Source of the DNA: Filimonas lacunae
GTDB taxonomy: Bacteria; Bacteroidota; Bacteroidia; Chitinophagales; Chitinophagaceae
Reading direction: 5' to 3'
Assembly: GCF_002355595.1 (NCBI RefSeq)
Contig: NZ_AP017422.1
Span: forward strand, 6,576,823 to 6,640,822
Length of the DNA stretch: 64,000 bases
Shown: one piece after another, positions 1 to 64,000 of the stretch
How positions within the stretch are numbered: position 1 is the stretch's first letter
Layout of the letters: the number at the start of each line of letters is the position of its first letter
Made by a program: the position numbers and the translations under genes
The notes under the pieces: generated by a model
The model's input: only the letters and a program-made list of their open reading frames with translations
Told to the model about the DNA's origin: nothing
The model's database searches: none

Positions 1-867
1 TGTATGGGTTCCATTGTTCGTTTTCCTGCTCACATATATAGCGGCACTCTTCTTTCCTCCCTTTACCTGCCATCGGGTAAGGTACATGGTATTGCCGTCG
101 GCACTCAACACGGCCGCCCCTTCGTGCAGGTCTGAAGCAGGCAATCCCGCCCGGCTAACATTGCTTAACTCTCCGTTATTGTAAGTGGCTTTGAATAAAT
201 GATTGGTGTGACCTTTACCGCCTTCTGTCCAGGTAGCGGTGAATAATAAAGTATTATCACCTGCCCACACGGGTGCATAGCTGGCCCCTTCCTTGCCTTT
301 GCTTATTTTGCTGATAGCGTATTGTGCGCTATCCCCCTTTTGCAATTGTTGCTGAATAAAACGCAGGTTCAGCAATTCGCGTTGTGCATTAGCACTATAG
401 CTGTCGTTCTCTTTATAAGAACCTATAAAGCTGTTGATAGCCTTTTCTGCTTCACTGTAACGCGCCAGGGCACGCAGGCAGGTAGCATAGTGATAATAAG
501 CCAGCGGAAATTCTGCGGCATGCTCTGCTGTTATTTGCTGATACAGCGGCGCTGCTTTGTCGTACACGGTTAACAAACGGTAGCTCTCTGCCAGCTGGTA
601 CACCGCCTGCTGCTTACTGCTAACGGCTGCCTTCTTTTTGGCGCTGGTAATAGCATAAGGGTCATGCTCATCGCCTGCACCGCCTTTTGCCTGTAAAAAC
701 TTTTCGTAATAGGCAAAAGCAGAGGAATAATCTGCTTTCTTAAAATAACTATCTGCTGCTTTCAGGTAATCATAGCTTAATTGCGCCTGAACAGCACACA
801 CCACCAGCATTAACCCACCAGCCAGCGCCAGCGTAATTAATCTTTTTTTATATACAGTTAGTTTCAT
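1..867 (-). CDS. TPR/PD40 repeat protein, probable OmpA-family (PorE-like) component, 3' end cut by window
   Basis: An open frame runs from the ATG at 867-865 to the left window edge, giving 289 codons without a stop; the C-terminus lies outside. The N-terminus is a signal peptide ending near VQAQ, followed by TPR-like helices (YLKAADSYFKKADYSSAFAY) and then PD40/WD40-like beta-propeller strands (APVWAGDNTLLFTATW, GAAVLSADGNTMYLTRW). In Bacteroidota this order usually ends in a carboxypeptidase-regulatory-like repeat and a peptidoglycan-binding OmpA domain, as in PorE, but neither is visible here. It starts 39 bp after the PorP/SprF gene, and PorP/SprF followed by an OmpA-type gene is a common pair, so it is probably the last visible gene of the adhesin operon. 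The family call is good; the exact role is inferred. Confidence 0.75.
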   Translation of the reverse strand, partial: MKLTVYKKRLITLALAGGLMLVVCAVQAQLSYDYLKAADSYFKKADYSSAFAYYEKFLQAKGGAGDEHDPYAITSAKKKAAVSSKQQAVYQLAESYRLLTVYDKAAPLYQQITAEHAAEFPLAYYHYATCLRALARYSEAEKAINSFIGSYKENDSYSANAQRELLNLRFIQQQLQKGDSAQYAISKISKGKEGASYAPVWAGDNTLLFTATWTEGGKGHTNHLFKATYNNGELSNVSRAGLPASDLHEGAAVLSADGNTMYLTRWQVKGGKKSAAIYVSRKTNNGTHT

Positions 868-906
868 GATCGAGGTTCTGATTTTAGCAAATAACAAATG
901 AAGGGG

Positions 907-1908
907 TTATAAACGGGGACACACAAATTCCACTTCCGGGGTTTTCGTTTTCTTAATACCAGTGAACGTAAGCCCTATTTCAAAACTATTAGCGCCGCGT
1001 GCCATTTTACCCAGGTCAGATACATTCACATCATAGCTGGCACTAAACACCATGTTATTGTAGTTAAAGCCTGCCTGAAAACCAAATGCATCTTTTACCC
1101 GGTAGTTAACGCCCAGCAGTAAATCGGTTGTTGTGGTAGCTTTCAGCTGTGCATAAGCACCTGCCATTTTCTCCTCTGCATTGTTCTGGCGCAGGTATAA
1201 AATATGCGGAGTAATAGTAAGCACTTCAGATGCCACCAGTTTAACGCCACCATGTACTGTGTAGCGGATTTTCATTTTCTCGTTGCTTACCCCTCCAAAC
1301 CTGTTTTCAGGCTGGTTAATATGCGATGCCGAAAAGCCGGCAAAAACATTCGCCCTTTTGCCAGGTGTTGCATCAAAATACAATACGCCTGCACCAGCAT
1401 CAAACGCGGTAGCCGATGGGTTGGATATTGCTTCCTGTGTAGGTTTTAAACCGCCGGTAGCGGGGTTCCACTGATCGTCGAATATCATTTTGGAAGGGTT
1501 AAACTTGCGCTGAATAAACCCTGCCTGTAATCCTATAGCAATACGCTGAAAGTTGCCTTTGCCAAAGCGTAAACCGGTATACGACACATTACCATAGCCT
1601 GTGGTATAAGTATACCCGCCATCGCCGGCACGCTGATTAATTAAGCTTACGCCCACATTCAGGTTTTTATTGGTGGGCACTTCTACAGAAGCCCCTATCG
1701 TTGAAAACGGGTTGGATAAATTACTCCACTGGTTGCGGTAAATAGCCGAAGCACGATACTCACCCTCAAACATGCCTGTAAGCGCAGGGTTAAGCCATGC
1801 AGGATGCACATAGTATTGGGTAAAATGCGGATCAACCTGCGCAGCGGCTTTCACCACCATCATTCCGGATGTAACAATGATTAATAAAATCCTGATACCT
1901 GTTTTCAT
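907..1908 (-). CDS. PorP/SprF family type IX secretion system outer-membrane protein
   Basis: 333 aa. It has a signal peptide (residues 1-23, cleavage near KAAAQ), then the family signature DPHFTQYYVHPAWLNPALTG and a series of beta-strand segments of a membrane barrel (RNQWSNLSNPFSTIG, GVSLINQRAGDGGYTYTTGY). Family knowledge: PorP/SprF proteins are needed for secretion or surface anchoring of partner adhesins that carry the gliding-motility-type C-terminal domain, as SprF is for SprB. Here the partner is evident, because two such adhesins lie directly upstream in the same operon (45-bp gap). Genomes of this group carry many paralogs, so no single gene symbol is given. Length is normal and nothing looks broken. 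Confidence 0.93.
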   Translation of the reverse strand: MKTGIRILLIIVTSGMMVVKAAAQVDPHFTQYYVHPAWLNPALTGMFEGEYRASAIYRNQWSNLSNPFSTIGASVEVPTNKNLNVGVSLINQRAGDGGYTYTTGYGNVSYTGLRFGKGNFQRIAIGLQAGFIQRKFNPSKMIFDDQWNPATGGLKPTQEAISNPSATAFDAGAGVLYFDATPGKRANVFAGFSASHINQPENRFGGVSNEKMKIRYTVHGGVKLVASEVLTITPHILYLRQNNAEEKMAGAYAQLKATTTTDLLLGVNYRVKDAFGFQAGFNYNNMVFSASYDVNVSDLGKMARGANSFEIGLTFTGIKKTKTPEVEFVCPRL

Positions 1909-1953
1909 TTCTTATAAGCTTTAAGTTTTGATAATAACAGATAGCTCCGCAGG

Positions 1954-4900
1954 CTATCTGATAAGGGTAACCGATCCGGTTATCCGTTGCCATTCACTCG
2001 TTTTATCAGTAATAATATAATAGTAGGTTCCGGCCGGTAATGGCTGTCCATTCATGGTGCCATCCCACGGCCTGCTATACCCTGTTGAAGTATACACCGT
2101 TTGTCCATAGCGGTTGGTCACCTGCACTTTGCTGGTAATATAATCCGATAAACCTTCTATTATCCATTTATCATTGATGCCATCGCCATTAGGTGTAAAC
2201 ACATTAGGCGGGGCTATAATTACCAGCACTTTCACCTCCAGCGATGCAGAAGCCTGGCAATTGCCGGTGTTACCAGTAGCCGTTATCAGAAACACCTGGT
2301 CGTGCGCTGCTGAATAGGTAGGCGTAAGCGTGTTGGCATTGTTCAACTCTGCGGCCGGCGTCCACGCAAAACTTATCCCTGTTGAAGTATTGGCTGTAGC
2401 CTTTAACTGCACGGGTTTGTTCTTTTGTACCGCTACCCTGCCTTCTGTGGTAATAACCGGTTGCACGTATACGGTAACCGGCTGCGAATAAGTATCCGAT
2501 GCACATCCTGCCGCATCCGTTACCGTTAGCTGCACGCTGTAGGTATTGGCGGCGGCATACTTTTTCACCGGGTTGCGCTGGGTGGCAGTAGTGTTATCGC
2601 CAAAGCTCCATTGCCATTTATTAATGCTGGTACCATTGGTGGCCGTGCTGTTATCGGTAAAGGTTTGGTCTTTACCCTGGCACACCGCTTCCGGAGCCAC
2701 CGTAAAGGCTGCAACAGGTTTGCTGCCAAACAGATTGGAAGCAAGCACTTTACTAACCGAGCTGCCACAGCCAAAATTATCCTGCACCTGCAATTGAATA
2801 GTATAGTCGCCCGCTACTGCATAAGCATGCGAAGCGTCGCGGGTGGTAAGCAACGCACTGCCGTCGCCCATATTCCACTGATACGTTAATGTATTAGCCG
2901 AAACAGTAGTGTTGGTAATAAGCGCAGCACCTGGCATACAAACACGCGCAGGTAAAGTAAAAGTAGCCTGCGGTATGCTGTGTATGTTAGTAGCCACTGT
3001 AGTATCGCTGGTGCAACCACGGGCATCCGTAACAACCAACTCAATATTATACGTGTTGGCTGCTGTATAGTTTTTAGCAAACGCATTGCCATTGGCATAG
3101 GTAGCCGTAGTGCCATCTTTGAAATTCCATTGCCAGCTGGTAATAGCGGCACCATCAGGCACACTGGCATCCCTGATAGTAACATCACTACCCAAACACA
3201 CATCCGGCGTTACGGTAAAAGCTGCTTTAGCACCCGGATACACCGTAATGCTTTGGCGTGCTGTATCGCTTACACAAGCGGCAGATACTTTAGCCACCAC
3301 TTTGGCTTCGTAAGGCGTGGCTGATGCCGCATAAATAACATTATTGATAGAGCCGGTACTGGTGGTTTGCCGTGTACCATTCCCCAAATCCCAATACCAT
3401 TCTTTAATAGTGTAAGACGATCCCGGTGGTGTGGTGGCCGTTAAGGTAACTTTAGTGCCATCACAAACCATAGAAGGCAGCACATCCAGGCCAATAGCAG
3501 GGCCATTTTTAATAACCACCTGCTGTACCGTATCACTTACACATCCTTCTTTAGACACTATACGCAGCTTCACATTCTCTGTTCCTGTTTGTGTAAATGT
3601 TTTAGTAGTGCTTTGCCCGGTAGCTGTGCTGTTATCTGCAAATGTCCAGTCCCACTTTTTAATTTCATAGGCCCCTGTTGTTCCTGTTGTCCAGTTAAAC
3701 GTTACAGGGTCTGCCACACATCCACTATGGGTGTACGTAAACTTAGTAGAAAAAGCATCTTTTACCACTATATCCATCAGCAAATGCTCGGTATTATTAC
3801 AGTTATCAATACTCGGATGCGTGGCACTAATGGTAAAACGGAATGTACCTACCGCGTTAATAGCATAATTGCCTGGTAACTCATAGCGGTAATAGGTTAA
3901 ACCATTCACCACCTGGGTAGCAGCAGGCACCGGGGCATTATCCGTAACATCCGTATTAGGCGTCATATCTGCTATCTCGCTCAGGTGCCAAACCATTTTA
4001 GTGGGTTGGTAAGCCATTAACACAGATAGTTTCATAGGTGTGCCCTTACAGGTAAATGTATTTACCACATCGGCATCCGCTTCGGTATTGTGTATTCCTA
4101 ATATACCACTGAGGTTATTAATTTTAGTGCCGGCATTATAAGCATAGCTATCATAGCTACCTAACCCGTAAGTAACAGCTGTGAAGTTAGAATCGCTTTG
4201 TACAATACACTGGGCTTTTGCCGCATCCCAGCGCTGCACCACCACCGTATAGCCTGCCAGATTAGGATGCGGATAAGTATAGGAGAAGCTTTTACTGCCA
4301 TCAATAGTAAGGGAAGAAACCCCGGCAGTAGGAATCACCAATGTTAAGTAATTCACCGTTACCACCGCTTCTGTGTTACGGTAAAAACCAACGTGGTTAA
4401 TAGCCTGTTCTATCGGGCTGATATACACCATTTCCGGATCGCCCAACCCTGTATAACCACATCCTACATTGCCAACCGTAGAACCGGCCGAAGGCATGTA
4501 TTGTGTTACCAGCACAGGTTTGTCTGATTCAATATAATCTGCTGATGAACTATTGAATTCGTAATAAAAGTTATTGATTAACCCGGTTAAAACAACACCA
4601 TTCTTCTTTACCACCGTGGTGGGGTCTTTTACCGCTACCCGGAAAATAGACGGATTGAGTGTTGCCGCATTGCCGCTTGCTGAAAAAGGAGCAGTGAGAT
4701 AACGCTTACCCCAGGCCTGGATGGGAAAAATTTGCTGAATAAGGTTATCGCCGGTACCCGCCGTACCGTTACAACTAATAGAAGTTAAACTGCTTCCGGC
4801 AAAAACGCCTATAGGAAAACATTCATTATCGTTATTGGCAATAGATCTCACCTTGGTTCCGGTTAAGTCGTAACCGCTGGTGCTGTTTTTAGCAGCACCT

Positions 4901-5559
4901 ACCACCTGGTAAATCTGCCCTTTATTTAATACGGCGGTAAAAGAAGCGCCTGCTGCTTTTCCACCTCTTAACGGAACGGAAGGAGTTATTTCTACTACTG
5001 TTTTGTCATGATCGGCAACAATAAACAACCAGGAGAAACAACCGGTTCCACTGGCAATGCCCTGTAATATCTGCTGACTGTTTACCGATAAATAAGTATA
5101 TCCCCACGATTCAACAGGCATTAACATGGTAGCACCTGATGATGCCGCCCCGCTGATATGGGCATAGGCCACAATAGGGACATCGCTGGTAATATGAATA
5201 GATTTATTGAACAGGCCATCTGTACCCTGCCCGCCATAAGAAACCGGTAAATCGTACAGCCTGCATTCCCCATTCCCGGTTTTAGGCATGGGATCAGAAG
5301 CAATTACTGTGTTAGCAGCTACATAGTAAGATTTGGATACAGAAATGCCGTCACGCCCTTTTGTGGTTACTATTACGTTGGCATTTTCCTCTGCACTAAA
5401 ATACAACACCATTTCCTGGCTGTTATCCTGGCCCAACTCCATAAAGTAGTGAAGGCCGTAGCCTGTCCAGAAATCTCTACCCTTATTAGTAAAGTTCTGC
5501 GACAGGCTACTTCCAAAACTTAGTACAAACAACAATACTATACACAGCTTTCTCTTCAT
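1954..5559 (-). CDS. Secreted adhesin with IgGFc-binding-like head, PKD repeats and gliding-motility (CHU) C-terminal domain
   Basis: 1201 aa. A signal peptide (1-20, ending LSQ) is followed by an IgGFc-binding-like region (about 22-470; RDFWTGYGLHYF, MLMPVESWGYTYLS, DKTVVEITPSVPLRGG). A beta-rich region follows, then about five PKD/Ig-like domains between 605 and 1120, with typical W.F.DG.T cores such as WQWNFKDGTT and WQWSFGDNTTATQRNPVKKY. The last 80 residues are the type B sorting domain (NVFTPNGDGINDKW ... GTYYYIITDKTSEWQRITG). Family knowledge: this tail directs export by the type IX system with a PorP/SprF partner. It lies 23 bp after the 2994-aa gene and resembles the C-terminal third of that protein, so the two are paralogs. 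Ligand unknown; the IgGFc name does not show antibody binding. Confidence 0.9.
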   Translation of the reverse strand: MKRKLCIVLLFVLSFGSSLSQNFTNKGRDFWTGYGLHYFMELGQDNSQEMVLYFSAEENANVIVTTKGRDGISVSKSYYVAANTVIASDPMPKTGNGECRLYDLPVSYGGQGTDGLFNKSIHITSDVPIVAYAHISGAASSGATMLMPVESWGYTYLSVNSQQILQGIASGTGCFSWLFIVADHDKTVVEITPSVPLRGGKAAGASFTAVLNKGQIYQVVGAAKNSTSGYDLTGTKVRSIANNDNECFPIGVFAGSSLTSISCNGTAGTGDNLIQQIFPIQAWGKRYLTAPFSASGNAATLNPSIFRVAVKDPTTVVKKNGVVLTGLINNFYYEFNSSSADYIESDKPVLVTQYMPSAGSTVGNVGCGYTGLGDPEMVYISPIEQAINHVGFYRNTEAVVTVNYLTLVIPTAGVSSLTIDGSKSFSYTYPHPNLAGYTVVVQRWDAAKAQCIVQSDSNFTAVTYGLGSYDSYAYNAGTKINNLSGILGIHNTEADADVVNTFTCKGTPMKLSVLMAYQPTKMVWHLSEIADMTPNTDVTDNAPVPAATQVVNGLTYYRYELPGNYAINAVGTFRFTISATHPSIDNCNNTEHLLMDIVVKDAFSTKFTYTHSGCVADPVTFNWTTGTTGAYEIKKWDWTFADNSTATGQSTTKTFTQTGTENVKLRIVSKEGCVSDTVQQVVIKNGPAIGLDVLPSMVCDGTKVTLTATTPPGSSYTIKEWYWDLGNGTRQTTSTGSINNVIYAASATPYEAKVVAKVSAACVSDTARQSITVYPGAKAAFTVTPDVCLGSDVTIRDASVPDGAAITSWQWNFKDGTTATYANGNAFAKNYTAANTYNIELVVTDARGCTSDTTVATNIHSIPQATFTLPARVCMPGAALITNTTVSANTLTYQWNMGDGSALLTTRDASHAYAVAGDYTIQLQVQDNFGCGSSVSKVLASNLFGSKPVAAFTVAPEAVCQGKDQTFTDNSTATNGTSINKWQWSFGDNTTATQRNPVKKYAAANTYSVQLTVTDAAGCASDTYSQPVTVYVQPVITTEGRVAVQKNKPVQLKATANTSTGISFAWTPAAELNNANTLTPTYSAAHDQVFLITATGNTGNCQASASLEVKVLVIIAPPNVFTPNGDGINDKWIIEGLSDYITSKVQVTNRYGQTVYTSTGYSRPWDGTMNGQPLPAGTYYYIITDKTSEWQRITGSVTLIR

Positions 5560-5582
5560 AATTCACTTACTGTTTGCCGGTG

Positions 5583-8500
5583 CTACCTTACCAGGTTCAC
5601 CGAGCCTTTTTTAGTGATACTGCTGCCATCCACTAATACTATGTTGGCAACGTACATATAAACACCCGATGGCTGAATTTGTCCTTTATAGTCGCCTTTC
5701 CATCCTTCTTCTTTATTGTTGGTTTCAAAAATCTTTTCGCCCCACTGGTTAAATATGGCCAGGTGCATAGAGCTGATAACACCACCACGAATAATAAATA
5801 CATCGTTTAATCCGTCGCCATTCGGTGTAAAGCCGGTTGCGGCGAATATCTGATCCATGATAGTGGCGCCCGTTACAGCTGTTGAAGTGGCGTTACGGCA
5901 TGGTAATGCCGCTATGGCTCTTACCAGTATGGTCACTTCTTTTCCTGGCAGTAAGCCAGCCACTGTATGCGTTAAACCAGTGCTTCCGGATGAAGGCGTA
6001 GTCCAGGTAGCTCCACCATCTATAGACACTTCATATCCTATAGCATCGGTAACAGACGCCCATGCAAACCTTACTACATTCACACCAGCCGAATCCACTA
6101 TTACTACTGGTATAGCAAGCGTTGCAAAGCTGGTCACCACCAAACGTAATCTTGGAGCAGTTGTACAACCATTGGTATTCACCGCTTCGAGATAGATATA
6201 GGTGTTAGTGGCCGGAGCTGCAAAGCTGTAGGTAGCACCGGTATGTACAGGCGCACCACCCGTTTCGGCAGCATACCAATTGTAGGTAACTCCGGTAGCC
6301 GGCGCTGTTACAGCAAATGAAACAGTGCTGTTGCTACAGGTTGCCACAGAATCATTATCCACCGCTAACTGCACTTCTGGTTTTACGGTTACATTGTTAG
6401 CAGCATCTGCCACACAACCATCTTCCGAAATAGCCAGCAGTTTCACTGCGTAGGTAGTATCTGCTGTAATAGTGTTGTTTATTAACTGGTAAGCAGGCTC
6501 CTGCTCTGTCAGCACCGTATCGTTGATATTCCATTTCCAGTATTTCACCGGAGAATTACTTTCGTTAGATGCCGTTGGATGGAAGTAAGCAATATCGCTT
6601 TGACAACCGGTGTAATTCACCGTGAAACTTACCTGTGGCTTACCTTTTACAGTAACAGGCAATTTGGTTTGCGCCGTGTGGTTACAGCTGCCAATGCTGC
6701 TGTGTTCAAACGATACCGGTATTTTGTATACGCCGGTTTGAGAGAATACATATTCACCAGGTAAAGAGTATGCATAGTAGGTTTTACCATCTATTACGGT
6801 GGTAGAGTCTTCTACCGGGCCGTATTGCACCACATCTGCTGCCGGTGTAATATTAGTGATCTCACTTAATTTCCAGGTAAGTACATCAGGCTTCACGGCC
6901 AAGCGTATGCTTATGTGGAACGGCGTTCCTACACAAGTATAGGCACTGTAATTACCACTGGAATCGTACACGTTGGTAATGCCTGGCATGGTTTGCAGAT
7001 TGTTGATGACTGCACCCACCGTATAAGAATAAGCGCCACCGTAAATAGATCTGCCCAATAACATGGCCTGTACAGGATAAGTGCTTCTGATACTATCTAC
7101 AGCATCAGCTCCCACCCATCTTTTTACAACTACCGTATATCCGGGCTTGTTAGGATGCGGATAAGTGAGATCGAACGTGTTGCTGCCATCAATAAACAGG
7201 CTGCTTACACCTTCCGTAGGCACAATTACGTTTAAGTAGTTGTCAGCAATATTATTGTTGCCTTTCATTCTTACAAACTCCGCCTTGCGAATGCCTTGAT
7301 TCAGTGGTACCAGCACGGTCATATCCGGCATGGTTGACTGAATATTACACTCATAGTTATCAGAAGCCATCATTTGTGTAACCATCACTGGCTGGCTGGC
7401 TTCTATATAATCAGCGGTACTGCTTACATGGGTATAGTAACCATTTTCCAGCGTGCTTTGTACCACACCATTCACCTTCACAATAGTAGTTGCATCTTTT
7501 ACCGCAATACGGTACACCGTAGGCAGCCCTACCGCAATATCATCCCTGCTGGGCAATGGCGCAGTAAGGTAGCTGGTTCCCCAGGCCTGTACCGGCGTAT
7601 TTTGCACCCACATATAATCGCTGAACGGTGGTGTAAAGTAGCTATCCGGATTACACACATTCACAAACCCATCGTACGCACCGGAGAATACCGCTACCGG
7701 CGCACAGCTGCCATCCGTATTAGTAATAGCCCTGATTTTAGTACCGGATAAATCAAATCCTTCAAAGGCTGACTTGGCTGCACCCCATAAGGTATATATT
7801 TCTCCTCTTTGCAAAGTAACCGCAAATGGCACACCCGCTTTACGGCCTGCATAAGTAGGCACCGATGGGGTAATTTCCACTGTGGTGTTATCGTAATCGG
7901 CAATTACCGATATCCAGGTATGATCTCCGCCAATAATATTTTGCTTATAAATAGTAGGATAATATTCGTATCCGTAAATACCCGCCGGCATCAACATGCT
8001 GGCCCCCATGCCCTGACCTCTGGCATAAGCATAAGCTGCAACCGCTACATTACTTTCAATACTGATGCCCCTGTCAGACCAGCCTTCGCCTGTAAGCAGC
8101 GCGCTGCTGTTGCCGGAGTTGGGAATGGCATCGGTAAGCACAAACGTATGGGCAGGTACATGGTAATTACGTATCCAGGTAGTGCCATTGATTTTAACTA
8201 CAATGTCAGCGTCTGTATCGGCACCACCTACATACACGTTTAAGGAGTCTATTTCAGCACCCAGTGCATAAGGTACCCAAAAACGCGTACCCATGTTAGA
8301 GCTATCTGTTCTTACACTGTCTACATCTGCATAAGGGCTCTTAATAGAAGCATTGGTTAAACCAGAATATTTATCCAGGAAGGAAAGATTATCTGCCGAA
8401 ATAACATTCGCGTCAATATCCACGCTGCTGTTGGCTTCCACACTCCATACATTGGCTGCATCTGTTTTACCAAACCGGATTCTTGATTCGTTATCAATAT

Positions 8501-11500
8501 AACCTCTCCACGAAGCAAAATAAGGTTGCTTAATAGAATAGCTATACGCTCCCGCAGCAGGCACATCTGCATCTACATAAAAATACATGAAGTCGGTACC
8601 GATTGGTAAGCCTGTAGGCTGAATGCCGGAATAACGTCTTAACGTTACAGCACCCGCCGGTACAGTAGCACCCCAGTTAATAATGGATACTACATCGGTA
8701 CCAAATGTAAACACCTGTTGGGTGTTAGCAGCAGGCACGGCTGGTGTAGCCACGGCTGCCGGTGGCAATGAAGTAGGTAAAAATTCATACGCACCCAGGT
8801 CAGGCACACCCTCTTTTAATGTTACCGGGCGCACATTGCCATTAAAGTCATAATTGTTATTCTCTATCTGCACCCCACGACCATGCATAGCCCATACGCC
8901 CGGCGCACTAATGTTAGGGCTTAATGTAGCATCGCTGGTAAAGGCAGGTGCATATACAATAGAATTTCTGTCAATATCAGTAGCTGTTTGCCATGCACTG
9001 AGGCTGTTATAAGTGGTAGAACCTACCTGCGCCAGCACAGTACCTGAGCTATACAGCATGTTATAATCGCTGTTGGTGTAACCGGCATTGCCAATACGCA
9101 GCGCCCTGCCACCGCCTGCATGCGTGAATATATTATTACGCAGGTAAGCCTGGTAGCTGCTGGTAGTATTGTTAATATACGCAGCAAAGTTGTTGGTAGC
9201 CGATGTGGCCGTGCTTTGTATAGAGTTGTTATAAGCCCTGGCAGCGGCACTGGTGGTAATATACCAGCCATAGGAGTTGGCAGCCGCTGTTTTAATGCTG
9301 ATAACGTTGTTTTTAAACTGCAGGTAAGTAGTAGTGGCATTGTAAATACCGTATAAAGAAGCGGTATTACCACCCACTGCATTTACCAGGTTACCTTCTA
9401 TTTTACCCGGCTCTGCGGTATTGGCAGTACAAACAGTAGTGTAAATACCATATGCCACACTGCTTGTTGTTGCAGTAGAAGTGATGGTAACCCGGTTTTT
9501 ACTTAACTGGTAAGCCGCACTGTTGGAAGTATAGATGCCATAGAAAGCAGTATTCGCTGCCGGTGAGAATGGAATAGCAAGTGGCACTATGTTATCTGAT
9601 ACGCTAATGGTATCGCTATAATTGGTATAAATACCATATTGGTAAAAGCTTTGTACGGTATTGCCTGCGATAGTAACATTTACTCCACGTTTGGATGTAG
9701 TGCCCGCTATATGAATGCCACGTGCACCATTAATAATAGTATTACCTGCCAGCGTCAGTTTTTTACCCGTGAAGCTATTGCTGTATATTACCGATCCTGC
9801 TTCGGCAGTGTTGGTAGTAGCCACCCCGGTAACAATGCAATTGGCAATACTGTCAGATGATGCCGCACCTTTCAGCTCTATTACTTTTATAAAGCTGGTA
9901 CCGGTGTTTATTACCGACATGGTTTTGAAGGTAATAAAGCTGGCAGTATCAAATAATACCACATAGTTGCTATCGGAAGTGCCCGGTGCAGAAACTTTTA
10001 CCGAAGTAGCATCGCCATTAGCAGCCTGGAAAGTAACACGGCTAACATCTGAAGCACCCGGAATAGCTTTAAACGTAACTTTTTCGTTGTAGGTGCCAGG
10101 TGCCACATTAAATGTAACTGCACCCGTAATGCCACAGCTCATAGCAGAAACTGCACTGGCAAAAGAAGAGAAATCTGCTGTGCCCGTATTGGCAATAGAA
10201 TACACGCCAGCCGGGAATGCAGCGTTCAAATCAATTTTAACCGAAGTAGAAGTAGCCGTTTTGCTACCACATATAATTACACAACGGTAATAGTTGCTTT
10301 TATACACAGGTATAGTAAGCTCAGGCACAAAGCTGGTATCACCCATATTGGTATAGGTGCCGGTTTCGGTAGTAGCTTCCTGCCATACATATCGCTGGTT
10401 ACCGTTTACGGTGTTACCAGTAAGGGTAAATTTAATTTTAGTACCCATACAAATACCGGTGCGTGGAGTGGCATCTGCTGTTCCCGCAGTAATCACATCC
10501 GCACAACCAGGCACTGTAAATTCATAAGCGCCCACATCCGGCGTAGTAGTACTACGGGTGGTGCCTAAGATATCGTTGACAACACTTAATGGAGTGCCCG
10601 TGTTATCTAAGGGAGCAATGGTAGGCGTTAAATCACCCGCTGCTGCATTGGTGAAAACAGGATTTAACGTGGTAGAAGCGTAATCGTTTTTAGCAATATC
10701 CCTCCATTCAGCCAACGTAGCCCTTGCGCCAGAAAAATACCCGATATAGTTATTGCCGCCATCACTGCTGACATATAAGTTGTTTTTGTCGGCACGTAAA
10801 GGCGCTTCTTCTGAGGATGCAATGTATTCAGCATACTTGCTACCTGCGCCGCCCCTTACAATGTTCACAATGTTGTTGCGGAAATACACTTCACCGGTGT
10901 TAACGGTGTATATGCCACAGGTAACAGAACTGCTGTTAGAAGCACGGTTATCTAAAGAGAAGGTGTTGTGATAAATTCTCACAAACCTGCCCCAGTTATA
11001 ATACAAACCGTACTGCGGCCCTTCACCATTCACATTGTAAATAATGTTATTGGTGATCCAGTTAGTGTAGGTATCATCCTGCTCGCTCACATAATCGAGG
11101 TAGAAACCGTAAAAAGTGCTGGTGGATGCAGGATTACCCCCAAATGGATTTGTAATGGTATTAGCGTTGATATGGACATCACCTACCGTATTTGCCATTC
11201 TGATACCAGTAAAGCTGGTTACCGTGTTACGGGTAGGGCGTGAAATAGTATTACCCTCGATGGTAAAAGAAATTACCGCATCACAGTATATACCTGTGCT
11301 ATAGAAGTTAAGGATCTTGTTATTTAATATACGGTTGCGATACACCGGATCGTAATAAGGTGCCCCTACTACAGTTATACCATAATAGCCACCCATAATA
11401 GTGTTCTTTTCAAACAGGTTGTCGTGGCTACGGGCGCTATGACCATCTACATCATACTCAGCCAACGGATCATCATCCATTGCACTTAACACAATACCCA

Positions 11501-14500
11501 CATAAGAGGTGGATGTTTTGGTAGTATCTGTAATGATGGTACTCCTACGAATAATATTGCTATCGGCATTATTAATCAGCTGTACGCCATAGCCATAAGT
11601 TCCGGAGCCGATGGCATTTACTACCAGGCTATCAAAAATGATATGCTTGATATTACGCAGTTTAATAACTGCACGTTCTTCCGAAACCGAACTGCTATAT
11701 TTAATGGTATTGCCATTTCCTTTAAAAGTAACGGTATTAATAGCAGTAGCGCCTTTTACAGGACCACTCATTAGCAATTGCTCCTGGTAATCGCCGCTGT
11801 TAGGCGCAACTTCAAACACAATAGGGCCTGCGATACCACAGCTTAAAGCAGTATAGGCATCATTGAAACTGTGGTAGTTGCCACTGCCCGTAGGAAGCGC
11901 TTTATTAATAGTATAGGTACCTGCTGGCAGGAAAGGAGAAACGCTGATAGGCACGGCATTGGAAACAGAAGTTGCCGCACCGCAGGTTACCACTACACGG
12001 TAATACTGCAACACTCCTGTTGTAGTAAGATCAAGTGTAGGAGTAGGCAACGCACTACCCAGGTTGGTGTAAGTGCCGGTTTCGGTAGCACTGTATTGCC
12101 ACTGGTAGGTTTGACCATAGCCGGAAGAGTTGCCGGTTAAATCAATATACAGTTTGGTATCCTGACAAATGCCGTTAGTAGAAGGTGTTGCTGTGCCTGC
12201 TGTAGCAGCGGCACAGCCCGCTGTAGTAAATTCCAGCGCACCTGCATCGGGGGTTGCTGCATTACGGTTTACATTATTAATATCTGTGGTAATAGCCACA
12301 TTGGTACCTATGTTATCGATAGAAGAATTGGCAGGCGTTAAATTGCCAGCCGCTGCATTTACAAACAAAGGATCTGCCGAAAGCGAATGCGCATCCTGCC
12401 CGGCAGCTGCTGCAAAATCAGATACAAATAATTTACGTTGCCCGTTCACCATACCTACCTGGTTGGTTTCGCTGCGGGTAACATAATATACGTTGTGGTC
12501 GCCGCTGTTGGCAGAACCATCCACAAAAGAGATAGCCGTTTTAGGCATAATCCCTGTGCGGGTAATAGAAATAATATTGTTATTGAATTTAACACCGCTG
12601 GCCCCTTCCTGGTAATAACCAATGATGGGGTTGGTGCTGGCAACAGCCGAGCCATCGCCATCTAAAGAAATAGTATTGTGGTAAAAAAATACGCTTTGCG
12701 AATTCAGGTTGTAAATACCATACAGGCTACCACCACCATTTACATTGTAAATAAGGTTATTGCTTATGATGTTTTCTAATGAACCTATGGCGTTAGCCGT
12801 AGTTAAGTTGATACCATAAAAAGTAACATCCGGACTACCTCCGTCAAAGAAATGGCTGATCTTGTTTTTGCTGATCACCATTTTGGTGTTCAGATTGGTA
12901 ATATAAATACCACTGATGCCCGACCAGTAGCTACTGGTAAGCCTTGCATCACGGGTGATGGTATTACCTTCTATTAAAGAGTTGAAAGAATAGGATACAT
13001 AAATAGCAGCTGTATAAAAGTCTTTAATGATATTACCCTTAATAGAGTTGTTGCCATTGGCATTATCATAACTGCCAGACAGGGCAATACCGTAGTAACC
13101 ACCGGTAATAGTATTGTTAGAAAAAGTATTATTATCACAAAACGCATCACCTGAAGCAGTGGGGTTGGTAGCGGATGAACTTACAGAGATACCAATATGG
13201 CTATTGCTGCCGGAAGTAGTATTCACCGTAATATTACAACCATTAATCACGTTAAAATCGGCATCGTTGGTTAACAGCACACCGTAGCTGTAACTGCTTC
13301 CGGTAGCAACGATGTTAATATTATTGAACGTAAAATAATCTGCACCGTCCAGTTTAATCACCGCACGATCAGCATTTTGGCTGGCGGCATAGGTAAGCGC
13401 TACACCATTACCGTTAAAGGTAACCGTGTTGGTTGCTGACATACCGGTGATATTTTTAAAAATCAATTGTTCGTTATAAGGATTGCTGCCTGCATCTACA
13501 TTAAACACCACTGGCCCGCCAATTCCGCAACGAATAGCGTTATATGCATCGGTAAAAGAACGGAAGTTGGTAGTGCTGGCAGGAATTTTATTATTGATGG
13601 TATAAGTGCCGGAGAACGCACCGGGTACAATCACCTGCACGGGTGCAGATGTGGCAGTGCCTCCATTGGCACAGGTAACCACCGCACGATACCAGTTGCT
13701 GGCTGTTTGAGTTAATGTTTGTGTGGCAGAGGTAGCCCCGCTGATATCGCTAAAGCTGGTATTGTTGGGTGATGATTGCCACTGATAGGTTAAACCCGTA
13801 GCGGTAGAAGCGCCAGGTAAATTTACATGGAAGGTTTCGCCAGAGCACAGGCTGGCAATATCGGTAGCTGCTGTTCCGGCAACCAGGCTGGCGCTGGAAC
13901 AAGGCGGCGCGGCTGACCAGTTAAAAATAACATTGGGCCTGCTGGTTTGTGTGCCTCTTTCATCCGTAGCAGGAATGCCACATTGAGGGCCATTAAAGTC
14001 TTCACCATAGGTTCTTGAACCGTTAAAGGTTAAACCCGTTGTCCATTCTACCAGCCTGTTGGCGCTGGTTAACATAGACTCAGACTGATCGTTACAGACT
14101 TCGATGATAATATTGTCGGCCCCGTTCCAGAAAAACGGAGAGCTTAATGTAAAGGAGTTTACACCTAATACAGGCATATAACTGGCAGAAGTGTAAATAA
14201 CATTACTGGCTGTTGCCCAACCGGTAGTGCTTAATGAGCTGGCCGTGGTGGCGCCAATTTTAATGGTCATATTCTCTTCCGCAGAAAGCGCAGCATCGTA
14301 ATACATACCCAGATCCAGCACGGTAAACTTAATTGCATTAATGGTTCCTGCAGTCATACCTGCTGCCGTCATTTCCGATGCACGGTACAGGAATTGTGTT
14401 CTGGTAGAATGCGAGGCGTCTGCAAAAGGGGTGGGATACTCCCAGTCGGAGTTAGAAGTTGTGCCCGTTCCTATTTTAGTATCCACCTGTGCCTGAACAG

Positions 14501-14567
14501 GTTTGATAGAGAGTAACAGTAAAAATGTTAAAAAAGTAACATAAATAACGTTCTTACAATTCTGCAT
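5583..14567 (-). CDS. Giant surface adhesin (2994 aa): three Ig-like/beta-helix units, IgGFc-like domain, PKD/Fn3, CHU C-terminal domain
   Basis: A signal peptide (1-26, ending PVQAQ) leads into a beta-sandwich region (to about 215). Three copies of an approximately 550-residue unit follow (about 220-785, 786-1355, 1355-1930). Each has an Ig-like domain with a YQWQ or YVWQ core and paired Cys, then the phrase TINK/SIAN..F.SF..A, then a right-handed parallel beta-helix rich in NN.I..N. rungs. Residues 2090-2480 form an IgGFc-binding-like domain (TRFWVPYALGAEIDSLNVYV, NTTVEITPSVPTYAGRKAG). PKD-like and Ig-like domains come next, then Fn3 (about 2820-2905) and the type B sorting domain (TGFTPNGDGLNDVFIIRGG to the end). 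It is first in the operon and divergent from a sensor kinase gene. Predicted to be exported by the type IX system and displayed or released; substrate unknown. Confidence 0.9.
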   Translation of the reverse strand: MQNCKNVIYVTFLTFLLLLSIKPVQAQVDTKIGTGTTSNSDWEYPTPFADASHSTRTQFLYRASEMTAAGMTAGTINAIKFTVLDLGMYYDAALSAEENMTIKIGATTASSLSTTGWATASNVIYTSASYMPVLGVNSFTLSSPFFWNGADNIIIEVCNDQSESMLTSANRLVEWTTGLTFNGSRTYGEDFNGPQCGIPATDERGTQTSRPNVIFNWSAAPPCSSASLVAGTAATDIASLCSGETFHVNLPGASTATGLTYQWQSSPNNTSFSDISGATSATQTLTQTASNWYRAVVTCANGGTATSAPVQVIVPGAFSGTYTINNKIPASTTNFRSFTDAYNAIRCGIGGPVVFNVDAGSNPYNEQLIFKNITGMSATNTVTFNGNGVALTYAASQNADRAVIKLDGADYFTFNNINIVATGSSYSYGVLLTNDADFNVINGCNITVNTTSGSNSHIGISVSSSATNPTASGDAFCDNNTFSNNTITGGYYGIALSGSYDNANGNNSIKGNIIKDFYTAAIYVSYSFNSLIEGNTITRDARLTSSYWSGISGIYITNLNTKMVISKNKISHFFDGGSPDVTFYGINLTTANAIGSLENIISNNLIYNVNGGGSLYGIYNLNSQSVFFYHNTISLDGDGSAVASTNPIIGYYQEGASGVKFNNNIISITRTGIMPKTAISFVDGSANSGDHNVYYVTRSETNQVGMVNGQRKLFVSDFAAAAGQDAHSLSADPLFVNAAAGNLTPANSSIDNIGTNVAITTDINNVNRNAATPDAGALEFTTAGCAAATAGTATPSTNGICQDTKLYIDLTGNSSGYGQTYQWQYSATETGTYTNLGSALPTPTLDLTTTGVLQYYRVVVTCGAATSVSNAVPISVSPFLPAGTYTINKALPTGSGNYHSFNDAYTALSCGIAGPIVFEVAPNSGDYQEQLLMSGPVKGATAINTVTFKGNGNTIKYSSSVSEERAVIKLRNIKHIIFDSLVVNAIGSGTYGYGVQLINNADSNIIRRSTIITDTTKTSTSYVGIVLSAMDDDPLAEYDVDGHSARSHDNLFEKNTIMGGYYGITVVGAPYYDPVYRNRILNNKILNFYSTGIYCDAVISFTIEGNTISRPTRNTVTSFTGIRMANTVGDVHINANTITNPFGGNPASTSTFYGFYLDYVSEQDDTYTNWITNNIIYNVNGEGPQYGLYYNWGRFVRIYHNTFSLDNRASNSSSVTCGIYTVNTGEVYFRNNIVNIVRGGAGSKYAEYIASSEEAPLRADKNNLYVSSDGGNNYIGYFSGARATLAEWRDIAKNDYASTTLNPVFTNAAAGDLTPTIAPLDNTGTPLSVVNDILGTTRSTTTPDVGAYEFTVPGCADVITAGTADATPRTGICMGTKIKFTLTGNTVNGNQRYVWQEATTETGTYTNMGDTSFVPELTIPVYKSNYYRCVIICGSKTATSTSVKIDLNAAFPAGVYSIANTGTADFSSFASAVSAMSCGITGAVTFNVAPGTYNEKVTFKAIPGASDVSRVTFQAANGDATSVKVSAPGTSDSNYVVLFDTASFITFKTMSVINTGTSFIKVIELKGAASSDSIANCIVTGVATTNTAEAGSVIYSNSFTGKKLTLAGNTIINGARGIHIAGTTSKRGVNVTIAGNTVQSFYQYGIYTNYSDTISVSDNIVPLAIPFSPAANTAFYGIYTSNSAAYQLSKNRVTITSTATTSSVAYGIYTTVCTANTAEPGKIEGNLVNAVGGNTASLYGIYNATTTYLQFKNNVISIKTAAANSYGWYITTSAAARAYNNSIQSTATSATNNFAAYINNTTSSYQAYLRNNIFTHAGGGRALRIGNAGYTNSDYNMLYSSGTVLAQVGSTTYNSLSAWQTATDIDRNSIVYAPAFTSDATLSPNISAPGVWAMHGRGVQIENNNYDFNGNVRPVTLKEGVPDLGAYEFLPTSLPPAAVATPAVPAANTQQVFTFGTDVVSIINWGATVPAGAVTLRRYSGIQPTGLPIGTDFMYFYVDADVPAAGAYSYSIKQPYFASWRGYIDNESRIRFGKTDAANVWSVEANSSVDIDANVISADNLSFLDKYSGLTNASIKSPYADVDSVRTDSSNMGTRFWVPYALGAEIDSLNVYVGGADTDADIVVKINGTTWIRNYHVPAHTFVLTDAIPNSGNSSALLTGEGWSDRGISIESNVAVAAYAYARGQGMGASMLMPAGIYGYEYYPTIYKQNIIGGDHTWISVIADYDNTTVEITPSVPTYAGRKAGVPFAVTLQRGEIYTLWGAAKSAFEGFDLSGTKIRAITNTDGSCAPVAVFSGAYDGFVNVCNPDSYFTPPFSDYMWVQNTPVQAWGTSYLTAPLPSRDDIAVGLPTVYRIAVKDATTIVKVNGVVQSTLENGYYTHVSSTADYIEASQPVMVTQMMASDNYECNIQSTMPDMTVLVPLNQGIRKAEFVRMKGNNNIADNYLNVIVPTEGVSSLFIDGSNTFDLTYPHPNKPGYTVVVKRWVGADAVDSIRSTYPVQAMLLGRSIYGGAYSYTVGAVINNLQTMPGITNVYDSSGNYSAYTCVGTPFHISIRLAVKPDVLTWKLSEITNITPAADVVQYGPVEDSTTVIDGKTYYAYSLPGEYVFSQTGVYKIPVSFEHSSIGSCNHTAQTKLPVTVKGKPQVSFTVNYTGCQSDIAYFHPTASNESNSPVKYWKWNINDTVLTEQEPAYQLINNTITADTTYAVKLLAISEDGCVADAANNVTVKPEVQLAVDNDSVATCSNSTVSFAVTAPATGVTYNWYAAETGGAPVHTGATYSFAAPATNTYIYLEAVNTNGCTTAPRLRLVVTSFATLAIPVVIVDSAGVNVVRFAWASVTDAIGYEVSIDGGATWTTPSSGSTGLTHTVAGLLPGKEVTILVRAIAALPCRNATSTAVTGATIMDQIFAATGFTPNGDGLNDVFIIRGGVISSMHLAIFNQWGEKIFETNNKEEGWKGDYKGQIQPSGVYMYVANIVLVDGSSITKKGSVNLVR

Positions 14568-14782
14568 AATATTCCCAGTTAGTGTTGGTAATTGCCAAAA
14601 GAAGTGTTGGTGGCTATTTCATGGGTTGCAACAGATTTTACACCAGTGGTAAAATTATCCAGTGTATCTGACGAAGTTGTAATTGGAAACATTCAAATAA
14701 AAAAATGAATGTAAACCCCTATTTTAGTGCCTGCTACCTCCCCAATTATGAAAAATGCCGCTGAGAAAACGGATATATAAAA

Positions 14783-16822
14783 ATGTGGCATATGAAGTGG
14801 ATTTGTACAAAACCTTGGCTATGGGCAGCCAAAAGCTGGATAGGCATGCTTTTGCTGCTATCGGGTTCTGTAGTATATGCACAGGATTTTATTGTTAACC
14901 CTACAGAACGAACCGATACCAACCTGATTAAAAGCTATCTCAAAAAATCGAAAGACTTTTTGGATACCCATCCGGACAGTAGTTATTACTATCTGAACCA
15001 GGCTATGATAAAAAGCTATACTGCCAATTACAGCAAAGGCATTATCGGTTCGCTTACCGAGCTGGCTGCTTTTCACTTTGGCAGCAGCACCGACCTGTCT
15101 ATTAAGTACGGCAATATGGCTATGGTAGAATACTATGCCCGAAACTCGCCCAACTTTAATAATGTACTGTACCGGCTTTACAACATACTGGCCAAGGCGT
15201 ACGAAACCAAAGGCTTAATAGATTCATCGGCCCGCTATTTCTACCTGATGAACGATGTAATAGAGGATGGTAAAATTCCGGCCAAATCGTACTTCGCTTT
15301 ATCCTTATACACCCAGCTGGCCTTCTTCTGGTTGAACACCAACTGGGACATTAACGGTGGGTATATTGAACCAACCCAGTATTTTATTAATAAAGCGCGG
15401 ATAGCCGATGAAGGTACCCGCGACAGTATTTCCGATCTCAATTTTGTTACCTACGCCCTGCAAGGGGCTTATTATTACAGCATAGGCAATTACGATTCTT
15501 CCTTGTATTGCCAGCAGGAATACATGCGGCTGCGTGTAAAACATAAATTAAACAACGCCACCTGGGATGCTGCCACGTACCTGAACATTGCCGAATGCTA
15601 CATGTACCTGAACCAGCCAGCCAAAGCACTGGAATACATTCATAAAGAACTGGCGCTGAAAGAAGCACTGGCCAGTAATGTACGTTACCTGGCCCTGGGT
15701 TACTTAGCATTGTCCAAAGCTTACTTTATGCAAAAAGACTTTGGCCGCAGCGTAGCTACTTTTGAGAATGTATGGACCATGTACGACCCTGCCGATTTCC
15801 AGGGCCGTGAAATGATTGAAGCCTGTGGCACCGCTGCCGATGCCTATGCAGGCATGGGCAACCTGGCAAAAGCACTGGAATACAAAAACACTTATATACG
15901 CCTGAAAGACAGCCTGATGAAAAGCGATAAGGTGGATATGGTAAACAGGCTGCAAATTAAATACCGCATCAGCGAAAAAGATAAAGCACTGGCCCAGCAA
16001 AAGCTGGCCACTACACAAGCCGAAAACAGTGTGCGCCAGCGTAATATATGGATTGCGGGCATTTCTGTGCTTACCCTGGCCATTGCCGCCCTGTTTGTGT
16101 TATGGCAAAGAAACAACCGCCAGAAGCAACACCTGCAACAGGAAAAAATAAACAGCTTTCAGCAGCAAATAGAAATTGCACAACTAAATGCTACCATTGA
16201 AGGCGAAGAGCGCGAACGCTCGCGCATTGCCCGTGAGCTGCACGATGGCATTGGTGGCCTGATGGCGGGTGCGCGTATGAACTTTGAGATGATTAAGAAA
16301 ACACATCACCTCGAAAACGAAAAGGATTACCAGGATGGCCTGCATTTGCTGGAAGAAGCTTCCAGCGAGTTGCGCAAAACGGCCCACAACATGATGCCGG
16401 AAATTCTGTTGCAGGAAGGCCTGGTAGTAGCTGTGGAATACTTTTGCAGTAAGGTGGCCAGTAACAGCCCTACCCGCATCTTTTTTCAAACCTCGGGCAC
16501 AGTGCGCTCCTTTAACCCACAGTTTGAGCTTACTATTTACAGAACCATACAAGAGCTGGTACACAATATTCTAAAACACTCCAAAGCCACAGAAGCTTTA
16601 GTACAAATGGGCTTTAGCGATACCATTTTTGATGTAACCGTAGAAGATAACGGTATAGGCATGCCATCTGATATTATGGAAACCGCCAAAGGCATGGGTT
16701 TAAAAAGTATTGCCGACCGCATAAAAGCTTTAAACGGAAGGCTGGAAATACAAAACTTACCCGATAGTGGTACAAGTATTTATATTGAAGTAAGTTTGGA
16801 GCAGCAAAACCAGGCTTCGTAA
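14783..16822 (+). CDS. Sensor histidine kinase, DesK/NarX type (HisKA_3) with periplasmic TPR region
   Basis: 679 aa. After an N-terminal signal or anchor segment (WIGMLLLLSGSVVYAQ) comes a helical TPR region (about 35-390, e.g. PAKALEYIHKELALKEALA). One transmembrane helix follows (about 413-435, IWIAGISVLTLAIAALFVLW), then a coiled coil. The HisKA_3 dimerisation box ERSRIARELHDGIGG carries the phosphorylatable His (near 484). The HATPase_c domain has the N-box ELVHNILKHSKA and G-box VEDNGIGMP/GMGLKSIADR. It shares the overlapping ATGA with the response regulator gene, so the two are translated together and form a two-component pair. It is transcribed away from the adhesin operon across 215 bp, so control of that operon is possible but untested. 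The signal sensed is unknown. Confidence 0.93.
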   Translation: MWHMKWICTKPWLWAAKSWIGMLLLLSGSVVYAQDFIVNPTERTDTNLIKSYLKKSKDFLDTHPDSSYYYLNQAMIKSYTANYSKGIIGSLTELAAFHFGSSTDLSIKYGNMAMVEYYARNSPNFNNVLYRLYNILAKAYETKGLIDSSARYFYLMNDVIEDGKIPAKSYFALSLYTQLAFFWLNTNWDINGGYIEPTQYFINKARIADEGTRDSISDLNFVTYALQGAYYYSIGNYDSSLYCQQEYMRLRVKHKLNNATWDAATYLNIAECYMYLNQPAKALEYIHKELALKEALASNVRYLALGYLALSKAYFMQKDFGRSVATFENVWTMYDPADFQGREMIEACGTAADAYAGMGNLAKALEYKNTYIRLKDSLMKSDKVDMVNRLQIKYRISEKDKALAQQKLATTQAENSVRQRNIWIAGISVLTLAIAALFVLWQRNNRQKQHLQQEKINSFQQQIEIAQLNATIEGEERERSRIARELHDGIGGLMAGARMNFEMIKKTHHLENEKDYQDGLHLLEEASSELRKTAHNMMPEILLQEGLVVAVEYFCSKVASNSPTRIFFQTSGTVRSFNPQFELTIYRTIQELVHNILKHSKATEALVQMGFSDTIFDVTVEDNGIGMPSDIMETAKGMGLKSIADRIKALNGRLEIQNLPDSGTSIYIEVSLEQQNQAS

Positions 16823-17442
16823 TGATTAAAGTAGCAATTGCCGACGACCATTTCATTGTTTTAAACGGCGTTCAGAAAATTCTGGCTTCCACTAACGACA
16901 TCACATTAACAGGTAGTTATAAGAATGGCGATCTACTGATAGACGCTTTAAAACTGGAGCAACCTGATGTGCTGCTATTGGATATTCAGATGCCTGGTAA
17001 GAACGGAATTGAGCTGGCCGGGATCATTTCTAAAAAATATCCGGCCATAAAAATCATTGCGCTTACCAATGTAGATGTGCTGGTGCAGGTAAAGAAAATG
17101 TTGAAACAGGGATGCATGGGCTACCTGTTGAAAGACGTAGAACCAGACATATTATTAAAAGCGATATATACAGTAAACTCCGGCGAGCAGTTCATTTATG
17201 AAGAGCTTAAGAAGCAATTGATCAACAAAATGACATTTTCGGCCAGCGAAAAGCTCATCACCCGCCGGGAAAAGGAAATTTTACAATTGATTACCGAAGA
17301 GTATACCAATCCCGAAATAGCAGCAAAGCTGCATATTAGCCCTCACACTGTAGAAAATCATCGCAATCACCTGTTACAAAAGCTGGGTGTAAAAAACACG
17401 GCAGGCTTAGTAAAAGCGGCTATAGAACAAGGTTTGGTGTAA
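16822..17442 (+). CDS. LuxR/NarL-family response regulator
   Basis: 206 aa. The receiver domain (1-120) has the acidic pair D8-D9, the phospho-acceptor Asp in LLLDIQMPGKNG (about D54), a Thr in the IALTNVD motif and the conserved Lys in GYLLKDVEPD. The C-terminal GerE/LuxR helix-turn-helix (about 142-206) contains LITRREKEILQLI, NPEIAAKLHISPHTVENH and KLGVKNTAGLVKAA. The start codon overlaps the stop of the upstream kinase gene, a normal arrangement for a cognate pair. Target promoters cannot be read from sequence; the nearest candidates are the divergent adhesin operon and its own operon. Confidence 0.95.
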   Translation: MIKVAIADDHFIVLNGVQKILASTNDITLTGSYKNGDLLIDALKLEQPDVLLLDIQMPGKNGIELAGIISKKYPAIKIIALTNVDVLVQVKKMLKQGCMGYLLKDVEPDILLKAIYTVNSGEQFIYEELKKQLINKMTFSASEKLITRREKEILQLITEEYTNPEIAAKLHISPHTVENHRNHLLQKLGVKNTAGLVKAAIEQGLV

Positions 17443-17498
17443 TTAAAACCACCAATAAGTTGTATATTCCGTTTTTACTATCAAGCTTATTTTGTTCG

Positions 17499-18089
17499 AT
17501 GGCACGTATCAAGACTGACAAAGATGTAACGCGCAGGGAAGTGATTACCAAAGCCGCAGCCAGCCTGTTTAGGGAGAAAGGCTATAAGGCAGCCAGCATG
17601 CGCGACCTGGCCGTAAAAGTGGGTGTAGAAGCTGCAAGCTTATATAACCACATTCGCTCCAAAACCGAGTTGCTGCACGATGTATGCTTTAACATTGCCA
17701 ATTTATATTGGGAGCATATGGGCCAGGTAGAAACTTCAACTGCTACTGCCCATGAAAAGGTAGAAAGATTGCTTCGTTTTCACATTCACCAGATGGTTGA
17801 CAATTATGAAGAGGTATATGTAAGTGACCGCGAATGGCGTCACCTGGCAGAGCCTTATCTTTCTAATTATAAAAACCAGCGCCGCAATTACCGCAAGCGT
17901 TTTGCAGCCATTATTGAAAAGGGCATTGATCAAAACGAGTTTAAACAAATAGACGCTCCTACTGCCGTATTAATTATGCTGCACGCGGTGAGCGGTATAG
18001 ACTCGTGGCATCGCTCGCGCGAAAAAATAAGCGCAGAAGCCCTGGAAGAGAATATGGTTACGTTGCTGATAGAAGGGCTGAAAAAATAA
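17499..18089 (+). CDS. TetR/AcrR-family repressor, candidate PaaR-type regulator
   Basis: 196 aa from the ATG at 17499. An upstream TTG in the same frame would add 13 hydrophobic residues that do not fit the family, so the ATG is preferred. The N-terminal HTH is clear (RREVITKAAASLFREKGYKA, SMRDLAVKVGVEAASLYNHI), followed by an all-helical ligand domain. It sits 57 bp after the response regulator and 61 bp before paaE. In many Bacteroidota a TetR gene of this kind is found beside paa genes, and known PaaR-type repressors respond to phenylacetyl-CoA; this role is inferred from position only. A possible operator lies in the paaA promoter at 63265-63278. Confidence 0.85.
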   Translation: MARIKTDKDVTRREVITKAAASLFREKGYKAASMRDLAVKVGVEAASLYNHIRSKTELLHDVCFNIANLYWEHMGQVETSTATAHEKVERLLRFHIHQMVDNYEEVYVSDREWRHLAEPYLSNYKNQRRNYRKRFAAIIEKGIDQNEFKQIDAPTAVLIMLHAVSGIDSWHRSREKISAEALEENMVTLLIEGLKK

Positions 18090-18150
18090 GTTTGCCGGCC
18101 TCTTGCTATTGCTTGCTAATGACTTCTAACTTTTGAATTTACCTTGCCAC

Positions 18151-19227
18151 ATGTCTGTACACTTTGAGAAACTTCGCATAAAAGATATTCGCAAAGAAAC
18201 TTCCGATTGCGTATCCATTGCCTTTGATGTGCCTGAACCACTACATTCAGCATTTCAATACAAACAAGGACAATACATTACCCTTCGCAGTTATTTGCAT
18301 AATGAAGAATTAAGGCGCAGCTATAGCCTGTGCAGTGCCCCTTACGAAAAGGAATGGCGCATTGCTGTAAAGAAAACCCCGGGCGGCCTGTTTTCGGCCT
18401 ATGCCAACGACCAATTAAAGCCGGGCGATGTACTGGATGTAATGCCGCCTATGGGCCGGTTTTACACCGAAGTAAATGCCACCCACAAAAAGCGATATGT
18501 GTTGGTAGCCGCTGGCAGTGGCATTACCCCGGTTATTTCCATTCTTAAAACCATTTTACATAGCGAGCCCGATAGCGAATGCACCTTAGTATATGGCAAC
18601 CGCAACCGGCACTCCATTGTATTCAGGGAAGAACTGGAAGCACTGAAGAATAAGTATATCAGCCGTTTTCGTCTCATTCACATTCTCAGTCGCGAAATAA
18701 CCGATGCCACCATCAACACCGGCCGCATAGATGCCATTAAATGCGACGAACTGTTTACCCGCATGGTGAGCACACAGGCCGATGAATACTTCATTTGCGG
18801 CCCCGAAGAAATGACCTTGTGCGTAAAAGAATTCCTGCTACAGAAAGACGTTGACAGCCATCACATTCACCTGGAACTGTTTACCGCCGGCAATGCCCAA
18901 AAACGCAATGCCCAGGCCAAAGCATCTGCCGACAACAACGAACCCGCCAGCCGCGTTACCGTAAAACTGGATGGCCGCAGCTTCGACTTCGATCTTTCCT
19001 ATAACAGTGACAACATATTAGACGCAGCCCTGCATCACGGCGCCGACCTGCCCTACAGCTGCAAAGGCGGCGTTTGCTGCACCTGCCGCGCCAAACTGGT
19101 AGAGGGTGAAGTAGACATGGAAGTGAACTATGCACTGGAAGCAGAGGAAGTAGCGCAAGGCTATATCCTAACCTGCCAGTCGCATCCGAAGAGCGAGCGT
19201 GTAGTGGTGGATTTTGATGTGAATTAA
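18151..19227 (+). CDS. paaE: Phenylacetyl-CoA 1,2-epoxidase subunit E, FAD/2Fe-2S reductase
   Basis: 358 aa from the ATG at 18151 (a TTG start six codons upstream is possible but less likely). It has an FAD-binding domain (GQYITLRSYL, RRSYSLCSAP near residue 55) and an NAD(P)H-binding domain (LVAAGSGITPVISILKTIL; FICGPEEM). The C-terminal plant-type [2Fe-2S] ferredoxin has YSCKGGVCCTCRAKL and LTCQSHP supplying four Cys. It passes electrons from NADPH to the di-iron PaaAC epoxidase, the committed step of aerobic phenylacetate degradation. The remaining epoxidase genes are 40 kb away (paaABCD, 60.6-63.2 kb) on the other strand, so the pathway is split. Alternative: a generic ferredoxin reductase, but domain order and length match PaaE well. 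Confidence 0.88.
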   Translation: MSVHFEKLRIKDIRKETSDCVSIAFDVPEPLHSAFQYKQGQYITLRSYLHNEELRRSYSLCSAPYEKEWRIAVKKTPGGLFSAYANDQLKPGDVLDVMPPMGRFYTEVNATHKKRYVLVAAGSGITPVISILKTILHSEPDSECTLVYGNRNRHSIVFREELEALKNKYISRFRLIHILSREITDATINTGRIDAIKCDELFTRMVSTQADEYFICGPEEMTLCVKEFLLQKDVDSHHIHLELFTAGNAQKRNAQAKASADNNEPASRVTVKLDGRSFDFDLSYNSDNILDAALHHGADLPYSCKGGVCCTCRAKLVEGEVDMEVNYALEAEEVAQGYILTCQSHPKSERVVVDFDVN

Positions 19228-19255
19228 TTACTTCTCATAGCCCTAAACAGGGACA

Positions 19256-19295
19256 AAAGAAAGGGCCTTTAGTTATAACTAAAGGCCCTTTCTTT
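19256..19295. terminator. Bidirectional intrinsic terminator between paaE and rng
   Basis: A perfect 40-bp inverted repeat (20-bp arms centred on AGTTATAACT) with A-rich 5' and T-rich 3' edges, lying between two convergent genes. It ends exactly at the rng stop codon, so it can stop transcription from both sides. Confidence 0.85.
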
Positions 19296-20846
19296 TTATA
19301 ATTTGATTTCCTCTTCGTTGGCATCAAAGAAATGATACTCGGTGAGGTAGTAATCTGTTGAAGGCTTAATAGTGATCGGTGTTTTGTATTTTTTACGCCA
19401 CTTTCTGCGGATAGAGGTAAATAATCCTTTGGTAAGGTGAGAGTATAGGATAGGATGCACCACCAATGTAAGGTTCTTGTGCTGGTGTGTAACCAGGTAA
19501 TGTAATCTTTTTTCAATATCATCCTCCAGTAATAAGGTAGGAGATACTTTGCCGGTGCCGTTACAGCAAGGGCAGGTTTCGGTGGTGTTGATGCTAACCT
19601 CTGGGCGCATGCGCTGACGCGTAATTTGCATCAGGCCAAACTTGGAAATAGGAAGTACGGCATGTTTAGCGCGGTCGGCTTTCATAAAACCTTCCATCGC
19701 TTCCTGGAGTTTTTTCTTGTTATCAGGCAACTTCATGTCAATGAAGTCTACCACGATAATGCCACCAATATCACGCAGGCGTAACTGGCGGGCAATTTCT
19801 TCCGCAGCTTCCATGTTGGTTTCCAGCGCGTTCTCTTCCTGGTTGTTACTTACACTTTTGTAACCGCTGTTTACGTCAATTACATGCAGCGCCTCGGTAT
19901 GCTCAATAATGAGATAAGCACCACTAGGTAAGTTAACCGTTTTACCAAACGACGATTTCACCTGCTTCGTAATACCATAGGTATCGAAAATGGGCGATCC
20001 GTTGTTATGATAAACTACTATATCCGTTTTATCAGCAGCTACTTTTTGAATGTAACTACGGGTATCGTTATAGATGTTTTTATCATTAATTACCACACGG
20101 TTAAAATCAGCATTTAATAAGTCGCGCAGAATGCTGGTGGTTTTATCCTGCTCACTCATAATCTTGGCAGGTGCAGTAGCGCCTATCAGGTTATTTTGAA
20201 TGGTTTTCCAGCTTTCAACCAGGTCTAATAAATCTTCGTGTAACTCCGCTGTGTTTTTTCCTTCCGCAGCTGTACGCACAATAACGCCAAAGTTTTTAGG
20301 CTTTATGGCTTCTACAATCTTATGCAGGCGCTTACGCTCGTCGGAAGAATGAATTTTTTTTGATACGGCAACAATGTCATTAAAAGGAGTAACCACCACG
20401 AATCGACCAGGCAGCGAAAGTTCGCAACTTAAGCGTGGACCTTTGGCAGCAATAGGTTCTTTCAATATCTGAACCAGAATATTGGGCTTGCCGCTAAGTA
20501 CCTCGTTTATTTTACCTGTTTTAATGATTTCAGGTTCTATCTGAAACCGGGAGAAGTCAAGCGACTCTGCATCTTTCACGGCCATGGCGGCTTGGGTGAA
20601 TTTGAGGATGGAGCGCGCGTACGGGCTAAGATCGGTGTAGTGCAGAAATGCATCTTTTTCAAATCCTACATCTACAAAGGCTGCGTTTAACCCTGGGATC
20701 AGTTTTTTTACTTTACCCAGGTAAAGGTCGCCCACCGCAAAACTAGCATCGGCTTTTTCGTTATGTAGCTCAACCAGCTTTTTATCTTCAAGCAGGGCAA
20801 TTTCGACCCCTGTTGAGCCTACATTAATAATAAGTTCTTTATTCAC
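19296..20846 (-). CDS. rng: Ribonuclease E/G family protein (RNase G)
   Basis: 516 aa. An S1-like RNA-binding segment (about 35-125; GDLYLGKVKKLIPGLNAAFV, DVGFEKDAFLHYTDL) is followed by the RNase E/G catalytic core. Metal-binding Asp residues lie in HVIDVNSGYKS and GGIIVVDFIDM, and the zinc-link motif CPCCNGTGK is near residue 430. Length fits the short RNase G form without the long RNase E C-terminal scaffold. Family role: 5'-end-dependent endonuclease for rRNA maturation and mRNA decay in the cytoplasm. It is separated from paaE by a bidirectional terminator, and transcription starts from the 216-bp gap upstream. Confidence 0.95.
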   Translation of the reverse strand: MNKELIINVGSTGVEIALLEDKKLVELHNEKADASFAVGDLYLGKVKKLIPGLNAAFVDVGFEKDAFLHYTDLSPYARSILKFTQAAMAVKDAESLDFSRFQIEPEIIKTGKINEVLSGKPNILVQILKEPIAAKGPRLSCELSLPGRFVVVTPFNDIVAVSKKIHSSDERKRLHKIVEAIKPKNFGVIVRTAAEGKNTAELHEDLLDLVESWKTIQNNLIGATAPAKIMSEQDKTTSILRDLLNADFNRVVINDKNIYNDTRSYIQKVAADKTDIVVYHNNGSPIFDTYGITKQVKSSFGKTVNLPSGAYLIIEHTEALHVIDVNSGYKSVSNNQEENALETNMEAAEEIARQLRLRDIGGIIVVDFIDMKLPDNKKKLQEAMEGFMKADRAKHAVLPISKFGLMQITRQRMRPEVSINTTETCPCCNGTGKVSPTLLLEDDIEKRLHYLVTHQHKNLTLVVHPILYSHLTKGLFTSIRRKWRKKYKTPITIKPSTDYYLTEYHFFDANEEEIKL

Positions 20847-21005
20847 AACATAGCAACTTTAAATTGTTTCCAATGCACTACCGTTCGCCGGTATGCAGCA
20901 AAATAATCAGCCAACAAAAATCCACAAAATCCAGCCACTTTTGGTCTGATAAGGAAAGGTAAAGTTGCGAGGCGGAAGTCAAGGAGTAGCTGTCTGGTAC
21001 AAGGT

Positions 21006-21041
21006 ATTAATGCCGGAGCGCTTGCGCTGCCCGGCATTAAT
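21006..21041. repeat. Strong inverted repeat downstream of the small basic gene
   Basis: Arms ATTAATGCCGG and CCGGCATTAAT enclose a second short stem (AGCGC-TT-GCGCT). It lies 22 bp after the 30-codon gene on the minus strand. There is no T-run, so it is a poor intrinsic terminator; it may instead protect an mRNA 3' end. Confidence 0.55.
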
Positions 21042-21062
21042 CGTATGACAGTAAGAAAAAAA

Positions 21063-21155
21063 CTATTTCTTCTTCTTATGACGGTTTTTTCTCAGTCTTT
21101 TCTTGCGTTTGTGTGTCGCTATCTTATGACGTTTTCTCTTTTTACCACAAGGCAT
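21063..21155 (-). CDS. 30-aa very basic protein of the AURKAIP1/COX24 (mS38, bS22-like) family
   Basis: The frame starts at the ATG complementary to 21153-21155 and ends at TAG (21063-21065). The product begins MPCGKKRKRHKIATHKRK and ends in a run of Lys/Arg, with about two thirds basic residues. This matches the tiny Bacteroidota proteins annotated AURKAIP1/COX24 domain-containing, relatives of mitochondrial mS38 and bacterial bS22, which bind the small ribosomal subunit; the relation is recalled, not computed. At 30 residues it falls below common gene-finder length limits. It sits between rng and a TPR gene, both on the same strand. The frame is intact and the N-terminal MPCGKKRKRHK is characteristic. 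Confidence 0.8.
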   Translation of the reverse strand: MPCGKKRKRHKIATHKRKKRLRKNRHKKKK

Positions 21156-21196
21156 ACTCAAATAAGTTTTTAGTTATACAAAATTCAAATGAACAA

Positions 21197-22057
21197 TTAT
21201 TGGAGCGATTTAATACGCTCTGCTATTTCTTTTTTAGCCTCCGGAACCGGTATCTGCTCCTGAATGGTTGTATACCATTTCACCGCATTTACCTTGTCTC
21301 CTTTCCTTTCGTATGCTTCAGCCAGGTGAAACATAGCTTCCAGGTTATCAGGCTGCTTTTTTACTATAATCGAAAAACGCTCAATGGCTTTGTCAAACTG
21401 GCCGCTTTTAGCGCCGCCTAATCCTAATATCATTTGAGCGTACAGGTTGTCGGGATGGTCTTCTGCTACTTTCCTCACTTTCAGAATTCCCTCCATCGGG
21501 TTATCTGAAACATTTCCAAACATGTAGCATGCGCCTAAGCCTACTGTAGAAGAATCGTTAGCCGGATTCATTACCAGCGCTTTTTCAAACAACTCTTTAG
21601 CCTGTAATCCCAACCATTGCTGAATACGCGGGTTCTCGTCTTCTGCCATTAACTCATCCAACAACAAATGGGCTGCAAAGGTGATGCTTTTTTCGGAATT
21701 CTCCAATTTAGCTGCTTCGGCATGATAATAAAGACCTAAGGCATGTACATGAACGCTGTCGCCCCAGAAATGGGCCAGCTGCCTGTAGGCTGTCTGTTGC
21801 TGGATTTTTACATCCCCCCTTACCACGCTGTTTTCCAGCTGGGTAACATATTGTAACTGTGTAGAATTCAATGCTTTCTTAGCCTGATCAAGCAAGGCTT
21901 CGGTGGTTAAAACACCACTAGCCGGGCTTTCCCCGGCTTCGCTGTTAGTATTGGTAACGGATTTTTTAGGTTCTGTGGTTCCCGCGAAAAAAAATACGAG
22001 AACAAAAAGGACAAGCGCTCCACCTGCAATAAATAAATGCTGCTTTTTCATCCGCAC
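21197..22057 (-). CDS. Membrane-anchored TPR protein
   Basis: 286 aa. A short basic N-terminus and one transmembrane helix (about 7-27, FIAGGALVLFVLVFFFAG) are followed by a low-complexity linker. At least three tetratricopeptide repeats fill the C-terminal half (NPANDSSTVGLGACYMF, HPDNLYAQMILGLGGAKSGQ, QPDNLEAMFHLAEAYERKGD). It starts only 4 bp after the HU-family stop codon, so the two form one transcript. The pair HU gene then TPR gene is common in this phylum. TPR domains mediate protein contacts; no enzyme motif is visible and the partner is unknown. Confidence 0.85.
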   Translation of the reverse strand: MRMKKQHLFIAGGALVLFVLVFFFAGTTEPKKSVTNTNSEAGESPASGVLTTEALLDQAKKALNSTQLQYVTQLENSVVRGDVKIQQQTAYRQLAHFWGDSVHVHALGLYYHAEAAKLENSEKSITFAAHLLLDELMAEDENPRIQQWLGLQAKELFEKALVMNPANDSSTVGLGACYMFGNVSDNPMEGILKVRKVAEDHPDNLYAQMILGLGGAKSGQFDKAIERFSIIVKKQPDNLEAMFHLAEAYERKGDKVNAVKWYTTIQEQIPVPEAKKEIAERIKSLQ

Positions 22058-22061
22058 GAAG

Positions 22062-22352
22062 TTACTCTTCCTTGCGCATTTGCTTTACTTCGTTAACGAA
22101 TTCTTTAGAAGGCTTAAATGCAGGGATAAAATGCTCGGGAATTTCAACAGCTACATTCTTTTTAATATTACGGCCTATTTTAGCCGCTCTTTTTTTAGTG
22201 ATGAAGCTGCCAAAGCCTCTGATGTAAATGTTTTCACCTTTGGAAAGGTTTTCTTTAATTTCTTTGAGCATGGTTTCCAAGGTTACTAAAACATCTACCT
22301 TAGGGATGCCCGTTTTTTCTGAGATATTGTTGATCAGGTCGGACTTTCTCAT
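22062..22352 (-). CDS. HU/IHF-family nucleoid DNA-binding protein
   Basis: 96 aa from the start MRKSDLINNISEKTGIPK. The reading frame is open for 35 more codons upstream, but that extension is unlike the family and overlaps the mutY promoter side, so the internal ATG is chosen. It shows the dimerising helices, the beta-arm core GENIYIRGFGSFITKKRAAK and the DNA-binding arm region (NIKKNVAVEIPEHFIPAFKP). It bends and compacts DNA. It is divergent from mutY and closely followed by the TPR gene. Whether it acts as an HU or IHF type cannot be told from sequence. Confidence 0.92.
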   Translation of the reverse strand: MRKSDLINNISEKTGIPKVDVLVTLETMLKEIKENLSKGENIYIRGFGSFITKKRAAKIGRNIKKNVAVEIPEHFIPAFKPSKEFVNEVKQMRKEE

Positions 22353-22472
22353 TTTGGTTTTTTTATTCTGTTTAGTTGAATCTAAAATAAGACCAAAAAC
22401 GCAGATATGGAAAGAAAAATGCAGATTTTTTAAAAGATGTTGAAGGTTGAATGGCAAATATTTGGATTATTT

Positions 22473-23552
22473 ATGATGCTTAAGAAAAAAATCACTGCTG
22501 CTTTGATGGAGTGGCATAACACGCAGAATAACAGGGAGATGCCATGGAAAGGGGAAAAAGATCCTTATAAGATATGGCTAAGCGAGGTCATTTTGCAACA
22601 AACACGCGTAGAACAGGGGCGTACATATTACGAAAACTTCACACACAAATATCCCACTATACAACACCTCGCCGCCGATAAAGACGAAAATGTGTTTAAA
22701 TTATGGGAAGGGCTGGGTTATTACAACCGCTGTAAAAATTTATTATTTACTGCCCGGTTTGTTACTAACGAGCTAAAAGGGAGGTTTCCGGACACATACG
22801 CGGACATTGTAGCCCTCAAAGGAGTTGGCCCTTATACTGCCGCCGCCATTGCTTCTTTTGCGTACAATGAGCCTTATGCGGTGGTAGATGGCAATGTGTT
22901 CAGGGTGTTATCGCGCGTGTTTAATATAGACACTCCTACAGATAGCACAGAAGGCAAGCAATTATTTACCGATCTGGCAAATGAAGTGCTGGATAAAAAA
23001 CAGCCCGGTGCTTTTAACCAGGCTATTATGGATTTTGGCGCTACTATATGCAAACCTATGGCCCCCGCCTGCGCCGTATGCCCTTTACAAAAGCTTTGTG
23101 AAGCGCGGCAGCACGGACGTGTAAGCATGCTGCCTGTAAAGAATAAAGTATTGCAAAAGAAAACACGCTGGCTTACCTGGTTTAAACTGCAGGCCGAAGG
23201 CAAAACGCTTGTACATAAAAGAAGCAGCCGCGACATTTGGGAAAACCTGCATGAGTTTTACCTGGTAGAAGCTACCGAAAAAACTACCTGGACGCGCGAC
23301 CTGGTAACACAGTGGTGCTGGAACCAGTTAGATGTAAAAAAAGCAGAAGTAATTTCTATCAGTGGCGTTTTATCGCAACAGCTTACGCATCAAACCATAA
23401 AAGCACAGTTTATTGAAGTGCAACTGCCCCATATTCCCCCCAGCTTAACAGAATATGACTGGTTAAGTACCAAAGAAATAGATCAACTTGCGTTTCCCCG
23501 TTTAATCAATTTATGGCTAGACCCTAAAAAAAGGGATAGTCTTTTGTTTTAA
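22473..23552 (+). CDS. mutY: A/G-specific adenine DNA glycosylase MutY
   Basis: About 359 aa from the ATG pair at 22473-22478; an ATG at 22437 adds 12 residues unlike the family. The HhH-GPD core has the catalytic Glu in LSEVILQQTRVEQG, the hairpin LKGVGPYTAAAIASFAY and the Asp in VVDGNVFRVLSRVF. A [4Fe-4S] cluster loop follows with four Cys (CKPMAPACAVCPLQKLC), and the C-terminal NUDIX-like domain recognises 8-oxoguanine. It removes adenine mispaired with 8-oxoG. It begins the conserved Bacteroidota block mutY, ssb, gldE, gldD, all on the plus strand. Confidence 0.95.
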   Translation: MMLKKKITAALMEWHNTQNNREMPWKGEKDPYKIWLSEVILQQTRVEQGRTYYENFTHKYPTIQHLAADKDENVFKLWEGLGYYNRCKNLLFTARFVTNELKGRFPDTYADIVALKGVGPYTAAAIASFAYNEPYAVVDGNVFRVLSRVFNIDTPTDSTEGKQLFTDLANEVLDKKQPGAFNQAIMDFGATICKPMAPACAVCPLQKLCEARQHGRVSMLPVKNKVLQKKTRWLTWFKLQAEGKTLVHKRSSRDIWENLHEFYLVEATEKTTWTRDLVTQWCWNQLDVKKAEVISISGVLSQQLTHQTIKAQFIEVQLPHIPPSLTEYDWLSTKEIDQLAFPRLINLWLDPKKRDSLLF

Positions 23553-23659
23553 ATGAATCTGGCATGGAATTTTTCATAGTTTTTTCTTATTTTTCAAAAA
23601 GAATTAATTTTTAGAACACCAACATATTACAATAACAGGCGATTAATAAACTCAATTGT

Positions 23660-24106
23660 ATGAGAGGAGTTAACAGAGTAATGCTGATAGGGAACCTGGG
23701 TAAAGATCCGGATGTACAATACCTGGAAGGAAATATAGCCGTTGCAAAGTTTCCGCTGGCCACTACTGAAACCTATAAAGACAGGGCAGGCAAACTTATT
23801 TCACAAACGGAATGGCATACAGTAGTATTATGGCGTGGTTTAGCCGAGCTGGCGCAGAAATACCTGCACAAAGGCAGCCTGATATATGTTGAGGGTCGTT
23901 TACGCACCAGAAGCTGGGAAGACAAAGAGAACAATAAAAAATTCGCTACCGAAATAGTGGGTGATAACCTGATTATGCTGGACAAACGCAGCGATCATGG
24001 CTCCTATCCATCTACAGGACCTGCAGATCATATAGAAGGCTTTAGCAATGAAGACATTCCACCTTCTGCATTAGGAACTGACCCTGCGGAGGGATTGCCA
24101 TTTTAA
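23660..24106 (+). CDS. ssb: Single-stranded DNA-binding protein
   Basis: 148 aa. The OB-fold (1-105) contains RGVNRVMLIGNLGKDPDVQY, TEWHTVVLWRGLAELAQKYL and KGSLIYVEGRLRTRSWEDKE. A flexible linker leads to a short acidic tip ending EGLPF, a variant of the usual DDIPF tail that binds repair and replication partners. Length is short for the family but normal for this phylum. It lies between mutY and gldE, 107 bp and 28 bp from them. A second ssb paralog may exist elsewhere in the genome. Confidence 0.95.
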   Translation: MRGVNRVMLIGNLGKDPDVQYLEGNIAVAKFPLATTETYKDRAGKLISQTEWHTVVLWRGLAELAQKYLHKGSLIYVEGRLRTRSWEDKENNKKFATEIVGDNLIMLDKRSDHGSYPSTGPADHIEGFSNEDIPPSALGTDPAEGLPF

Positions 24107-24107
24107 A

Positions 24108-24115
24108 TATCTTTG
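24108..24115 (+). promoter_or_regulatory. Candidate -7 element (TAnnTTTG) for gldE
   Basis: TATCTTTG lies right after the ssb stop and about 20 bp before the gldE ATG. It matches the Bacteroidota primary sigma -7 consensus. No convincing -33 TTG at normal spacing, so only a candidate. Confidence 0.4.
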
Positions 24116-24134
24116 TACGTTCTAAAACATACAC

Positions 24135-25478
24135 ATGGTGGCTTTTCCGCTGACTATTCCTTTATTTTTTCGTACCGCATGGATTGCTGCTGCCCACATA
24201 GACACACAGGCGACTACCGTTTTGGTAATACTGCTTGTGTTGCTATTAGGGTTTTCGTTTGCCATTTCAGGCGCTGAAGTGGCTTTTTTTTCGCTTACCA
24301 GCAAAGACATTAACCTGCTTAAAACCAAGCAGCAGCCCGCTTATAAAAGAATAGTAGACCTGCTGGAAAATCCCAGACTGTTACTGGCATCCTTAATTAT
24401 CGCCAACTGTATTGCCAATATAGCTATCATCATTATTGCCAATATTGTGCTAGACGACCTGGTGGTACTGGATCCTTCCCTTACCTGGGTACGCTGGTTG
24501 ATTAAAATTATCTCCCTCACCATTTTACTGCTACTTTTTTGCGAGGTGATGCCTAAGGTAATGGCCACGCAAAACAATATCCGCTTTGCCAAAGACGTAG
24601 GTTTTCTGGTAGAAAGCACCGGCTATGTAATAAACTGGTTATCCAAAATAGCTATCCGCTACCTGGATATTACAGACGGTAAGCTGGGAGGTGGTAAAAA
24701 TGAACTGTCACTGGAAGAGATAGACGAAGCCATTGATAAAAGCGCTACTGCCGAAACCTCAGAAAAAGAAAAAAGCATTTTAAAAGGCATAGCCAAGTTT
24801 GGCAGTATTACCGTTAAACAGATTATGAAAACCCGGGTAGATGTAAACGGCATTGAGCAAAACACTTCTTTTGCCCAGCTGGTTACCACCGTAGAAGACC
24901 TGCACTACAGCCGCTTACCCGTGTATAAAGAAAACCTGGATGAAGTTACCGGCATCATCAACACCAAAGACCTGCTTCCTTACCTGAACAGTGAAGCCGA
25001 TTTCGACTGGCACTTCCTGATGCGTCCACCTTTGTTTGTGCATGAACAAAAGCTGATTGAAGATCTGCTGAAAGAATTTCAATCCAAGCGCATTCACATA
25101 GCAGTGGTAGTGGATGAATTTGGTGGCACCAGTGGTATTGTTACACTGGAAGACATACTGGAAGAGGTAATTGGCGATATCAGAGATGAGTTTGATGAAG
25201 AAGAAGAGGCAACCTACACTAAGATTGACGACCACACTTTTATCTTCGACGGCAAAACCATCATTTACGATGTGTGTAAGGCTATGAATATAAGCTCCTC
25301 TACCTTTGACCAGGTAAAAGGCGATAGTGATTCACTGGCTGGCCTGGTGCTGGAACTGGCAGGAGAAATACCTAAAAAAGACCAGGTAGTGCATGTGGGC
25401 GACTTTGATTTTACGGTAATTGAACTGGAGAAAAACAGGTTGCAGAAAATTAAAGTGTCGTACCAGACAAAGGCATAA
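24135..25478 (+). CDS. gldE: Gliding motility-associated protein GldE (CNNM/CorC-type membrane protein)
   Basis: 447 aa. The N-terminal membrane domain (about 20-160) contains four hydrophobic helices (VLVILLVLLLGFSFAISGAE, LIIANCIANIAIIIIANIVL) as in DUF21/CNNM proteins. A pair of CBS domains follows (about 230-345; MKTRVDVNGIEQ, SRLPVYKENLDEVTGIINTK, HIAVVVDEFGGTSGIVTLED). The CorC_HlyC C-terminal domain occupies about 360-445. Its position directly before gldD matches the gliding gene order known in Flavobacterium. GldE can support GldD function there; the biochemical role (possibly ion transport) is unsettled. Present even in non-gliding members, where it belongs to the type IX secretion background. 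Confidence 0.92.
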   Translation: MVAFPLTIPLFFRTAWIAAAHIDTQATTVLVILLVLLLGFSFAISGAEVAFFSLTSKDINLLKTKQQPAYKRIVDLLENPRLLLASLIIANCIANIAIIIIANIVLDDLVVLDPSLTWVRWLIKIISLTILLLLFCEVMPKVMATQNNIRFAKDVGFLVESTGYVINWLSKIAIRYLDITDGKLGGGKNELSLEEIDEAIDKSATAETSEKEKSILKGIAKFGSITVKQIMKTRVDVNGIEQNTSFAQLVTTVEDLHYSRLPVYKENLDEVTGIINTKDLLPYLNSEADFDWHFLMRPPLFVHEQKLIEDLLKEFQSKRIHIAVVVDEFGGTSGIVTLEDILEEVIGDIRDEFDEEEEATYTKIDDHTFIFDGKTIIYDVCKAMNISSSTFDQVKGDSDSLAGLVLELAGEIPKKDQVVHVGDFDFTVIELEKNRLQKIKVSYQTKA

Positions 25479-25508
25479 TCCCCTGCATTTCATTTCTTAA
25501 ATCCGCGC

Positions 25509-25538
25509 TTGTGGTTTCTTGCGCTACCCTTAGTTTTA
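25509..25538 (+). promoter_or_regulatory. Candidate promoter of gldD
   Basis: TTG (25509-25511) and TAGTTTTA (25531-25538) are spaced 19 bp, close to the Bacteroidota -33/-7 layout; the -7 box ends 4 bp before the gldD ATG, implying little or no 5' leader. Confidence 0.45.
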
Positions 25539-25542
25539 CAGC

Positions 25543-26124
25543 ATGAAACCACTTTTAGCCTTTTTTGTAATCGTTTTTGCGCTGGTTAGCTGTAATTCTA
25601 CCTTCACCCCCAAGCCCAAAGGCTATTTTAAAATTCCTTTCCCGGCCAAAGCCTATAAAACTTTTGACGAACCTGGTTATCCTTACTCATTCGAGTACCC
25701 CGTATACGCCACCATTTCCAAAGACACCTCTTTTTTTGGTGCCGACCCGGAAAACCCATGGTGGGTGAATATCGATTTCCCCCAGTTTCACGGCAAACTG
25801 TATGTAAGCTATAAGATCATTGGCAACTATAAACTGGACAAACTGATTGCCGATGCCTTTAACATGACAGGCAAACACACCGTAAAAGCCGTTTCGATGG
25901 ACGACTCATTGATGATCACTCCCAACAATGTGCATGGCGTGTTTTTTAAAGTGGGGGGCGACGTGGCCACGGCATCACAGTTTTTCTTAACCGATTCTAC
26001 TAAAAACTTCCTGCGCGGAGCGCTGTATTTCGACGCTACGCCTAACCAGGACTCCCTGCTGCCGGTGAATAATTTTCTGGTAGAGGACATGCGCCACATG
26101 ATCAACACCTTCCGCTGGAAATAA
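25543..26124 (+). CDS. gldD: Gliding motility lipoprotein GldD
   Basis: 193 aa. A lipoprotein signal peptide has the lipobox LVSC (Cys about 17), followed by the family motif TPKPKGYFKIPFPAKAY and then YPYSFEYPVYATI and NPWWVNIDFPQFHGKLYVSY. Family knowledge: GldD is one of the lipoproteins needed for gliding and linked to type IX secretion; its fold resembles no enzyme of known activity. It is downstream of gldE with a 64-bp gap holding its own probable promoter. Length matches the family. Confidence 0.93.
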   Translation: MKPLLAFFVIVFALVSCNSTFTPKPKGYFKIPFPAKAYKTFDEPGYPYSFEYPVYATISKDTSFFGADPENPWWVNIDFPQFHGKLYVSYKIIGNYKLDKLIADAFNMTGKHTVKAVSMDDSLMITPNNVHGVFFKVGGDVATASQFFLTDSTKNFLRGALYFDATPNQDSLLPVNNFLVEDMRHMINTFRWK

Positions 26125-26126
26125 AT

Positions 26127-26134
26127 TACCTTTG
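26127..26134 (+). promoter_or_regulatory. Candidate -7 element giving a near-leaderless mRNA
   Basis: TACCTTTG ends 4 bp before the ATG of the DUF3109 gene. If transcription starts about 7 bp after this box, the mRNA begins at the start codon. Confidence 0.4.
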
Positions 26135-26138
26135 CAGC

Positions 26139-26729
26139 ATGATAGCGATAGATAATGTTCTCATCAGCGATGAGGTAGTGGAAGAGCAATTTGTGTGCGA
26201 CCTTACCAAATGTAAAGGTGGCTGCTGCGAGGACGGCGACGCGGGCGCTCCCCTGTTAAAGCAGGAACTGGATCATCTGAACAACTATTACGAAGTAATT
26301 AAGCCTTACATGACCCCGCAAGGTATCCGGGAGAATGAAAAACAAGGCAGATATGTATACGATCGTCATTTTGGCTGGGTAACTCCTACCATTGAAGGCC
26401 AGATTTGTACCTACGCTTTTCGCGACGCGCAAAATGTAATTAAATGCGGCATTGAACAGGCCTATCTGGATGGCAAACTGCCCTGGAAAAAGCCCATCAG
26501 CTGTCATATGTTTCCTATCAAAATGAGCCAGAGCGAGGTAGATCCTTCTATGGAATACCTGAACTACGAGCCACGGGAAGACTTATGTAGCGCCGCCTGC
26601 AAACTGGGTAAAAAATTAAAAGTACCCGCCTACGTGTTTTTGAAAGACGCTATTATCCGCCACTACGGAGAAGAGTTTTATGCAACACTGGATGCCACTG
26701 CACAACATTTAAAAGAGCAGAAAGGATAA
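26139..26729 (+). CDS. DUF3109 family protein (Cys-rich, YkgJ-like)
   Basis: 196 aa. The N-terminal cluster FVCDLTKCKGGCCEDGDAGA and later GQICTYAF, KCGIEQAY, KPISCHMFPIKM and EDLCSAACKLGKK supply at least eight Cys in the spacing seen in DUF3109/YkgJ-type proteins, which are thought to bind zinc or an iron-sulfur cluster. Function unknown. It follows gldD by 14 bp and precedes lutB by about 28 bp, so it may be read with either. No signal peptide, so it is cytoplasmic. The Cys pattern and length make the family call firm. Confidence 0.85.
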   Translation: MIAIDNVLISDEVVEEQFVCDLTKCKGGCCEDGDAGAPLLKQELDHLNNYYEVIKPYMTPQGIRENEKQGRYVYDRHFGWVTPTIEGQICTYAFRDAQNVIKCGIEQAYLDGKLPWKKPISCHMFPIKMSQSEVDPSMEYLNYEPREDLCSAACKLGKKLKVPAYVFLKDAIIRHYGEEFYATLDATAQHLKEQKG

Positions 26730-26757
26730 CCGGCCCTCATTTTGAGTGGTTAAGGTG

Positions 26758-28152
26758 ATGTTACAACGTAAAGAGATGAAAGAAACAGCTGCCAGTTTTA
26801 TAGCCAAAAGCACTATACGTGCCGCCGACATTGAGCATCGACGTAAAATCAATTTCAATATTGGCCGGTATAACGCTGCGGTGCCGCAGGGCAAAACGCA
26901 ATTTGCCGATATGATGATGGCCCGCGAGCATGCTAAAAACCTGAAATGGCGCGCTATTGAAACACTGGACCAACAGCTGGAATCTTTTGAACGTAACATC
27001 ACTGCACGCGGCGCTAAAGTGCTATGGGCCGAAGATGCAGCCGAAGCCTTATATGAAATAGGCCGTATTTGCACCGCCAAACAATGCCGCACCGTGGTGA
27101 AAAGCAAAAGCATGGTTACAGAAGAAATTCATCTGAACCATTTTCTGGAGCAGCAAGGCATTGAAAGCATTGAAACTGACCTGGGGGAATATATTCAGCA
27201 ACTGGATGGCGAACCGCCTTACCATATTGTTACACCCGCCATGCACAAAAGCAAGGAAGATGTAGCCAAGCTGTTTGCCGAAAAACTAGGCACTCCACCC
27301 GGACTTAGCCCCGAACAATTGACACTGATTGCCCGCCAGAAATTGCGGGAGAAATACATTGAAGCAGAAGTAGGCGTTACAGGCGCTAATTTTATTATAG
27401 CCGACACTGGCGCTATTGCCATTACAGAAAATGAAGGCAACGCCCGTTTAAGCTGCTCCTGGCCCAAAACACATATTGTGATAGTGGGCATTGAAAAGGT
27501 AATTCCTTCTTTGCAGGACTTAGCCCTGTTCTGGCCCCTCCTTTCCACTTACGGCACCGGCCAAAAGGTAACCGCCTACAACACTATTGTAAGCGGCCCC
27601 CGCCAGCCCGGTGAATCAGACGGCCCGGAGGAAATGTATGTGATACTGCTGGACAACGGCCGTACCAACCTGTTACAAAATCCCGCCACCCGCGAAGCCT
27701 TATACTGCATTCGTTGTGGCGCTTGTTTAAATGCCTGCCCGGTATATAAAAACATTGGCGGCCACAGTTACGAAACCACTTACAGCGGCCCTATAGGTAA
27801 GGTAATTACGCCACACCTGCGTGGTATGGATGATTATAAACACCTGAGCTACGCCAGCAGCCTTTGTGGCAACTGCACCGAAGTATGCCCCGTTCGCATT
27901 AACCTGCACGAACTGCTACTGGAAAACCGCCACGAAGCAGTAGAGCAAGGCCAAACCACCCTGGCCGAACGCGTAGCCTGGAAAATGTGGCGCCACGCCA
28001 GCCTGCACCGTAGCATGATGAATATGGCCAACGGTAACATCAAAAACAAGGTGGTTAACAAAATATTCAAAGGCTGGACACAACACCGCAGCAATCTTGA
28101 TTTTAGCCCCAAAACATTTAACGAAATGTGGAAGGAGAAGCAGGGAAAGTAG
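26758..28152 (+). CDS. lutB: Lactate utilisation iron-sulfur protein LutB/LldF
   Basis: 464 aa from ATG 26758 (GTG 26746 and ATG 26776 are alternatives). The N-terminal DUF162/LUD domain (about 60-300; VKSKSMVTEEIHLNHFLEQQ, GVTGANFIIADTGAIAITEN) is followed by two ferredoxin-type [4Fe-4S] motifs, CIRCGACLNACPVY and CGNCTEVCPVRINL. A DUF3390-like C-terminal helix region completes it. LutB acts with LutA and LutC to oxidise L-lactate to pyruvate. Neither partner is visible beside it; directly downstream lies a repeat array. It could be a sole copy served by distant lutA/lutC, or a remnant of a broken cluster; the frame itself is intact. Confidence 0.9.
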   Translation: MLQRKEMKETAASFIAKSTIRAADIEHRRKINFNIGRYNAAVPQGKTQFADMMMAREHAKNLKWRAIETLDQQLESFERNITARGAKVLWAEDAAEALYEIGRICTAKQCRTVVKSKSMVTEEIHLNHFLEQQGIESIETDLGEYIQQLDGEPPYHIVTPAMHKSKEDVAKLFAEKLGTPPGLSPEQLTLIARQKLREKYIEAEVGVTGANFIIADTGAIAITENEGNARLSCSWPKTHIVIVGIEKVIPSLQDLALFWPLLSTYGTGQKVTAYNTIVSGPRQPGESDGPEEMYVILLDNGRTNLLQNPATREALYCIRCGACLNACPVYKNIGGHSYETTYSGPIGKVITPHLRGMDDYKHLSYASSLCGNCTEVCPVRINLHELLLENRHEAVEQGQTTLAERVAWKMWRHASLHRSMMNMANGNIKNKVVNKIFKGWTQHRSNLDFSPKTFNEMWKEKQGK

Positions 28153-28183
28153 CGGGCTCCCTGTAACAAGTTAATATCCCCAA

Positions 28184-28897
28184 ACATAGCAGGGCTTACA
28201 AGTTTATATCATCAGCGGAAGATGTTATGGTACTACCTGAGCAAAACCTGCTGTTATTTGAAACTTTTCTGATGCTGCCCAGGAGAAAACCTCCATAAGT
28301 CCAACATATCCTGCCACCCCTCTAAAGAAATCTGGTACCAGCCCAAACTTTTCTGGTACCATTCAGGAGTAACCCTCCATCAGTCCAGAATATCCTGCTA
28401 CCCCTCCAAAGAAATCTGGTATCAGCCTGAACTTTTCTGGTACCACTGAGGAGTAAACCTCCATCAGCCCAGGACATCCTGCTGCCCCTACAAAGAAATC
28501 TGGTATCAGCCTGCAATTCGCTGGTACCCCTCAGGAGTAAACCTGCACCAGCCGAAGACGCGCTGATCCCCCTCCAAAGCAATCTGGTACCAGCCAGTAC
28601 TTCGCTGGTGCCACCCTGGCATAAACCTGTACCAGCCAAAGACGCGCCGATACTGCCTTGGACCAAACTTATACAAGCTAAGTATTCGCCGGTAACGACT
28701 GGAAGAGAAAGGACGCCAGCGAAACACTCACCGGCACCTTCCAGGTATAAACCTATAGCAGCAGAAGGCAGACTTATGCAACATTAGGCAAAAGGTATCC
28801 CCTCAAGGAACTCACTATCGGCGTTTGAGGGTAAACCTGTAACAGCCTACGATTAGCCTTTATAGTCCGAGCGTAAATAAACACCATCTTCAAACCT
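28184..28897. repeat. Tandem array with 21-bp period and 84-bp higher-order unit
   Basis: The 951-bp gene-poor gap after lutB is mostly a tandem array. Successive 21-mers align without shift over about 34 units. Four 21-mers form an 84-bp unit: the block starting 28331 differs from that starting 28415 at 11 of 84 positions. The phrase AGGAGtaaacctcCATCAG recurs at 28281, 28365, 28449 and 28533, exactly 84 bp apart, and decays after about 28620. Several units carry the palindrome CTGGTACCAG (28332, 28584). On the minus strand, frames stay open for up to 114 codons with 7-residue periodicity, but this follows from the period being a multiple of three and is weak evidence for coding. Confidence 0.88.
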
Positions 28898-29103
28898 AGC
28901 AACACCATCTTAACATGGAATAAAGCCAAAGTACAGTTTACTGAACAGCACCGCCCCCGCTTCTATGACGAAGTACTTTTCAACTATAGGAATCATTCCT
29001 ACAGTTGAAAAAGAATTTCTCTAATGTCCTACAGGTAGGACGACAATATCTTCCTTCTTTCTTTACTTTATACGTCTAACATTATTTTTCTAAATCATAC
29101 CTT

Positions 29104-29415
29104 ATGGAAGAAAAAATCACATCAAATGAAGGAAGTTTCAAACCAGTAATCATGGAGGAGTTAGGCTTTCAAACTCCTGCGGATGTATTTGAAGCATTGT
29201 TTTCTCTTTATGACATAGACGAAGCCATTTTGATGCTGGAAAACCTGTATGGACGCAGCTTAATGGCATGTGAGCGGGACAAAGTAGTAGAAGAAAAACC
29301 TGCTCAGGTATATTTCTTCTCTAAGCATATGAAAGCGGTGTTAGAAGGTTTATATATACTCCATAAAAAGCCAGAATCTGCACAGGTTACAATGCCTGTA
29401 TTACGGGCCTGCTAA
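29104..29415 (+). CDS. Hypothetical protein, 103 aa
   Basis: I do not recognise this family. The product is acidic at the start and mostly helical (TPADVFEALFSLYDIDEAIL, MLENLYGRSLMACERDKVVE), with no signal peptide or membrane helix. The segment around 20-50 looks like a small regulatory or adaptor fold. It begins after a T-rich, promoter-like stretch and precedes a small HTH-like gene by 34 bp on the same strand, so the two may act together. Base composition is more AT-rich than the flanking core genes, suggesting accessory DNA. Confidence 0.6.
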   Translation: MEEKITSNEGSFKPVIMEELGFQTPADVFEALFSLYDIDEAILMLENLYGRSLMACERDKVVEEKPAQVYFFSKHMKAVLEGLYILHKKPESAQVTMPVLRAC

Positions 29416-29449
29416 GAAATACATTTACTTATTATCGTTTAAAACATTA

Positions 29450-29698
29450 ATGATGATTGTACACATGGGTAAAACTGTAAAGGGATATGTGAAAGAAAAA
29501 AAGTTGAGTGTGGAGCAGGTCTCCGCTGCCATTGGAAAATGTGAGTCGTATGTTTATAAGATTTATGACAAGAAGAAACTACCGGTTGATGACTTAATGC
29601 ATTTGTCATTATTGCTGAATGTAAACCTCTTCCATTTTTACAGCGAAGATGAAGCATTACAATTTGCTGAGCCCGCTAAGTTAAAAATGGCTTGTTAA
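29450..29698 (+). CDS. Small HTH (XRE-like) DNA-binding protein
   Basis: 82 aa, with alternative starts at 29453 and 29465. The core (GYVKEKKLSVEQVSAAIGKC, ESYVYKIYDKKKLPVDDLMH, LSLLLNVNLFHFYS) matches the five-helix pattern of XRE/Cro-type domains: a recognition helix after a short turn, then the LNVNLF signature seen where such domains fix the operating depth of the regulator. No ligand domain follows. It may regulate its own small cluster (29104-29698). Operators cannot be assigned, but the 40-bp palindrome at 29804 is the closest symmetrical site downstream. Confidence 0.65.
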   Translation: MMIVHMGKTVKGYVKEKKLSVEQVSAAIGKCESYVYKIYDKKKLPVDDLMHLSLLLNVNLFHFYSEDEALQFAEPAKLKMAC

Positions 29699-29803
29699 TA
29701 AGTGAAATGGGCTAAAGTCAGCCTTCCTTCCCTCGTACAACACACTTTAATAGAGTCACTATATTATCACAAATTATATGCTTTCGTATATAAAACTAAT
29801 GAC

Positions 29804-29843
29804 TACAGTAATACTATATGCAATTGCATATAGTATTACTGTA
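29804..29843. repeat. 40-bp perfect AT-rich palindrome
   Basis: Half-site TACAGTAATACTATATGCAA is followed immediately by its exact reverse complement, with no spacer. It lies in the 338-bp gap between the HTH-like gene and the DUF6934-like gene. There is a short T-rich stretch further downstream, so it could terminate transcription, bind a dimeric regulator or extrude as a cruciform. The 3' part of the half-site recurs at 30561-30571. The rest of the gap shows only a 22-codon frame (29950-30018). Confidence 0.85.
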
Positions 29844-29949
29844 TATCAACCTTATTAATAATTTTTCCCGTTCTTCGCATCTCGCAGAACATACCTGCAA
29901 AATCCTACTCTATGAGAAGCCATAATTCTTTAAATCAAAAAATAAGATT

Positions 29950-30018
29950 ATGAGCATCTTTGACAACGTTTTCAAAACAAAGCATTCATTGCAAGCCATT
30001 CTAAAGTCGATCGTTTAA
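29950..30018 (+). CDS. Possible 22-aa leader peptide
   Basis: A short frame MSIFDNVFKTKHSLQAIL... ends 18 bp before the DUF6934-like gene. It may be a leader or the remnant of a longer gene. There is no independent evidence of translation. Confidence 0.2.
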   Translation: MSIFDNVFKTKHSLQAILKSIV

Positions 30019-30036
30019 CACTTGAAACCTTAGACA

Positions 30037-30522
30037 ATGATTGCAATTGACTTTGACAAAACCTATAAGCTGACAAATGTTAGACTTCATACTAATAGCA
30101 GCATTGGAGAATTCTATTCACCTCAAAAAAACGGTCATGAAACATTAATACGTATAGCCATCACACCGCATCCTGAACCTTTATTACCTAAAGTCTACAA
30201 TCTGGCAATGGGGCCACCAATTGGTGAGATTCAAGTGGATGATATGATAAGGTTGAAACACAGAAACCCAGACTACGTATTCTCTACAGCCATCTTGTTT
30301 GCTTTAACATTCTTAACAGAATACCCTGAAATGCTTATCGGCCTGGATGGCTCAGATGACCTTAGGGCAACTCTTTACCATAGTATGTTTACAACTAATC
30401 GGAAAACAATGGATGAGTTCTTTACCACAATTGGAGTGGACTGGTATGTGAAACTATTGCGAAACGAAGAGGACATTGAACGCAATTCAGATGGTACTCC
30501 CTATTTTAAGCAAAGACCATAA
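30037..30522 (+). CDS. DUF6934-like protein, possible member of a two-gene module
   Basis: 161 aa, no signal peptide. The product has an N-terminal beta-rich half (YKLTNVRLHTNSSIGEFYSP, RIAITPHPEPLLPKVYNLAM) and a helical half with TAILFALTFLTEYPEMLIGL, RATLYHSMFTTNRKTM and the ending GVDWYVKLLRNEEDIERNSD. The phrases TEYPE..I..DGS.D.RA.LY and I.VDWY resemble DUF6934 proteins of Bacteroidota, recalled from memory. These often lie beside a small partner gene; here a 63-aa gene follows after 78 bp. A toxin-antitoxin-like role is possible but unproven. Codon use is AT-rich compared with purH next door. Confidence 0.6.
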   Translation: MIAIDFDKTYKLTNVRLHTNSSIGEFYSPQKNGHETLIRIAITPHPEPLLPKVYNLAMGPPIGEIQVDDMIRLKHRNPDYVFSTAILFALTFLTEYPEMLIGLDGSDDLRATLYHSMFTTNRKTMDEFFTTIGVDWYVKLLRNEEDIERNSDGTPYFKQRP

Positions 30523-30554
30523 TTATTTGATTATCAACGATCAAGGCATGATCT

Positions 30555-30571
30555 ATACAGATACTATATGC
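30555..30571. promoter_or_regulatory. Single half-site of the 29804 palindrome
   Basis: TACAGATACTATATGC matches the palindrome half-site TACAGTAATACTATATGC apart from a 2-bp gap, and lies 30 bp before the 63-aa gene. Two related sites in front of two adjacent genes suggest a shared operator. Confidence 0.4.
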
Positions 30572-30600
30572 TAGAACCTAAAAAATAAGTACATTTAGGT

Positions 30601-30792
30601 ATGAATTCCAAAATTCAGAAAAAGATAGACGAAATTAAGAGACAATCCGCCCAATCAAAAGCTTTTAGCGCGGCAGTCACTTCTAATGTAACCATCTCTA
30701 CAAATGATGCGTTATCTATATCAATTCGCTCTAAAAAGGATGCAGACACTTTCATGTCAGAAGTGAAAGCAATTAGCAAAAGTAAATCTTAA
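30601..30792 (+). CDS. Small hypothetical protein, 63 aa, partner of the DUF6934-like gene
   Basis: The product starts with a charged helix (MNSKIQKKIDEIKRQSAQSK), continues through a Ser/Thr-rich stretch and ends with IRSKKDADTFMSEVKAISK. Small size, high charge and no signal peptide fit an antitoxin or adaptor. It is followed 25 bp later by a clear intrinsic terminator, which closes the small cluster. I do not recognise the family. It could also be a chance frame, but the start sits just after a promoter-like region and the terminator follows promptly, which favours a real gene. Confidence 0.55.
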   Translation: MNSKIQKKIDEIKRQSAQSKAFSAAVTSNVTISTNDALSISIRSKKDADTFMSEVKAISKSKS

Positions 30793-30817
30793 TAAACTTA
30801 TATCGATAATACCAGAA

Positions 30818-30846
30818 GGCGCTTCAATGATTGGAGCGCCTTTTTT
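30818..30846 (+). terminator. Intrinsic terminator after the DUF6934-like module
   Basis: Ten-bp stem with one G-T wobble (GGCGCTTCAA, loop TGA, TTGGAGCGCC) followed by six T. Confidence 0.85.
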
Positions 30847-30907
30847 ATTGAGCTTAACAAAGAAACTGTAGAAGCCCATTACATTGAAAATGATTTACCT
30901 ACTAACA

Positions 30908-30943
30908 AAACCGGCGTCCCATTTATCATGAGTACGCCGGTTT
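30908..30943 (-). terminator. Probable terminator of purH
   Basis: Perfect 10-bp arms AAACCGGCGT and ACGCCGGTTT with a 16-nt loop. Read on the minus strand it lies 39 bp after the purH stop and is followed by a short T-rich tract. Confidence 0.7.
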
Positions 30944-30981
30944 GTTCGTCGTTTATTCTACAAGAATCTTATAAAAACTGA

Positions 30982-32505
30982 TTAGTGCTTAAAGTGTCTC
31001 ATACCAGTGATTACCATAGCCAGGTTATTGGTTACAGTATACTCAATGCTATCCTTATCACGGATAGAACCGCCTGGTTGAATGAAGGCTGCAATGCCTG
31101 CTTCGTGTGCTATTTGTACGCAATCGTTGAATGGAAAGAATGCGTCTGATGCTAATACAGCGCCATTTAAATCGAACTGAAACTGTTTAGATTTTTCAAT
31201 AGCCTGACGCAGGGAGTCGATACGGCTGGTTTGACCACAACCTTTACCAACCAGTTGCTTGTTTTTCACCAGGGCAATGGCATTGCTTTTCAGGTGCTTA
31301 CAAATCAGGTTGGCAAATTCCAGATCTTGCTTTTCAGCTTCGCTAGTGCTACGGCCACCTACTTCTTTCCACTCGGTGTAGTTGCCTTCGTCGTTATCCT
31401 GGGCCAGCACGCCGTTTAATAACGTTTTGTGCTGGGTTTTGGCTTTTGCCTTATCGTTTTGTTTCAGCTCCAGCAAAATTCTGTTCTTCTTGCTTTTTAA
31501 CACAGCCAGTGCGTCTTCTGTAAAAGCAGGAGCGATTAATACTTCAAAGAAAATTTCGTTGATAGCGTCAGCTGTAGCTTTGTCAACAGTACCGTTAGTA
31601 ACCAGTACACCGCCGAAAGCGCTTTCAGTATCACCAGCATGGGCAGCATCCCAGGCTTCTTTTACTGTTTTGCGTGACGAAACACCACAAACGTTGGTGT
31701 GCTTGATAATAGCAAACACGGTTTCTGAACCCGGAAATTCACCAATCAGCTGCACGGCAGCATCTACATCTACCAGGTTGTTATAGGATAATTCTTTACC
31801 GTTCAGTTGAGCAAACAGTTGAGAAAGATCGCCATAGAAAGTAGCCTGCTGGTGTGGGTTTTCGCCATAACGCAGTACTTGCTTGCCATTATTAGCGCTG
31901 TTAGAGTGAACCGTAGCGCCTGGGTTAAAGTAGTTGCTGATAGCAATATCGTAGTTCATTACTACTTCAAACGCTTTGGCCGCAAATGCCTTACGCTGTT
32001 CGATGGTAGTAGTGCCTTCCTGTGTTCTCAGCTTCTCTTCCAGGGAAGCGTAGTCGTCTTTAGCCGCAATTACCACCAGGTCTTTAAAGTTTTTGGCAGC
32101 AGCGCGAATCATAGACGGACCGCCTATATCAATTTTTTCAATGATCAGTTTCTCTTCGCTGGTATTGCGCAGGGTTTCTTCGAAAGGATACAGGTCAACA
32201 ATTACCAGGTCAATTTCAGGAATGTTATACTGCTTCATTTCAGCCAGATCCTGCTCTTCATACCTACGGCCCAGGATACCACCAAACACAGCCGGGTGCA
32301 GGGTTTTTACCCTTCCGCCCAGGATAGAGGGATACGTGGTAAGGCTTTCAACAGCCACACAGGGAATTCCGAGGTCTTCAATAAATTTCTGAGTTCCGCC
32401 AGTGGTGTAAATGGTAATGCCCAAACGGTGTAACTCTTTTACTACCGGCTCAAGGCCATCCTTATAAAAAACAGAGATTAAAGCAGACTGGATCTTCTTT
32501 TGCAT
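30982..32505 (-). CDS. purH: Bifunctional AICAR transformylase / IMP cyclohydrolase
   Basis: 507 aa. The N-terminal MGS-like IMP cyclohydrolase domain (about 1-140) includes TTGGTQKFIEDLGIP and GGRVKTLHPAVFGGIL. The C-terminal transformylase domain has LRYGENPHQQATFYGD, AFGGVLVTNG, the catalytic KH pair in FAIIKHTNVCGV and the end motif GGSIRDKDSIEYTVTNNLAM. It performs the last two steps of IMP synthesis, using 10-formyltetrahydrofolate. It lies 12 bp after comEC on the same strand, so it is probably read with it. Length is normal and all key motifs are present. Confidence 0.97.
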   Translation of the reverse strand: MQKKIQSALISVFYKDGLEPVVKELHRLGITIYTTGGTQKFIEDLGIPCVAVESLTTYPSILGGRVKTLHPAVFGGILGRRYEEQDLAEMKQYNIPEIDLVIVDLYPFEETLRNTSEEKLIIEKIDIGGPSMIRAAAKNFKDLVVIAAKDDYASLEEKLRTQEGTTTIEQRKAFAAKAFEVVMNYDIAISNYFNPGATVHSNSANNGKQVLRYGENPHQQATFYGDLSQLFAQLNGKELSYNNLVDVDAAVQLIGEFPGSETVFAIIKHTNVCGVSSRKTVKEAWDAAHAGDTESAFGGVLVTNGTVDKATADAINEIFFEVLIAPAFTEDALAVLKSKKNRILLELKQNDKAKAKTQHKTLLNGVLAQDNDEGNYTEWKEVGGRSTSEAEKQDLEFANLICKHLKSNAIALVKNKQLVGKGCGQTSRIDSLRQAIEKSKQFQFDLNGAVLASDAFFPFNDCVQIAHEAGIAAFIQPGGSIRDKDSIEYTVTNNLAMVITGMRHFKH

Positions 32506-32517
32506 GATACGATGTGT

Positions 32518-34602
32518 TTAAAGTTCCATTACAAAGGCCCCGTCGCGGGGCACGGAATGAAAGCGCAAATGTAGGCTGTCGCAATCTTTTTTCCATTTTT
32601 CTATTTTCCACACGGGGTTACTACTGTCAAATACCACCTGTTTCGCACGAAAAATAGCTGCCAGTTGCTTTACATCGTATCCCGCCGTTCCGCCAATTAT
32701 CAAAATATCCACATTCACCGGGCTGTTACCGGCAGGTGCGGTAATCTTATGGTTGGCCAGGGCTATTTTTTTACCGGCATAAGTGAACAAGGCAACCGGC
32801 TGTAACGCGGCCACCTGGCAGTTTTGCTGAACATGCCACAACATATGCGTTGGTTTTATATACTGATTGCACACAGCAGAGTTTGTATGCAAAGTGCTAT
32901 CGCCCGCCCAGTAGCCTGTGTTACCACAAACCAGCTCTACAGCACTCATATGCGGAATATTGTACACCACCAGTTTTTGCTGCTGCCTGGTATGTATAAT
33001 ATCTATTGCGTATATCAAAGCCATGATGGAAGACAATACTGCCGCCGCCAGCCACGCCCTGGCACTTCTTTGCCAGCAGCCGAAACTTGCACATACGATA
33101 ATGCCCACCAGCAAGGCCGCCTGCCATCCTGTAAAAGCAATGCTACTGATCAATGCACAAGGCAACTGTTGCATGTGTTGTATAAAAGCATTCATTGCAA
33201 TCATACAGGTAGTAATAAATGCGCCACAAAGTGTTGCCAGCGGTGTACACCACGCTGTAATAATTAAAAAGATTTCGGCATATAAGATGATGCCCGATAA
33301 TGGAACGACTATCATATTAGTAATAACAAAGTATACCGGAAACTGATGGAAGTAGTACAGGATAACCGGCAAAGTGAATACCTGGGCCGATAAGGTAACG
33401 GCTGTAAGCTGCCAGATATAATCCAGTAACCGGTTTTGTGTTTGGATGTAATGATACAGCGGCCTGTAAAACAACATAATACCCGCTACCGCAGCATAAG
33501 ACAACTGGAAGCCTGCATCCCATAAATACAATGGATCATATACCAGCAAGCAAAAAGCCGACGCCGCCAGGTTGTTGATATTTCGGTGCTTTTTGCCAAT
33601 GGCTTCGCCCAGGATAATACAGGTGAACATAATTGCACTGCGCACAATAGAAGGAGCCGCTCCTGAAAGCAAGGTGAACAACCAGAGTACACTTAATGCC
33701 AGCAACGGCTTTGCCCAACGCAGATAACCATTATTACCAGCTTTTGCCAGCACCATTACCAACATGCCATAAATCATAGCCAGGTGCATGCCACTGATAG
33801 CAATAATATGCACCACGCCCGTGTCGGCGTAAGCCTGCATCAGGCCCTTATCCAGTTCATCGCGATAACCCATCAATAAAGCTGCGGCAATGCCCGCCAC
33901 CTGGGTATCTGGAATATAACGATGGATAATGGCCAAAGCTGATGTTCGCAATGTATACAACCACTTCCACCACCTGCTTCCACCCATGTTGCTAATGACA
34001 GTATAATCCTCAGGCTGCAGGTACACCTGGTGATACAACTGCTGCATGCTACAATAACGTGCATAATTGAAGCCTCCGGGATTGCCCATGCCCATAATAG
34101 GTTGCAGGGTTTTATGTATCAGTATGATAGTGCCATAGGCCGGTACCGTAGCAGTGCTATCCTTTTTAAAATATAGTATTATTTTGCCCGTAGCCGGTTG
34201 CCAAACGCTATCACTAGCAATGCTATTCACCACCGCAACCGCTTTGAGGGAATTAGGTTTGCTTACAGGCGGTTCGTTCACCATAGCCAGCAACAAAGCC
34301 CCGGGCTGATACCGCACCCCAAACCAGTTGCGCTGTTGCTGTATGTTTTGGCCCCATACTACCACACACCCAGCGATAGCAATAGCCAGCAATATTCCTC
34401 CTCCCTGCAGCCACCTTATAGCATAACGATATTGCGCAGGCAGTAGCAAACAAACCACCAGGCATATCGCAACCACTGCCGCCACCGGCAATAGCACCAA
34501 CAAAGAAGCCTTGATATAAAATTGAAAAACAATACCAGCCATAAAGGCCAGGAGAATACGGCCAAAAGGAATTTTACGTAATTCCACCAGAACATCATTC
34601 AT
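32518..34602 (-). CDS. comEC: ComEC/Rec2-family DNA uptake membrane protein
   Basis: 694 aa. An N-terminal cluster of hydrophobic helices and the DUF4131 region are followed by the Competence domain (about 230-510) with multiple helices and the motif IAISGMHLAMIYGML and LLSGAAPSIVRSAIMF. The C-terminal 150 residues are periplasmic or cytoplasmic and lack the full metallo-beta-lactamase HxHxDH motif; they resemble the short C-terminal part of other Bacteroidota ComEC proteins. Known role: channel for single-stranded DNA across the inner membrane during transformation. Other competence genes are not in the window. It is upstream of purH. Confidence 0.9.
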   Translation of the reverse strand: MNDVLVELRKIPFGRILLAFMAGIVFQFYIKASLLVLLPVAAVVAICLVVCLLLPAQYRYAIRWLQGGGILLAIAIAGCVVVWGQNIQQQRNWFGVRYQPGALLLAMVNEPPVSKPNSLKAVAVVNSIASDSVWQPATGKIILYFKKDSTATVPAYGTIILIHKTLQPIMGMGNPGGFNYARYCSMQQLYHQVYLQPEDYTVISNMGGSRWWKWLYTLRTSALAIIHRYIPDTQVAGIAAALLMGYRDELDKGLMQAYADTGVVHIIAISGMHLAMIYGMLVMVLAKAGNNGYLRWAKPLLALSVLWLFTLLSGAAPSIVRSAIMFTCIILGEAIGKKHRNINNLAASAFCLLVYDPLYLWDAGFQLSYAAVAGIMLFYRPLYHYIQTQNRLLDYIWQLTAVTLSAQVFTLPVILYYFHQFPVYFVITNMIVVPLSGIILYAEIFLIITAWCTPLATLCGAFITTCMIAMNAFIQHMQQLPCALISSIAFTGWQAALLVGIIVCASFGCWQRSARAWLAAAVLSSIMALIYAIDIIHTRQQQKLVVYNIPHMSAVELVCGNTGYWAGDSTLHTNSAVCNQYIKPTHMLWHVQQNCQVAALQPVALFTYAGKKIALANHKITAPAGNSPVNVDILIIGGTAGYDVKQLAAIFRAKQVVFDSSNPVWKIEKWKKDCDSLHLRFHSVPRDGAFVMEL

Positions 34603-34732
34603 ACAGCAGCTTGCAATTGGTTGCTATAAGCAACAGCAGATGTACGGAAGTGTTTACAGGGAGATCATTTTTTTATGCAAAAGCGAAAAACATATATCTA
34701 TACTGGAACAAGCGACAGGTCAGGTAAATAAA

Positions 34733-34766
34733 AAAGGGCCGTATCAAATTGATGATACAGCCCTTT
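34733..34766. terminator. Terminator downstream of the DegT-family gene and upstream of comEC
   Basis: Stem AAAGGGC-GTATCA with TGATAC-GCCCTTT, one mismatch. It is flanked by an A-run on the left that forms a T-run on the minus strand. Confidence 0.6.
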
Positions 34767-34785
34767 CTTCTGTTGAAATATAATA

Positions 34786-36003
34786 TTAGGCAGAAACCTG
34801 TTGCGCTTTCAATACTTTTTGAATAGCAGCTACCATCTTCTCACCTTTTTCTTTAATCTGCTCTTCTGTCCATACCAGGCTGATGCTGGTAGAAATGCAA
34901 CGGCTGATAATAGCATCGCTGGCAGAAAAATCCTGTGTTTGCAGTTTCTGCAAAGCGGCTGTTTGCAGCGGGCTCAATGATTGTAATGATTTCACTTGTT
35001 TCAGGTGATCCCATTTGCGCACATAATGCCAGTTGTTATCAAACCAATAGAAGTTGCCAGGTAAAATGCCCTGCGCTTTCATTTCAGCTACTACTGCCCT
35101 TGCAATATCTTCTGTAGGCAGAAACCAGCTGAGTTGTCCACAACTGTCGCCAGCAGGATCAGGAATAACACGGTAAGTGATTTCAGGCACAGTTTCCAGA
35201 TAGCTTCTTAACAGCTTGTAGTTCTTTTTCTGCGTTTCCAGAAAGCTGCCTACTTTCCTTATCTGGGCCAAACCTACCGCAGCATGTAGTTCGCTGATGC
35301 GATAGTTATAACCGATAAAAGGATGCAGGTCAGCACCACGATCTACACCCAGGTGATCGTGACCATGATCGGTGTAGCCGTCACACTTGGTGTACAGATC
35401 TTCACTGTTGGTCATAATAACACCACCTTCACCGCAGGTAATGGTTTTTACAAAATCGAATGAGAAGGTACCGGCGTGGCCAATGGTACCTACCGATTTA
35501 CCTTTGTAGGTAGCGCCAATGCTTTGGCAGGCATCTTCCAGCAATATCAGTTTATGCTCGTCGCATATTTGTTTTAATTCGTCTATCCAGGCCATGCTGC
35601 CGCACATATGCACGGGCATTACGCACTTGGTTTTTGGGGTAATGGCTTTGCGAACTGCTTCCGGATTAAGGGTAAGTGATTCGTCAATGTCTACCAGCAC
35701 AGGTACCGCACCTACACTTAATACCGCCTCAAAACTGGCCACAAAAGTGAAAGAAGGCATGATAATTTCATCGCCATAGCCAATGCCCAGGGTAGCCATT
35801 GCAGTGCTTAATGCAGTGGTGCCGCTGGAGGTAAGCTGCGCATATTTACTACCAAAAGTTTCGCAGATAGCGGCTTCCAGCTCTTTTGCTTTCCAATGGC
35901 CTTTGCGGGGACCATCGAAGCCGTAACGCATGATGATACCGGTTTCCAGTACATCATTTACTTCTTTTCTTTCTTCTGCGCCAAATAATTCGTATCCAGG
36001 CAT
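34786..36003 (-). CDS. DegT/DnrJ/EryC1/StrS-family PLP aminotransferase
   Basis: 405 aa. It has the family's SSGTTALSTAMATLGIGYGD substrate-binding turn, GDEIIMPSFTFVASFEAVLS, EDACQSIGATYKGKSVGTIG and the PLP-lysine motif FDFVKTITCGEGGVIMTN. A histidine-rich segment (YTDHGHDHLGVDRGADLHPF) follows, then GYNYRISELHAAVGLAQIRK. Such enzymes make amino sugars for surface glycans or antibiotics; no sugar-nucleotide genes are nearby, so the substrate is unknown. It follows the GHL10-type gene by 48 bp on the same strand. Confidence 0.9.
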   Translation of the reverse strand: MPGYELFGAEERKEVNDVLETGIIMRYGFDGPRKGHWKAKELEAAICETFGSKYAQLTSSGTTALSTAMATLGIGYGDEIIMPSFTFVASFEAVLSVGAVPVLVDIDESLTLNPEAVRKAITPKTKCVMPVHMCGSMAWIDELKQICDEHKLILLEDACQSIGATYKGKSVGTIGHAGTFSFDFVKTITCGEGGVIMTNSEDLYTKCDGYTDHGHDHLGVDRGADLHPFIGYNYRISELHAAVGLAQIRKVGSFLETQKKNYKLLRSYLETVPEITYRVIPDPAGDSCGQLSWFLPTEDIARAVVAEMKAQGILPGNFYWFDNNWHYVRKWDHLKQVKSLQSLSPLQTAALQKLQTQDFSASDAIISRCISTSISLVWTEEQIKEKGEKMVAAIQKVLKAQQVSA

Positions 36004-36051
36004 AGTATATAAGTTGAAAAATTTTAAAATTTCAGGGAAACAAAGGTATTA

Positions 36052-37611
36052 TTATTTAGGAATTACCCACCCCTTGTTGGTTTTTATCACCTGTACCATG
36101 TTGCTTAAAGCGCTTTCGTTATTGTTCCAGTCGATGCAGGATATAGCGATGTAGCAGTTTTTCCAGTCGTAAGGGATGTCGTTTGCAAAAATGTTAAAAC
36201 TGGTTTTGTCAAATTTGATGTTATTCACCATCATACGGGGTTGCTTACCCAATACCTCGGGCGTATTACTGAAATACACCACAAGGCTTTTGATAGATTC
36301 CGAAGTATCAGACAGTTGTGCATCAATCTGGATAAAGGGGTTATTGGCAAACTTAGGCTCACTTTCCCGGTAGTTGACAATATCCACTCTGCCCGGCGGA
36401 ATGCTGTCTAACCATTTCATAGGAGGAATAATAGCCGGGAAACGGTAATACCGGGTGCGTAAACTGTCGTTCCACCCATTGGCATTACTTTCAAAAGTTT
36501 TGCTGCTAAAGAAGATACTGCCCTGTACATTATCATATTGACGCAGCAGGTCTATCTGGTCGGGAATCTGGTGTTTATCACGCCATGCGGCATTGGTGCC
36601 GGCCCGGTAAATACCATGCCCGATATACAGGTGACGGCCATAGGTATGCTGGCTCCACCAATCGAGCAGGGTTTCGTAATCGCATAATTTATGATCAATT
36701 TCCCAGTAAAGCTGCGGGGTAACATAATCGATCCAGCCTTTTTTCAGCCATAATAATATATCTGCATACAGCTCGTCGTAGTTACTCAGGCCCGCGCGGG
36801 TATCGCTGCCTTCGGGGTCTTTGCTTTTATTCCGCCATACACCAAAGGGACTGATGCCGAATTTTATTTCGGGGTTCACCTCCTGGATAGTCCGGTGCAA
36901 ACGCACAATAATGCTATCACAATTGCTTCTGCGCCAATCTGCTTTATTTAAGCCGGCAGGGTTATTTTTTTTATAAGAAGCATTATCGGGAAACTCTTTG
37001 CCATCGATAGGATAAGGATAAAAATAATCATCCATATGCACGCCATCTACCTCGTAACGCTCCACCAGGTCACGTACAATTTTTTCTACGTGATCAATTA
37101 CTTCCGGGCGTCCGGGGTCGAAGTATTTTACAGTACCGTAGTTGATAAACCAGTCGGGATGCTGGCGGGTGATATGATCGGGGGCTACCGATGATTTACC
37201 CAAATGAAACACCGCCCTGTAGGGGTTTAACCAGGCATGAAACTCCATGCCACGCTGGTGGGTTTCTTCAATCATAAAAGCCAGTGGATCGTAAAAAGGC
37301 GAAGGCGCCTGCCCCTGATGGCCGCTAAGGTATTCGCTCCAGGGCTCGTAATCGGAAGGATAAAATGCATCAGCGGCGGGACGAACCTGCATAACAATCG
37401 CGTTCATTCCATTACGCTGATGCAAATCTAAAATGCGTATAAACTCTGCCTTTTGTTGTTCTACCGACAGGCCTTTTCTACTGGGCCAATCAATATTTTC
37501 AACAGTGGCAATCCATACACCTCTGAACTCGTATTTGGGAGAATATTGTGCTACACCGGAAACCTGGCAAATGGCTAGCAACAAACATGCGAAAAGACAC
37601 TTACACTTCAT
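36052..37611 (-). CDS. Secreted GHL10 (DUF187, YngK-like) glycosyl hydrolase
   Basis: 519 aa. A signal peptide (1-21, ending GVAQ) precedes a TIM-barrel domain: KYEFRGVWIATVENIDWPSR, MNAIVMQVRPAADAFYPSDY, EPWSEYLSG, HAWLNPYRA, EVDGVHMDDYFYPYP and FGISPFGVWRN. Acidic residues in VDGVHMDDYF are typical of the active site. A C-terminal beta domain (about 425-519) ends it. The family (glycosyl hydrolase-like 10) acts on peptidoglycan or other glycans; the substrate here is unknown. It lies between marR and the DegT gene with short gaps, so the four genes 39181-34786 may share a transcript. Confidence 0.92.
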   Translation of the reverse strand: MKCKCLFACLLLAICQVSGVAQYSPKYEFRGVWIATVENIDWPSRKGLSVEQQKAEFIRILDLHQRNGMNAIVMQVRPAADAFYPSDYEPWSEYLSGHQGQAPSPFYDPLAFMIEETHQRGMEFHAWLNPYRAVFHLGKSSVAPDHITRQHPDWFINYGTVKYFDPGRPEVIDHVEKIVRDLVERYEVDGVHMDDYFYPYPIDGKEFPDNASYKKNNPAGLNKADWRRSNCDSIIVRLHRTIQEVNPEIKFGISPFGVWRNKSKDPEGSDTRAGLSNYDELYADILLWLKKGWIDYVTPQLYWEIDHKLCDYETLLDWWSQHTYGRHLYIGHGIYRAGTNAAWRDKHQIPDQIDLLRQYDNVQGSIFFSSKTFESNANGWNDSLRTRYYRFPAIIPPMKWLDSIPPGRVDIVNYRESEPKFANNPFIQIDAQLSDTSESIKSLVVYFSNTPEVLGKQPRMMVNNIKFDKTSFNIFANDIPYDWKNCYIAISCIDWNNNESALSNMVQVIKTNKGWVIPK

Positions 37612-37637
37612 ACGGCGAAGATAGCCGGAATGAGGGG

Positions 37638-38099
37638 CTAAACGCTAACTCCGGAACGCATTTTATCTAATAAGGTGTTAAGTTCCATGGCCTCTTCTTC
37701 GGAAAGCGAGGATGCTACCATATGATCCAGCTCGTGATTCCTGGAATCGAGTCGCTCCAGTAACTCCAAGCCTTTTTCATTGATAAGAATATCTACCAGA
37801 CGCTTGTCGGTAGTACACTTACTTTTACTTACCAGCCCCTTGGCCAGTAACCTGTCTACAATACGGCTGGTATCACTCATTTTGTCCAGCATGCGCTCTC
37901 TTATCTGCAGCGTGCTTAACGGCTTGGGACTACCACGTAATATCCGCAGAATGTTATATTGCTGCGGGGTAATATCTTCCGGCTCCAGAAATTTTTTCTG
38001 GTTATCCGTTATCCATCCCGAAGAGTAGAGAATGTTTACCATTACTCTTTGGTACTCATTTCGAAAGCGGGGTTGCTGAATGGCACTGTTTATGTTCAT
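37638..38099 (-). CDS. MarR-family transcriptional regulator
   Basis: 153 aa from the ATG at 38099; an upstream in-frame start (38162) would overlap the radical SAM gene and add unlike residues, so it is rejected. The winged-helix core is visible: DITPQQYNILRILRGSPKPL, STLQIRERMLDKMSDTSRIV, DRLLAKGLVSKSKCTTDKRL, then the wing VDILINEKGLELLERLDS. Family members usually repress their own gene and nearby genes and release DNA on ligand or oxidant binding; the Cys in SKCTTD could be redox active. A candidate operator overlaps 38134-38154. Confidence 0.9.
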   Translation of the reverse strand: MNINSAIQQPRFRNEYQRVMVNILYSSGWITDNQKKFLEPEDITPQQYNILRILRGSPKPLSTLQIRERMLDKMSDTSRIVDRLLAKGLVSKSKCTTDKRLVDILINEKGLELLERLDSRNHELDHMVASSLSEEEAMELNTLLDKMRSGVSV

Positions 38100-38133
38100 A
38101 AAAGGTACTGTTTCGGTTTTAAACGAACAATAT

Positions 38134-38154
38134 AATAAAGTTAGTTGCTTTATT
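38134..38154. promoter_or_regulatory. Candidate MarR operator
   Basis: Perfect inverted repeat AATAAAG-7 bp-CTTTATT begins 35 bp upstream of the marR start and overlaps the stop codon of the radical SAM gene. Arm length and spacing suit a MarR dimer. Confidence 0.45.
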
Positions 38155-39181
38155 CCTCCCACACTTTAAGCCCTTCGCTGCAGTTGGCGCAGATATCTAT
38201 ATTTTTTCTGCTGGTCATCAACTCTTTCCTGAACTGGCGATAGTTATCGTTGTTCCACACTTGCTTAAAAGACTGCATTTTGATATTGCCCAGCTGATGC
38301 ATGGCATCTTTATCAAAACAACAGGGAACAACCAAACCATCCCATGTAATCACGTTGGCATGCCAAAGCTTCCAACAATGGTTGCTAAGGCCGCTTTTGA
38401 TAGTCATGTTGCCGTCTTTATCTTTCTTATACCGGCTGTATTTATCTAGTGAGGGTATTAACTGATTGGGGTCGTTTTCGTAGTCGTACACCTGTGCCGT
38501 TTTAAAACGTACCTGGTCTACTCCTATTTCCCTGGCCAGCTTTTTCACATCTTCTACCTGATGCTCGTTAGGCTTTACCACCAGGAACTGGAAAAACACA
38601 AAAGGCGTTTTGCTGTTGAGTTCTTTTTTCCACTTCACAATATTACGGGCACCTTCCAGTACTTTTTCCAGCTTGCCACCTACCCGGTACGACTGATACA
38701 CATCCTGCGTAGTTCCGTCGATGGAAATAATTAACCTGTCCAGCCCGCTTTCTACCGTTTTCCGCGCTTTTTCGTCGTTAAGATAGTGTGCATTCGTGGA
38801 AGTGGCGGTATAAATCCCTTTATCATGGGCATATTTTACCATTTCCAGGAAATCGGGGTTTAAGAACGGCTCGCCCTGAAAGTAGAAGATCAGGTATAGC
38901 AATTCTTTATACACATCGTCAATAGTTTCCCTGAAAAAGTCTTTTTTTAACATGCCGGTAGGACGCGTAAATTCACGCAGTCCGCTGGGACACTCCGGGC
39001 AACGCAGGTTGCAGGAAGTAGTTGGCTCGAAAGAAATGGATACGGGATAGCCCCACTGAACCGGCTTACCAGTTAGTTTACTTACTTGGTAACTGCTAAA
39101 CACCTTTGCGGCATTCCATAGGCGCCTGGGCGTAAGTTTAGTTAGAAGGTTAACGCTATCGTTGAAATTAAAGTAAGGCAT
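38150..39181 (-). CDS. Radical SAM protein with SPASM domain
   Basis: 343 aa from ATG 39181 (MPYFNFNDS...); the longer frame from 39229 overlaps the lysozyme gene and is rejected. The radical SAM motif is CNLRCPECPSG (CxxxCxxC) near residue 60, followed by FYFQGEPFLNPDF and IISIDGTTQDVYQSYR. A C-terminal SPASM-type cluster has CWKLWHANVITWDGLVVPCC, FDKDAMHQLGNIKMQSFKQV and ICANCSEG. Enzymes of this group modify peptides or other substrates by radical chemistry, with an extra [4Fe-4S] cluster. No precursor peptide gene is visible next to it. Substrate unknown. Confidence 0.9.
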   Translation of the reverse strand: MPYFNFNDSVNLLTKLTPRRLWNAAKVFSSYQVSKLTGKPVQWGYPVSISFEPTTSCNLRCPECPSGLREFTRPTGMLKKDFFRETIDDVYKELLYLIFYFQGEPFLNPDFLEMVKYAHDKGIYTATSTNAHYLNDEKARKTVESGLDRLIISIDGTTQDVYQSYRVGGKLEKVLEGARNIVKWKKELNSKTPFVFFQFLVVKPNEHQVEDVKKLAREIGVDQVRFKTAQVYDYENDPNQLIPSLDKYSRYKKDKDGNMTIKSGLSNHCWKLWHANVITWDGLVVPCCFDKDAMHQLGNIKMQSFKQVWNNDNYRQFRKELMTSRKNIDICANCSEGLKVWEE

Positions 39182-39198
39182 GATATGTTTGTAAAAAT

Positions 39199-39978
39199 AT
39201 GGCAAAAAACAAGACCCCGGAAAAATCACGCAAAGGAGGACGCTTTATAACTGCTTTTTTGGCTGCCGCAACCCTATCCTGCATTGCCTGGTGGTTAATT
39301 GATTTATGGACCAGCGAACAAGGATTCGAACATTATGCCAATTTTGGGATTGACATTCCTAAAGGGTATGATATGCATGGTATTGACGTAAGTAAATACC
39401 AGGGCAATATTAAATGGCACGATGTGAAGCAGATGCGCGTGCGGGATGTTCGCGTGGGATTTGCCTTTATTAAAGCCACAGAAGGTTTGTGGAACACCGA
39501 CCGCCAGTTTAACCGCAACTGGCAAAACGCACGTGAAGCGCGTATGCCCCGGGGCGCTTATCACTTTTTTCTGCCCACCAAAAGCGGGAAAGGCCAGGCC
39601 GAACATTTTATCAGCACGGTAAAACTGCTGCCTGGCGACTTACCTCCTGTACTGGATATTGAGCAGCTATATGGCGTAAAGGCAGAAGTGATGCGGCGCG
39701 AAGCGAAAATATGGCTGAAAATGGTGGAAGACGCTTATGGCGTAACCCCTATTATATATACCTATGTGAATTTTTACCAGAATTATATGGGGAAGGAATT
39801 TGACGATTACCCATTATGGGTAGCCCATTATATGCAACCTCAACGCCCACGTATTGCCCGCGACTGGCTTTTCTGGCAACACAACGAAACAGGGCTGGTG
39901 AACGGCATTCGCACCCGTGTAGACTTCAATGTGTTTAATGGAGATTCTACTGATTTTAGAAAGCTACTGGTAGATTAA
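39199..39978 (+). CDS. Membrane-anchored GH25 lysozyme (muramidase)
   Basis: 259 aa. A basic N-terminus and transmembrane anchor (about 15-36, FITAFLAAATLSCIAWWLID) hold a GH25 catalytic domain: MHGIDVSKYQGNIKWHDVK, FAFIKATEGL, NRNWQNAREARMPRGAYHFF, LPPVLDIEQLYG, IIYTYVNFYQNYM and DYPLWVAHYM. The conserved Asp and Glu residues of the family are at DIEQ and GIDVS. It cleaves peptidoglycan glycan strands, probably for cell-wall remodelling or predation/defence. It is divergent from the radical SAM gene with only 17 bp between starts. Confidence 0.93.
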   Translation: MAKNKTPEKSRKGGRFITAFLAAATLSCIAWWLIDLWTSEQGFEHYANFGIDIPKGYDMHGIDVSKYQGNIKWHDVKQMRVRDVRVGFAFIKATEGLWNTDRQFNRNWQNAREARMPRGAYHFFLPTKSGKGQAEHFISTVKLLPGDLPPVLDIEQLYGVKAEVMRREAKIWLKMVEDAYGVTPIIYTYVNFYQNYMGKEFDDYPLWVAHYMQPQRPRIARDWLFWQHNETGLVNGIRTRVDFNVFNGDSTDFRKLLVD

Positions 39979-40011
39979 GCATACAGGCACGCTTCTATGC
40001 CCTGAATGTAA

Positions 40012-40045
40012 AAGAGCAACCAGCCCGATGTGGCTAATTGCTCTT
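40012..40045. terminator. Hairpin between convergent lysozyme and rtcB genes
   Basis: AAGAGCAA ... TTGCTCTT outer arms with an inner AGCC/GGCT stem, located between the two stop codons, so it can serve both directions. The flanking T-tract is weak. Confidence 0.5.
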
Positions 40046-40061
40046 GTTACTGATGAGGTAG

Positions 40062-41513
40062 TTACTCCCCTTCTTCTGGTGTTTTCCGGGTAGGCTTCCA
40101 ATTAGCAGCTCCCGCTCCGTCCATTTTTACAATGCGTGGATAGAACTTGCCAATGGTATTTACTAACTGTTTTTGTGCAGCCATCACTGCGTCAATATCC
40201 TTATAAGCAAAAGGCGCTTCATCCAATCCGCCGCTCAGCAGGGTTACATGATGCTTTCGCAACTCGGCCTGCAAGGCGCTATGTGTGGTGGAAGTGGCAG
40301 CATGCGAGCGGCTGAATTTGCGTCCCGCACCATGCGATGCAGATGCTATAGAAGCAGGTTCACCCTTGCCTTTTACAATGTAGCCTGGTGCAGTCATAGA
40401 ACCGGGAATAATACCCAGCACATCTTTACCAGCTGGTGTAGCCCCTTTACGGTGCACTATTACTTCCCGCCCTTCATGTATCTCTTTCCAGGCAAAATTG
40501 TGGTGGTTTTCAACAATACGCAACGGCTTTCGTCCAAGTTGTTTTGATAGTTTTTGGTGTATAACATCGTGGCAGGCCTTGGCATAATCACCCGCCAGGT
40601 TCATAGCCAGCCAGTATTCTATCCCTTCCTGTTCATCCAACGATAACCACGAAAGATTTTGTGCTGCGGAAGGCAGTAGCCGTTTTTGCCTGGCTACTTG
40701 TGTATAATGGTTAGCAACGGTTGCTCCCAAACCACGGGAACCTGAGTGAGATAGTATGCCCAGGTATTTACCTGCCGGCACCTGTAGTACGGCATCGGCT
40801 TCTTCAATCACCACTTCGCCAAATTCAACAAAGTGATTACCAGAACCAGAGCTACCTAACTGCCTGGCTGCTTTCGCCTGCAATTGCGTTAATATATGCA
40901 GATCGTTAAACAAAGGACTATCCAGCACTTCATGCTCAGTACCCTGTTCAAATTCACGACCGGTACCAAACAAAGTGCTTTTTCGCAAGGCCTGCACCAG
41001 AAAGGGTTCTTTCCTGGTTAAGTCTCTCACATCAATATCGTAAATGCTTAAACACATGCGGCAGCCAATATCCACGCCTACCGCATAGGGAATAACCGCA
41101 TTGTCTGTTGCCAGCACTCCGCCAATAGGTAAGCCATACCCCGCATGTGCATCGGGCATTAAAGCCCCCGCTACCGTTACAGGCAGCCGGGCCGCGCCAT
41201 TCATTTGCCGGATAGCAGCTTCTTCTATAAAATCAGCGCCAAACACATTATAGTGCAGCCCATTTTCAGGCAGCTCTATTTGTGATTTTTCTTCCGGCAC
41301 CTCTTCCATCAGCTCATTTGCTATTTTACACAACACATCATTATTAGCAAATGTGTTGGGAGCTGAAAGAATGTTTTTTAATATATCCAGTGCCGCTTCT
41401 TTAGTATAATGTTTGTAATGCTTTTCCATTACCTGCATGGCGATACTTACCACCGGGCCTTCTTCGTAGCCTAATGCCCGTATCTCCTTTGCTTTTAAAT
41501 TTAACCTTGCCAT
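40062..41513 (-). CDS. rtcB: RNA-splicing ligase RtcB
   Basis: 483 aa. Key family segments are present: AGALMPDAHAGYGLPIGGVL, YAVGVDIGCRMCLSIY with the metal-binding Cys, GSSGSGNHFVEFGE, LSHSGSRGLGATVANHY and the guanylate-accepting His region SIASASHGAGRKFSRSHA. It joins RNA ends carrying 2',3'-cyclic phosphate or 3'-phosphate to 5'-OH, using GTP and manganese. Length is typical for the longer bacterial form. It ends a minus-strand operon of slipin, AAA ATPase, unknown protein and RtcB. No RtcA cyclase, RtcR regulator or archease gene is visible in the window. Confidence 0.95.
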   Translation of the reverse strand: MARLNLKAKEIRALGYEEGPVVSIAMQVMEKHYKHYTKEAALDILKNILSAPNTFANNDVLCKIANELMEEVPEEKSQIELPENGLHYNVFGADFIEEAAIRQMNGAARLPVTVAGALMPDAHAGYGLPIGGVLATDNAVIPYAVGVDIGCRMCLSIYDIDVRDLTRKEPFLVQALRKSTLFGTGREFEQGTEHEVLDSPLFNDLHILTQLQAKAARQLGSSGSGNHFVEFGEVVIEEADAVLQVPAGKYLGILSHSGSRGLGATVANHYTQVARQKRLLPSAAQNLSWLSLDEQEGIEYWLAMNLAGDYAKACHDVIHQKLSKQLGRKPLRIVENHHNFAWKEIHEGREVIVHRKGATPAGKDVLGIIPGSMTAPGYIVKGKGEPASIASASHGAGRKFSRSHAATSTTHSALQAELRKHHVTLLSGGLDEAPFAYKDIDAVMAAQKQLVNTIGKFYPRIVKMDGAGAANWKPTRKTPEEGE

Positions 41514-41586
41514 TGTACCACTAGTATTCCTCTTCTTTCAGTTGTTCCAGCATTTGGAGAAGAGGTATTTTTTTATACGTAATCTG

Positions 41587-42252
41587 TTAAAAATCATAGA
41601 TGCAACGTCTTGTGTTGCAACCATATTGAATTTTCATGAGCTTCTTATCCCAGTTTCTTTGCGTAAATATTTCATCAATCTCCTGCAACCGCTGCTCTAT
41701 CACTTCGTCCCTGATGCGCGTTCGGGTAATCATATGAGGACGTATACGTAAAACAAAACGCCACTTTTCTTTCAGTACATACTTATAATATTGAAAAGTG
41801 CCATTCCTGTCTACTACCTGTGCCTGGTAAAACTGGTTCCTCTCTTTTGGAGTAAGCTTCCATCTTTTAATATCATGTTCTGAAAGCGAATGAACATGCT
41901 GTTCTACCGGCCCCCATTTATAGCGTCCTTTCTTTTTCTTTTTTTGAAAGAAGCTTTTGTCATGGTGATATACAGTAGTATTCACCATTTGAAGTATACG
42001 TTCATAAAACGCAGCATCTTTACTTCTTGCCACATCTTCCCTTAATACAAAAGACCTTTTGTACCCACGCATTACCGGTGGACGTAGTTCCATCCATCCC
42101 AGGTTATTTTGCTGTTCATACAAAGCATCTTCTGCCCTCCTCAACGCCAATAGTTTCTTTTCAAAATCTTTTCGCTTAATGCGATTCTTTTGACGTTCAG
42201 TACGCATTCTAAAACATTGCAGATCTATAGCCTGCAAAAATTCGTTGTGCAT
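41587..42252 (-). CDS. Hypothetical basic protein in the rtcB operon, 221 aa
   Basis: I do not recognise a family. The product is strongly basic and helix-rich at its N-terminus (RMRTERQKNRIKRKDFEKKL, LALRRAEDALYEQQNNLGWM), then carries a poly-Lys patch (FFQKKKKKGRYKW), followed by a hydrophilic C-terminus with VLKEKWRFVLRIRPHMITRT and two Cys/Arg-rich residues near the end (YGCNTRRC). Features fit an RNA- or ribosome-binding protein. It lies 73 bp before rtcB and 116 bp after the AAA gene. A poly-A/T stretch inside the gene (minus strand A-rich codons) is a possible slippage site, but the frame is intact. Confidence 0.7.
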   Translation of the reverse strand: MHNEFLQAIDLQCFRMRTERQKNRIKRKDFEKKLLALRRAEDALYEQQNNLGWMELRPPVMRGYKRSFVLREDVARSKDAAFYERILQMVNTTVYHHDKSFFQKKKKKGRYKWGPVEQHVHSLSEHDIKRWKLTPKERNQFYQAQVVDRNGTFQYYKYVLKEKWRFVLRIRPHMITRTRIRDEVIEQRLQEIDEIFTQRNWDKKLMKIQYGCNTRRCIYDF

Positions 42253-42368
42253 GTTTCACCTTTTGATACCGTTTCATCAATACACTATCCCGTAGTGTGT
42301 TTTGTGCCATTAGGAGGAATATGTTATAGACTTTCATTTTGCAATGTTTTAGAATGGTGAAAAATGTA

Positions 42369-43448
42369 TTAAGCAGATTGTTGGGAAGTATGGTTTCTAA
42401 AACCAATTACCTGCACCTGCTTGTTGTCGAATTCTACCTCGTTCTGGTTGCTGATTTCGGCGAGGGTCATAGGCTGGTCTATTACCTTGTTAAAACCCAG
42501 ATGATTACTTAACTGCTGGGCTTTAGCTGTACTTAGTTTGCCAAATTCGTATCGCGCAATCAGCCTTCCTTTTCTGAGCAAGGCACTATCTACCAGGGTT
42601 AAGGCGCTATTGAATGTGCATATCAATTGCACGTTCAGAAAATCGGCCAGTAGCCCATCGGAAATGTTTAATAGGTTAGAAACGGCCGAACTGCTGTTAC
42701 TTCTTCTGTCCATGATGATGTTTTCGGCATCTTCAATCACCACTACCGTATTAGGATTTTTAATGAGCAGATCGATAAATTCGGGGTTCATTAAATTACC
42801 TGCCACATTGGGCGACAGAAACAGTACACGCTTCTTTAATTTACAGATGAGATAACGGAGATAGGTGGTTTTACCGGTACCCGGCAAACCATGCAGCAGT
42901 ACAATTCCTTTATCGTTCTTTTTGTTTAAACGGGTACGGATTAACTCATCTACCTGTTTAAAATCGTCTTCATAGAAAAGATCAATATTCAGTTTTGTAC
43001 GCTTTATCTCCATCGACTGTAAGCTTAAACCGGAATTGCCTGTTACAATGAGGTTAATTTCCAGCGGCTCGCGTTTTTCGCGTTCTTTAAACTGATGAGA
43101 TAAAGCTGCCACCTGCATCACAAATTCACTTTGAGTGCCATTGTGTAAAATTTCACAATAGCTTTCTTCAAATTCTATGATACAATTGTTGGCGAGTATT
43201 ACCACCGTTTTATCAAATTCAAACGCTTTACGTTTAGGCTTGTACCATCTGTATTTATGTGTAGATCTTATGAGGTCTTTAAATTTTTCGCAAAAGGCAT
43301 CGTATAGCTTTTCTCCATTTACACTGTTAATACAGTCTACACTGGGTAATTGCTTAAAGCAAAACCAGTACAGTGTGTTTACCTCCAGGAAGTAGTTATC
43401 AAAAAGCTTGTCTATATTAATATTTTCGCCTTCGTATAAATTGTTCAT
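42369..43448 (-). CDS. BCS1-like AAA+ ATPase
   Basis: 359 aa. The N-terminal 170 residues are an unclassified domain, partly beta-rich. The AAA core begins around residue 180: Walker A GLPGTGKTTYLRYLIC, Walker B NTVVVIEDAENIIMDRRSNS, sensor-type QLICTFNSALTLVDSALL and an Arg finger in LLRKGRLIARYEFG. The pattern of a short AAA core next to an N-terminal domain, without further domains, is like BCS1/bacterial homologs that remodel membrane proteins. In this operon it sits between slipin and the unknown protein, and membrane association through slipin is plausible. Biochemistry unknown. Confidence 0.85.
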   Translation of the reverse strand: MNNLYEGENINIDKLFDNYFLEVNTLYWFCFKQLPSVDCINSVNGEKLYDAFCEKFKDLIRSTHKYRWYKPKRKAFEFDKTVVILANNCIIEFEESYCEILHNGTQSEFVMQVAALSHQFKEREKREPLEINLIVTGNSGLSLQSMEIKRTKLNIDLFYEDDFKQVDELIRTRLNKKNDKGIVLLHGLPGTGKTTYLRYLICKLKKRVLFLSPNVAGNLMNPEFIDLLIKNPNTVVVIEDAENIIMDRRSNSSSAVSNLLNISDGLLADFLNVQLICTFNSALTLVDSALLRKGRLIARYEFGKLSTAKAQQLSNHLGFNKVIDQPMTLAEISNQNEVEFDNKQVQVIGFRNHTSQQSA

Positions 43449-43564
43449 ATAATATTTATTGAAACAGAATAATGGATAGATTTTCTATTGTATGTCTATC
43501 CTTCGCTATTTCATTACCAAAGCACGCATAGTGGTAGTTTTTATTTTTAAAACAAGTTGTTTTG

Positions 43565-43590
43565 AAACAGGCTATAGAAATAGCCTGTTT
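43565..43590. repeat. Hairpin between slipin and AAA genes
   Basis: Perfect 11-bp stem AAACAGGCTAT, loop AGAA, ATAGCCTGTTT, within the 153-bp gap. On the minus strand it is followed by CAAAACAA, not a T-run, so it may be an attenuating or stabilising structure rather than a full stop. Confidence 0.6.
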
Positions 43591-43601
43591 GTTTTAAGGG
43601 T

Positions 43602-44705
43602 CTATTTTTGGGTCACAAAAATCTGGCGCAGCTGATCAATTAACACACCGTTGCCGCTAAGGCTGATAGTGTTAATTTTATCTGCAATCTTTTCTACGTA
43701 CTCCATTTCTTTTAACTTAAACAGCATCCCGTTTTCTTCCATCAGCTTTGCAGTATTCAGTAAGCTACGGGTGCTGGCAGTTTCTTCGCGCCGCATAATA
43801 GTGTTGGCTTGTGCCTTTTTCTCAGCAACCAGCACCTGGTTCATAATATCCCTTACATCGCCCGGCAATATCACATCCCGCATACCAAAACTGGTTACAG
43901 TTACACCCAGCGTATCGGTAGTTGCAGCAACGGCCTTTATAACAGTAGCACTCATCATATCCTTTCTTTCCAGTAACTCGTCCAGAGAAAGGGTTCCGAT
44001 GTATTCACGCAATGCCAATTGAAAGGCCAGGTATAACTGGCGCTCATAATCTTTGTTATGCAGCAACGCAGTTTCTACGTTATTTACCAGGTAGGTGGCA
44101 TGGGCATTGACACGCAGCGCTGCTTTATCACGGGTTAAAATTTCCTGGCCGTTTATTTCCAGTTGTTGCTGCCTGGTATCCACCTTTTTTACCTGAATAG
44201 GCTTAAACCCTTTCCACCAGTAATACACACCACTTGCCAGCTGTTGTATATACTGCTCGTTTACAAACAAAAGCGCCTTTTCGTAGCTTTCTACTAGCAC
44301 GTTTTTGATGAAAGGAGCCAGTAAAGCGCTGGTAAAAGCATCCTCGCCAATAGGCTCGGTGATTTCCGGCTTACTGATATCTGCTTTAACAAAGTCGTAC
44401 ACTATCGGGCTGTTTTTCCAATAAGTGTAACGGCCTGCGGTAAGCACTTCTTTTAGTAATCCGTTCTCGTAGCGCAGTACCAATTCAGTACTTTTCACTT
44501 CTACTACCTGCAATGCTTCTTTTAATATATTATCCTGCAGAAGCACGTTTAATTCGCATGACGGATAAAACGGCTTTGTGATATCATACATTTTTATGGT
44601 CTGTGACCATGTAATCCAATAAGTGCCCTCGGTTAACATTTTCTGGTAAACTCCATTCCTGAATACCAGTGCTACTTCCAGGGCTTCGATTTTTACCCTT
44701 TTCAT
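43602..44705 (-). CDS. Slipin (SPFH/band 7) family protein
   Basis: 367 aa. Two band-7 like halves are visible: KIEALEVALVFRNGVYQKML and VVEVKSTELVLRYENGLLKE, both followed by G.YTYWK or G.YYWWKG. The core then runs RINGQEILTRDKAALRVNAH-type strands into the coiled-coil helices QVLVAEKKAQANTIMRREET. No strong N-terminal transmembrane anchor is visible, which is unusual compared with classic slipins. Slipins form membrane scaffolds. Their genes are known near RtcB RNA-repair loci in other bacteria. It is the first gene of the operon, transcribed from the non-coding island upstream. Confidence 0.85.
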   Translation of the reverse strand: MKRVKIEALEVALVFRNGVYQKMLTEGTYWITWSQTIKMYDITKPFYPSCELNVLLQDNILKEALQVVEVKSTELVLRYENGLLKEVLTAGRYTYWKNSPIVYDFVKADISKPEITEPIGEDAFTSALLAPFIKNVLVESYEKALLFVNEQYIQQLASGVYYWWKGFKPIQVKKVDTRQQQLEINGQEILTRDKAALRVNAHATYLVNNVETALLHNKDYERQLYLAFQLALREYIGTLSLDELLERKDMMSATVIKAVAATTDTLGVTVTSFGMRDVILPGDVRDIMNQVLVAEKKAQANTIMRREETASTRSLLNTAKLMEENGMLFKLKEMEYVEKIADKINTISLSGNGVLIDQLRQIFVTQK

Positions 44706-45115
44706 ATAAGTTGTTTTTTAAAGATTCATTTAATAAAAGCCAGAGCCGTTTACCCGGTTGAACAATACGGATGTATTGTATTTGCAAGGTTATACTGTAT
44801 AATTCCTGCATGATAGCAGTCTTTTGCAAGACAGCATCCTATACATTGCACTATCCAGCGATCGTCTTACCTGTTACAATACATGCAAAGTGTTATTCCA
44901 CCTCAGACCAACGCCCTTCCCCCAAAGATTGCCGGCTGTGGGTATAACAACCCTGGCTTTATTTGCATCTTTTTTTCGCAGTGATGCCACTGCGCATTGT
45001 TCAGCATTTTACAACTGAATTAGAATGAGCCATCGTTTTCAGTGATGGGGTTGTTAAGGTTTTCAATCTTAACGATACACACTTGCTCTTTCCAATATGA
45101 GCTCCACGAACAGCC

Positions 45116-45213
45116 AGTTCATGAGAGGAATCGAACCTCTAAAACGCACACCAGCGTTGAGTGTCAGGCAATCCATTACTGTAACAGCATACATGTGGTT
45201 ACTACCCATGCAC
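45116..45213 (-). ncRNA. tRNA-like RNA element
   Basis: On the minus strand a T-arm (AGAGG, loop TTCGATT, CCTCT; 45124-45140) carries the canonical loop and GG/CC closing pairs. It is immediately followed by CATGAAC (45117-45123), which pairs with GTGCATG (45207-45213) as a 7-bp acceptor-like helix with one G-A mismatch. A D-arm-like stem GTAAC/GTTAC with a 12-nt loop (45181-45202) and a variable-arm-like stem AACGC/GCGTT (45143-45158) lie between. The element is 97 nt plus a discriminator T, followed by GGC, not CCA. No clean anticodon arm forms. It is therefore probably not an ordinary tRNA but a tRNA mimic or degraded tRNA. It sits upstream of the rtcB operon, on the same strand. Confidence 0.5.
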
Positions 45214-45272
45214 TGCCGGGCTATAGTTGAAACCCGGGCATAGTTTTACCAGTAACAGGAATGCCTGTTTTT

Positions 45273-45296
45273 CTTTCTGCATGAGAAAGCTTTTTT
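45273..45296 (+). terminator. Plus-strand terminator-like hairpin in the island
   Basis: CTTTCT, loop GCATG, AGAAAG followed by C and six T. Just upstream another short stem AACAGG-4-CCTGTT (45254-45269) is followed by TTTCTTTC. Together they suggest a plus-strand transcript ending here, antisense to the tRNA-like element. Confidence 0.45.
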
Positions 45297-45346
45297 ACTC
45301 AGCAGCACGTTTGCTGAGTAATGATATAATAGCATTGCTTAACAAT

Positions 45347-45378
45347 AAAAAACCCGGTAAGCTTTTGACTAACCGGGT
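45347..45378 (-). terminator. Minus-strand intrinsic terminator
   Basis: Perfect arms ACCCGGT and ACCGGGT (45352-45358, 45372-45378) followed on the minus strand by TTTTTT ATTG. It would end an RNA containing the nested hairpin at 45442-45505. Confidence 0.75.
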
Positions 45379-45441
45379 GCAACATTTTTATCAATAATCA
45401 CTAATGATAAAACGGTTTACACCGCGGTAGTATGGATGTTC

Positions 45442-45505
45442 CAAAGCAATACATCGCCTGTAACACAGCGCTGTTGAATTGCCATTCAACACTGTGTTTG
45501 CTTTG
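45442..45505 (-). ncRNA. Nested long hairpin, candidate structured RNA
   Basis: Three coaxial perfect arms: CAAAGCAA/TTGCTTTG (45442-45449, 45498-45505), AACACAG/CTGTGTT (45462-45468, 45492-45498, sharing one base) and TGTTGAAT/ATTCAACA with a 4-nt loop (45472-45479, 45484-45491). The orientation is given by the minus-strand terminator 64 bp downstream. No coding frame explains this; it is a strong candidate for a small RNA. Confidence 0.5.
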
Positions 45506-45552
45506 AGCTTTAGCGGATAATATGTTTTGTATCTGCAACAAATGATAGCAAT

Positions 45553-45635
45553 AAAAAACCCCGCATTGTTTGCGGGGCTTCTTGTATAATCAGTTTTTAT
45601 TAACCTAATTAAACGCGCTACATGCCCCGCAAACA
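45553..45635 (-). promoter_or_regulatory. Terminator/antiterminator attenuator
   Basis: On the minus strand the segment TGTTTGCGGGGC (45624-45635) is perfectly complementary over 12 bp to GCCCCGCAAACA (45567-45578). The latter also forms the 5' arm of a terminator hairpin (CCCCGC, 7-nt loop, GCGGGG; 45559-45577) followed by six T (45553-45558). Only one of the two structures can form at a time, the hallmark of an attenuator or riboswitch expression platform. A sensor domain would lie at about 45640-45800. It lies after the acetyltransferase gene stop and upstream of the island. Confidence 0.55.
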
Positions 45636-45804
45636 GCCGATCCCACAGGACGGAAGCTATTTGTTTTGATGATATGTAGTTTTATGCGTAACACTTTTAT
45701 TCTTTTTTGTTGATGCAAAGCTGTGACTATTTTTTCAAATGCCAAAACAATTTGTTAAAAATATTTTTAATTCATTGTTGCGATTTATCTCAGCTAATTA
45801 TCAT

Positions 45805-46956
45805 TTACACTTTTAAAAATATTTTATTGCGGTATAAGAAATACAATAGCAATAACTGCACAACAGTTACCGATAGGGCAGTATAAACCGGCTGCCATGC
45901 ATCGGGTGTATAATTAATAAGGCCTTCAAAAAGGAAGTCGGCCGTGGTATGAAAATTTACCAACCCTTCGGCACAGAGATATATAATAATAGAGTTAGTT
46001 CCTATCAACACAAAAGGGAAAGCCCATTTAGTAAAACCCCATACATCTATTACCAGGTAAAAAACAGATAAGAACAACACACTCCAGCCACCGGTGTACA
46101 ATACAAAAGAGCTTGTCCATAACCTTTTGTTAATAGGAAACACCAGCCCCCAACACCAGCCTGCCAGCAACAACACCAGGGCTGCCCCTAACAGGTAAAA
46201 CACTTTTTGCATGGCAGGTATCTTTTGCAGCTGTAGCAGCCGGCCAGTGAACATACCTAACAACGCAGTGCCTATAGCAGGAATGGTAGACAACACACCT
46301 TCCGGATCGTGTATGCCATCGTGCAGTTTGCCCGGCAACAACAACCTATCCACATACGATTCAAAAGAACCTTCCATGGTTAACACGCCTGCCCCAAAGC
46401 CCGGAACCGGTATCCACATCATAGCAGCCCAGTAACCCAGCAACAAGCCTGCAAACCAAATTATCTGTGCCCGAAAGCTGGTATTAAGATAGATAAGGGC
46501 CGCAAAGAACCACGCGATACCTATACGCCCCAGCACACTGGCAAAGCGCGTGTTTTCGTAACCATCAAACTTTAGCAGCCCGTTCACTACCATACCCAGC
46601 ACCACCAGTATACAGGTACGCCGCAACATAGACAGCACCAGCTTCTTTTTAACAGCAAAAGGCAGTTCAGCAGCGGAAGCAACTCCGGCCTTGGCCATTT
46701 TAGACTGCATGGAATAAGGCATAGATACTCCTGCAATAAACAGGAATAAAGGAAAGATCATATCATAAAACGTAAAGCCGTTCCAAACCACATGATGCAA
46801 CTGACTGGATAGCCACAGCCAGAATGGATGCTTAGTTGTTTTTGCAAGCGCATGAACAATATGCTCACCGCTGATGATCCAGAACATATCAAAGCCCCGC
46901 AAGGCATCCAGTGAAAGAAGCCGGGCGGGCTGATGGGGGGTATTTGTATTTGACAT
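45805..46956 (-). CDS. DUF5009 / heparan-alpha-glucosaminide N-acetyltransferase-like membrane protein
   Basis: 383 aa. The N-terminal signature RLLSLDALRGFDMFWIISGE and the following FYDMIFPLFLFIAGVSMPYS match DUF5009 (YeiB/HGSNAT-related) proteins; about ten transmembrane helices follow (GIAWFFAALIYLNTSF, LGAALVLLLAGWCWGLVFPI, FPFVLIGTNSIIIYLCAEGL). The human relative HGSNAT acetylates terminal glucosamine across the lysosomal membrane with acetyl-CoA. It lies 10 bp after the GH89 gene, so the two are translated from one transcript. It may N-acetylate glucosamine ends exported across the membrane. Substrate is inferred by analogy only. Confidence 0.88.
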   Translation of the reverse strand: MSNTNTPHQPARLLSLDALRGFDMFWIISGEHIVHALAKTTKHPFWLWLSSQLHHVVWNGFTFYDMIFPLFLFIAGVSMPYSMQSKMAKAGVASAAELPFAVKKKLVLSMLRRTCILVVLGMVVNGLLKFDGYENTRFASVLGRIGIAWFFAALIYLNTSFRAQIIWFAGLLLGYWAAMMWIPVPGFGAGVLTMEGSFESYVDRLLLPGKLHDGIHDPEGVLSTIPAIGTALLGMFTGRLLQLQKIPAMQKVFYLLGAALVLLLAGWCWGLVFPINKRLWTSSFVLYTGGWSVLFLSVFYLVIDVWGFTKWAFPFVLIGTNSIIIYLCAEGLVNFHTTADFLFEGLINYTPDAWQPVYTALSVTVVQLLLLYFLYRNKIFLKV

Positions 46957-46966
46957 GTGTAAGCAG

Positions 46967-49183
46967 TTAAAGTGATGACATGTATACCTCTTTTAACACC
47001 TTACGGTATTTATTGTATAACCTTTGGGCCTGTGCAACACTCTGCCCTTTAGTGGTTACAGGAAAGCTTTTCTGTGTGTTCACCCATTTCCACTCCCACT
47101 GTTGTATCCGCTGCTCAAAAGCTTCCTGGTTTACCGTGTCGCCCTTTTGCAAGGCGCTATCCAGCAATGCAAAGTATTGCTGCCAGCGCGGCTTGTAAAA
47201 ATCGTTAAGTAACCCACTCCACTGACGACAGGAATATTCATGTAAAGGACTATTGGCATCTCCCCACAACGTAATTAAATCGCGGGCATTATGCTCGTAT
47301 AAAGCTTTTTCCTGTGCAGTAGTTCCGCAAGCCCGGGCATCCGCTATCCATTTGCCTAACAAAAAATCTTTGCGGGTAGCCAGCAGCGTGTCTATATCAC
47401 TGATCAATTGCAGAAAAGCGGTGCTGTATTTTTTAAATGCCGCCTTATCTTTTGCCTTCCACGCAGTAACCCACTGGTGCTGCAATGGCTGTGCATAGTT
47501 AGCCAGCACCTGGCGGGTAAGATCAACCAGGTCGTACTGAAAGCCGTCACTGCCGGCACATTGCGATATAGCTGCTATCATACTATCCCATGCAGGAAGC
47601 AGGTCTTCTCCTTTATAGTTGAGACGCGTTTTTGTCCATTTAGTAGCAGAGTCGAATGTAGGGCGGCCTGTGATAATAGATTCTGCACCATCGCGAATGT
47701 TTTGGCCATTGTATACCGTGGTTTTCATCACCTGCCATGCAGCTACCGCATTCGCATTTAAACTGCCATAACGGTTTCGAATGTATTTATTGAGCCAATT
47801 GTTTACATCTATCACCGAGTCCTGCCAGATATGTTGCGTCATCAACTCATACAATACAGGCGTTTGTTCAATGGCTTCCATGGTAAGACCAATGCCTTGC
47901 AACTTGCCATGCTTACCATCCTGCAACGCCAGGGCAGGTTGCTGGGCCACCGTTTCAATACGGCCAAAGAGACTCACGTTACCTCCAAAATTGTGCAGCA
48001 TGTTCCATATCCAGGGCTTGCCATAGAACGATTCTGTACGTTTCCAAACCGGCTCTATTTCTGTTGCCAGATCCAGTAACAGCATATGATTATCCGGCAC
48101 CGCATCCAGCAGCGCTTTTATCTGCGGCGCTTTCCAGAATTTACGATCGCTATAGAACAGCCATCCTTGCATCACCCAGGTAGCAGCAGTATCAGCCTGA
48201 CGCATAGATTCGTATATGCGGGCCGACAAAGTAGCCAGGTAAGCCGTATCGTCTGTGGGCGGTTCGTTTTCGTTGAAAGTATCGGAGGAATACAAGTGAT
48301 CGGTTCCATATAAACGCGTTTGTGCTTCCAGAAACTTTTTACCTATTTTGGCAAACATGGGATCTTCACTATCCAATATCCAGGTATCAGCGAAGCCATT
48401 TGTCCAGTTTGTTTTTTTCAGCTTTGCCTTGGGGAAATATTTTTGAAAAGAAGCAGGCACGTGACCGGTAAAAGAAGCCAGCACCGGTTTCATTCCTAAT
48501 GCCCTTTCACGTTGTAGTATTTTCTTTTGTAAATCGCGATGACTGGTCATCCATGATAATGGTAACGGCCCACCCCAGCCATCCAGGTTGCCCATCCAAA
48601 ACCAGGCAAAATAAGCAGGGCCGCAGAAGAAGGCCGACAAGTCTTCATCAGTAAAACCCATTTCTTTATACACTTCATACCATACATATTCTTCACCGGT
48701 AATAGCCAGCGGTGTATTAATGCCGTGTAATGCCATCCAGTCAATTTCTTTTTCCCAACGGCTCCAGTCCCACCAGCTCATACTATAATTAAAAGTGCAA
48801 TAGTTGAGGTAATACCGGTATTCGTAAGGCGTGGTACGATGCACCACACCCTGTATAGCAGGTAAAGTGGTGGGTAGCTTTAGCTGCGTGCCGTTCCAGG
48901 TAATCTGGCAATGGCAATATTCTGTAAGATAATAATACAAGGCAGAAGCTTGCGATACTCCATTGTTACCACGTAATACAATTTTGCCCTGCCTGCTCTC
49001 TATTTCAAAAGCATCTTTCTCGGCAACGTCAGGTAGTGGCTCTACAATAAAAGAAGCAGCCTGTTTGGGTAAAATTCGTTTGATTAAACCAGTTACTTCA
49101 TTGGCATGTTGTGCGGAAAGCCTTAGGGGCAAGCCTAATACCCACACAAGGGATAAGGCCGTAAGGATTCTTTTCTTGTTCAT
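46967..49183 (-). CDS. Alpha-N-acetylglucosaminidase (GH89, NAGLU-like)
   Basis: 738 aa. A signal peptide (about 1-24, LPLRLSAQH) is followed by the three-domain GH89 architecture. Recognisable stretches are YRYYLNYCTFNYSMSWWDWS, WEKEIDWMALHGINTPLAIT, GEEYVWYEVYKEMGF, WMTSHRDLQKKILQRERALG, MKPVLASFTGHVPASFQKYF, YSSDTFNENEPP and KPWIWNMLHNFGGNVSLFG, including the acidic motif NENEPP. It removes terminal alpha-linked N-acetylglucosamine, as in heparan sulfate or mucin-type glycans. It is paired with the acetyltransferase-like gene 10 bp downstream, echoing the HGSNAT-NAGLU steps of lysosomal heparan degradation. No polysaccharide-uptake genes (susCD) adjoin it. Confidence 0.95.
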   Translation of the reverse strand: MNKKRILTALSLVWVLGLPLRLSAQHANEVTGLIKRILPKQAASFIVEPLPDVAEKDAFEIESRQGKIVLRGNNGVSQASALYYYLTEYCHCQITWNGTQLKLPTTLPAIQGVVHRTTPYEYRYYLNYCTFNYSMSWWDWSRWEKEIDWMALHGINTPLAITGEEYVWYEVYKEMGFTDEDLSAFFCGPAYFAWFWMGNLDGWGGPLPLSWMTSHRDLQKKILQRERALGMKPVLASFTGHVPASFQKYFPKAKLKKTNWTNGFADTWILDSEDPMFAKIGKKFLEAQTRLYGTDHLYSSDTFNENEPPTDDTAYLATLSARIYESMRQADTAATWVMQGWLFYSDRKFWKAPQIKALLDAVPDNHMLLLDLATEIEPVWKRTESFYGKPWIWNMLHNFGGNVSLFGRIETVAQQPALALQDGKHGKLQGIGLTMEAIEQTPVLYELMTQHIWQDSVIDVNNWLNKYIRNRYGSLNANAVAAWQVMKTTVYNGQNIRDGAESIITGRPTFDSATKWTKTRLNYKGEDLLPAWDSMIAAISQCAGSDGFQYDLVDLTRQVLANYAQPLQHQWVTAWKAKDKAAFKKYSTAFLQLISDIDTLLATRKDFLLGKWIADARACGTTAQEKALYEHNARDLITLWGDANSPLHEYSCRQWSGLLNDFYKPRWQQYFALLDSALQKGDTVNQEAFEQRIQQWEWKWVNTQKSFPVTTKGQSVAQAQRLYNKYRKVLKEVYMSSL

Positions 49184-49216
49184 TTAGCGATCGTGTTTCT
49201 ATTGTGTAATATCGAA

Positions 49217-49258
49217 AAAAGCGCATTGCCACCAAGGATTTGGTGAAAAAGCGCTTTT
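49217..49258 (-). terminator. Terminator of the methyltransferase gene
   Basis: Arms AAAAGCGC and GCGCTTTT with an inner CACCAA/TTGGTG stem; on the minus strand it is followed by a T-run. It lies between the GH89 start and the methyltransferase stop. Confidence 0.75.
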
Positions 49259-49284
49259 GATAAATAGTATAACTAAGCCTGTGG

Positions 49285-49968
49285 CTACAATGTTAACCGG
49301 GCAATATACTGGTCGTAATCGTCTTCAAACAACAATTCTACTTTCCAGCCTTCTTCTGTTCCTGTTTTCTCCAGCAAATCCCTATCTATATACAACCAGG
49401 TAAACCAGTCAGTTTTTTCTTTCAGGTATTCGTATTGATATGCTATTTCTCCATAATATGGCGAAGCAGGTATATCCCCTTCATACAGATAAGCAATATC
49501 GGAAGAATCGAACAATAATTGACCACCTGGTGCTATAAGCTTTTTAGCATGTTGTAAAAAACGGCGTAAGCCATCTATGGTACCCGCCAGGCCAATGCCA
49601 TTCATCAGCAATAACAAAGTATCATAGTTAGCCGATTCCAGCGTAAACACATCCTGTTGCAACACCTGTTGCACACCCCGCGCACGCATTACCTCAGCAG
49701 CTCCGGCAGAAATATCCAATGCCACCACATCCAGCCCTTTCTTTTGCAGGTACAACGCGTGACTGCCCGCTCCAGCGCCTATGTCCAGCACCTTGCCACG
49801 GCAAAGCTCCAGCGCAGCCAGTTCTAACTCGGGCATACTGTCTTCACCCCTGAAATATACCTCTACCGGCATTTCTTCTTTAGGACCATATTTATTACGA
49901 ATCCACAGCTTCCCAATTTGTTGCCGATGGTAATAATCCTGTAATGCCTGTCCTAATATATCTGTCAT
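49285..49968 (-). CDS. Class I SAM-dependent methyltransferase
   Basis: 227 aa from ATG 49968 (MTDILGQALQDYYHRQQ); the longer frame from 50037 adds unlike hydrophobic residues. It has motif I ELCRGKVLDIGAGAGSHALY, then LQKKGLDVVALDISAGAAEV (acidic Asp that binds SAM) and LLLMNGIGLAGTIDGLRRFL, with LIAPGGQLLFDSSD. Substrate unknown. A clear terminator separates it from the downstream GH89 gene, so it is a separate unit. Confidence 0.88.
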   Translation of the reverse strand: MTDILGQALQDYYHRQQIGKLWIRNKYGPKEEMPVEVYFRGEDSMPELELAALELCRGKVLDIGAGAGSHALYLQKKGLDVVALDISAGAAEVMRARGVQQVLQQDVFTLESANYDTLLLLMNGIGLAGTIDGLRRFLQHAKKLIAPGGQLLFDSSDIAYLYEGDIPASPYYGEIAYQYEYLKEKTDWFTWLYIDRDLLEKTGTEEGWKVELLFEDDYDQYIARLTL

Positions 49969-50125
49969 ACAACAAATGTAGTTATTATGGCCGGGGCATA
50001 GCAGTGAGAATAGTAGCAGCATTCCTGAATTATACAAAATTTAAAAGCACTTATACCACCTGTTTTTTGTTATTAGGGGTTAACTTTCAACCCTGGTAAT
50101 TTTAGAACTGACAAACCTATAGACA

Positions 50126-50611
50126 ATGAACGAACAAAAATTTTGGGAAATTATAGAGACTGCATGGGCTGCATCACCTGAATTAAACTCTTTACGTTTA
50201 GAAACACTGGTGAACAACCATCCTTCACAAATTGAAGAGCTGAACCTGGCCCTGAACGACATTATTACCGACAACTATTGTACTATCCTGTATACACTGG
50301 AGAAAGAGCCTTTTCAAAAGTATGTTCAGATACTGGAAGAAAAACTGCACCATATTGACCGTAAAGAAATTCATGAGTATACAGATGGATCGGACGATGG
50401 CTTTTTATATGCCCGTTGCTTTATCGTAGGTATGGGGCAGCAGTATTATAATATGGTAGATAAAGACCCGTCTAAAGCAACGATGGATGCAGAAGCTGAG
50501 ATATTCGGTTTTGCTGCATATGACATTTACGAGGAAAAATTTGAAGAAGAGTGTACACGGAACCTGTTGCACAACATAGAAACCGGGTCTAACCCCAACG
50601 GAGGCTGGTAG
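50126..50611 (+). CDS. DUF4240 family protein
   Basis: 161 aa, no signal peptide. The start MNEQKFWEIIETAWAASPEL matches the DUF4240 pattern FW..I..A, and later phrases are EIHEYTDGSDDGFLYARCFI, VGMGQQYYNMVDKDPSKATM and FAAYDIYEEKFEEEC. It is one nucleotide from the DUF4261 gene (stop TAG then t then ATG), so translation is coupled. Members appear near polymorphic toxin or immunity genes, but the function is unknown. Confidence 0.8.
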   Translation: MNEQKFWEIIETAWAASPELNSLRLETLVNNHPSQIEELNLALNDIITDNYCTILYTLEKEPFQKYVQILEEKLHHIDRKEIHEYTDGSDDGFLYARCFIVGMGQQYYNMVDKDPSKATMDAEAEIFGFAAYDIYEEKFEEECTRNLLHNIETGSNPNGGW

Positions 50612-50612
50612 T

Positions 50613-51365
50613 ATGGAACAAGAAAACACCATTGTATTATGTATACCCGGCACCTGGAGCAGCCGGGAGGAAGTGCTAAGCAGCGTTATTGATGCTAATA
50701 ACGGCGAATACCTGTTTGCCGGCGGCGTATTGTTTTGCCCCAAGCAGGATGAAAGCTTTATGATGGAAGCGCGCGAACACGACCACCATATGCACCATGC
50801 CTTTGTTACTGCCGGCATGCAACGCTTTGAAGCGGAAGAAATGGAAGCCATTAAAACCCACAAAACCGTGGTGTATGTAAGCGGCCCAGGCGGAAACAAT
50901 GCATTTGCCAATAGCATAATGAGAGCAGGGCTGGCCATTTTAAAAGCCGGCGGGCTGGGCATTAAAGTAGAAAGCTCAGGCAAAGCCTTTACGCATGCAC
51001 AATGGGAAGAGCTGGTAAACATGGATCATGACCACCGCTTTTACGAAGCCTTTGTATTACTGGTGAAAGGAGCCAACAACAGCATTTACTCCTGTGGCAT
51101 GCACAACCTCGGCTTACGGGATGCCATTGCCGACGGTGGCGAAGATTTTATGGAAACCGCTGAGCTGGTAGACATTTTTAGCGTGTACCAGGTAATTGAA
51201 AAGCCCGAAATTAAAAGCGGACAAACATTCAGCACCGCACCTGACATGCCCGTTTACCAGATACAGGAAGAGCCTTGCACCTTTTACCCGGAGGATGATT
51301 TGTTTTATAATCCTTATGGCATGTTTCACCTGGTACTGGCACCAGAAGAAGACGACACACTTTAG
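50613..51365 (+). CDS. DUF4261 domain-containing protein
   Basis: 250 aa. The N-terminus (TIVLCIPGTWSSREEVLSSV, YLFAGGVLFCPKQDESFMME) and the middle (VVYVSGPGGNNAFANSIMRA, GLAILKAGGLGIKVESSGKA) agree with the DUF4261 fold. HDHHMHHAF provides a His cluster. Cytoplasmic, no signal. It is coupled to the DUF4240 gene upstream. Similar pairs are reported near secretion-system immunity genes, but no effector is seen here, so the role remains open. Confidence 0.8.
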   Translation: MEQENTIVLCIPGTWSSREEVLSSVIDANNGEYLFAGGVLFCPKQDESFMMEAREHDHHMHHAFVTAGMQRFEAEEMEAIKTHKTVVYVSGPGGNNAFANSIMRAGLAILKAGGLGIKVESSGKAFTHAQWEELVNMDHDHRFYEAFVLLVKGANNSIYSCGMHNLGLRDAIADGGEDFMETAELVDIFSVYQVIEKPEIKSGQTFSTAPDMPVYQIQEEPCTFYPEDDLFYNPYGMFHLVLAPEEDDTL

Positions 51366-51456
51366 CCTTACAGCACAATATACCAAAGGCTGGCACTAAC
51401 AGTAGCCACTATTAATGAAATATACAGGTAGCTCTTTACTCAAGAACACTGTAAAA

Positions 51457-51494
51457 CAAAAGGCCGTATCACATTTTTATGATACGGCCTTTTG
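51457..51494. terminator. Bidirectional intrinsic terminator
   Basis: Perfect 15-bp arms CAAAAGGCCGTATCA and TGATACGGCCTTTTG, 8-nt loop, between the convergent DUF4261 and PAP2 genes. Confidence 0.85.
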
Positions 51495-51540
51495 CATATT
51501 TATCGGAACAACTACACTTCTGTAAAGAGGTGCTTATTCT

Positions 51541-52413
51541 TTATAATTTCATAGTCATAGTCAAACCCGTTGCATTTCCTGGCCCGGGAGCGAAGTAAGG
51601 TGAGAATGCTACCCCTTTTCCTTTTTTATTGATCCTATGCAGTTCTGGCACCAATATACCGGAAGTAGCACCCGCAATATAGCCCAGTAACACATCGGTT
51701 CTGAAATGACGGCCGGATTGCATTCTGTAAAAGGCCACCAATCCCGGAGGAATAGAAGCCAGGCCGTATAAGCCTATTCTCTTCCAGCCTTTGATATGAT
51801 GATAATCGGTAAACACTTTTACCAGGAAGAAAGTAGAGGTAGTGGCGAAACCTGTGTGACCGCTAAAGAAAGAGTTGCTTTTGTTATCACCTATTTTTTC
51901 AGCCATAGGCACATCAGGATTGTATAAGAACGGGCGCGGCCTTCTTACCGAGAAGGCACCTGCGAAATACAATGCGTTATCTACCGCGTGAGAAGCCAGA
52001 TACATAGAGAGAAGCTCTACCCAATCTTTTCGAACCGTTTTATCCAGCGCCAACAATGCTGGCGTAAAAATGGATATGTTTAAAAACAGATCAGACTTAG
52101 ATTGCGCACTGACATATTTAGCAGGATCGTGATAGATTACCGGTCTGTCAAAACCATTTACATCCATTGGGTTCAGCTTCAGAATTTCCGCTTCTGTCAT
52201 GCTGGACACTTTCTCCAACTTCCTAAACCCTTTACTGGATAAAAGCACAGCTGCACCGGCAGACGGCAATTCCCACCAGGGATTTATGTTATAGATCTGC
52301 TCTCTTGTAGCAGAAGGAGACTTACCAGTTGATTGTTTCAGAGTATCAACCTGTGCCGATGCAGTATAGGTAACTGCACTTAGCAGTAAAATAAGTGCTG
52401 AGAACTTCTTCAT
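51541..52413 (-). CDS. PAP2-superfamily phosphatase, secreted
   Basis: 290 aa from ATG 52413 (MKKFSALILLLSAVTYTASAQ); a longer frame reaches 52467. The signal peptide ends near SAQ. Catalytic PAP2 motifs are present: SVRRPRPFLYNPD, SFFSGHTGFA (variant of PSGH) and MQSGRHFRTDVLLGYIAGA. The N-terminal 100 residues are an extra region. Such enzymes dephosphorylate undecaprenyl-PP, lipid A or phospholipids at the membrane outer face. A second PAP2 gene (52732-53346) lies divergently 318 bp away. Confidence 0.85.
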   Translation of the reverse strand: MKKFSALILLLSAVTYTASAQVDTLKQSTGKSPSATREQIYNINPWWELPSAGAAVLLSSKGFRKLEKVSSMTEAEILKLNPMDVNGFDRPVIYHDPAKYVSAQSKSDLFLNISIFTPALLALDKTVRKDWVELLSMYLASHAVDNALYFAGAFSVRRPRPFLYNPDVPMAEKIGDNKSNSFFSGHTGFATTSTFFLVKVFTDYHHIKGWKRIGLYGLASIPPGLVAFYRMQSGRHFRTDVLLGYIAGATSGILVPELHRINKKGKGVAFSPYFAPGPGNATGLTMTMKL

Positions 52414-52731
52414 AAGCATTGTTAACATGATTTTAAAGGGTATATAATGCCAGACACCTGGTGACACATAATGTAATGATTATAAGCGCACAAACTTACT
52501 GCAAAAAGGCTACGTTTTAAACCAGTCACGGGCAAAAGCCCCTTTCAGCCCCCTTAAACCGGGGTTTTGTAGCCAAATAAGGCAATAAAAGCATAAATTA
52601 GACAAGAATTATTCATCACCCCTCATCCAAATCCGTTAACAATGCTATAACCACGTTTTAATCGTTTTATAAGTACTCTTGCAAAAGAATAGACCAAATC
52701 GTACGTTTTATCTATCTGTAATATATCCCCA

Positions 52732-53346
52732 ATGCTGAAATACATACCACTATCTATTTTACTATGGACGGCCGGGCAGGCACATGCTCAAAACATGGAC
52801 ATTGACATTTTAAAAAGGATCAATGCAAGCGGCAATTACAGTCCTGTTGTCACTAAAATCAGTTCTTCCGCCTATGCTTTTGGAGTAGGCATTCCTATTG
52901 GCCTCACTATGGCAGGACAATTTTCGGGCGACCTGGAATTACGTAATAAAGGTTTAAGAATTGCAGAAACCGTGGTGATGTCTTCTGTTGTAACGGAATT
53001 ACTGAAAAGGGCAGCCAGGCGAAACAGGCCTTCCTATACTTATCCCGAGCTGGTAAAAGCCTACGCTCCCGGAAATGATGTAAAAAGCTTTCCATCCGGC
53101 CACACTTCCCTGGCGTTTTCTACAGCCACCAGTGTATCACTGGAATTTAAGAAATGGTATATCACCGTTCCTGCCTTTGTGTGGGCGGGTAGCGTAGGAT
53201 ATTCACGCATGTACTTAGGTGCGCACTACCCTTCCGATGTACTTTGCGGCGCCATTGTAGGCACAGGCACTGCGTTTGCCACACATTGGCTGAATAAAAA
53301 ACTATTCCCCGCTAAACAAACCTTGAAGCCCGCACCAGCGTTTTAA
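52732..53346 (+). CDS. PAP2-superfamily phosphatase
   Basis: 204 aa. The N-terminal signal-like segment YIPLSILLWTAGQAHAQ is followed by a PAP2 domain with motifs LKRAARRNRPSYTYPELVK, KSFPSGHTSLAFSTATSVSL and GYSRMYLGAHYPSDVLCGAI, all catalytic residues present. It is shorter than the divergent PAP2 gene on the minus strand, and the two are only distant paralogs. Both face the shared 318-bp intergenic region, which holds the promoters. Likely a periplasmic membrane-associated lipid phosphatase; the substrate is not known. Confidence 0.9.
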   Translation: MLKYIPLSILLWTAGQAHAQNMDIDILKRINASGNYSPVVTKISSSAYAFGVGIPIGLTMAGQFSGDLELRNKGLRIAETVVMSSVVTELLKRAARRNRPSYTYPELVKAYAPGNDVKSFPSGHTSLAFSTATSVSLEFKKWYITVPAFVWAGSVGYSRMYLGAHYPSDVLCGAIVGTGTAFATHWLNKKLFPAKQTLKPAPAF

Positions 53347-53395
53347 GGGTAAAAGCTATCTTTAGTTTTCTATTACAATCATTAAACCTTAAGGC

Positions 53396-54037
53396 ATGTT
53401 ACGTACTGTTTTTTCTCTGTCTGTTTTGCTGGCAACACAATGTTTTGCTTTGAATGCGCAGGCACAGGATTATCCCGATTTCAGAAGCAAACGTGAAGCG
53501 GTAGAAAAAATGCAGGAGAAAGAAATACAGTCCGACCTTTCTACTTTTACTATGGCCGGCGTTGACCTAGGTGTAGGCAAAGATCCCTTACCGAGCATTC
53601 CTGTAGCCAGCTACGATGCGTCACACATCAGCTTTGCGGGCAACAGCATTAACGTTAACATCACTACCGGCAAATTTGATCCCTCTAAACATAAGCTCAA
53701 TTTTGTAGAGAAATACCTGGTAAAAATTGACAACAAGGGTTATTATGGCAATTATGGCAATGTTCCTAAAAACACCATTGCAACAGTAACTGTAACTGTT
53801 GGTAAAGATACCATTGTCATTCCTCCAGCAGCTTATGCCGACATTTACAATCCTGAATTTACCTACTCTCATAGTGGTGTTGTAAGTGCATCTGGTGGCG
53901 TATATCAATCAGCCGACAAAAAGAAGCTGTATATATACCTGTTGAAACGCGAAGCAGGTGGCAGCTACGAAGTAACCTGGGTGATACAGGATAATAAATA
54001 CCTGAGACGCGTAGTGGACTTCGGTTTCCTGCAATAA
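53396..54037 (+). CDS. Hypothetical secreted protein
   Basis: 213 aa. The signal peptide (about 1-23, FSLSVLLATQCFALNAQAQ) is followed by a charged helical stretch (FRSKREAVEKMQEKEIQSDL) and then a beta-rich domain (DASHISFAGNSINVNITTGK, KFDPSKHKLNFVEKYLVKID, TVTVGKDTIVIPPAAYADIY) ending in GSYEVTWVIQDNKYLRRVVD. I do not recognise a family. Small secreted beta proteins of this type are common in Bacteroidota. It lies 49 bp after the PAP2 gene on the same strand and may belong to the same transcript. Confidence 0.7.
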   Translation: MLRTVFSLSVLLATQCFALNAQAQDYPDFRSKREAVEKMQEKEIQSDLSTFTMAGVDLGVGKDPLPSIPVASYDASHISFAGNSINVNITTGKFDPSKHKLNFVEKYLVKIDNKGYYGNYGNVPKNTIATVTVTVGKDTIVIPPAAYADIYNPEFTYSHSGVVSASGGVYQSADKKKLYIYLLKREAGGSYEVTWVIQDNKYLRRVVDFGFLQ

Positions 54038-54118
54038 CGATATCCCCCTTTGACACACTATTGACAAAATGCTGGTTATCAGCATAGTTACTTCTATTGG
54101 CATTATTTATGATAAAGC

Positions 54119-54628
54119 ATGAGCAATCATAAACAACAAGCCATGAAAAGATCGATGAAACCTCTGTATGCGTTAGTTATTATTTGCTTTTTAGCCATTT
54201 CGGCCAGTGCTCAAAAGTACCCGTGGCGCCTGGGTATTGGTGTTGCCGGCGGTATGGGCACTAAAGATCCCAACCCATTTGTACTGGGTGGCGATTTACG
54301 TTTTCAAAAAGGATTAGGCAATAGTGTATCTGCCATTTTTACCACTGGCTACACACACTTCTTCAAAAAAGATGGTGTATCAAGCCTGGGCTTTGTTCCT
54401 GTGAAAGCGGGTTTTAAAGTGTTTCCAACCAAAAACTTCTACTTTAATGCAGAAGCTGGTGCCGGCTTTGGTACTACCAAAGGCTTAGGCACTTCTTTTG
54501 TATGGTCACCTGCTTTAGGTTTTGCTTTTGGCAGTGGCTGGGACATTAGTGTGAAGTATGAAGAATTTACAAAATATGATTATACCAAACAAGTAGCTCT
54601 CAGGTTAGCCTATGGCTTTAAACTGTAA
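54119..54628 (+). CDS. Small outer-membrane beta-barrel protein
   Basis: 169 aa (or 161 from ATG 54143). After a signal peptide (KPLYALVIICFLAISASAQ) come alternating amphipathic strands: PWRLGIGVAGGMGTKDPNPF, VSAIFTTGYTHFFKK, GFVPVKAGFKVFPTKNFYFN, AEAGAGFGTTKGLGTSFVWS and DISVKYEEFTKYDYTK, ending with VALRLAYGFKL, whose terminal aromatic/leucine strand suits Bam-dependent insertion. It resembles small OmpW/PorT-like barrel proteins. Function unknown. A clear terminator follows. Confidence 0.8.
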   Translation: MSNHKQQAMKRSMKPLYALVIICFLAISASAQKYPWRLGIGVAGGMGTKDPNPFVLGGDLRFQKGLGNSVSAIFTTGYTHFFKKDGVSSLGFVPVKAGFKVFPTKNFYFNAEAGAGFGTTKGLGTSFVWSPALGFAFGSGWDISVKYEEFTKYDYTKQVALRLAYGFKL

Positions 54629-54654
54629 GCAACCGTTCGCAAAAAGTTAAAAAG

Positions 54655-54688
54655 AACGTTCCCACGAAAGCGGGAGCGTTTTTTTTAT
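54655..54688 (+). terminator. Terminator of the small barrel gene
   Basis: Stem AACGTTCCC with GGGAGCGTT, one G-T wobble, followed by eight T. Its T-tract overlaps the -7 box of the next gene. Confidence 0.85.
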
Positions 54689-54693
54689 TTTTG
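54686..54693 (+). promoter_or_regulatory. Candidate -7 element for the MATE gene
   Basis: TATTTTTG ends 7 bp before the ATG at 54701. It fits TAnnTTTG and implies a very short 5' leader. It begins inside the upstream terminator's T-tract. Confidence 0.4.
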
Positions 54694-54700
54694 CCACCAT

Positions 54701-56044
54701 ATGGCCATACGAAGTGAAGCATACAAGACGTGGAGATTATCGGGACCAATCATTTTTGGAGAACTTACGCAGATTGCACTGGGACTTATTGACAATGCCA
54801 TGGTGGGCGCTATCAGCTATAACCACCTTGCCGCCTCATCGCTGGTAATTAGTGTGATGAACATTCCTTTTGTGTTAGGCATCGGACTTACCATGTCGGT
54901 ATCACAAACAGTATCTATGGCGCACGGCCGCCGGGATGCGCAAAAGGTTTCTCACTATCTGTTTAACGGTTTCTGGATTTGCACCATTGCTGCTATTGTA
55001 ATAGCAATAGGCTTGCAGCTGGGTAAAAACATACTGTTTCACCTTGGGCAGGATGCAGCTGTGGCTACGCTGGCAGTACCTTACCTTCAAGTAATGGGCT
55101 GGAGTACCGTGCCTATGCTCATGTTTATGGCCGTAAAGCAGTTTACAGATGGCCTGGAACTTACACGTACCGCTATGGTACTTTCGTTACTGGCTTTACC
55201 ATTGAACATTTTTATTAACTGGCTGCTGGTATATGGTAACTGGGGCTTTCCACGTATGGAATTGATAGGAGCCGGCTTTGGCACCTTAATCACCCGTATT
55301 GTAATATTGATTGCATTGGTAGTGATTGTGCTGCTACATCCTTTGTTTAAAAGATATATTGCCGTTCGTAAAAACCAGTGGAAGCTAAACCGTAACACGG
55401 TGAACGAACTACTGCACATAGGCATTCCCAGCAGCCTGCAGGCAGGTATGGAATCCGGCGCGTTTGCCATTTCCGGTATTATTATAGGCACATTAGGAGC
55501 AGTACAACAGGCCGCGCATCATATTGCCTTGAGCTGTGCTGCATTTACATTTATGGTATCCATGGGACTGGCACAAGGTGGCAGCATTCGCATCAGCAAC
55601 GCCTGGGGACGTAGTAACTGGAAAGAGATCACCTTAATAGGTAAGAGTACTTTGTTAAGTGGTGTTTGTTATGGTATTCTTTGCGCGGTGTTTTTTGTTT
55701 GTATGCGCAATCTGTTACCACTGGCTTTTAACACCGACACAACCGTTGTGGCACTCACCAGCACTTTAATGTTGTATGCTGCAGTGTTCCAGATATCAGA
55801 CGCTACACAGGCCATAGGCGTAGGCCTTTGCCGTGGCATTAAAGATGTGCGCACGCCCACTTTATACGTAGCACTGGCTTACTGGGTATTGGGCATCCCC
55901 ATCGGCTGCCTGATGGCTTTTACCTTTAAACTGGGAGCTGCCGGTATGTGGATTGGCTTTGTCAGCGGCCTTACCTTTTCCTCTTTATTATTAAACAAAC
56001 GCTTTTTCAGCATTATCAAACGCAACAGCACAGGCCATTTATAA
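54701..56044 (+). CDS. MATE-family efflux transporter
   Basis: 447 aa with about 12 transmembrane helices. Typical stretches: RLSGPIIFGELTQIALGLID, NAMVGAISYNHLAASSLVIS, MPFVLGIGLTMSVSQTVS-type region at the first repeat, and TTLGAVQQAAHHIALSCAAF-like sequence in the second repeat. It uses a sodium or proton gradient to export drugs or cations across the inner membrane. Overlaps the convergent mnmD stop by a few bases. Substrate cannot be inferred. Confidence 0.92.
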   Translation: MAIRSEAYKTWRLSGPIIFGELTQIALGLIDNAMVGAISYNHLAASSLVISVMNIPFVLGIGLTMSVSQTVSMAHGRRDAQKVSHYLFNGFWICTIAAIVIAIGLQLGKNILFHLGQDAAVATLAVPYLQVMGWSTVPMLMFMAVKQFTDGLELTRTAMVLSLLALPLNIFINWLLVYGNWGFPRMELIGAGFGTLITRIVILIALVVIVLLHPLFKRYIAVRKNQWKLNRNTVNELLHIGIPSSLQAGMESGAFAISGIIIGTLGAVQQAAHHIALSCAAFTFMVSMGLAQGGSIRISNAWGRSNWKEITLIGKSTLLSGVCYGILCAVFFVCMRNLLPLAFNTDTTVVALTSTLMLYAAVFQISDATQAIGVGLCRGIKDVRTPTLYVALAYWVLGIPIGCLMAFTFKLGAAGMWIGFVSGLTFSSLLLNKRFFSIIKRNSTGHL

Positions 56045-56716
56045 TGGCCTTGTTGCCCGTAGCATTTCGCGCTTGCCCCAGGGGCCCTGAATTTTCTCTA
56101 TTGTAAAGCCCGCTTCCTGCATGGCACGCCTTACAATACTTTTACTGCAATAGGTTACCATTTTTCCACCTGGCTGCAGTGTATGATACACCTTTTTAAA
56201 CGTGTCTGCCGTCCACAACTCAGGTTGTGCTGCCGGAGCAAAAGCATCATAAAAAAGCACATGAAAATTTTGCACAGTAGCAGGCAGCTCATGTAAAGAA
56301 ACCTTGGTTTTATGTAATGTAAACAGTGGATGTATAACCACATCTGTATCCCATGCACAACTATGTAAGCTGGTAAACAATGGCGCATAATCCGCTTCTG
56401 TCGCAGACAACTGTTGCACATAATTCAGGTGAGCCGCTTCTGCTTCGGTAAGAGGGTGCAGTTCTAACGTTTGATAATAAATGGGTTGTTGTTGCTGTAT
56501 AGCATACTGCAAAGCCAGCAACGCATTTAACCCGGTGCCAAACCCCATTTCCAGTATCCTTATAGTGCTAACAGGCGGTACAGCCATTAACCCTGCCCGT
56601 ATAAAAACATGCATACTTTCTTGTATTGCTCCATGCCTGCTGTGATAAGTTACCTTTAGTTCAGGTATTTCTATCGTGTACGAACCATCTGCTGTAAGAA
56701 GTAATTCCTTTCCCAT
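56039..56716 (-). CDS. mnmD: tRNA 5-methylaminomethyl-2-thiouridine methyltransferase MnmD
   Basis: 225 aa. The MnmC2-type Rossmann fold shows LKVTYHSRHGAIQESMHVFI, ILEMGFGTGLNALLALQYAI (SAM motif), DVVIHPLFTLHKTK, VLFYDAFAPAAQPELWTADT and LQPGGKMVTYCSKSIVRRAM. MnmD is the stand-alone methyltransferase that finishes mnm5s2U34 in tRNA anticodons, without the oxidase half found in MnmC. It overlaps the convergent MATE stop codon by 6 bp. Length is typical. Confidence 0.9.
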   Translation of the reverse strand: MGKELLLTADGSYTIEIPELKVTYHSRHGAIQESMHVFIRAGLMAVPPVSTIRILEMGFGTGLNALLALQYAIQQQQPIYYQTLELHPLTEAEAAHLNYVQQLSATEADYAPLFTSLHSCAWDTDVVIHPLFTLHKTKVSLHELPATVQNFHVLFYDAFAPAAQPELWTADTFKKVYHTLQPGGKMVTYCSKSIVRRAMQEAGFTIEKIQGPWGKREMLRATRPL

Positions 56717-56748
56717 TCACACAAAGTTAAAAAGATTATATTTAGCAT

Positions 56749-57342
56749 ATGGAGTATCTGTTACACCTGCAAAAAGACAAAAAGCTGTCGCGCATACTGG
56801 TGGAGCCACTGGAGCCATTAAGCACACATAAGAATATTCCTTTACGCCTGATGGCCAGTATTATGAGCCAGCAATTAAACACCAAAGTAGCCCGGGTGAT
56901 ATTTCTCCGTTTTTTGGATTTGTATGGTGGCAAAGAACCTACCGCCCAGCAGGTAACCGACACCCCTTTTGAAGCTTTACGCAGTGTAGGGCTTAGCAAT
57001 GCCAAAGCCCAATATGTACACAATGTAGCCGCCTTTTGTACTGAACATAAGATTACAGATAAGATGCTGGCCAAGATGGATGACGAAAGCATTATTGAAC
57101 TGCTTACCCGGATTAAAGGTGTTGGCCGCTGGACAGTAGAAATGTTGCTGATGTTTACCCTTGGCCGCGAAGATGTTTTTTCGGTAGACGACTTTGGCAT
57201 TCAGCAGGCCATGATTAAAATATATAAGCTGGACACTACAGATAAAAAAGCATTCAAAAAGAAGATGATTGCCTTAGCAGAGAAATGGAGCCCCTATCGC
57301 ACCTATGCCTGTAAACACCTATGGCAATGGAAAGAGGAATAA
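56749..57342 (+). CDS. AlkA-type DNA-3-methyladenine glycosylase (HhH-GPD)
   Basis: 197 aa. The HhH-GPD fold has RLMASIMSQQLNTKVARVIF, SVGLSNAKAQYVHNVAAFC, the hairpin LTRIKGVGRWTVEMLLMF and the catalytic Asp in FSVDDFGIQQAMIKIYKL. The ending EKWSPYRTYACKHLWQWKEE is the usual C-terminal helix of this group. No iron-sulfur Cys cluster, unlike MutY or Nth. It excises alkylated purines. It is divergent from mnmD with 32 bp between starts. Confidence 0.9.
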   Translation: MEYLLHLQKDKKLSRILVEPLEPLSTHKNIPLRLMASIMSQQLNTKVARVIFLRFLDLYGGKEPTAQQVTDTPFEALRSVGLSNAKAQYVHNVAAFCTEHKITDKMLAKMDDESIIELLTRIKGVGRWTVEMLLMFTLGREDVFSVDDFGIQQAMIKIYKLDTTDKKAFKKKMIALAEKWSPYRTYACKHLWQWKEE

Positions 57343-57376
57343 AATAAAAAGTCCCGCAACACTATGGCTACGGGAC
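57341..57376 (-). terminator. Terminator of the 57407-57847 gene
   Basis: GTCCCG and CGGGAC arms (57351-57356, 57371-57376); on the minus strand the hairpin is followed by TTTTTATTTTATT. It also lies just after the glycosylase stop. Confidence 0.75.
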
Positions 57377-57406
57377 CTGTTCTATAGCAGAATAATATCA
57401 GACTTA

Positions 57407-57847
57407 TTACGACCTGGTTACTATCACATCTTCCACACTACGGGAGGTACTGTTTACCTGGATAGATTGCGCGATCTTTTTGTTATCGGCAGTCTTGATG
57501 ATAAATGTAGGAGTTAATGAGTTAGGTCCTTCATTTACGATCTTAATCTTTTTAGAAAAGTTAGCGCCGGAAAAACTACCATGAAACAGCAATTCGCCAT
57601 CCGCATTTTTAATCATAAGCGTAAACTTCTCTCCTTTTGGATTGGCATATTTTATATCAAACCACAAACCATCGGCAGTAGTGCCCAGGTATTGCACTTG
57701 TGAAGGTTTATTATCTGAAGCTATTGCTAAAGAATCGGTAACAGTATTGGCTTTTGTTGTTGCAGGGGTGGCAAAGAACATTGCTATTGCCGCTATCACC
57801 ACTGTTACTATTATTTTAAATCCCCCGTTCATAGATTGTTTCTTCAT
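57407..57847 (-). CDS. Hypothetical secreted protein
   Basis: 146 aa from ATG 57847 (MKKQSMNGGFKIIVTVVIAA); a longer frame to 57895 is less likely. Signal peptide (IIVTVVIAAIAMFFATPATT) then a compact beta domain: PSQVQYLGTTADGLWFDIKY, ANPKGEKFTLMIKNADGELL, FHGSFSGANFSKKIKIVNEG, LTPTFIIKTADNKKIAQSI, VNSTSRSVEDVIVTRS. I do not recognise a family, though similar small beta proteins are widespread in Chitinophagaceae. A symmetrical site lies 226 bp upstream (58073-58086). Confidence 0.75.
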   Translation of the reverse strand: MKKQSMNGGFKIIVTVVIAAIAMFFATPATTKANTVTDSLAIASDNKPSQVQYLGTTADGLWFDIKYANPKGEKFTLMIKNADGELLFHGSFSGANFSKKIKIVNEGPNSLTPTFIIKTADNKKIAQSIQVNSTSRSVEDVIVTRS

Positions 57848-58072
57848 CACGAAAAAATTTGTCGGTTTATAGAATATAACGGCAAACACAATCATCGAAA
57901 ACTATATCGGGGCAAATCAAGCGTTACTGCAATCCGTAACAAGCAATGAGGAATAAGTTAGCAAAGAGATTTCTTTTTACCGGTAATTAGTAATTATACC
58001 AGTTGACTTATTTGATAGGACAAAAGTAAAAAATATTCTCCGACTTATGACACATTACACTAATTTAATAAA

Positions 58073-58086
58073 CAAACGATCGTTCG
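58073..58086. promoter_or_regulatory. Palindromic candidate TetR-type operator
   Basis: CAAACGATCGTTCG contains the perfect palindrome AACGATCGTT. It matches the pattern C-N-AACG-NN-CGTT-N-G that I recall for PaaR/FadR-type TetR repressors of Thermus (recalled, must be verified). It lies between the obg stop and the 57847 gene start, downstream of the paa operon. Confidence 0.4.
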
Positions 58087-58129
58087 CTATTCGTTTTTTA
58101 GTGTAACATGTCACAAATCAGAAACATTG

Positions 58130-59122
58130 TTATTTATTTAATATTTTCCAGAGTTCATCTTTCAGGATAACTAATCCCTGGTTGGTAACAGAAGAAATAA
58201 ATAAATGCGGCACATCTGCAGGAAGTTCTGCTGCTATGGCTTCCTTCAACTCATCATCCAGCATATCGCTTTTACTGATAGCTATGAGGAAGTCTTTTTG
58301 CAGTAATTCCGGGTTGTATTGTTCCAGCTCACTAAGCAGAATGTCAAATTCCTTCTTGTGATCAGCACTATCTGCTGGTATCAGGAATAATAAGGCCGAG
58401 TTACGTTCAATATGACGTAAAAACCTGTGTCCTAACCCTTTGCCTTCTGCTGCGCCTTCAATGATACCCGGCAAATCGGCTATACAAAACGATTTACCAT
58501 CGCGGTATTCTACCATTCCCAACTGAGGAGTAAGTGTGGTAAAAGCGTAATCAGCCACCTTAGGGCGTGCTGCAGTGATAGAAGATAATAAAGTAGATTT
58601 TCCTGCATTAGGGAAACCAACTAGCCCTACATCGGCTAACACCTTCAATTCCAGTGTTTTCCAGCCTTCAACCCCTTCTTCGCCGGGTTGAGCGTGATCA
58701 GGTGCCTGGTTAGTAGGGGTGGCAAAATTGGAGTTACCTAAGCCACCACGGCCGCCGGGCATCCATACAACTTCCTGCCCATCCTCCAGTATTTCAGCTT
58801 CCACCTCACCGGTTTCTTCATCACGCGTGATGGTTCCCAGAGGAACTTCAATGATAATATCTTCACCATCGCGACCGGTACAGTTGTTTTTACTGCCACC
58901 TTCGCCGTTTTCGGCCAGTACGTTTTTATAGTAACGTAGGTGCAACAGCGTCCACAACTGGGCGTTACCACGCAAAATAATGTGCCCGCCACGACCGCCA
59001 TCGCCACCATCCGGGCCACCCAGTGCGGTTAATTTGTTGCGCATAAAGTGCCTGCTACCAGCACCACCATGCCCACTGCGAGCGAAAATTCTAATATAAT
59101 CAATGAAATTCGTCCTCTCCAT
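58130..59122 (-). CDS. obg: Obg-family GTPase
   Basis: 330 aa. The glycine-rich Obg domain ([38 protein letters not shown]) is followed by a GTPase domain with G1 [15 protein letters not shown], switch region [14 protein letters not shown]3 [19 protein letters not shown] and G4 ISKSDML. It lacks the longer C-terminal OCT extension. Essential ribosome-assembly and stress GTPase that binds the 50S subunit. Unusually it lies 18 bp downstream of the paaY gene on the same strand, so it may be read from the paa transcript as well as its own promoter. Confidence 0.95.
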
Positions 59123-59140
59123 CGCGCAAATATCGGTTAA

Positions 59141-59743
59141 TCAGCGGACTTGCTCACTTAACTGGTGCCATGTTTCGTATAAAACCTCCTGCGCAGGCCT
59201 GTTGCTATCAGGTTGACGCAGCGGTTCGCAAGGTTGCCAGTATTGCAACATATCGCCCGGTAACGATTGGTACAGCTGTGTGCCACGGGTTTTCCAGGCT
59301 ATCATTTCGTCGCTCACTTCTTTAATTTTTTTAGCCGGATTGCCAGCTATCAGGCATCTTTCCGGGTATTGCTCCGCAGCTTTTATAAAGCTTAAAGCAC
59401 CCACAATACATTCATCGCCCAGCAGCACTTCATCCATAATAACACTGTTCATGCCTACCAGGCAATTTCTGCCAATGGTAGCTCCGTGAATCACCGCACC
59501 ATGCCCTATATGGGCCGCTTCTTTCAGCAAAACAGTAGTGCCGGGAAACATGTGTATGGTACAGTTCTCCTGCACATTGCAGCCGTCTTCAATAATAATG
59601 GCTCCCCAATCGCCACGCAGTGCGGCTCCGGGACCTATATATACATTTTTGCCGATGGTTACATTACCGGTTACGGCTGCCTGTGGATGTATAAAAGCAG
59701 TTTTATCCACTACGGGTATAAAGCCTTTGAATGAATAGATCAT
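59141..59743 (-). CDS. paaY: PaaY-like left-handed beta-helix protein (gamma-carbonic anhydrase fold)
   Basis: 200 aa. Hexapeptide repeats run through the middle (AVTGNVTIGKNVYIGPGAAL, DWGAIIIEDGCNVQENCTIH, AAHIGHGAVIHGATIGRNCL, VGMNSVIMDEVLLGDECIVG) and His residues suit the metal site of gamma-carbonic anhydrase-like proteins. The C-terminal tail (AWKTRGTQLYQSLPGDMLQY, WQPCEPLRQPDSNRPAQEVL) resembles PaaY, the thioesterase-type accessory protein of the phenylacetate pathway that clears inhibitory CoA adducts. Its place in the paa operon, 16 bp after paaG, supports this. It could be another acyltransferase. Confidence 0.75.
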   Translation of the reverse strand: MIYSFKGFIPVVDKTAFIHPQAAVTGNVTIGKNVYIGPGAALRGDWGAIIIEDGCNVQENCTIHMFPGTTVLLKEAAHIGHGAVIHGATIGRNCLVGMNSVIMDEVLLGDECIVGALSFIKAAEQYPERCLIAGNPAKKIKEVSDEMIAWKTRGTQLYQSLPGDMLQYWQPCEPLRQPDSNRPAQEVLYETWHQLSEQVR

Positions 59744-59759
59744 GCTGTACTTTTTGTTT

Positions 59760-60539
59760 TTAGTGGCCTTGGAATATAGCGGCTCTTTTTTCTAAAAATG
59801 CCTGTACGCCTTCTGCAAAATCGTTGGAAGCTGCCGCTTTTTGTTGCAGTTCGTCTTCTTTTTCCAGTTGTGCTTCTAATGAATTTTCAGCAGAAGCTAT
59901 TAGGGCAAGTTTCGTATAAGCCAGCCCCAGTGTGGCCATTTGTGCCAGCTTGTGAGCCATTTGCAATGTTTCAGCTTCAAAAGATTCGTCTGGTATCACC
60001 TTATAAATCATCCCTAAACGTTCTGCTTCCGTGGCTGATACTTTATCACCCAGCATCATTAATGCACTGGCTTTCTGATGCCCAATTAAACGTGGTAAAA
60101 AATAGGTGCCACCGCTATCAGGGATCAGACCAATTTTAGAAAAGGCCTGTATAAAAGACGCCGAAGCAGTTGCTACCACTATATCACAAGCTAATGCAAT
60201 ATTGGCCCCCGCCCCTGCTGCCACTCCATTTACCGCCGCAATAACCGGCTTAGGCAGGTTGCGAATGCGGGTAATGATGGGATTGTAATGTTCGCTCAAT
60301 ATTCGAGCCATCCCCGGCCCATCAGGTTCTGTTACTTCCACCAGGTCCTGCCCTGCCGAAAAACCTTTTCCCGCTCCGGTGATGTACACACAGCGGATGG
60401 CTTTATCAGCACAGTCATCCAGGTAGGTTTGTAACAGTAAGGCCATTTCGCGGTTGAAGGCATTGAGCTTATCCGGCCGGTTTAGTGTGATGATAGCCAC
60501 GCTATTAGTCACGTGGAAAAGAATAGGTTTTGCAGTCAA
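59760..60539 (-). CDS. paaG: Enoyl-CoA hydratase/isomerase, 1,2-epoxyphenylacetyl-CoA isomerase PaaG
   Basis: 259 aa. The crotonase fold begins VAIITLNRPDKLNAFNREMA, with oxyanion hole FSAGQDLVEV and PVIAAVNGVAAGAGANIALA, and the catalytic acidic residue in LIPDSGGTYFLPRLIG. It aligns closely with E. coli PaaG (CAGQDL, LIPDCGGTWLLPR) from memory. It isomerises ring-1,2-epoxyphenylacetyl-CoA to the oxepin. It lies between paaD (45 bp) and paaY (16 bp) on the minus strand. It is one member of a broad family, so PaaF-like hydratase is an alternative. Confidence 0.85.
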   Translation of the reverse strand: MTAKPILFHVTNSVAIITLNRPDKLNAFNREMALLLQTYLDDCADKAIRCVYITGAGKGFSAGQDLVEVTEPDGPGMARILSEHYNPIITRIRNLPKPVIAAVNGVAAGAGANIALACDIVVATASASFIQAFSKIGLIPDSGGTYFLPRLIGHQKASALMMLGDKVSATEAERLGMIYKVIPDESFEAETLQMAHKLAQMATLGLAYTKLALIASAENSLEAQLEKEDELQQKAAASNDFAEGVQAFLEKRAAIFQGH

Positions 60540-60584
60540 AATACACTCGTTATAAAGGTGATAGATATTCGTGAGATTTCCTTT

Positions 60585-61115
60585 TTAATGACACTTGAAA
60601 TAGTCAAATGGTTCATGGCAGTCCAAACATTGATATAATGCTTTGCAGGCGGTTGAGCCAAACTGGCTGACCAGCTGAGTGTTAGTACTTTGGCACCTGG
60701 GGCAACAAACTGGCGTATCTTCTTCTTCAAAAAAAGAGGGTGTATGGAATTTATTTTTGCGGTACTGTGGTGGCGCTATACCATAAGCCTGTAGCTTTTT
60801 TCTCCCCGCTTCTGTCATCCAGTCGGTAGTCCATGCAGGTGATAATTCGGTATGAATTTCTACTTCCTGAAAACCATTTTGCCACAATGCCATACGTATC
60901 TGCATGCTGATGACATCCATAGCCGGGCAACCGCTGTAAGTAGGGGTAATAGTAATAAACACACGCCCCTCCACCACTGCCAGCTTACGGATAATACCCA
61001 GATCCAGCACGGTTAAAACAGGTACTTCCGGATCGTAAACGGACTCCAGTAGCTTCCATACCTTTTGTTCTTCTATGGTGCTGATGGTTGTCATGCCTGT
61101 TACGTTGTTTACCAT
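60585..61115 (-). CDS. paaD: Phenylacetyl-CoA epoxidase subunit PaaD
   Basis: 176 aa from ATG 61115 (or 61094). The MIP18/DUF59 domain (KLLESVYDPEVPVLTVLDLG, VFITITPTYSGCPAMDVISM) is followed by a C-terminal zinc-ribbon-like tail (CCPRCQSTNTQLVSQFGSTA, LYQCLDCHEPF) with CxxC pairs, typical of PaaD. It is believed to help assemble the iron centre of the epoxidase. It overlaps the paaC stop by 7 bp, so translation is coupled. Confidence 0.95.
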   Translation of the reverse strand: MVNNVTGMTTISTIEEQKVWKLLESVYDPEVPVLTVLDLGIIRKLAVVEGRVFITITPTYSGCPAMDVISMQIRMALWQNGFQEVEIHTELSPAWTTDWMTEAGRKKLQAYGIAPPQYRKNKFHTPSFFEEEDTPVCCPRCQSTNTQLVSQFGSTACKALYQCLDCHEPFDYFKCH

Positions 61116-61909
61116 TCGCTTCCCGGATAAGCACGTTGTAAGTGTTGCATTTCGGCCAGCAGAAAGCCCAGCAACTCGGTATGTACTCCTTTTTTACCGC
61201 CTGTTTGCTGCCATTGGCTTTGCGGAACAGATAAACCTGCTTCGTCAAAAGCCTGTTGTATGCGCTGTAACCAGGGCTGTTGTAAAGACGCCACATCTAC
61301 CGCCCAGCCTTGCTGTATACCTTCTTTTTCAAAATCAACCGGCGTAAACATTTCACCTGTAAAAGGCCATAATACTTCAATGGCATGTAGCATGCGTTTG
61401 TGGCTTTCTTCCGTGCCATCTCCCAACCTTATCACCCACTCACCACTCCACTTAATATGATAGGTAGTTTCTTTAATAGCTTTTTCGGCAATAGCAGCCA
61501 TTTGCACATCAGTACCCTGTTGCATTTGTTCATACACCAGGTATTGCCAGCTGCTATACAAAAACTGGCGCAGTATAGTAATGGCCCAATCGCCATTCTG
61601 TTGCTCGGCCAGTAGCAGGTTTTTAAAATCAATACCGTCGCGCAAATAAGCCAACGAGTCTTCCGTAATATCTGTAGCGCCAGGCTGTTGCGCTTTCTCA
61701 GCAGCATACTGATAAAACATACGCGCCTGTCCTATCAGGTCAAGCGCTATATTGGAAATAGCAATATCCTGTTCCAGTATAGGCCCATGGCCGCACCATT
61801 CGCTATTACGATGCCCCAGTATCAATGTAGTATCAGCAAGGTGTAGCAGGTATTGCACTAACGGTTGTGAAAGTGTAGTAAAGTATTGGTTATTTAATTG
61901 AGCAATCAT
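61109..61909 (-). CDS. paaC: Phenylacetyl-CoA epoxidase structural subunit PaaC
   Basis: 266 aa. A ferritin-like helical protein: LLHLADTTLILGHRNSEWCG, QDIAISNIALDLIGQARMFY, LYSSWQYLVYEQMQQGTDVQ, IAEKAIKETTYHIKWSGEWV, IRLGDGTEESHKRMLHAIEV. It is the non-catalytic partner of PaaA in the multicomponent epoxidase. Gap to paaB is 39 bp. The start was taken at 61909. Confidence 0.96.
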   Translation of the reverse strand: MIAQLNNQYFTTLSQPLVQYLLHLADTTLILGHRNSEWCGHGPILEQDIAISNIALDLIGQARMFYQYAAEKAQQPGATDITEDSLAYLRDGIDFKNLLLAEQQNGDWAITILRQFLYSSWQYLVYEQMQQGTDVQMAAIAEKAIKETTYHIKWSGEWVIRLGDGTEESHKRMLHAIEVLWPFTGEMFTPVDFEKEGIQQGWAVDVASLQQPWLQRIQQAFDEAGLSVPQSQWQQTGGKKGVHTELLGFLLAEMQHLQRAYPGSEW

Positions 61910-61948
61910 TCCCCTGTTTGTGTTTAAGCAAGCAATGTCTATAGTAGT

Positions 61949-62254
61949 TTACATATGGGTAAGTTCGTCCGGCAAATTGTAAAAGGTGGGATGCCTGTAT
62001 GCTTTATCATTAGCAGGATCATAAAAGCTACCCGCTTCATCCGGATTACTGGCATGTATATGCCTGCTTTCCACCACCCAAATACTTACCCCTTCCATAC
62101 GGCGGGTATATACATCGCGGGCGTTTTCAATGGCCATTTGTGCATCAGCTGCATGTAAGCTTCCTGCATGCTTATGATCCAGCCCCTGTTTACTCCGGAT
62201 AAACACCTCCCACAAAGGCCAGCTTTTTTCATTGTCACTATTCGCAATCATCAT
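61949..62254 (-). CDS. paaB: Phenylacetyl-CoA epoxidase subunit PaaB
   Basis: 101 aa. The small PaaB fold is clear: WPLWEVFIRSKQGLDHKHAG, LHAADAQMAIENARDVYTRR, EGVSIWVVESRHIHASNPDE, AGSFYDPANDKAYRHPTFY. It bridges or stabilises the PaaAC complex. Between paaA (16 bp) and paaC (39 bp). The first or second Met may be the start. Confidence 0.96.
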   Translation of the reverse strand: MMIANSDNEKSWPLWEVFIRSKQGLDHKHAGSLHAADAQMAIENARDVYTRRMEGVSIWVVESRHIHASNPDEAGSFYDPANDKAYRHPTFYNLPDELTHM

Positions 62255-62270
62255 ATATGTATTCTTTATG

Positions 62271-63227
62271 TTAAGCAGCTTCTACTGCTGCCTGGCGTTT
62301 TTTACGTTTTTCGGCATAAGCAGTGGCCGCTTCGCGTACCCAGGCTCCATTGTCCCATGCATTTTTACGGGCATCTAATCTTTGTTTATTACAAGGGCCA
62401 TTGCCACGGATAACATTGTTGAACTCTGTCCAGTCAATAGCACCAAAATCATAGTGCTGTCGCTCTTCATTCCATTTCAAATCCGGATCGGGCAACGTAA
62501 AACCTAATATTTTTACCTGCTCGGCACAAACATCTACAAACTTCTGACGCAGTTCGTCGTTAGTAAAACGTTTGATCTTCCATTTCATGCTTTGAGCAGT
62601 ATGTGGCGAAGCATCATCGTTAGGACCAAACATCATCACACTTGGCCACCACCAGCGATTAATTGATTCCTGCGCCATACGGCGTTGTTCAGGTGTGCCC
62701 TGGGAAAGTATCAGCAATAGTTCAAAACCTTGGCGTTGATGAAAGCTTTCTTCCTTACATACCCTTACCATAGCACGTGCATAAGGGCCATAACTATTAC
62801 GGCACAGCGGCACCTGGTTCATGATGGCGGCGCCATCTACCAGCCAGCCTACAGCGCCTATATCGGCCCAAGTAAGTGTGGGGTAATTGAATATAGAAGA
62901 GTATTTAGCCTTTCCACTATGAAGTTGCTGGTACATCTGATCGCGGCTAATGCCCAACGTTTCGGCCGCAGAATACAGGTATAAACCGTGGCCGGCTTCA
63001 TCCTGTACTTTGGCCAGTAGAATAGCTTTACGTTTTAATGAAGGCGCACGTGTTATCCAGTTACCCTCAGGCAACATACCTATTATTTCACTATGTGCAT
63101 GCTGGCTTATCTGGCGTATTAAAGTTTGCCGGTAAGCATCAGGCATCCAGTCCTTCGGTTCGATTTTTATTTCCTGATCAATCTTGTCCTGGAAAATGTT
63201 TTCATTTTGTACGTCAGCCATCCGCAA
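62271..63227 (-). CDS. paaA: Phenylacetyl-CoA epoxidase catalytic subunit PaaA
   Basis: 318 aa (start 63227 or 63221). The di-iron monooxygenase motif appears as [20 protein letters not shown] and [20 protein letters not shown]. Other segments: [80 protein letters not shown]. It adds oxygen to phenylacetyl-CoA to form the ring-1,2-epoxide, using electrons from PaaE. It is the first gene of the operon paaA-B-C-D-G-Y(-obg), preceded by a promoter and candidate operator and by the terminator of the barrel gene. Confidence 0.97.
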
Positions 63228-63237
63228 TCATTTTGTG

Positions 63238-63278
63238 TAAATATAAGTTTTTTTGGCGGCAGCTAACTAATGTTAGTT
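63238..63278 (-). promoter_or_regulatory. paaA promoter with candidate TetR operator
   Basis: On the minus strand TATATTTA (63238-63245) is a good TAnnTTTG-type -7 box, 10 to 20 bp from the paaA start. The palindrome AACTAA-TG-TTAGTT (63265-63278) covers the place of the -33 box. No copy was seen in front of tetR-paaE. Confidence 0.5.
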
Positions 63279-63335
63279 TAAAATATCCCTAAACCTGTGT
63301 TTCCTATTCCATAACATATGTATCTGATTATCAGG

Positions 63336-63379
63336 CATAGAAAAAGGGAATGCGCTCACGCGCATTCCCTTTTTCTATG
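63336..63379 (-). terminator. Intrinsic terminator of the barrel gene
   Basis: Perfect 20-bp arms (from CATAGAAAAAGGGAATGCGC) with loop TCAC, 17 bp after the barrel gene stop. It also separates that gene from the paa operon. Confidence 0.9.
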
Positions 63380-63395
63380 AATAAATTCTTATGAT

Positions 63396-64000
63396 CTAGT
63401 TAATAACCAGTGCAATACCAATTTGCGCCTGGTTAGAATTCCATTTGTAGCCTTTAGTAGTGGGGATATCTAAAACATTAGATACTCCATAAGTGTAACG
63501 ACCAAAAATTCTAAACTTGTCTAGTGTTAAGGTTATACCACCCGCAACCGCAAATTCAGATTTTTTAAATGAAGGCTTGCTATCTTTTAACAGGTTATCG
63601 TCTTCATAAACCAACAGGTTGTATTGTGGACCAGCATCTACCGCAATAACGCTGGTTGCATGGAATCTGAACAACAAAGGCACACTTAAATAATGCAGCT
63701 TTATTTTCTCATCTGAGCTGGACAAAGCAACTCCATCCTCGAAGTAACGAGTTTGAAAATCGTCTGTGCGCTTTAAATTATGAAGAGAATAATATAATTC
63801 CGGAACAAAATCGAACCTTTTACTCAGTTTTACTTCTGCAAAAGCACCGAAATCAACCCCTTGTTGTAAAGAACTTTTAATACCCTCTCCTGAAATATTA
63901 GAAAAGTTCATACCCGCTTTTAAACCGTAGTAAACACGCTTGATTTTTTCTTTCTGCTTTTGCTGGGCTTGTACACCCGCAGCAGCGAAAGCCATTATAA
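63396..64000 (-). CDS. Outer-membrane beta-barrel protein (PorT-like), 5' end cut by window
   Basis: The frame continues past the right edge; what looks like a start at 63995 is the middle of a signal peptide (MAFAAAGVQAQ), so about 10-15 N-terminal residues are missing. The visible 199+ aa show a repeating barrel pattern: YYGLKAGMNFSNISGEGIKS, GVDFGAFAEVKLSKRFDFVP, ELYYSLHNLKR, LHYLSVPLLFRFHATSVIAV, DAGPQYNLLVYEDDNLLK and the end NQAQIGIALVIN. The GLKAGMN and P.L.RF pattern is that of the outer-membrane beta-barrel family PF13568. Role unknown. Its terminator lies just downstream. Confidence 0.85.
   Translation of the reverse strand, partial: IMAFAAAGVQAQQKQKEKIKRVYYGLKAGMNFSNISGEGIKSSLQQGVDFGAFAEVKLSKRFDFVPELYYSLHNLKRTDDFQTRYFEDGVALSSSDEKIKLHYLSVPLLFRFHATSVIAVDAGPQYNLLVYEDDNLLKDSKPSFKKSEFAVAGGITLTLDKFRIFGRYTYGVSNVLDIPTTKGYKWNSNQAQIGIALVIN

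Follow-up and report, generated by a model that had tools for sequence, protein, structure and literature searches.

The locus described here probably forms, at a likelihood of about 0.6 and as far as comparison of sequences can tell, a tRNA-damage response operon under ribosome-mediated attenuation. It lies in a 64,000-nucleotide stretch of the Filimonas lacunae genome, the whole of which we call the window. With equal confidence we take its control element for a near-universal sensor of tRNA shortage: selection would have kept a leader peptide whose codons ahead of the antiterminator call for nearly all 20 amino acids, the operon opened by loss of almost any tRNA species would both replace tRNAs with a one-of-each kit and repair them through RtcB and RlaP, and the slipin would form a particle on a large RNA carrying circularly permuted tRNA mimics in tandem.

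According to the proposed mechanism, transcription begins ahead of the short leader gene. When tRNAs are ample, the ribosome would complete the leader and cover the antiterminator strand, so that the terminator forms. Because the leader in relatives spells almost every amino acid, a shortage of nearly any charged tRNA, caused by a ribonuclease toxin that cuts tRNAs or by translation slowed otherwise, would halt the ribosome early in the leader; the antiterminator strand could then pair with the terminator arm, which would let transcription run on into the operon. Relatives would then express about one tRNA per anticodon together with some of the RNase H-like, AAA, U221, RlaP, slipin and RtcB proteins, while the slipin and the large RNA may assemble into a soluble particle, whose task would be to collect broken tRNAs for RtcB or to bait the attacking nuclease. 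We infer the translation of the leader, the stalling, the induction and the signal, and likewise the roles given to the large RNA, slipin, AAA protein and U221. Since the window copy is without a tRNA kit and part of the leader coverage, its own working is reconstructed mainly from its relatives. In Anabaena, rtcB, a slipin gene and an AAA gene are repressed together with a tRNA array, which translation-targeting antibiotics induce (PMC10272220).

The features of the locus are collected in Table 1. The anatomy, conservation, covariation, amino-acid coverage and gene linkage reported below are computed.

Table 1. Features of the locus, with positions counted along the window.
Feature	Position	Strand	Basis or detail
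Promoter-like block before leader, TTG ... CTTTG	45716..45750	(-)	TTTGC invariant, 37 aligned leaders
Transcription attenuator, predicted (leader ORF + antiterminator strand + terminator)	45694-45553	(-)	
Leader ORF, 29 codons, GTG start (first residue read as M), VLRIKLHIIKTNSFRPVGSAVCGACSAFN	45605..45694	(-)	
Antiterminator strand TGTTTGCGGGGC, within leader ORF	45624..45635	(-)	12 bp complementary to 45578-45567
Intrinsic terminator, 7-8 bp GC stem + T-run	45553..45578	(-)	
Structured RNA, ~560 nt	44733..45295	(-)	Alignment and consensus fold with 24 relatives
tRNA mimic 1, circularly permuted, hairpin at variable-arm position	45079..45164	(-)	R1 match, alignment, local fold
tRNA mimic 2, eroded	45000..45073	(-)	Alignment and local fold
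Slipin / Band_7 protein, 367 aa	43602..44705	(-)	ORF list, Pfam, PDB sequence matches
AAA ATPase, 359 aa	42369..43448	(-)	ORF list, Pfam
U221, orphan basic protein, 221 aa	41587..42252	(-)	ORF list, linkage, structure model
RtcB RNA ligase, 483 aa	40062..41513	(-)	ORF list, Pfam, motifs

The four same-strand genes described by the first-pass annotation are all found, on the minus strand. In Pfam, the slipin matches Band_7 (PF01145, 1.3e-25), the ATPase PF00004 (2.8e-10) and RtcB PF01139 (1.2e-80); RtcB, one of three members of its family in the genome, contains the RtcB motifs DAHAG, GVDIGC, GSGNH, HSGSR, ENHH and SHGAGR. The absence of RtcA claimed for the locus extends to the whole genome (no rtcA match; the same search picks up rtcA in 5 of 14 control genomes), and that of Ro60 is true locally, a TROVE/Ro60 gene lying about 0.2 Mb away in the same genome. 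The proposal that the locus serves RNA repair and has a non-coding RNA of its own is supported by the linkage of gene subsets in relatives, by the neighbours of U221 and by covarying RNA stems. The idea that the genes make up one system survives in a looser form: varying subsets are kept together, and at least one of the four genes is absent from many relatives. One relative in the genus (G002) is without slipin, U221 and the large RNA.

The island (44706-45804) contains no ORF that reaches 90 aa, no tRNA found by ARAGORN and nothing at the Rfam gathering score. Its description as 1.1 kb without a gene is right for ORFs of that length and misses a conserved leader ORF; the annotation's non-coding RNA is supported, and what it did not foresee is the leader-peptide attenuator at the head of the island and the tRNA array that fills this slot in many relatives. 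By itself, the intrinsic fold energy of the island pieces is unremarkable (z of -0.74, -2.35 and -1.20). The island exceeds chance because a 227-nt piece is conserved in two other genus genomes searched (82% and 70% identity) and the remainder aligns with the covarying RNA of relatives; the two conserved elements are a predicted attenuator and a predicted structured RNA.

A model of the leader (R2), from whose construction the window was excluded, finds the window leader at 91.4 bits (E 2.8e-25), with leader ORF, antiterminator strand and terminator in the same order as in relatives. The block ahead of it is a candidate promoter, presumably of the Bacteroidota type. A ribosome resting on the stop codon may cover the antiterminator strand incompletely, since the strand sits 20-28 nt ahead of that codon's end. 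The window peptide uses 15 of the 20 amino acids (it is without Asp, Glu, Gln, Trp and Tyr), which is not above control ORFs (14.8), and with no tRNA array and an eroded second mimic the window copy is a derived one. The window also holds a second small ORF with a terminator, whose peptide contains the Asp, Gln and Trp absent from the first; as a complement of the first leader it is given no weight, random peptides of that length often supplying those residues.

Of 80 distinct leader elements, 77 carry an ORF of 26-34 codons where one is expected (shuffled copies, 73 of 800). When leaders more than 80% identical are removed, all 71 that remain have a terminator 20-36 nt past the stop codon, compared with 4 of 355 shuffles. 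The end of the ORF pairs with the terminator arm over a mean of 7.6 bp versus 5.4, and the antiterminator match is shorter than 6 bp in 5 of the 71 leaders and shorter than 7 in 19. The peptides average 17.55 of the 20 amino acids, against 14.3-15.4 in controls, and 18 held-out leaders have a mean of 17.28. Column shuffling, which ignores the tree, lowers the coverage from 18.0 to 16.42 (n=39; 0/5000), and for leaders below 35% identity, again ignoring the tree, from 17.13 to 15.66 (n=15; 0/4000); the excess is confined to codons 2-21, with none in codons 22-30. The column-shuffle test indicates that amino-acid coverage is maintained, and only in the codons 5' of the antiterminator. The coverage is incomplete, as Trp is present in 26 of the 71 leaders. 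The coding signal is modest, with 834, 844 and 1191 changes at the three codon positions and, among codons with a single change, 528 synonymous and 549 non-synonymous.

Downstream of the leader, relatives have tRNA arrays, rtcB, Ro60, AAA or efflux genes. At 19 of 27 further leader loci we find rtcB or at least two tRNAs, while at three no repair gene is recognised, the leader of one of these three being weak; R2 matches outside the family (L357-L361) are weak and are not counted as members. After removal of array loci L151 and L153-L171, 45 arrays hold 425 tRNAs with 2 duplicated anticodons. Candidate leaders were also picked by eye, without a control, ahead of flavobacterial arrays.

We turn to the large RNA. 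In relatives it contains two circularly permuted tRNA mimics, and the check on stem covariation was positive, with compensatory changes in 31 of 37 pairs. The window keeps 8 of 9 pairs of P2, all 11 of P3 and 12 of 15 of the long-range closing helix. The permuted topology is seen in relatives and, by local fold, in window mimic 1, which model R1 matches at 28.4 bits (E 8.8e-8) over model positions 12-69 only, and whose anticodon-like stem has 0 of 4 pairs at the aligned columns and 5 of 5 in the local fold. Mimic 2 keeps its T arm and acceptor-like hairpin; the D arm is gone, the anticodon-like hairpin is changed, and at the aligned columns the acceptor pairs at 0 of 6 positions and the D arm at 0 of 4. 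The tRNA-like RNA adjoins the Band-7 gene in the window and in relatives; the RNA model matches upstream of slipin at 76 of 80 loci, and rtcB lies inside the fetched stretch at 49 of 80. Rfam finds only tRNA in 12 relatives, and among the folds considered no competing terminator was noticed in the large RNA. The RNA set leaves out L115, which duplicates L141. Among the 42 non-window loci, 14 (13 and L115) were dropped because a pair of T arms could not be recognised at the expected distance, and alignment A3 excluded L058, L119, L130, L138 and the window.

An N-terminal membrane segment is expected of slipins and stomatins. The best PDB sequence matches of the window slipin are stomatin structures, and an N-terminal motif is present in three copies. 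By hydropathy alone it has no hydrophobic segment (top 19-residue mean of 1.12), and just 2 of 17 slipins of relatives exceed 1.6, which lends no support to the suggestion that the system is held at the membrane by slipin. In phage records, slipin has one match, weak and partial.

Other readings of these elements have to be weighed. The leader could be an attenuator of the antibiotic type that answers to translation stress in general, induced by any slowing of the ribosome, its amino-acid diversity being incidental or serving otherwise. The Anabaena array responds to ribosome-targeting antibiotics (PMC10272220), drug-responsive leaders are well known, and a MATE efflux gene follows the leader at L342, L343, L350 and L351. 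We consider this unlikely because a drug sensor would need no diversity, while the excess of diversity over four kinds of control and over column shuffles is confined to the codons that precede the antiterminator.

The large RNA, for its part, might be a cis-acting 5' UTR that tunes slipin to the state of the tRNAs, with no separate particle RNA. That its nine best matches in the phylum all lie upstream of slipin, within about 550 nt, and that it ends about 28 nt ahead of the slipin start codon in the window would suit such a role; the permuted topology shared with YrlA, a separate RNA, and the presence of a second full mimic with a freely varying anticodon argue against it, and we keep it as a tentative alternative at clearly less than even odds. 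That the island is a decaying tRNA array, with pseudogene tRNAs from a lost kit, is very improbable: true arrays do occupy the same slot in relatives, ARAGORN finds none in the window and mimic 2 is eroded, but the permuted acceptors pair at 92.5% and 96.6% versus 46% in an ordinary tandem-tRNA reading, which is thereby disfavoured, and the same RNA stands alongside intact arrays in relatives.

Slipin-RtcB systems with a tRNA-like RNA are already known in outline. Burroughs and Aravind reportedly described in 2016 RNA-repair systems in which RtcB, an SPFH/Band-7 protein, RlaP and TROVE partners and a Band-7-linked tRNA-like RNA resemble those considered here. Features that may set the present systems apart, all of them read from sequence, are the leader attenuator, the tandem permuted fold, the tRNA kits and the partnership with AAA and U221. 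Among the papers listed by our literature searches, we recognised no description of an all-amino-acid leader or of the large RNA.

The Salmonella rsr-yrlBA-rtcBA operon (PMC7790460) also places RtcB next to an RNA that has a tRNA-like domain, and is linked to damaged tRNAs; it differs in that here RtcA is missing from the genome and Ro60 lies elsewhere, and its control is by the RtcR activator rather than a candidate leader peptide. The Y RNA YrlA (RF02553; PDB accession code: 6CU1, PMC11472068) shares the T arm, the closed acceptor-like hairpin and the D arm of a circularly permuted tRNA; the window scores 22.1 bits with its model, under the gathering score of 69, and here two mimics stand in tandem within about 560 nt and are linked to slipin. 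The Anabaena TrcR regulon, with a 26-tRNA trn operon (PMC10272220), has a tRNA array, rtcB, slipin and AAA genes and translation-stress control, but a protein repressor and scattered genes in place of an attenuator and a single locus. In P. aeruginosa the rtc locus likewise includes an SPFH gene, with RtcA, RtcB and RtcR all there (PMC13086221). Leader-peptide attenuators of amino-acid operons (flavobacterium, PMC9723704) have the same leader ORF, antiterminator and terminator and sense one or a few amino acids, whereas the leaders here cover nearly all.

These elements touch on what triggers bacterial RNA repair and on the part played by SPFH proteins and Y-RNA-like RNAs. If the proposal is true, the question of the trigger would have a simple answer in a leader peptide sampling almost every tRNA, and attenuation, which usually serves one amino acid or one drug, would be widened into an alarm for the integrity of tRNAs in general. 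For structural studies the tandem permuted-tRNA RNA would offer a defined target, and it would tie slipins to RNA in a concrete way.

U221 has no match in Pfam, NCBIfam or PADLOC at E<=0.1, in PHROGs at E<=0.01, among PDB sequences at E<=1 or in plasmid records, and its structure model (pLDDT 88.3) matches no PDB fold in Foldseek at E<=0.001. The co-occurrence expected of it is found: searched alone, U221 has rtcB as a neighbour in 13 of 18 genomes; with the other genes of the locus counted as well, the figure is 16 of 18.

The four minus-strand genes read by the first-pass annotation, on the single 7.81 Mb contig of this genome, are borne out as slipin (a Band_7/SPFH protein), an AAA ATPase, U221 (an orphan basic protein of 221 aa) and RtcB. 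With 50 Lys/Arg against 28 Asp/Glu, U221 is a basic protein that may bind RNA. Searches of the 1.1 kb island 5' of slipin give no tRNA and no Rfam family that reaches the gathering score, and any ORFs in it are shorter than 90 aa. A strong hairpin directly 3' of slipin is perhaps a processing site or a weak terminator ahead of the AAA gene. Elsewhere the genome has two more RtcB-family genes and, about 0.2 Mb from the locus, a Ro60/TROVE gene, whose stretch (L109) contains no match to our search models of the large RNA (R1) and of the leader.

Coordinates of the features discussed (window positions unless a contig is named)
Feature	Position	Strand	Remark
Island	44706-45804		leader and large RNA
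Leader attenuator	45694-45553	minus	ORF, antiterminator strand, terminator
22-codon ORF	45417-45485	minus	MAIQQRCVTGDVLLWNIHTTAV
Terminator-like hairpin	45347-45378	minus	3' of the 22-codon ORF
Large RNA	44733-45295		tRNA mimics 1 and 2
slipin	43602-44705	minus	Band_7
Hairpin	43565-43588	minus	ACAGGCTATTTCTATAGCCTGT
AAA gene	42369-43448	minus	
U221	41587-42252	minus	
rtcB	40062-41513	minus	
RtcB-family gene	C1:7374199-7375281		
RtcB-family gene	C1:7141380-7142438		
Stretch with Ro60/TROVE gene (L109)	C1:6838000-6853000		

We consider the head of the island, which is 82% and 70% identical in two genus relatives and whose profile matches 106 loci, equal to 80 distinct elements. An ORF of 26-34 codons lies at the expected place in 77 of the 80 elements, compared with 73 of 800 shuffled copies. 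In the nonredundant set (n = 71), where the ORFs are chosen by position, length and start codon and diversity is not a criterion, an intrinsic terminator stands 20-36 nt past the stop in every leader (4/355 shuffles). A strand at the end of the ORF can pair with the terminator arm over a mean of 7.6 bp (5.4 bp in the comparison set), this antiterminator match reaching at least 7 bp in 52/71 leaders and staying below 6 bp in five.

The peptides encoded by these leaders are unusually complete. Those of L185 (MLRIQLHIETVNWFSPKADYTVCGACNAAG) and L009 (MNRKHLNIEAQYGWSPIGDFTVCGACYAEE), two loci in relatives, each contain all 20 amino acids, and only 15 of their 30 aligned residues are alike. The 71 leaders have a mean of 17.55 amino acids (at least 18 in 41, 20 in four; least complete are Trp, in 26, and Asp, in 49), while the control means are 14.34 for protein windows, 15.36 for the pooled leader composition, 14.36 for other frames and 14.80 for intergenic ORFs (n = 266). 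When residues are shuffled within alignment columns, a mean of 18.0 drops to 16.42 (n = 39; 0/5000 as high), and one of 17.13 to 15.66 for sequences less than 35% identical (n = 15; 0/4000). The excess is carried by codons 2-21 (15.21 versus 13.11 shuffled, 0/3000), and codons 22-30, which overlap the antiterminator, have none (6.79 versus 6.68, p 0.17), as a stall sensor predicts, because the antiterminator is freed only by a ribosome halted before it. Held-out leaders (n = 18) average 17.28, with at least 18 amino acids in seven.

While the anatomy, conservation and coverage of the leader are established by computation, we infer its translation, ribosome stalling on it and induction of the operon; the proposed mechanism is ribosome-mediated attenuation in which the leader samples almost every tRNA. 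Amino-acid operons of a flavobacterium are described as under leader attenuation (PMC9723704). Among the papers listed by our literature search, none was recognised as describing an all-amino-acid leader. The window copy retains the leader frame, which starts with GTG, together with a promoter-like block, the antiterminator and the terminator; at 15 amino acids its leader does not exceed the controls. Its antiterminator segment has a fold energy of -26.6 kcal/mol, the remaining part including the terminator, with the ORF masked, at -20.0 kcal/mol, and the unmasked whole segment folds with the terminator formed. Downstream, the 22-codon ORF and its hairpin are possibly a second, tandem attenuator. 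Flavobacterial loci (L226, L228-L231, L237, L245) have a candidate ORF and terminator 5' of a tRNA array, often two in tandem, as listed by eye.

Built from 37 leaders with the window left out, a leader model (R2) gives 91.4 bits for the window, its sole match in that genome. It reaches 37 bits or more at 81 places in 71/195 family genomes (table count), and in the phylum sample every match outside the family is below 28 bits. Among 27 further leader loci (L329-L355), rtcB (fragmented in L333) or at least two tRNAs lie downstream in 19, a single tRNA in one, a MATE pump only in one, DinB only in one and no recognised gene in three (including L353, a weak leader); a contig edge ends two. MATE efflux genes stand behind the same leader at L342, L343, L350 and L351, a hint that drugs which inhibit translation may be involved. 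At L329, L330, L348 and L350 the leader is followed by a gene for a protein of about 141-216 aa; those of L329 and L350 match the N-terminal portion of the AAA ATPase, which seems to exist also as a separate protein.

The second RNA of the island is larger. In an initial set of 30 sequences 5' of slipin, the window included, each has one or more T-arm motifs within 1 kb, to which adjacent array tRNAs can contribute. In the consensus of 24 aligned relatives (window left out), mimic 1 has an open anticodon-like stem around a T arm, a closed acceptor hairpin and a D arm; mimic 2, next in order, has a T arm, a closed acceptor hairpin, a D arm and a closed anticodon arm. This permuted topology is that of YrlA, a Y RNA (PMC11472068). 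The structured RNA that had been proposed from the island's stems is supported by covariation, with both sides changed in 31/37 pairs. Pairing cells amount to 95.6% against 70.6% shuffled (0/500 as high) and 38-48% for slid structures, figures favoured by design as the structure is derived from the same alignment. An ordinary tandem-tRNA reading of the RNA has acceptor pairing in 46% of cells, versus 92.5% and 96.6% for the permuted reading, and is disfavoured. Mimic 2 has an alignable anticodon stem in 21/24 rows, and since these carry 14 different triplets, with purine 37 in all 21 (U33 in 15), its anticodon is free to vary with the tRNA look retained. More covarying helices extend the whole RNA to about 560-600 nt.

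R1 matches the window at 28.4 bits, in mimic 1 alone, a score that is not decisive by itself because ordinary tandem tRNAs reach about 85 bits; the identification of the window RNA rests on position and the other helices. By local fold, mimic 1 is intact there and mimic 2 eroded. Across 296 phylum genomes, each of the top nine R1 matches (at least 97 bits) is followed by slipin at a distance of no more than about 550 nt, and the next 21 fetched loci (L151-L171) have ordinary tRNAs at the match site. Upstream of slipin, R1 matches (E<=1e-12) in 76 of 80 named Bacteroidota loci, the best 80 of a longer list; L216 and L247 offer too little sequence, and L211 and L222 have no match. One genus relative (G002) is without slipin and the large RNA and retains the leader.

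The AAA protein has matches in 63/195 family genomes, weak and partial ones counted, and slipin in 74/191 (43 at E<=1e-80, table count). Among the loci collected around AAA (40) and around slipin (19), a tRNA array often occupies the slot (at most 18 tRNAs, L116), next to subsets of RNase H-like (PF04308), AAA, U221, slipin, RlaP (PF10127) and RtcB, and sometimes Ro60 (TROVE). Within the best 80 named slipin loci, rtcB is inside the fetched stretch in at least 49, the 6 kb upstream contain three or more tRNAs in at least 38, and partners number at least 32 (RNase H-like), 22 (AAA), nine (U221), eight (RlaP) and three (Ro60), all lower bounds with several contigs short. Used as its own query, U221 is found in 18/195 genomes, the window's own counted; it adjoins rtcB in 13, lies within 1.5 kb of rtcB or another gene of the set in 16 and is beside none in two, so that its expected co-occurrence with these genes holds.

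Band-7 modules with tRNA-like RNA were reportedly noted in RtcB systems by a 2016 survey. The slipin and the permuted-tRNA RNA would form a particle, most likely soluble since no membrane segment is seen in slipin; the same finding goes against the earlier suggestion of a membrane anchor. An SPFH shoulder, a TROVE partner and a small RNA might invite comparison with vaults. In published work, an Anabaena regulon joins tRNA array, rtcB and slipin (PMC10272220), a Pseudomonas rtc locus contains an SPFH gene (PMC13086221), and the roles of RlaP and TROVE (PMC7824862) and a Salmonella RNA-repair operon (PMC7790460) are treated.

The window copy keeps all four proteins and is without a tRNA array; none of the relatives' type is found among the 70 tRNA matches of its genome. 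A nonredundant set of 45 arrays, each with five or more tRNAs, comprises 425 tRNAs in which two anticodons are duplicated. The arrays look like one-of-each kits skewed to split-box tRNAs: Gln is in 37 arrays, His 35, Arg 34, Phe 33, Lys 29, Asp 28 and Asn 26, and rare are Val (7), Gly (6), Ala (3) and Thr (1). Split-box tRNAs are frequent targets of nucleases. One further locus, L356, has a 15-tRNA array with an RNase H-like and a DinB-like gene, and no slipin in the 10 kb fetched.
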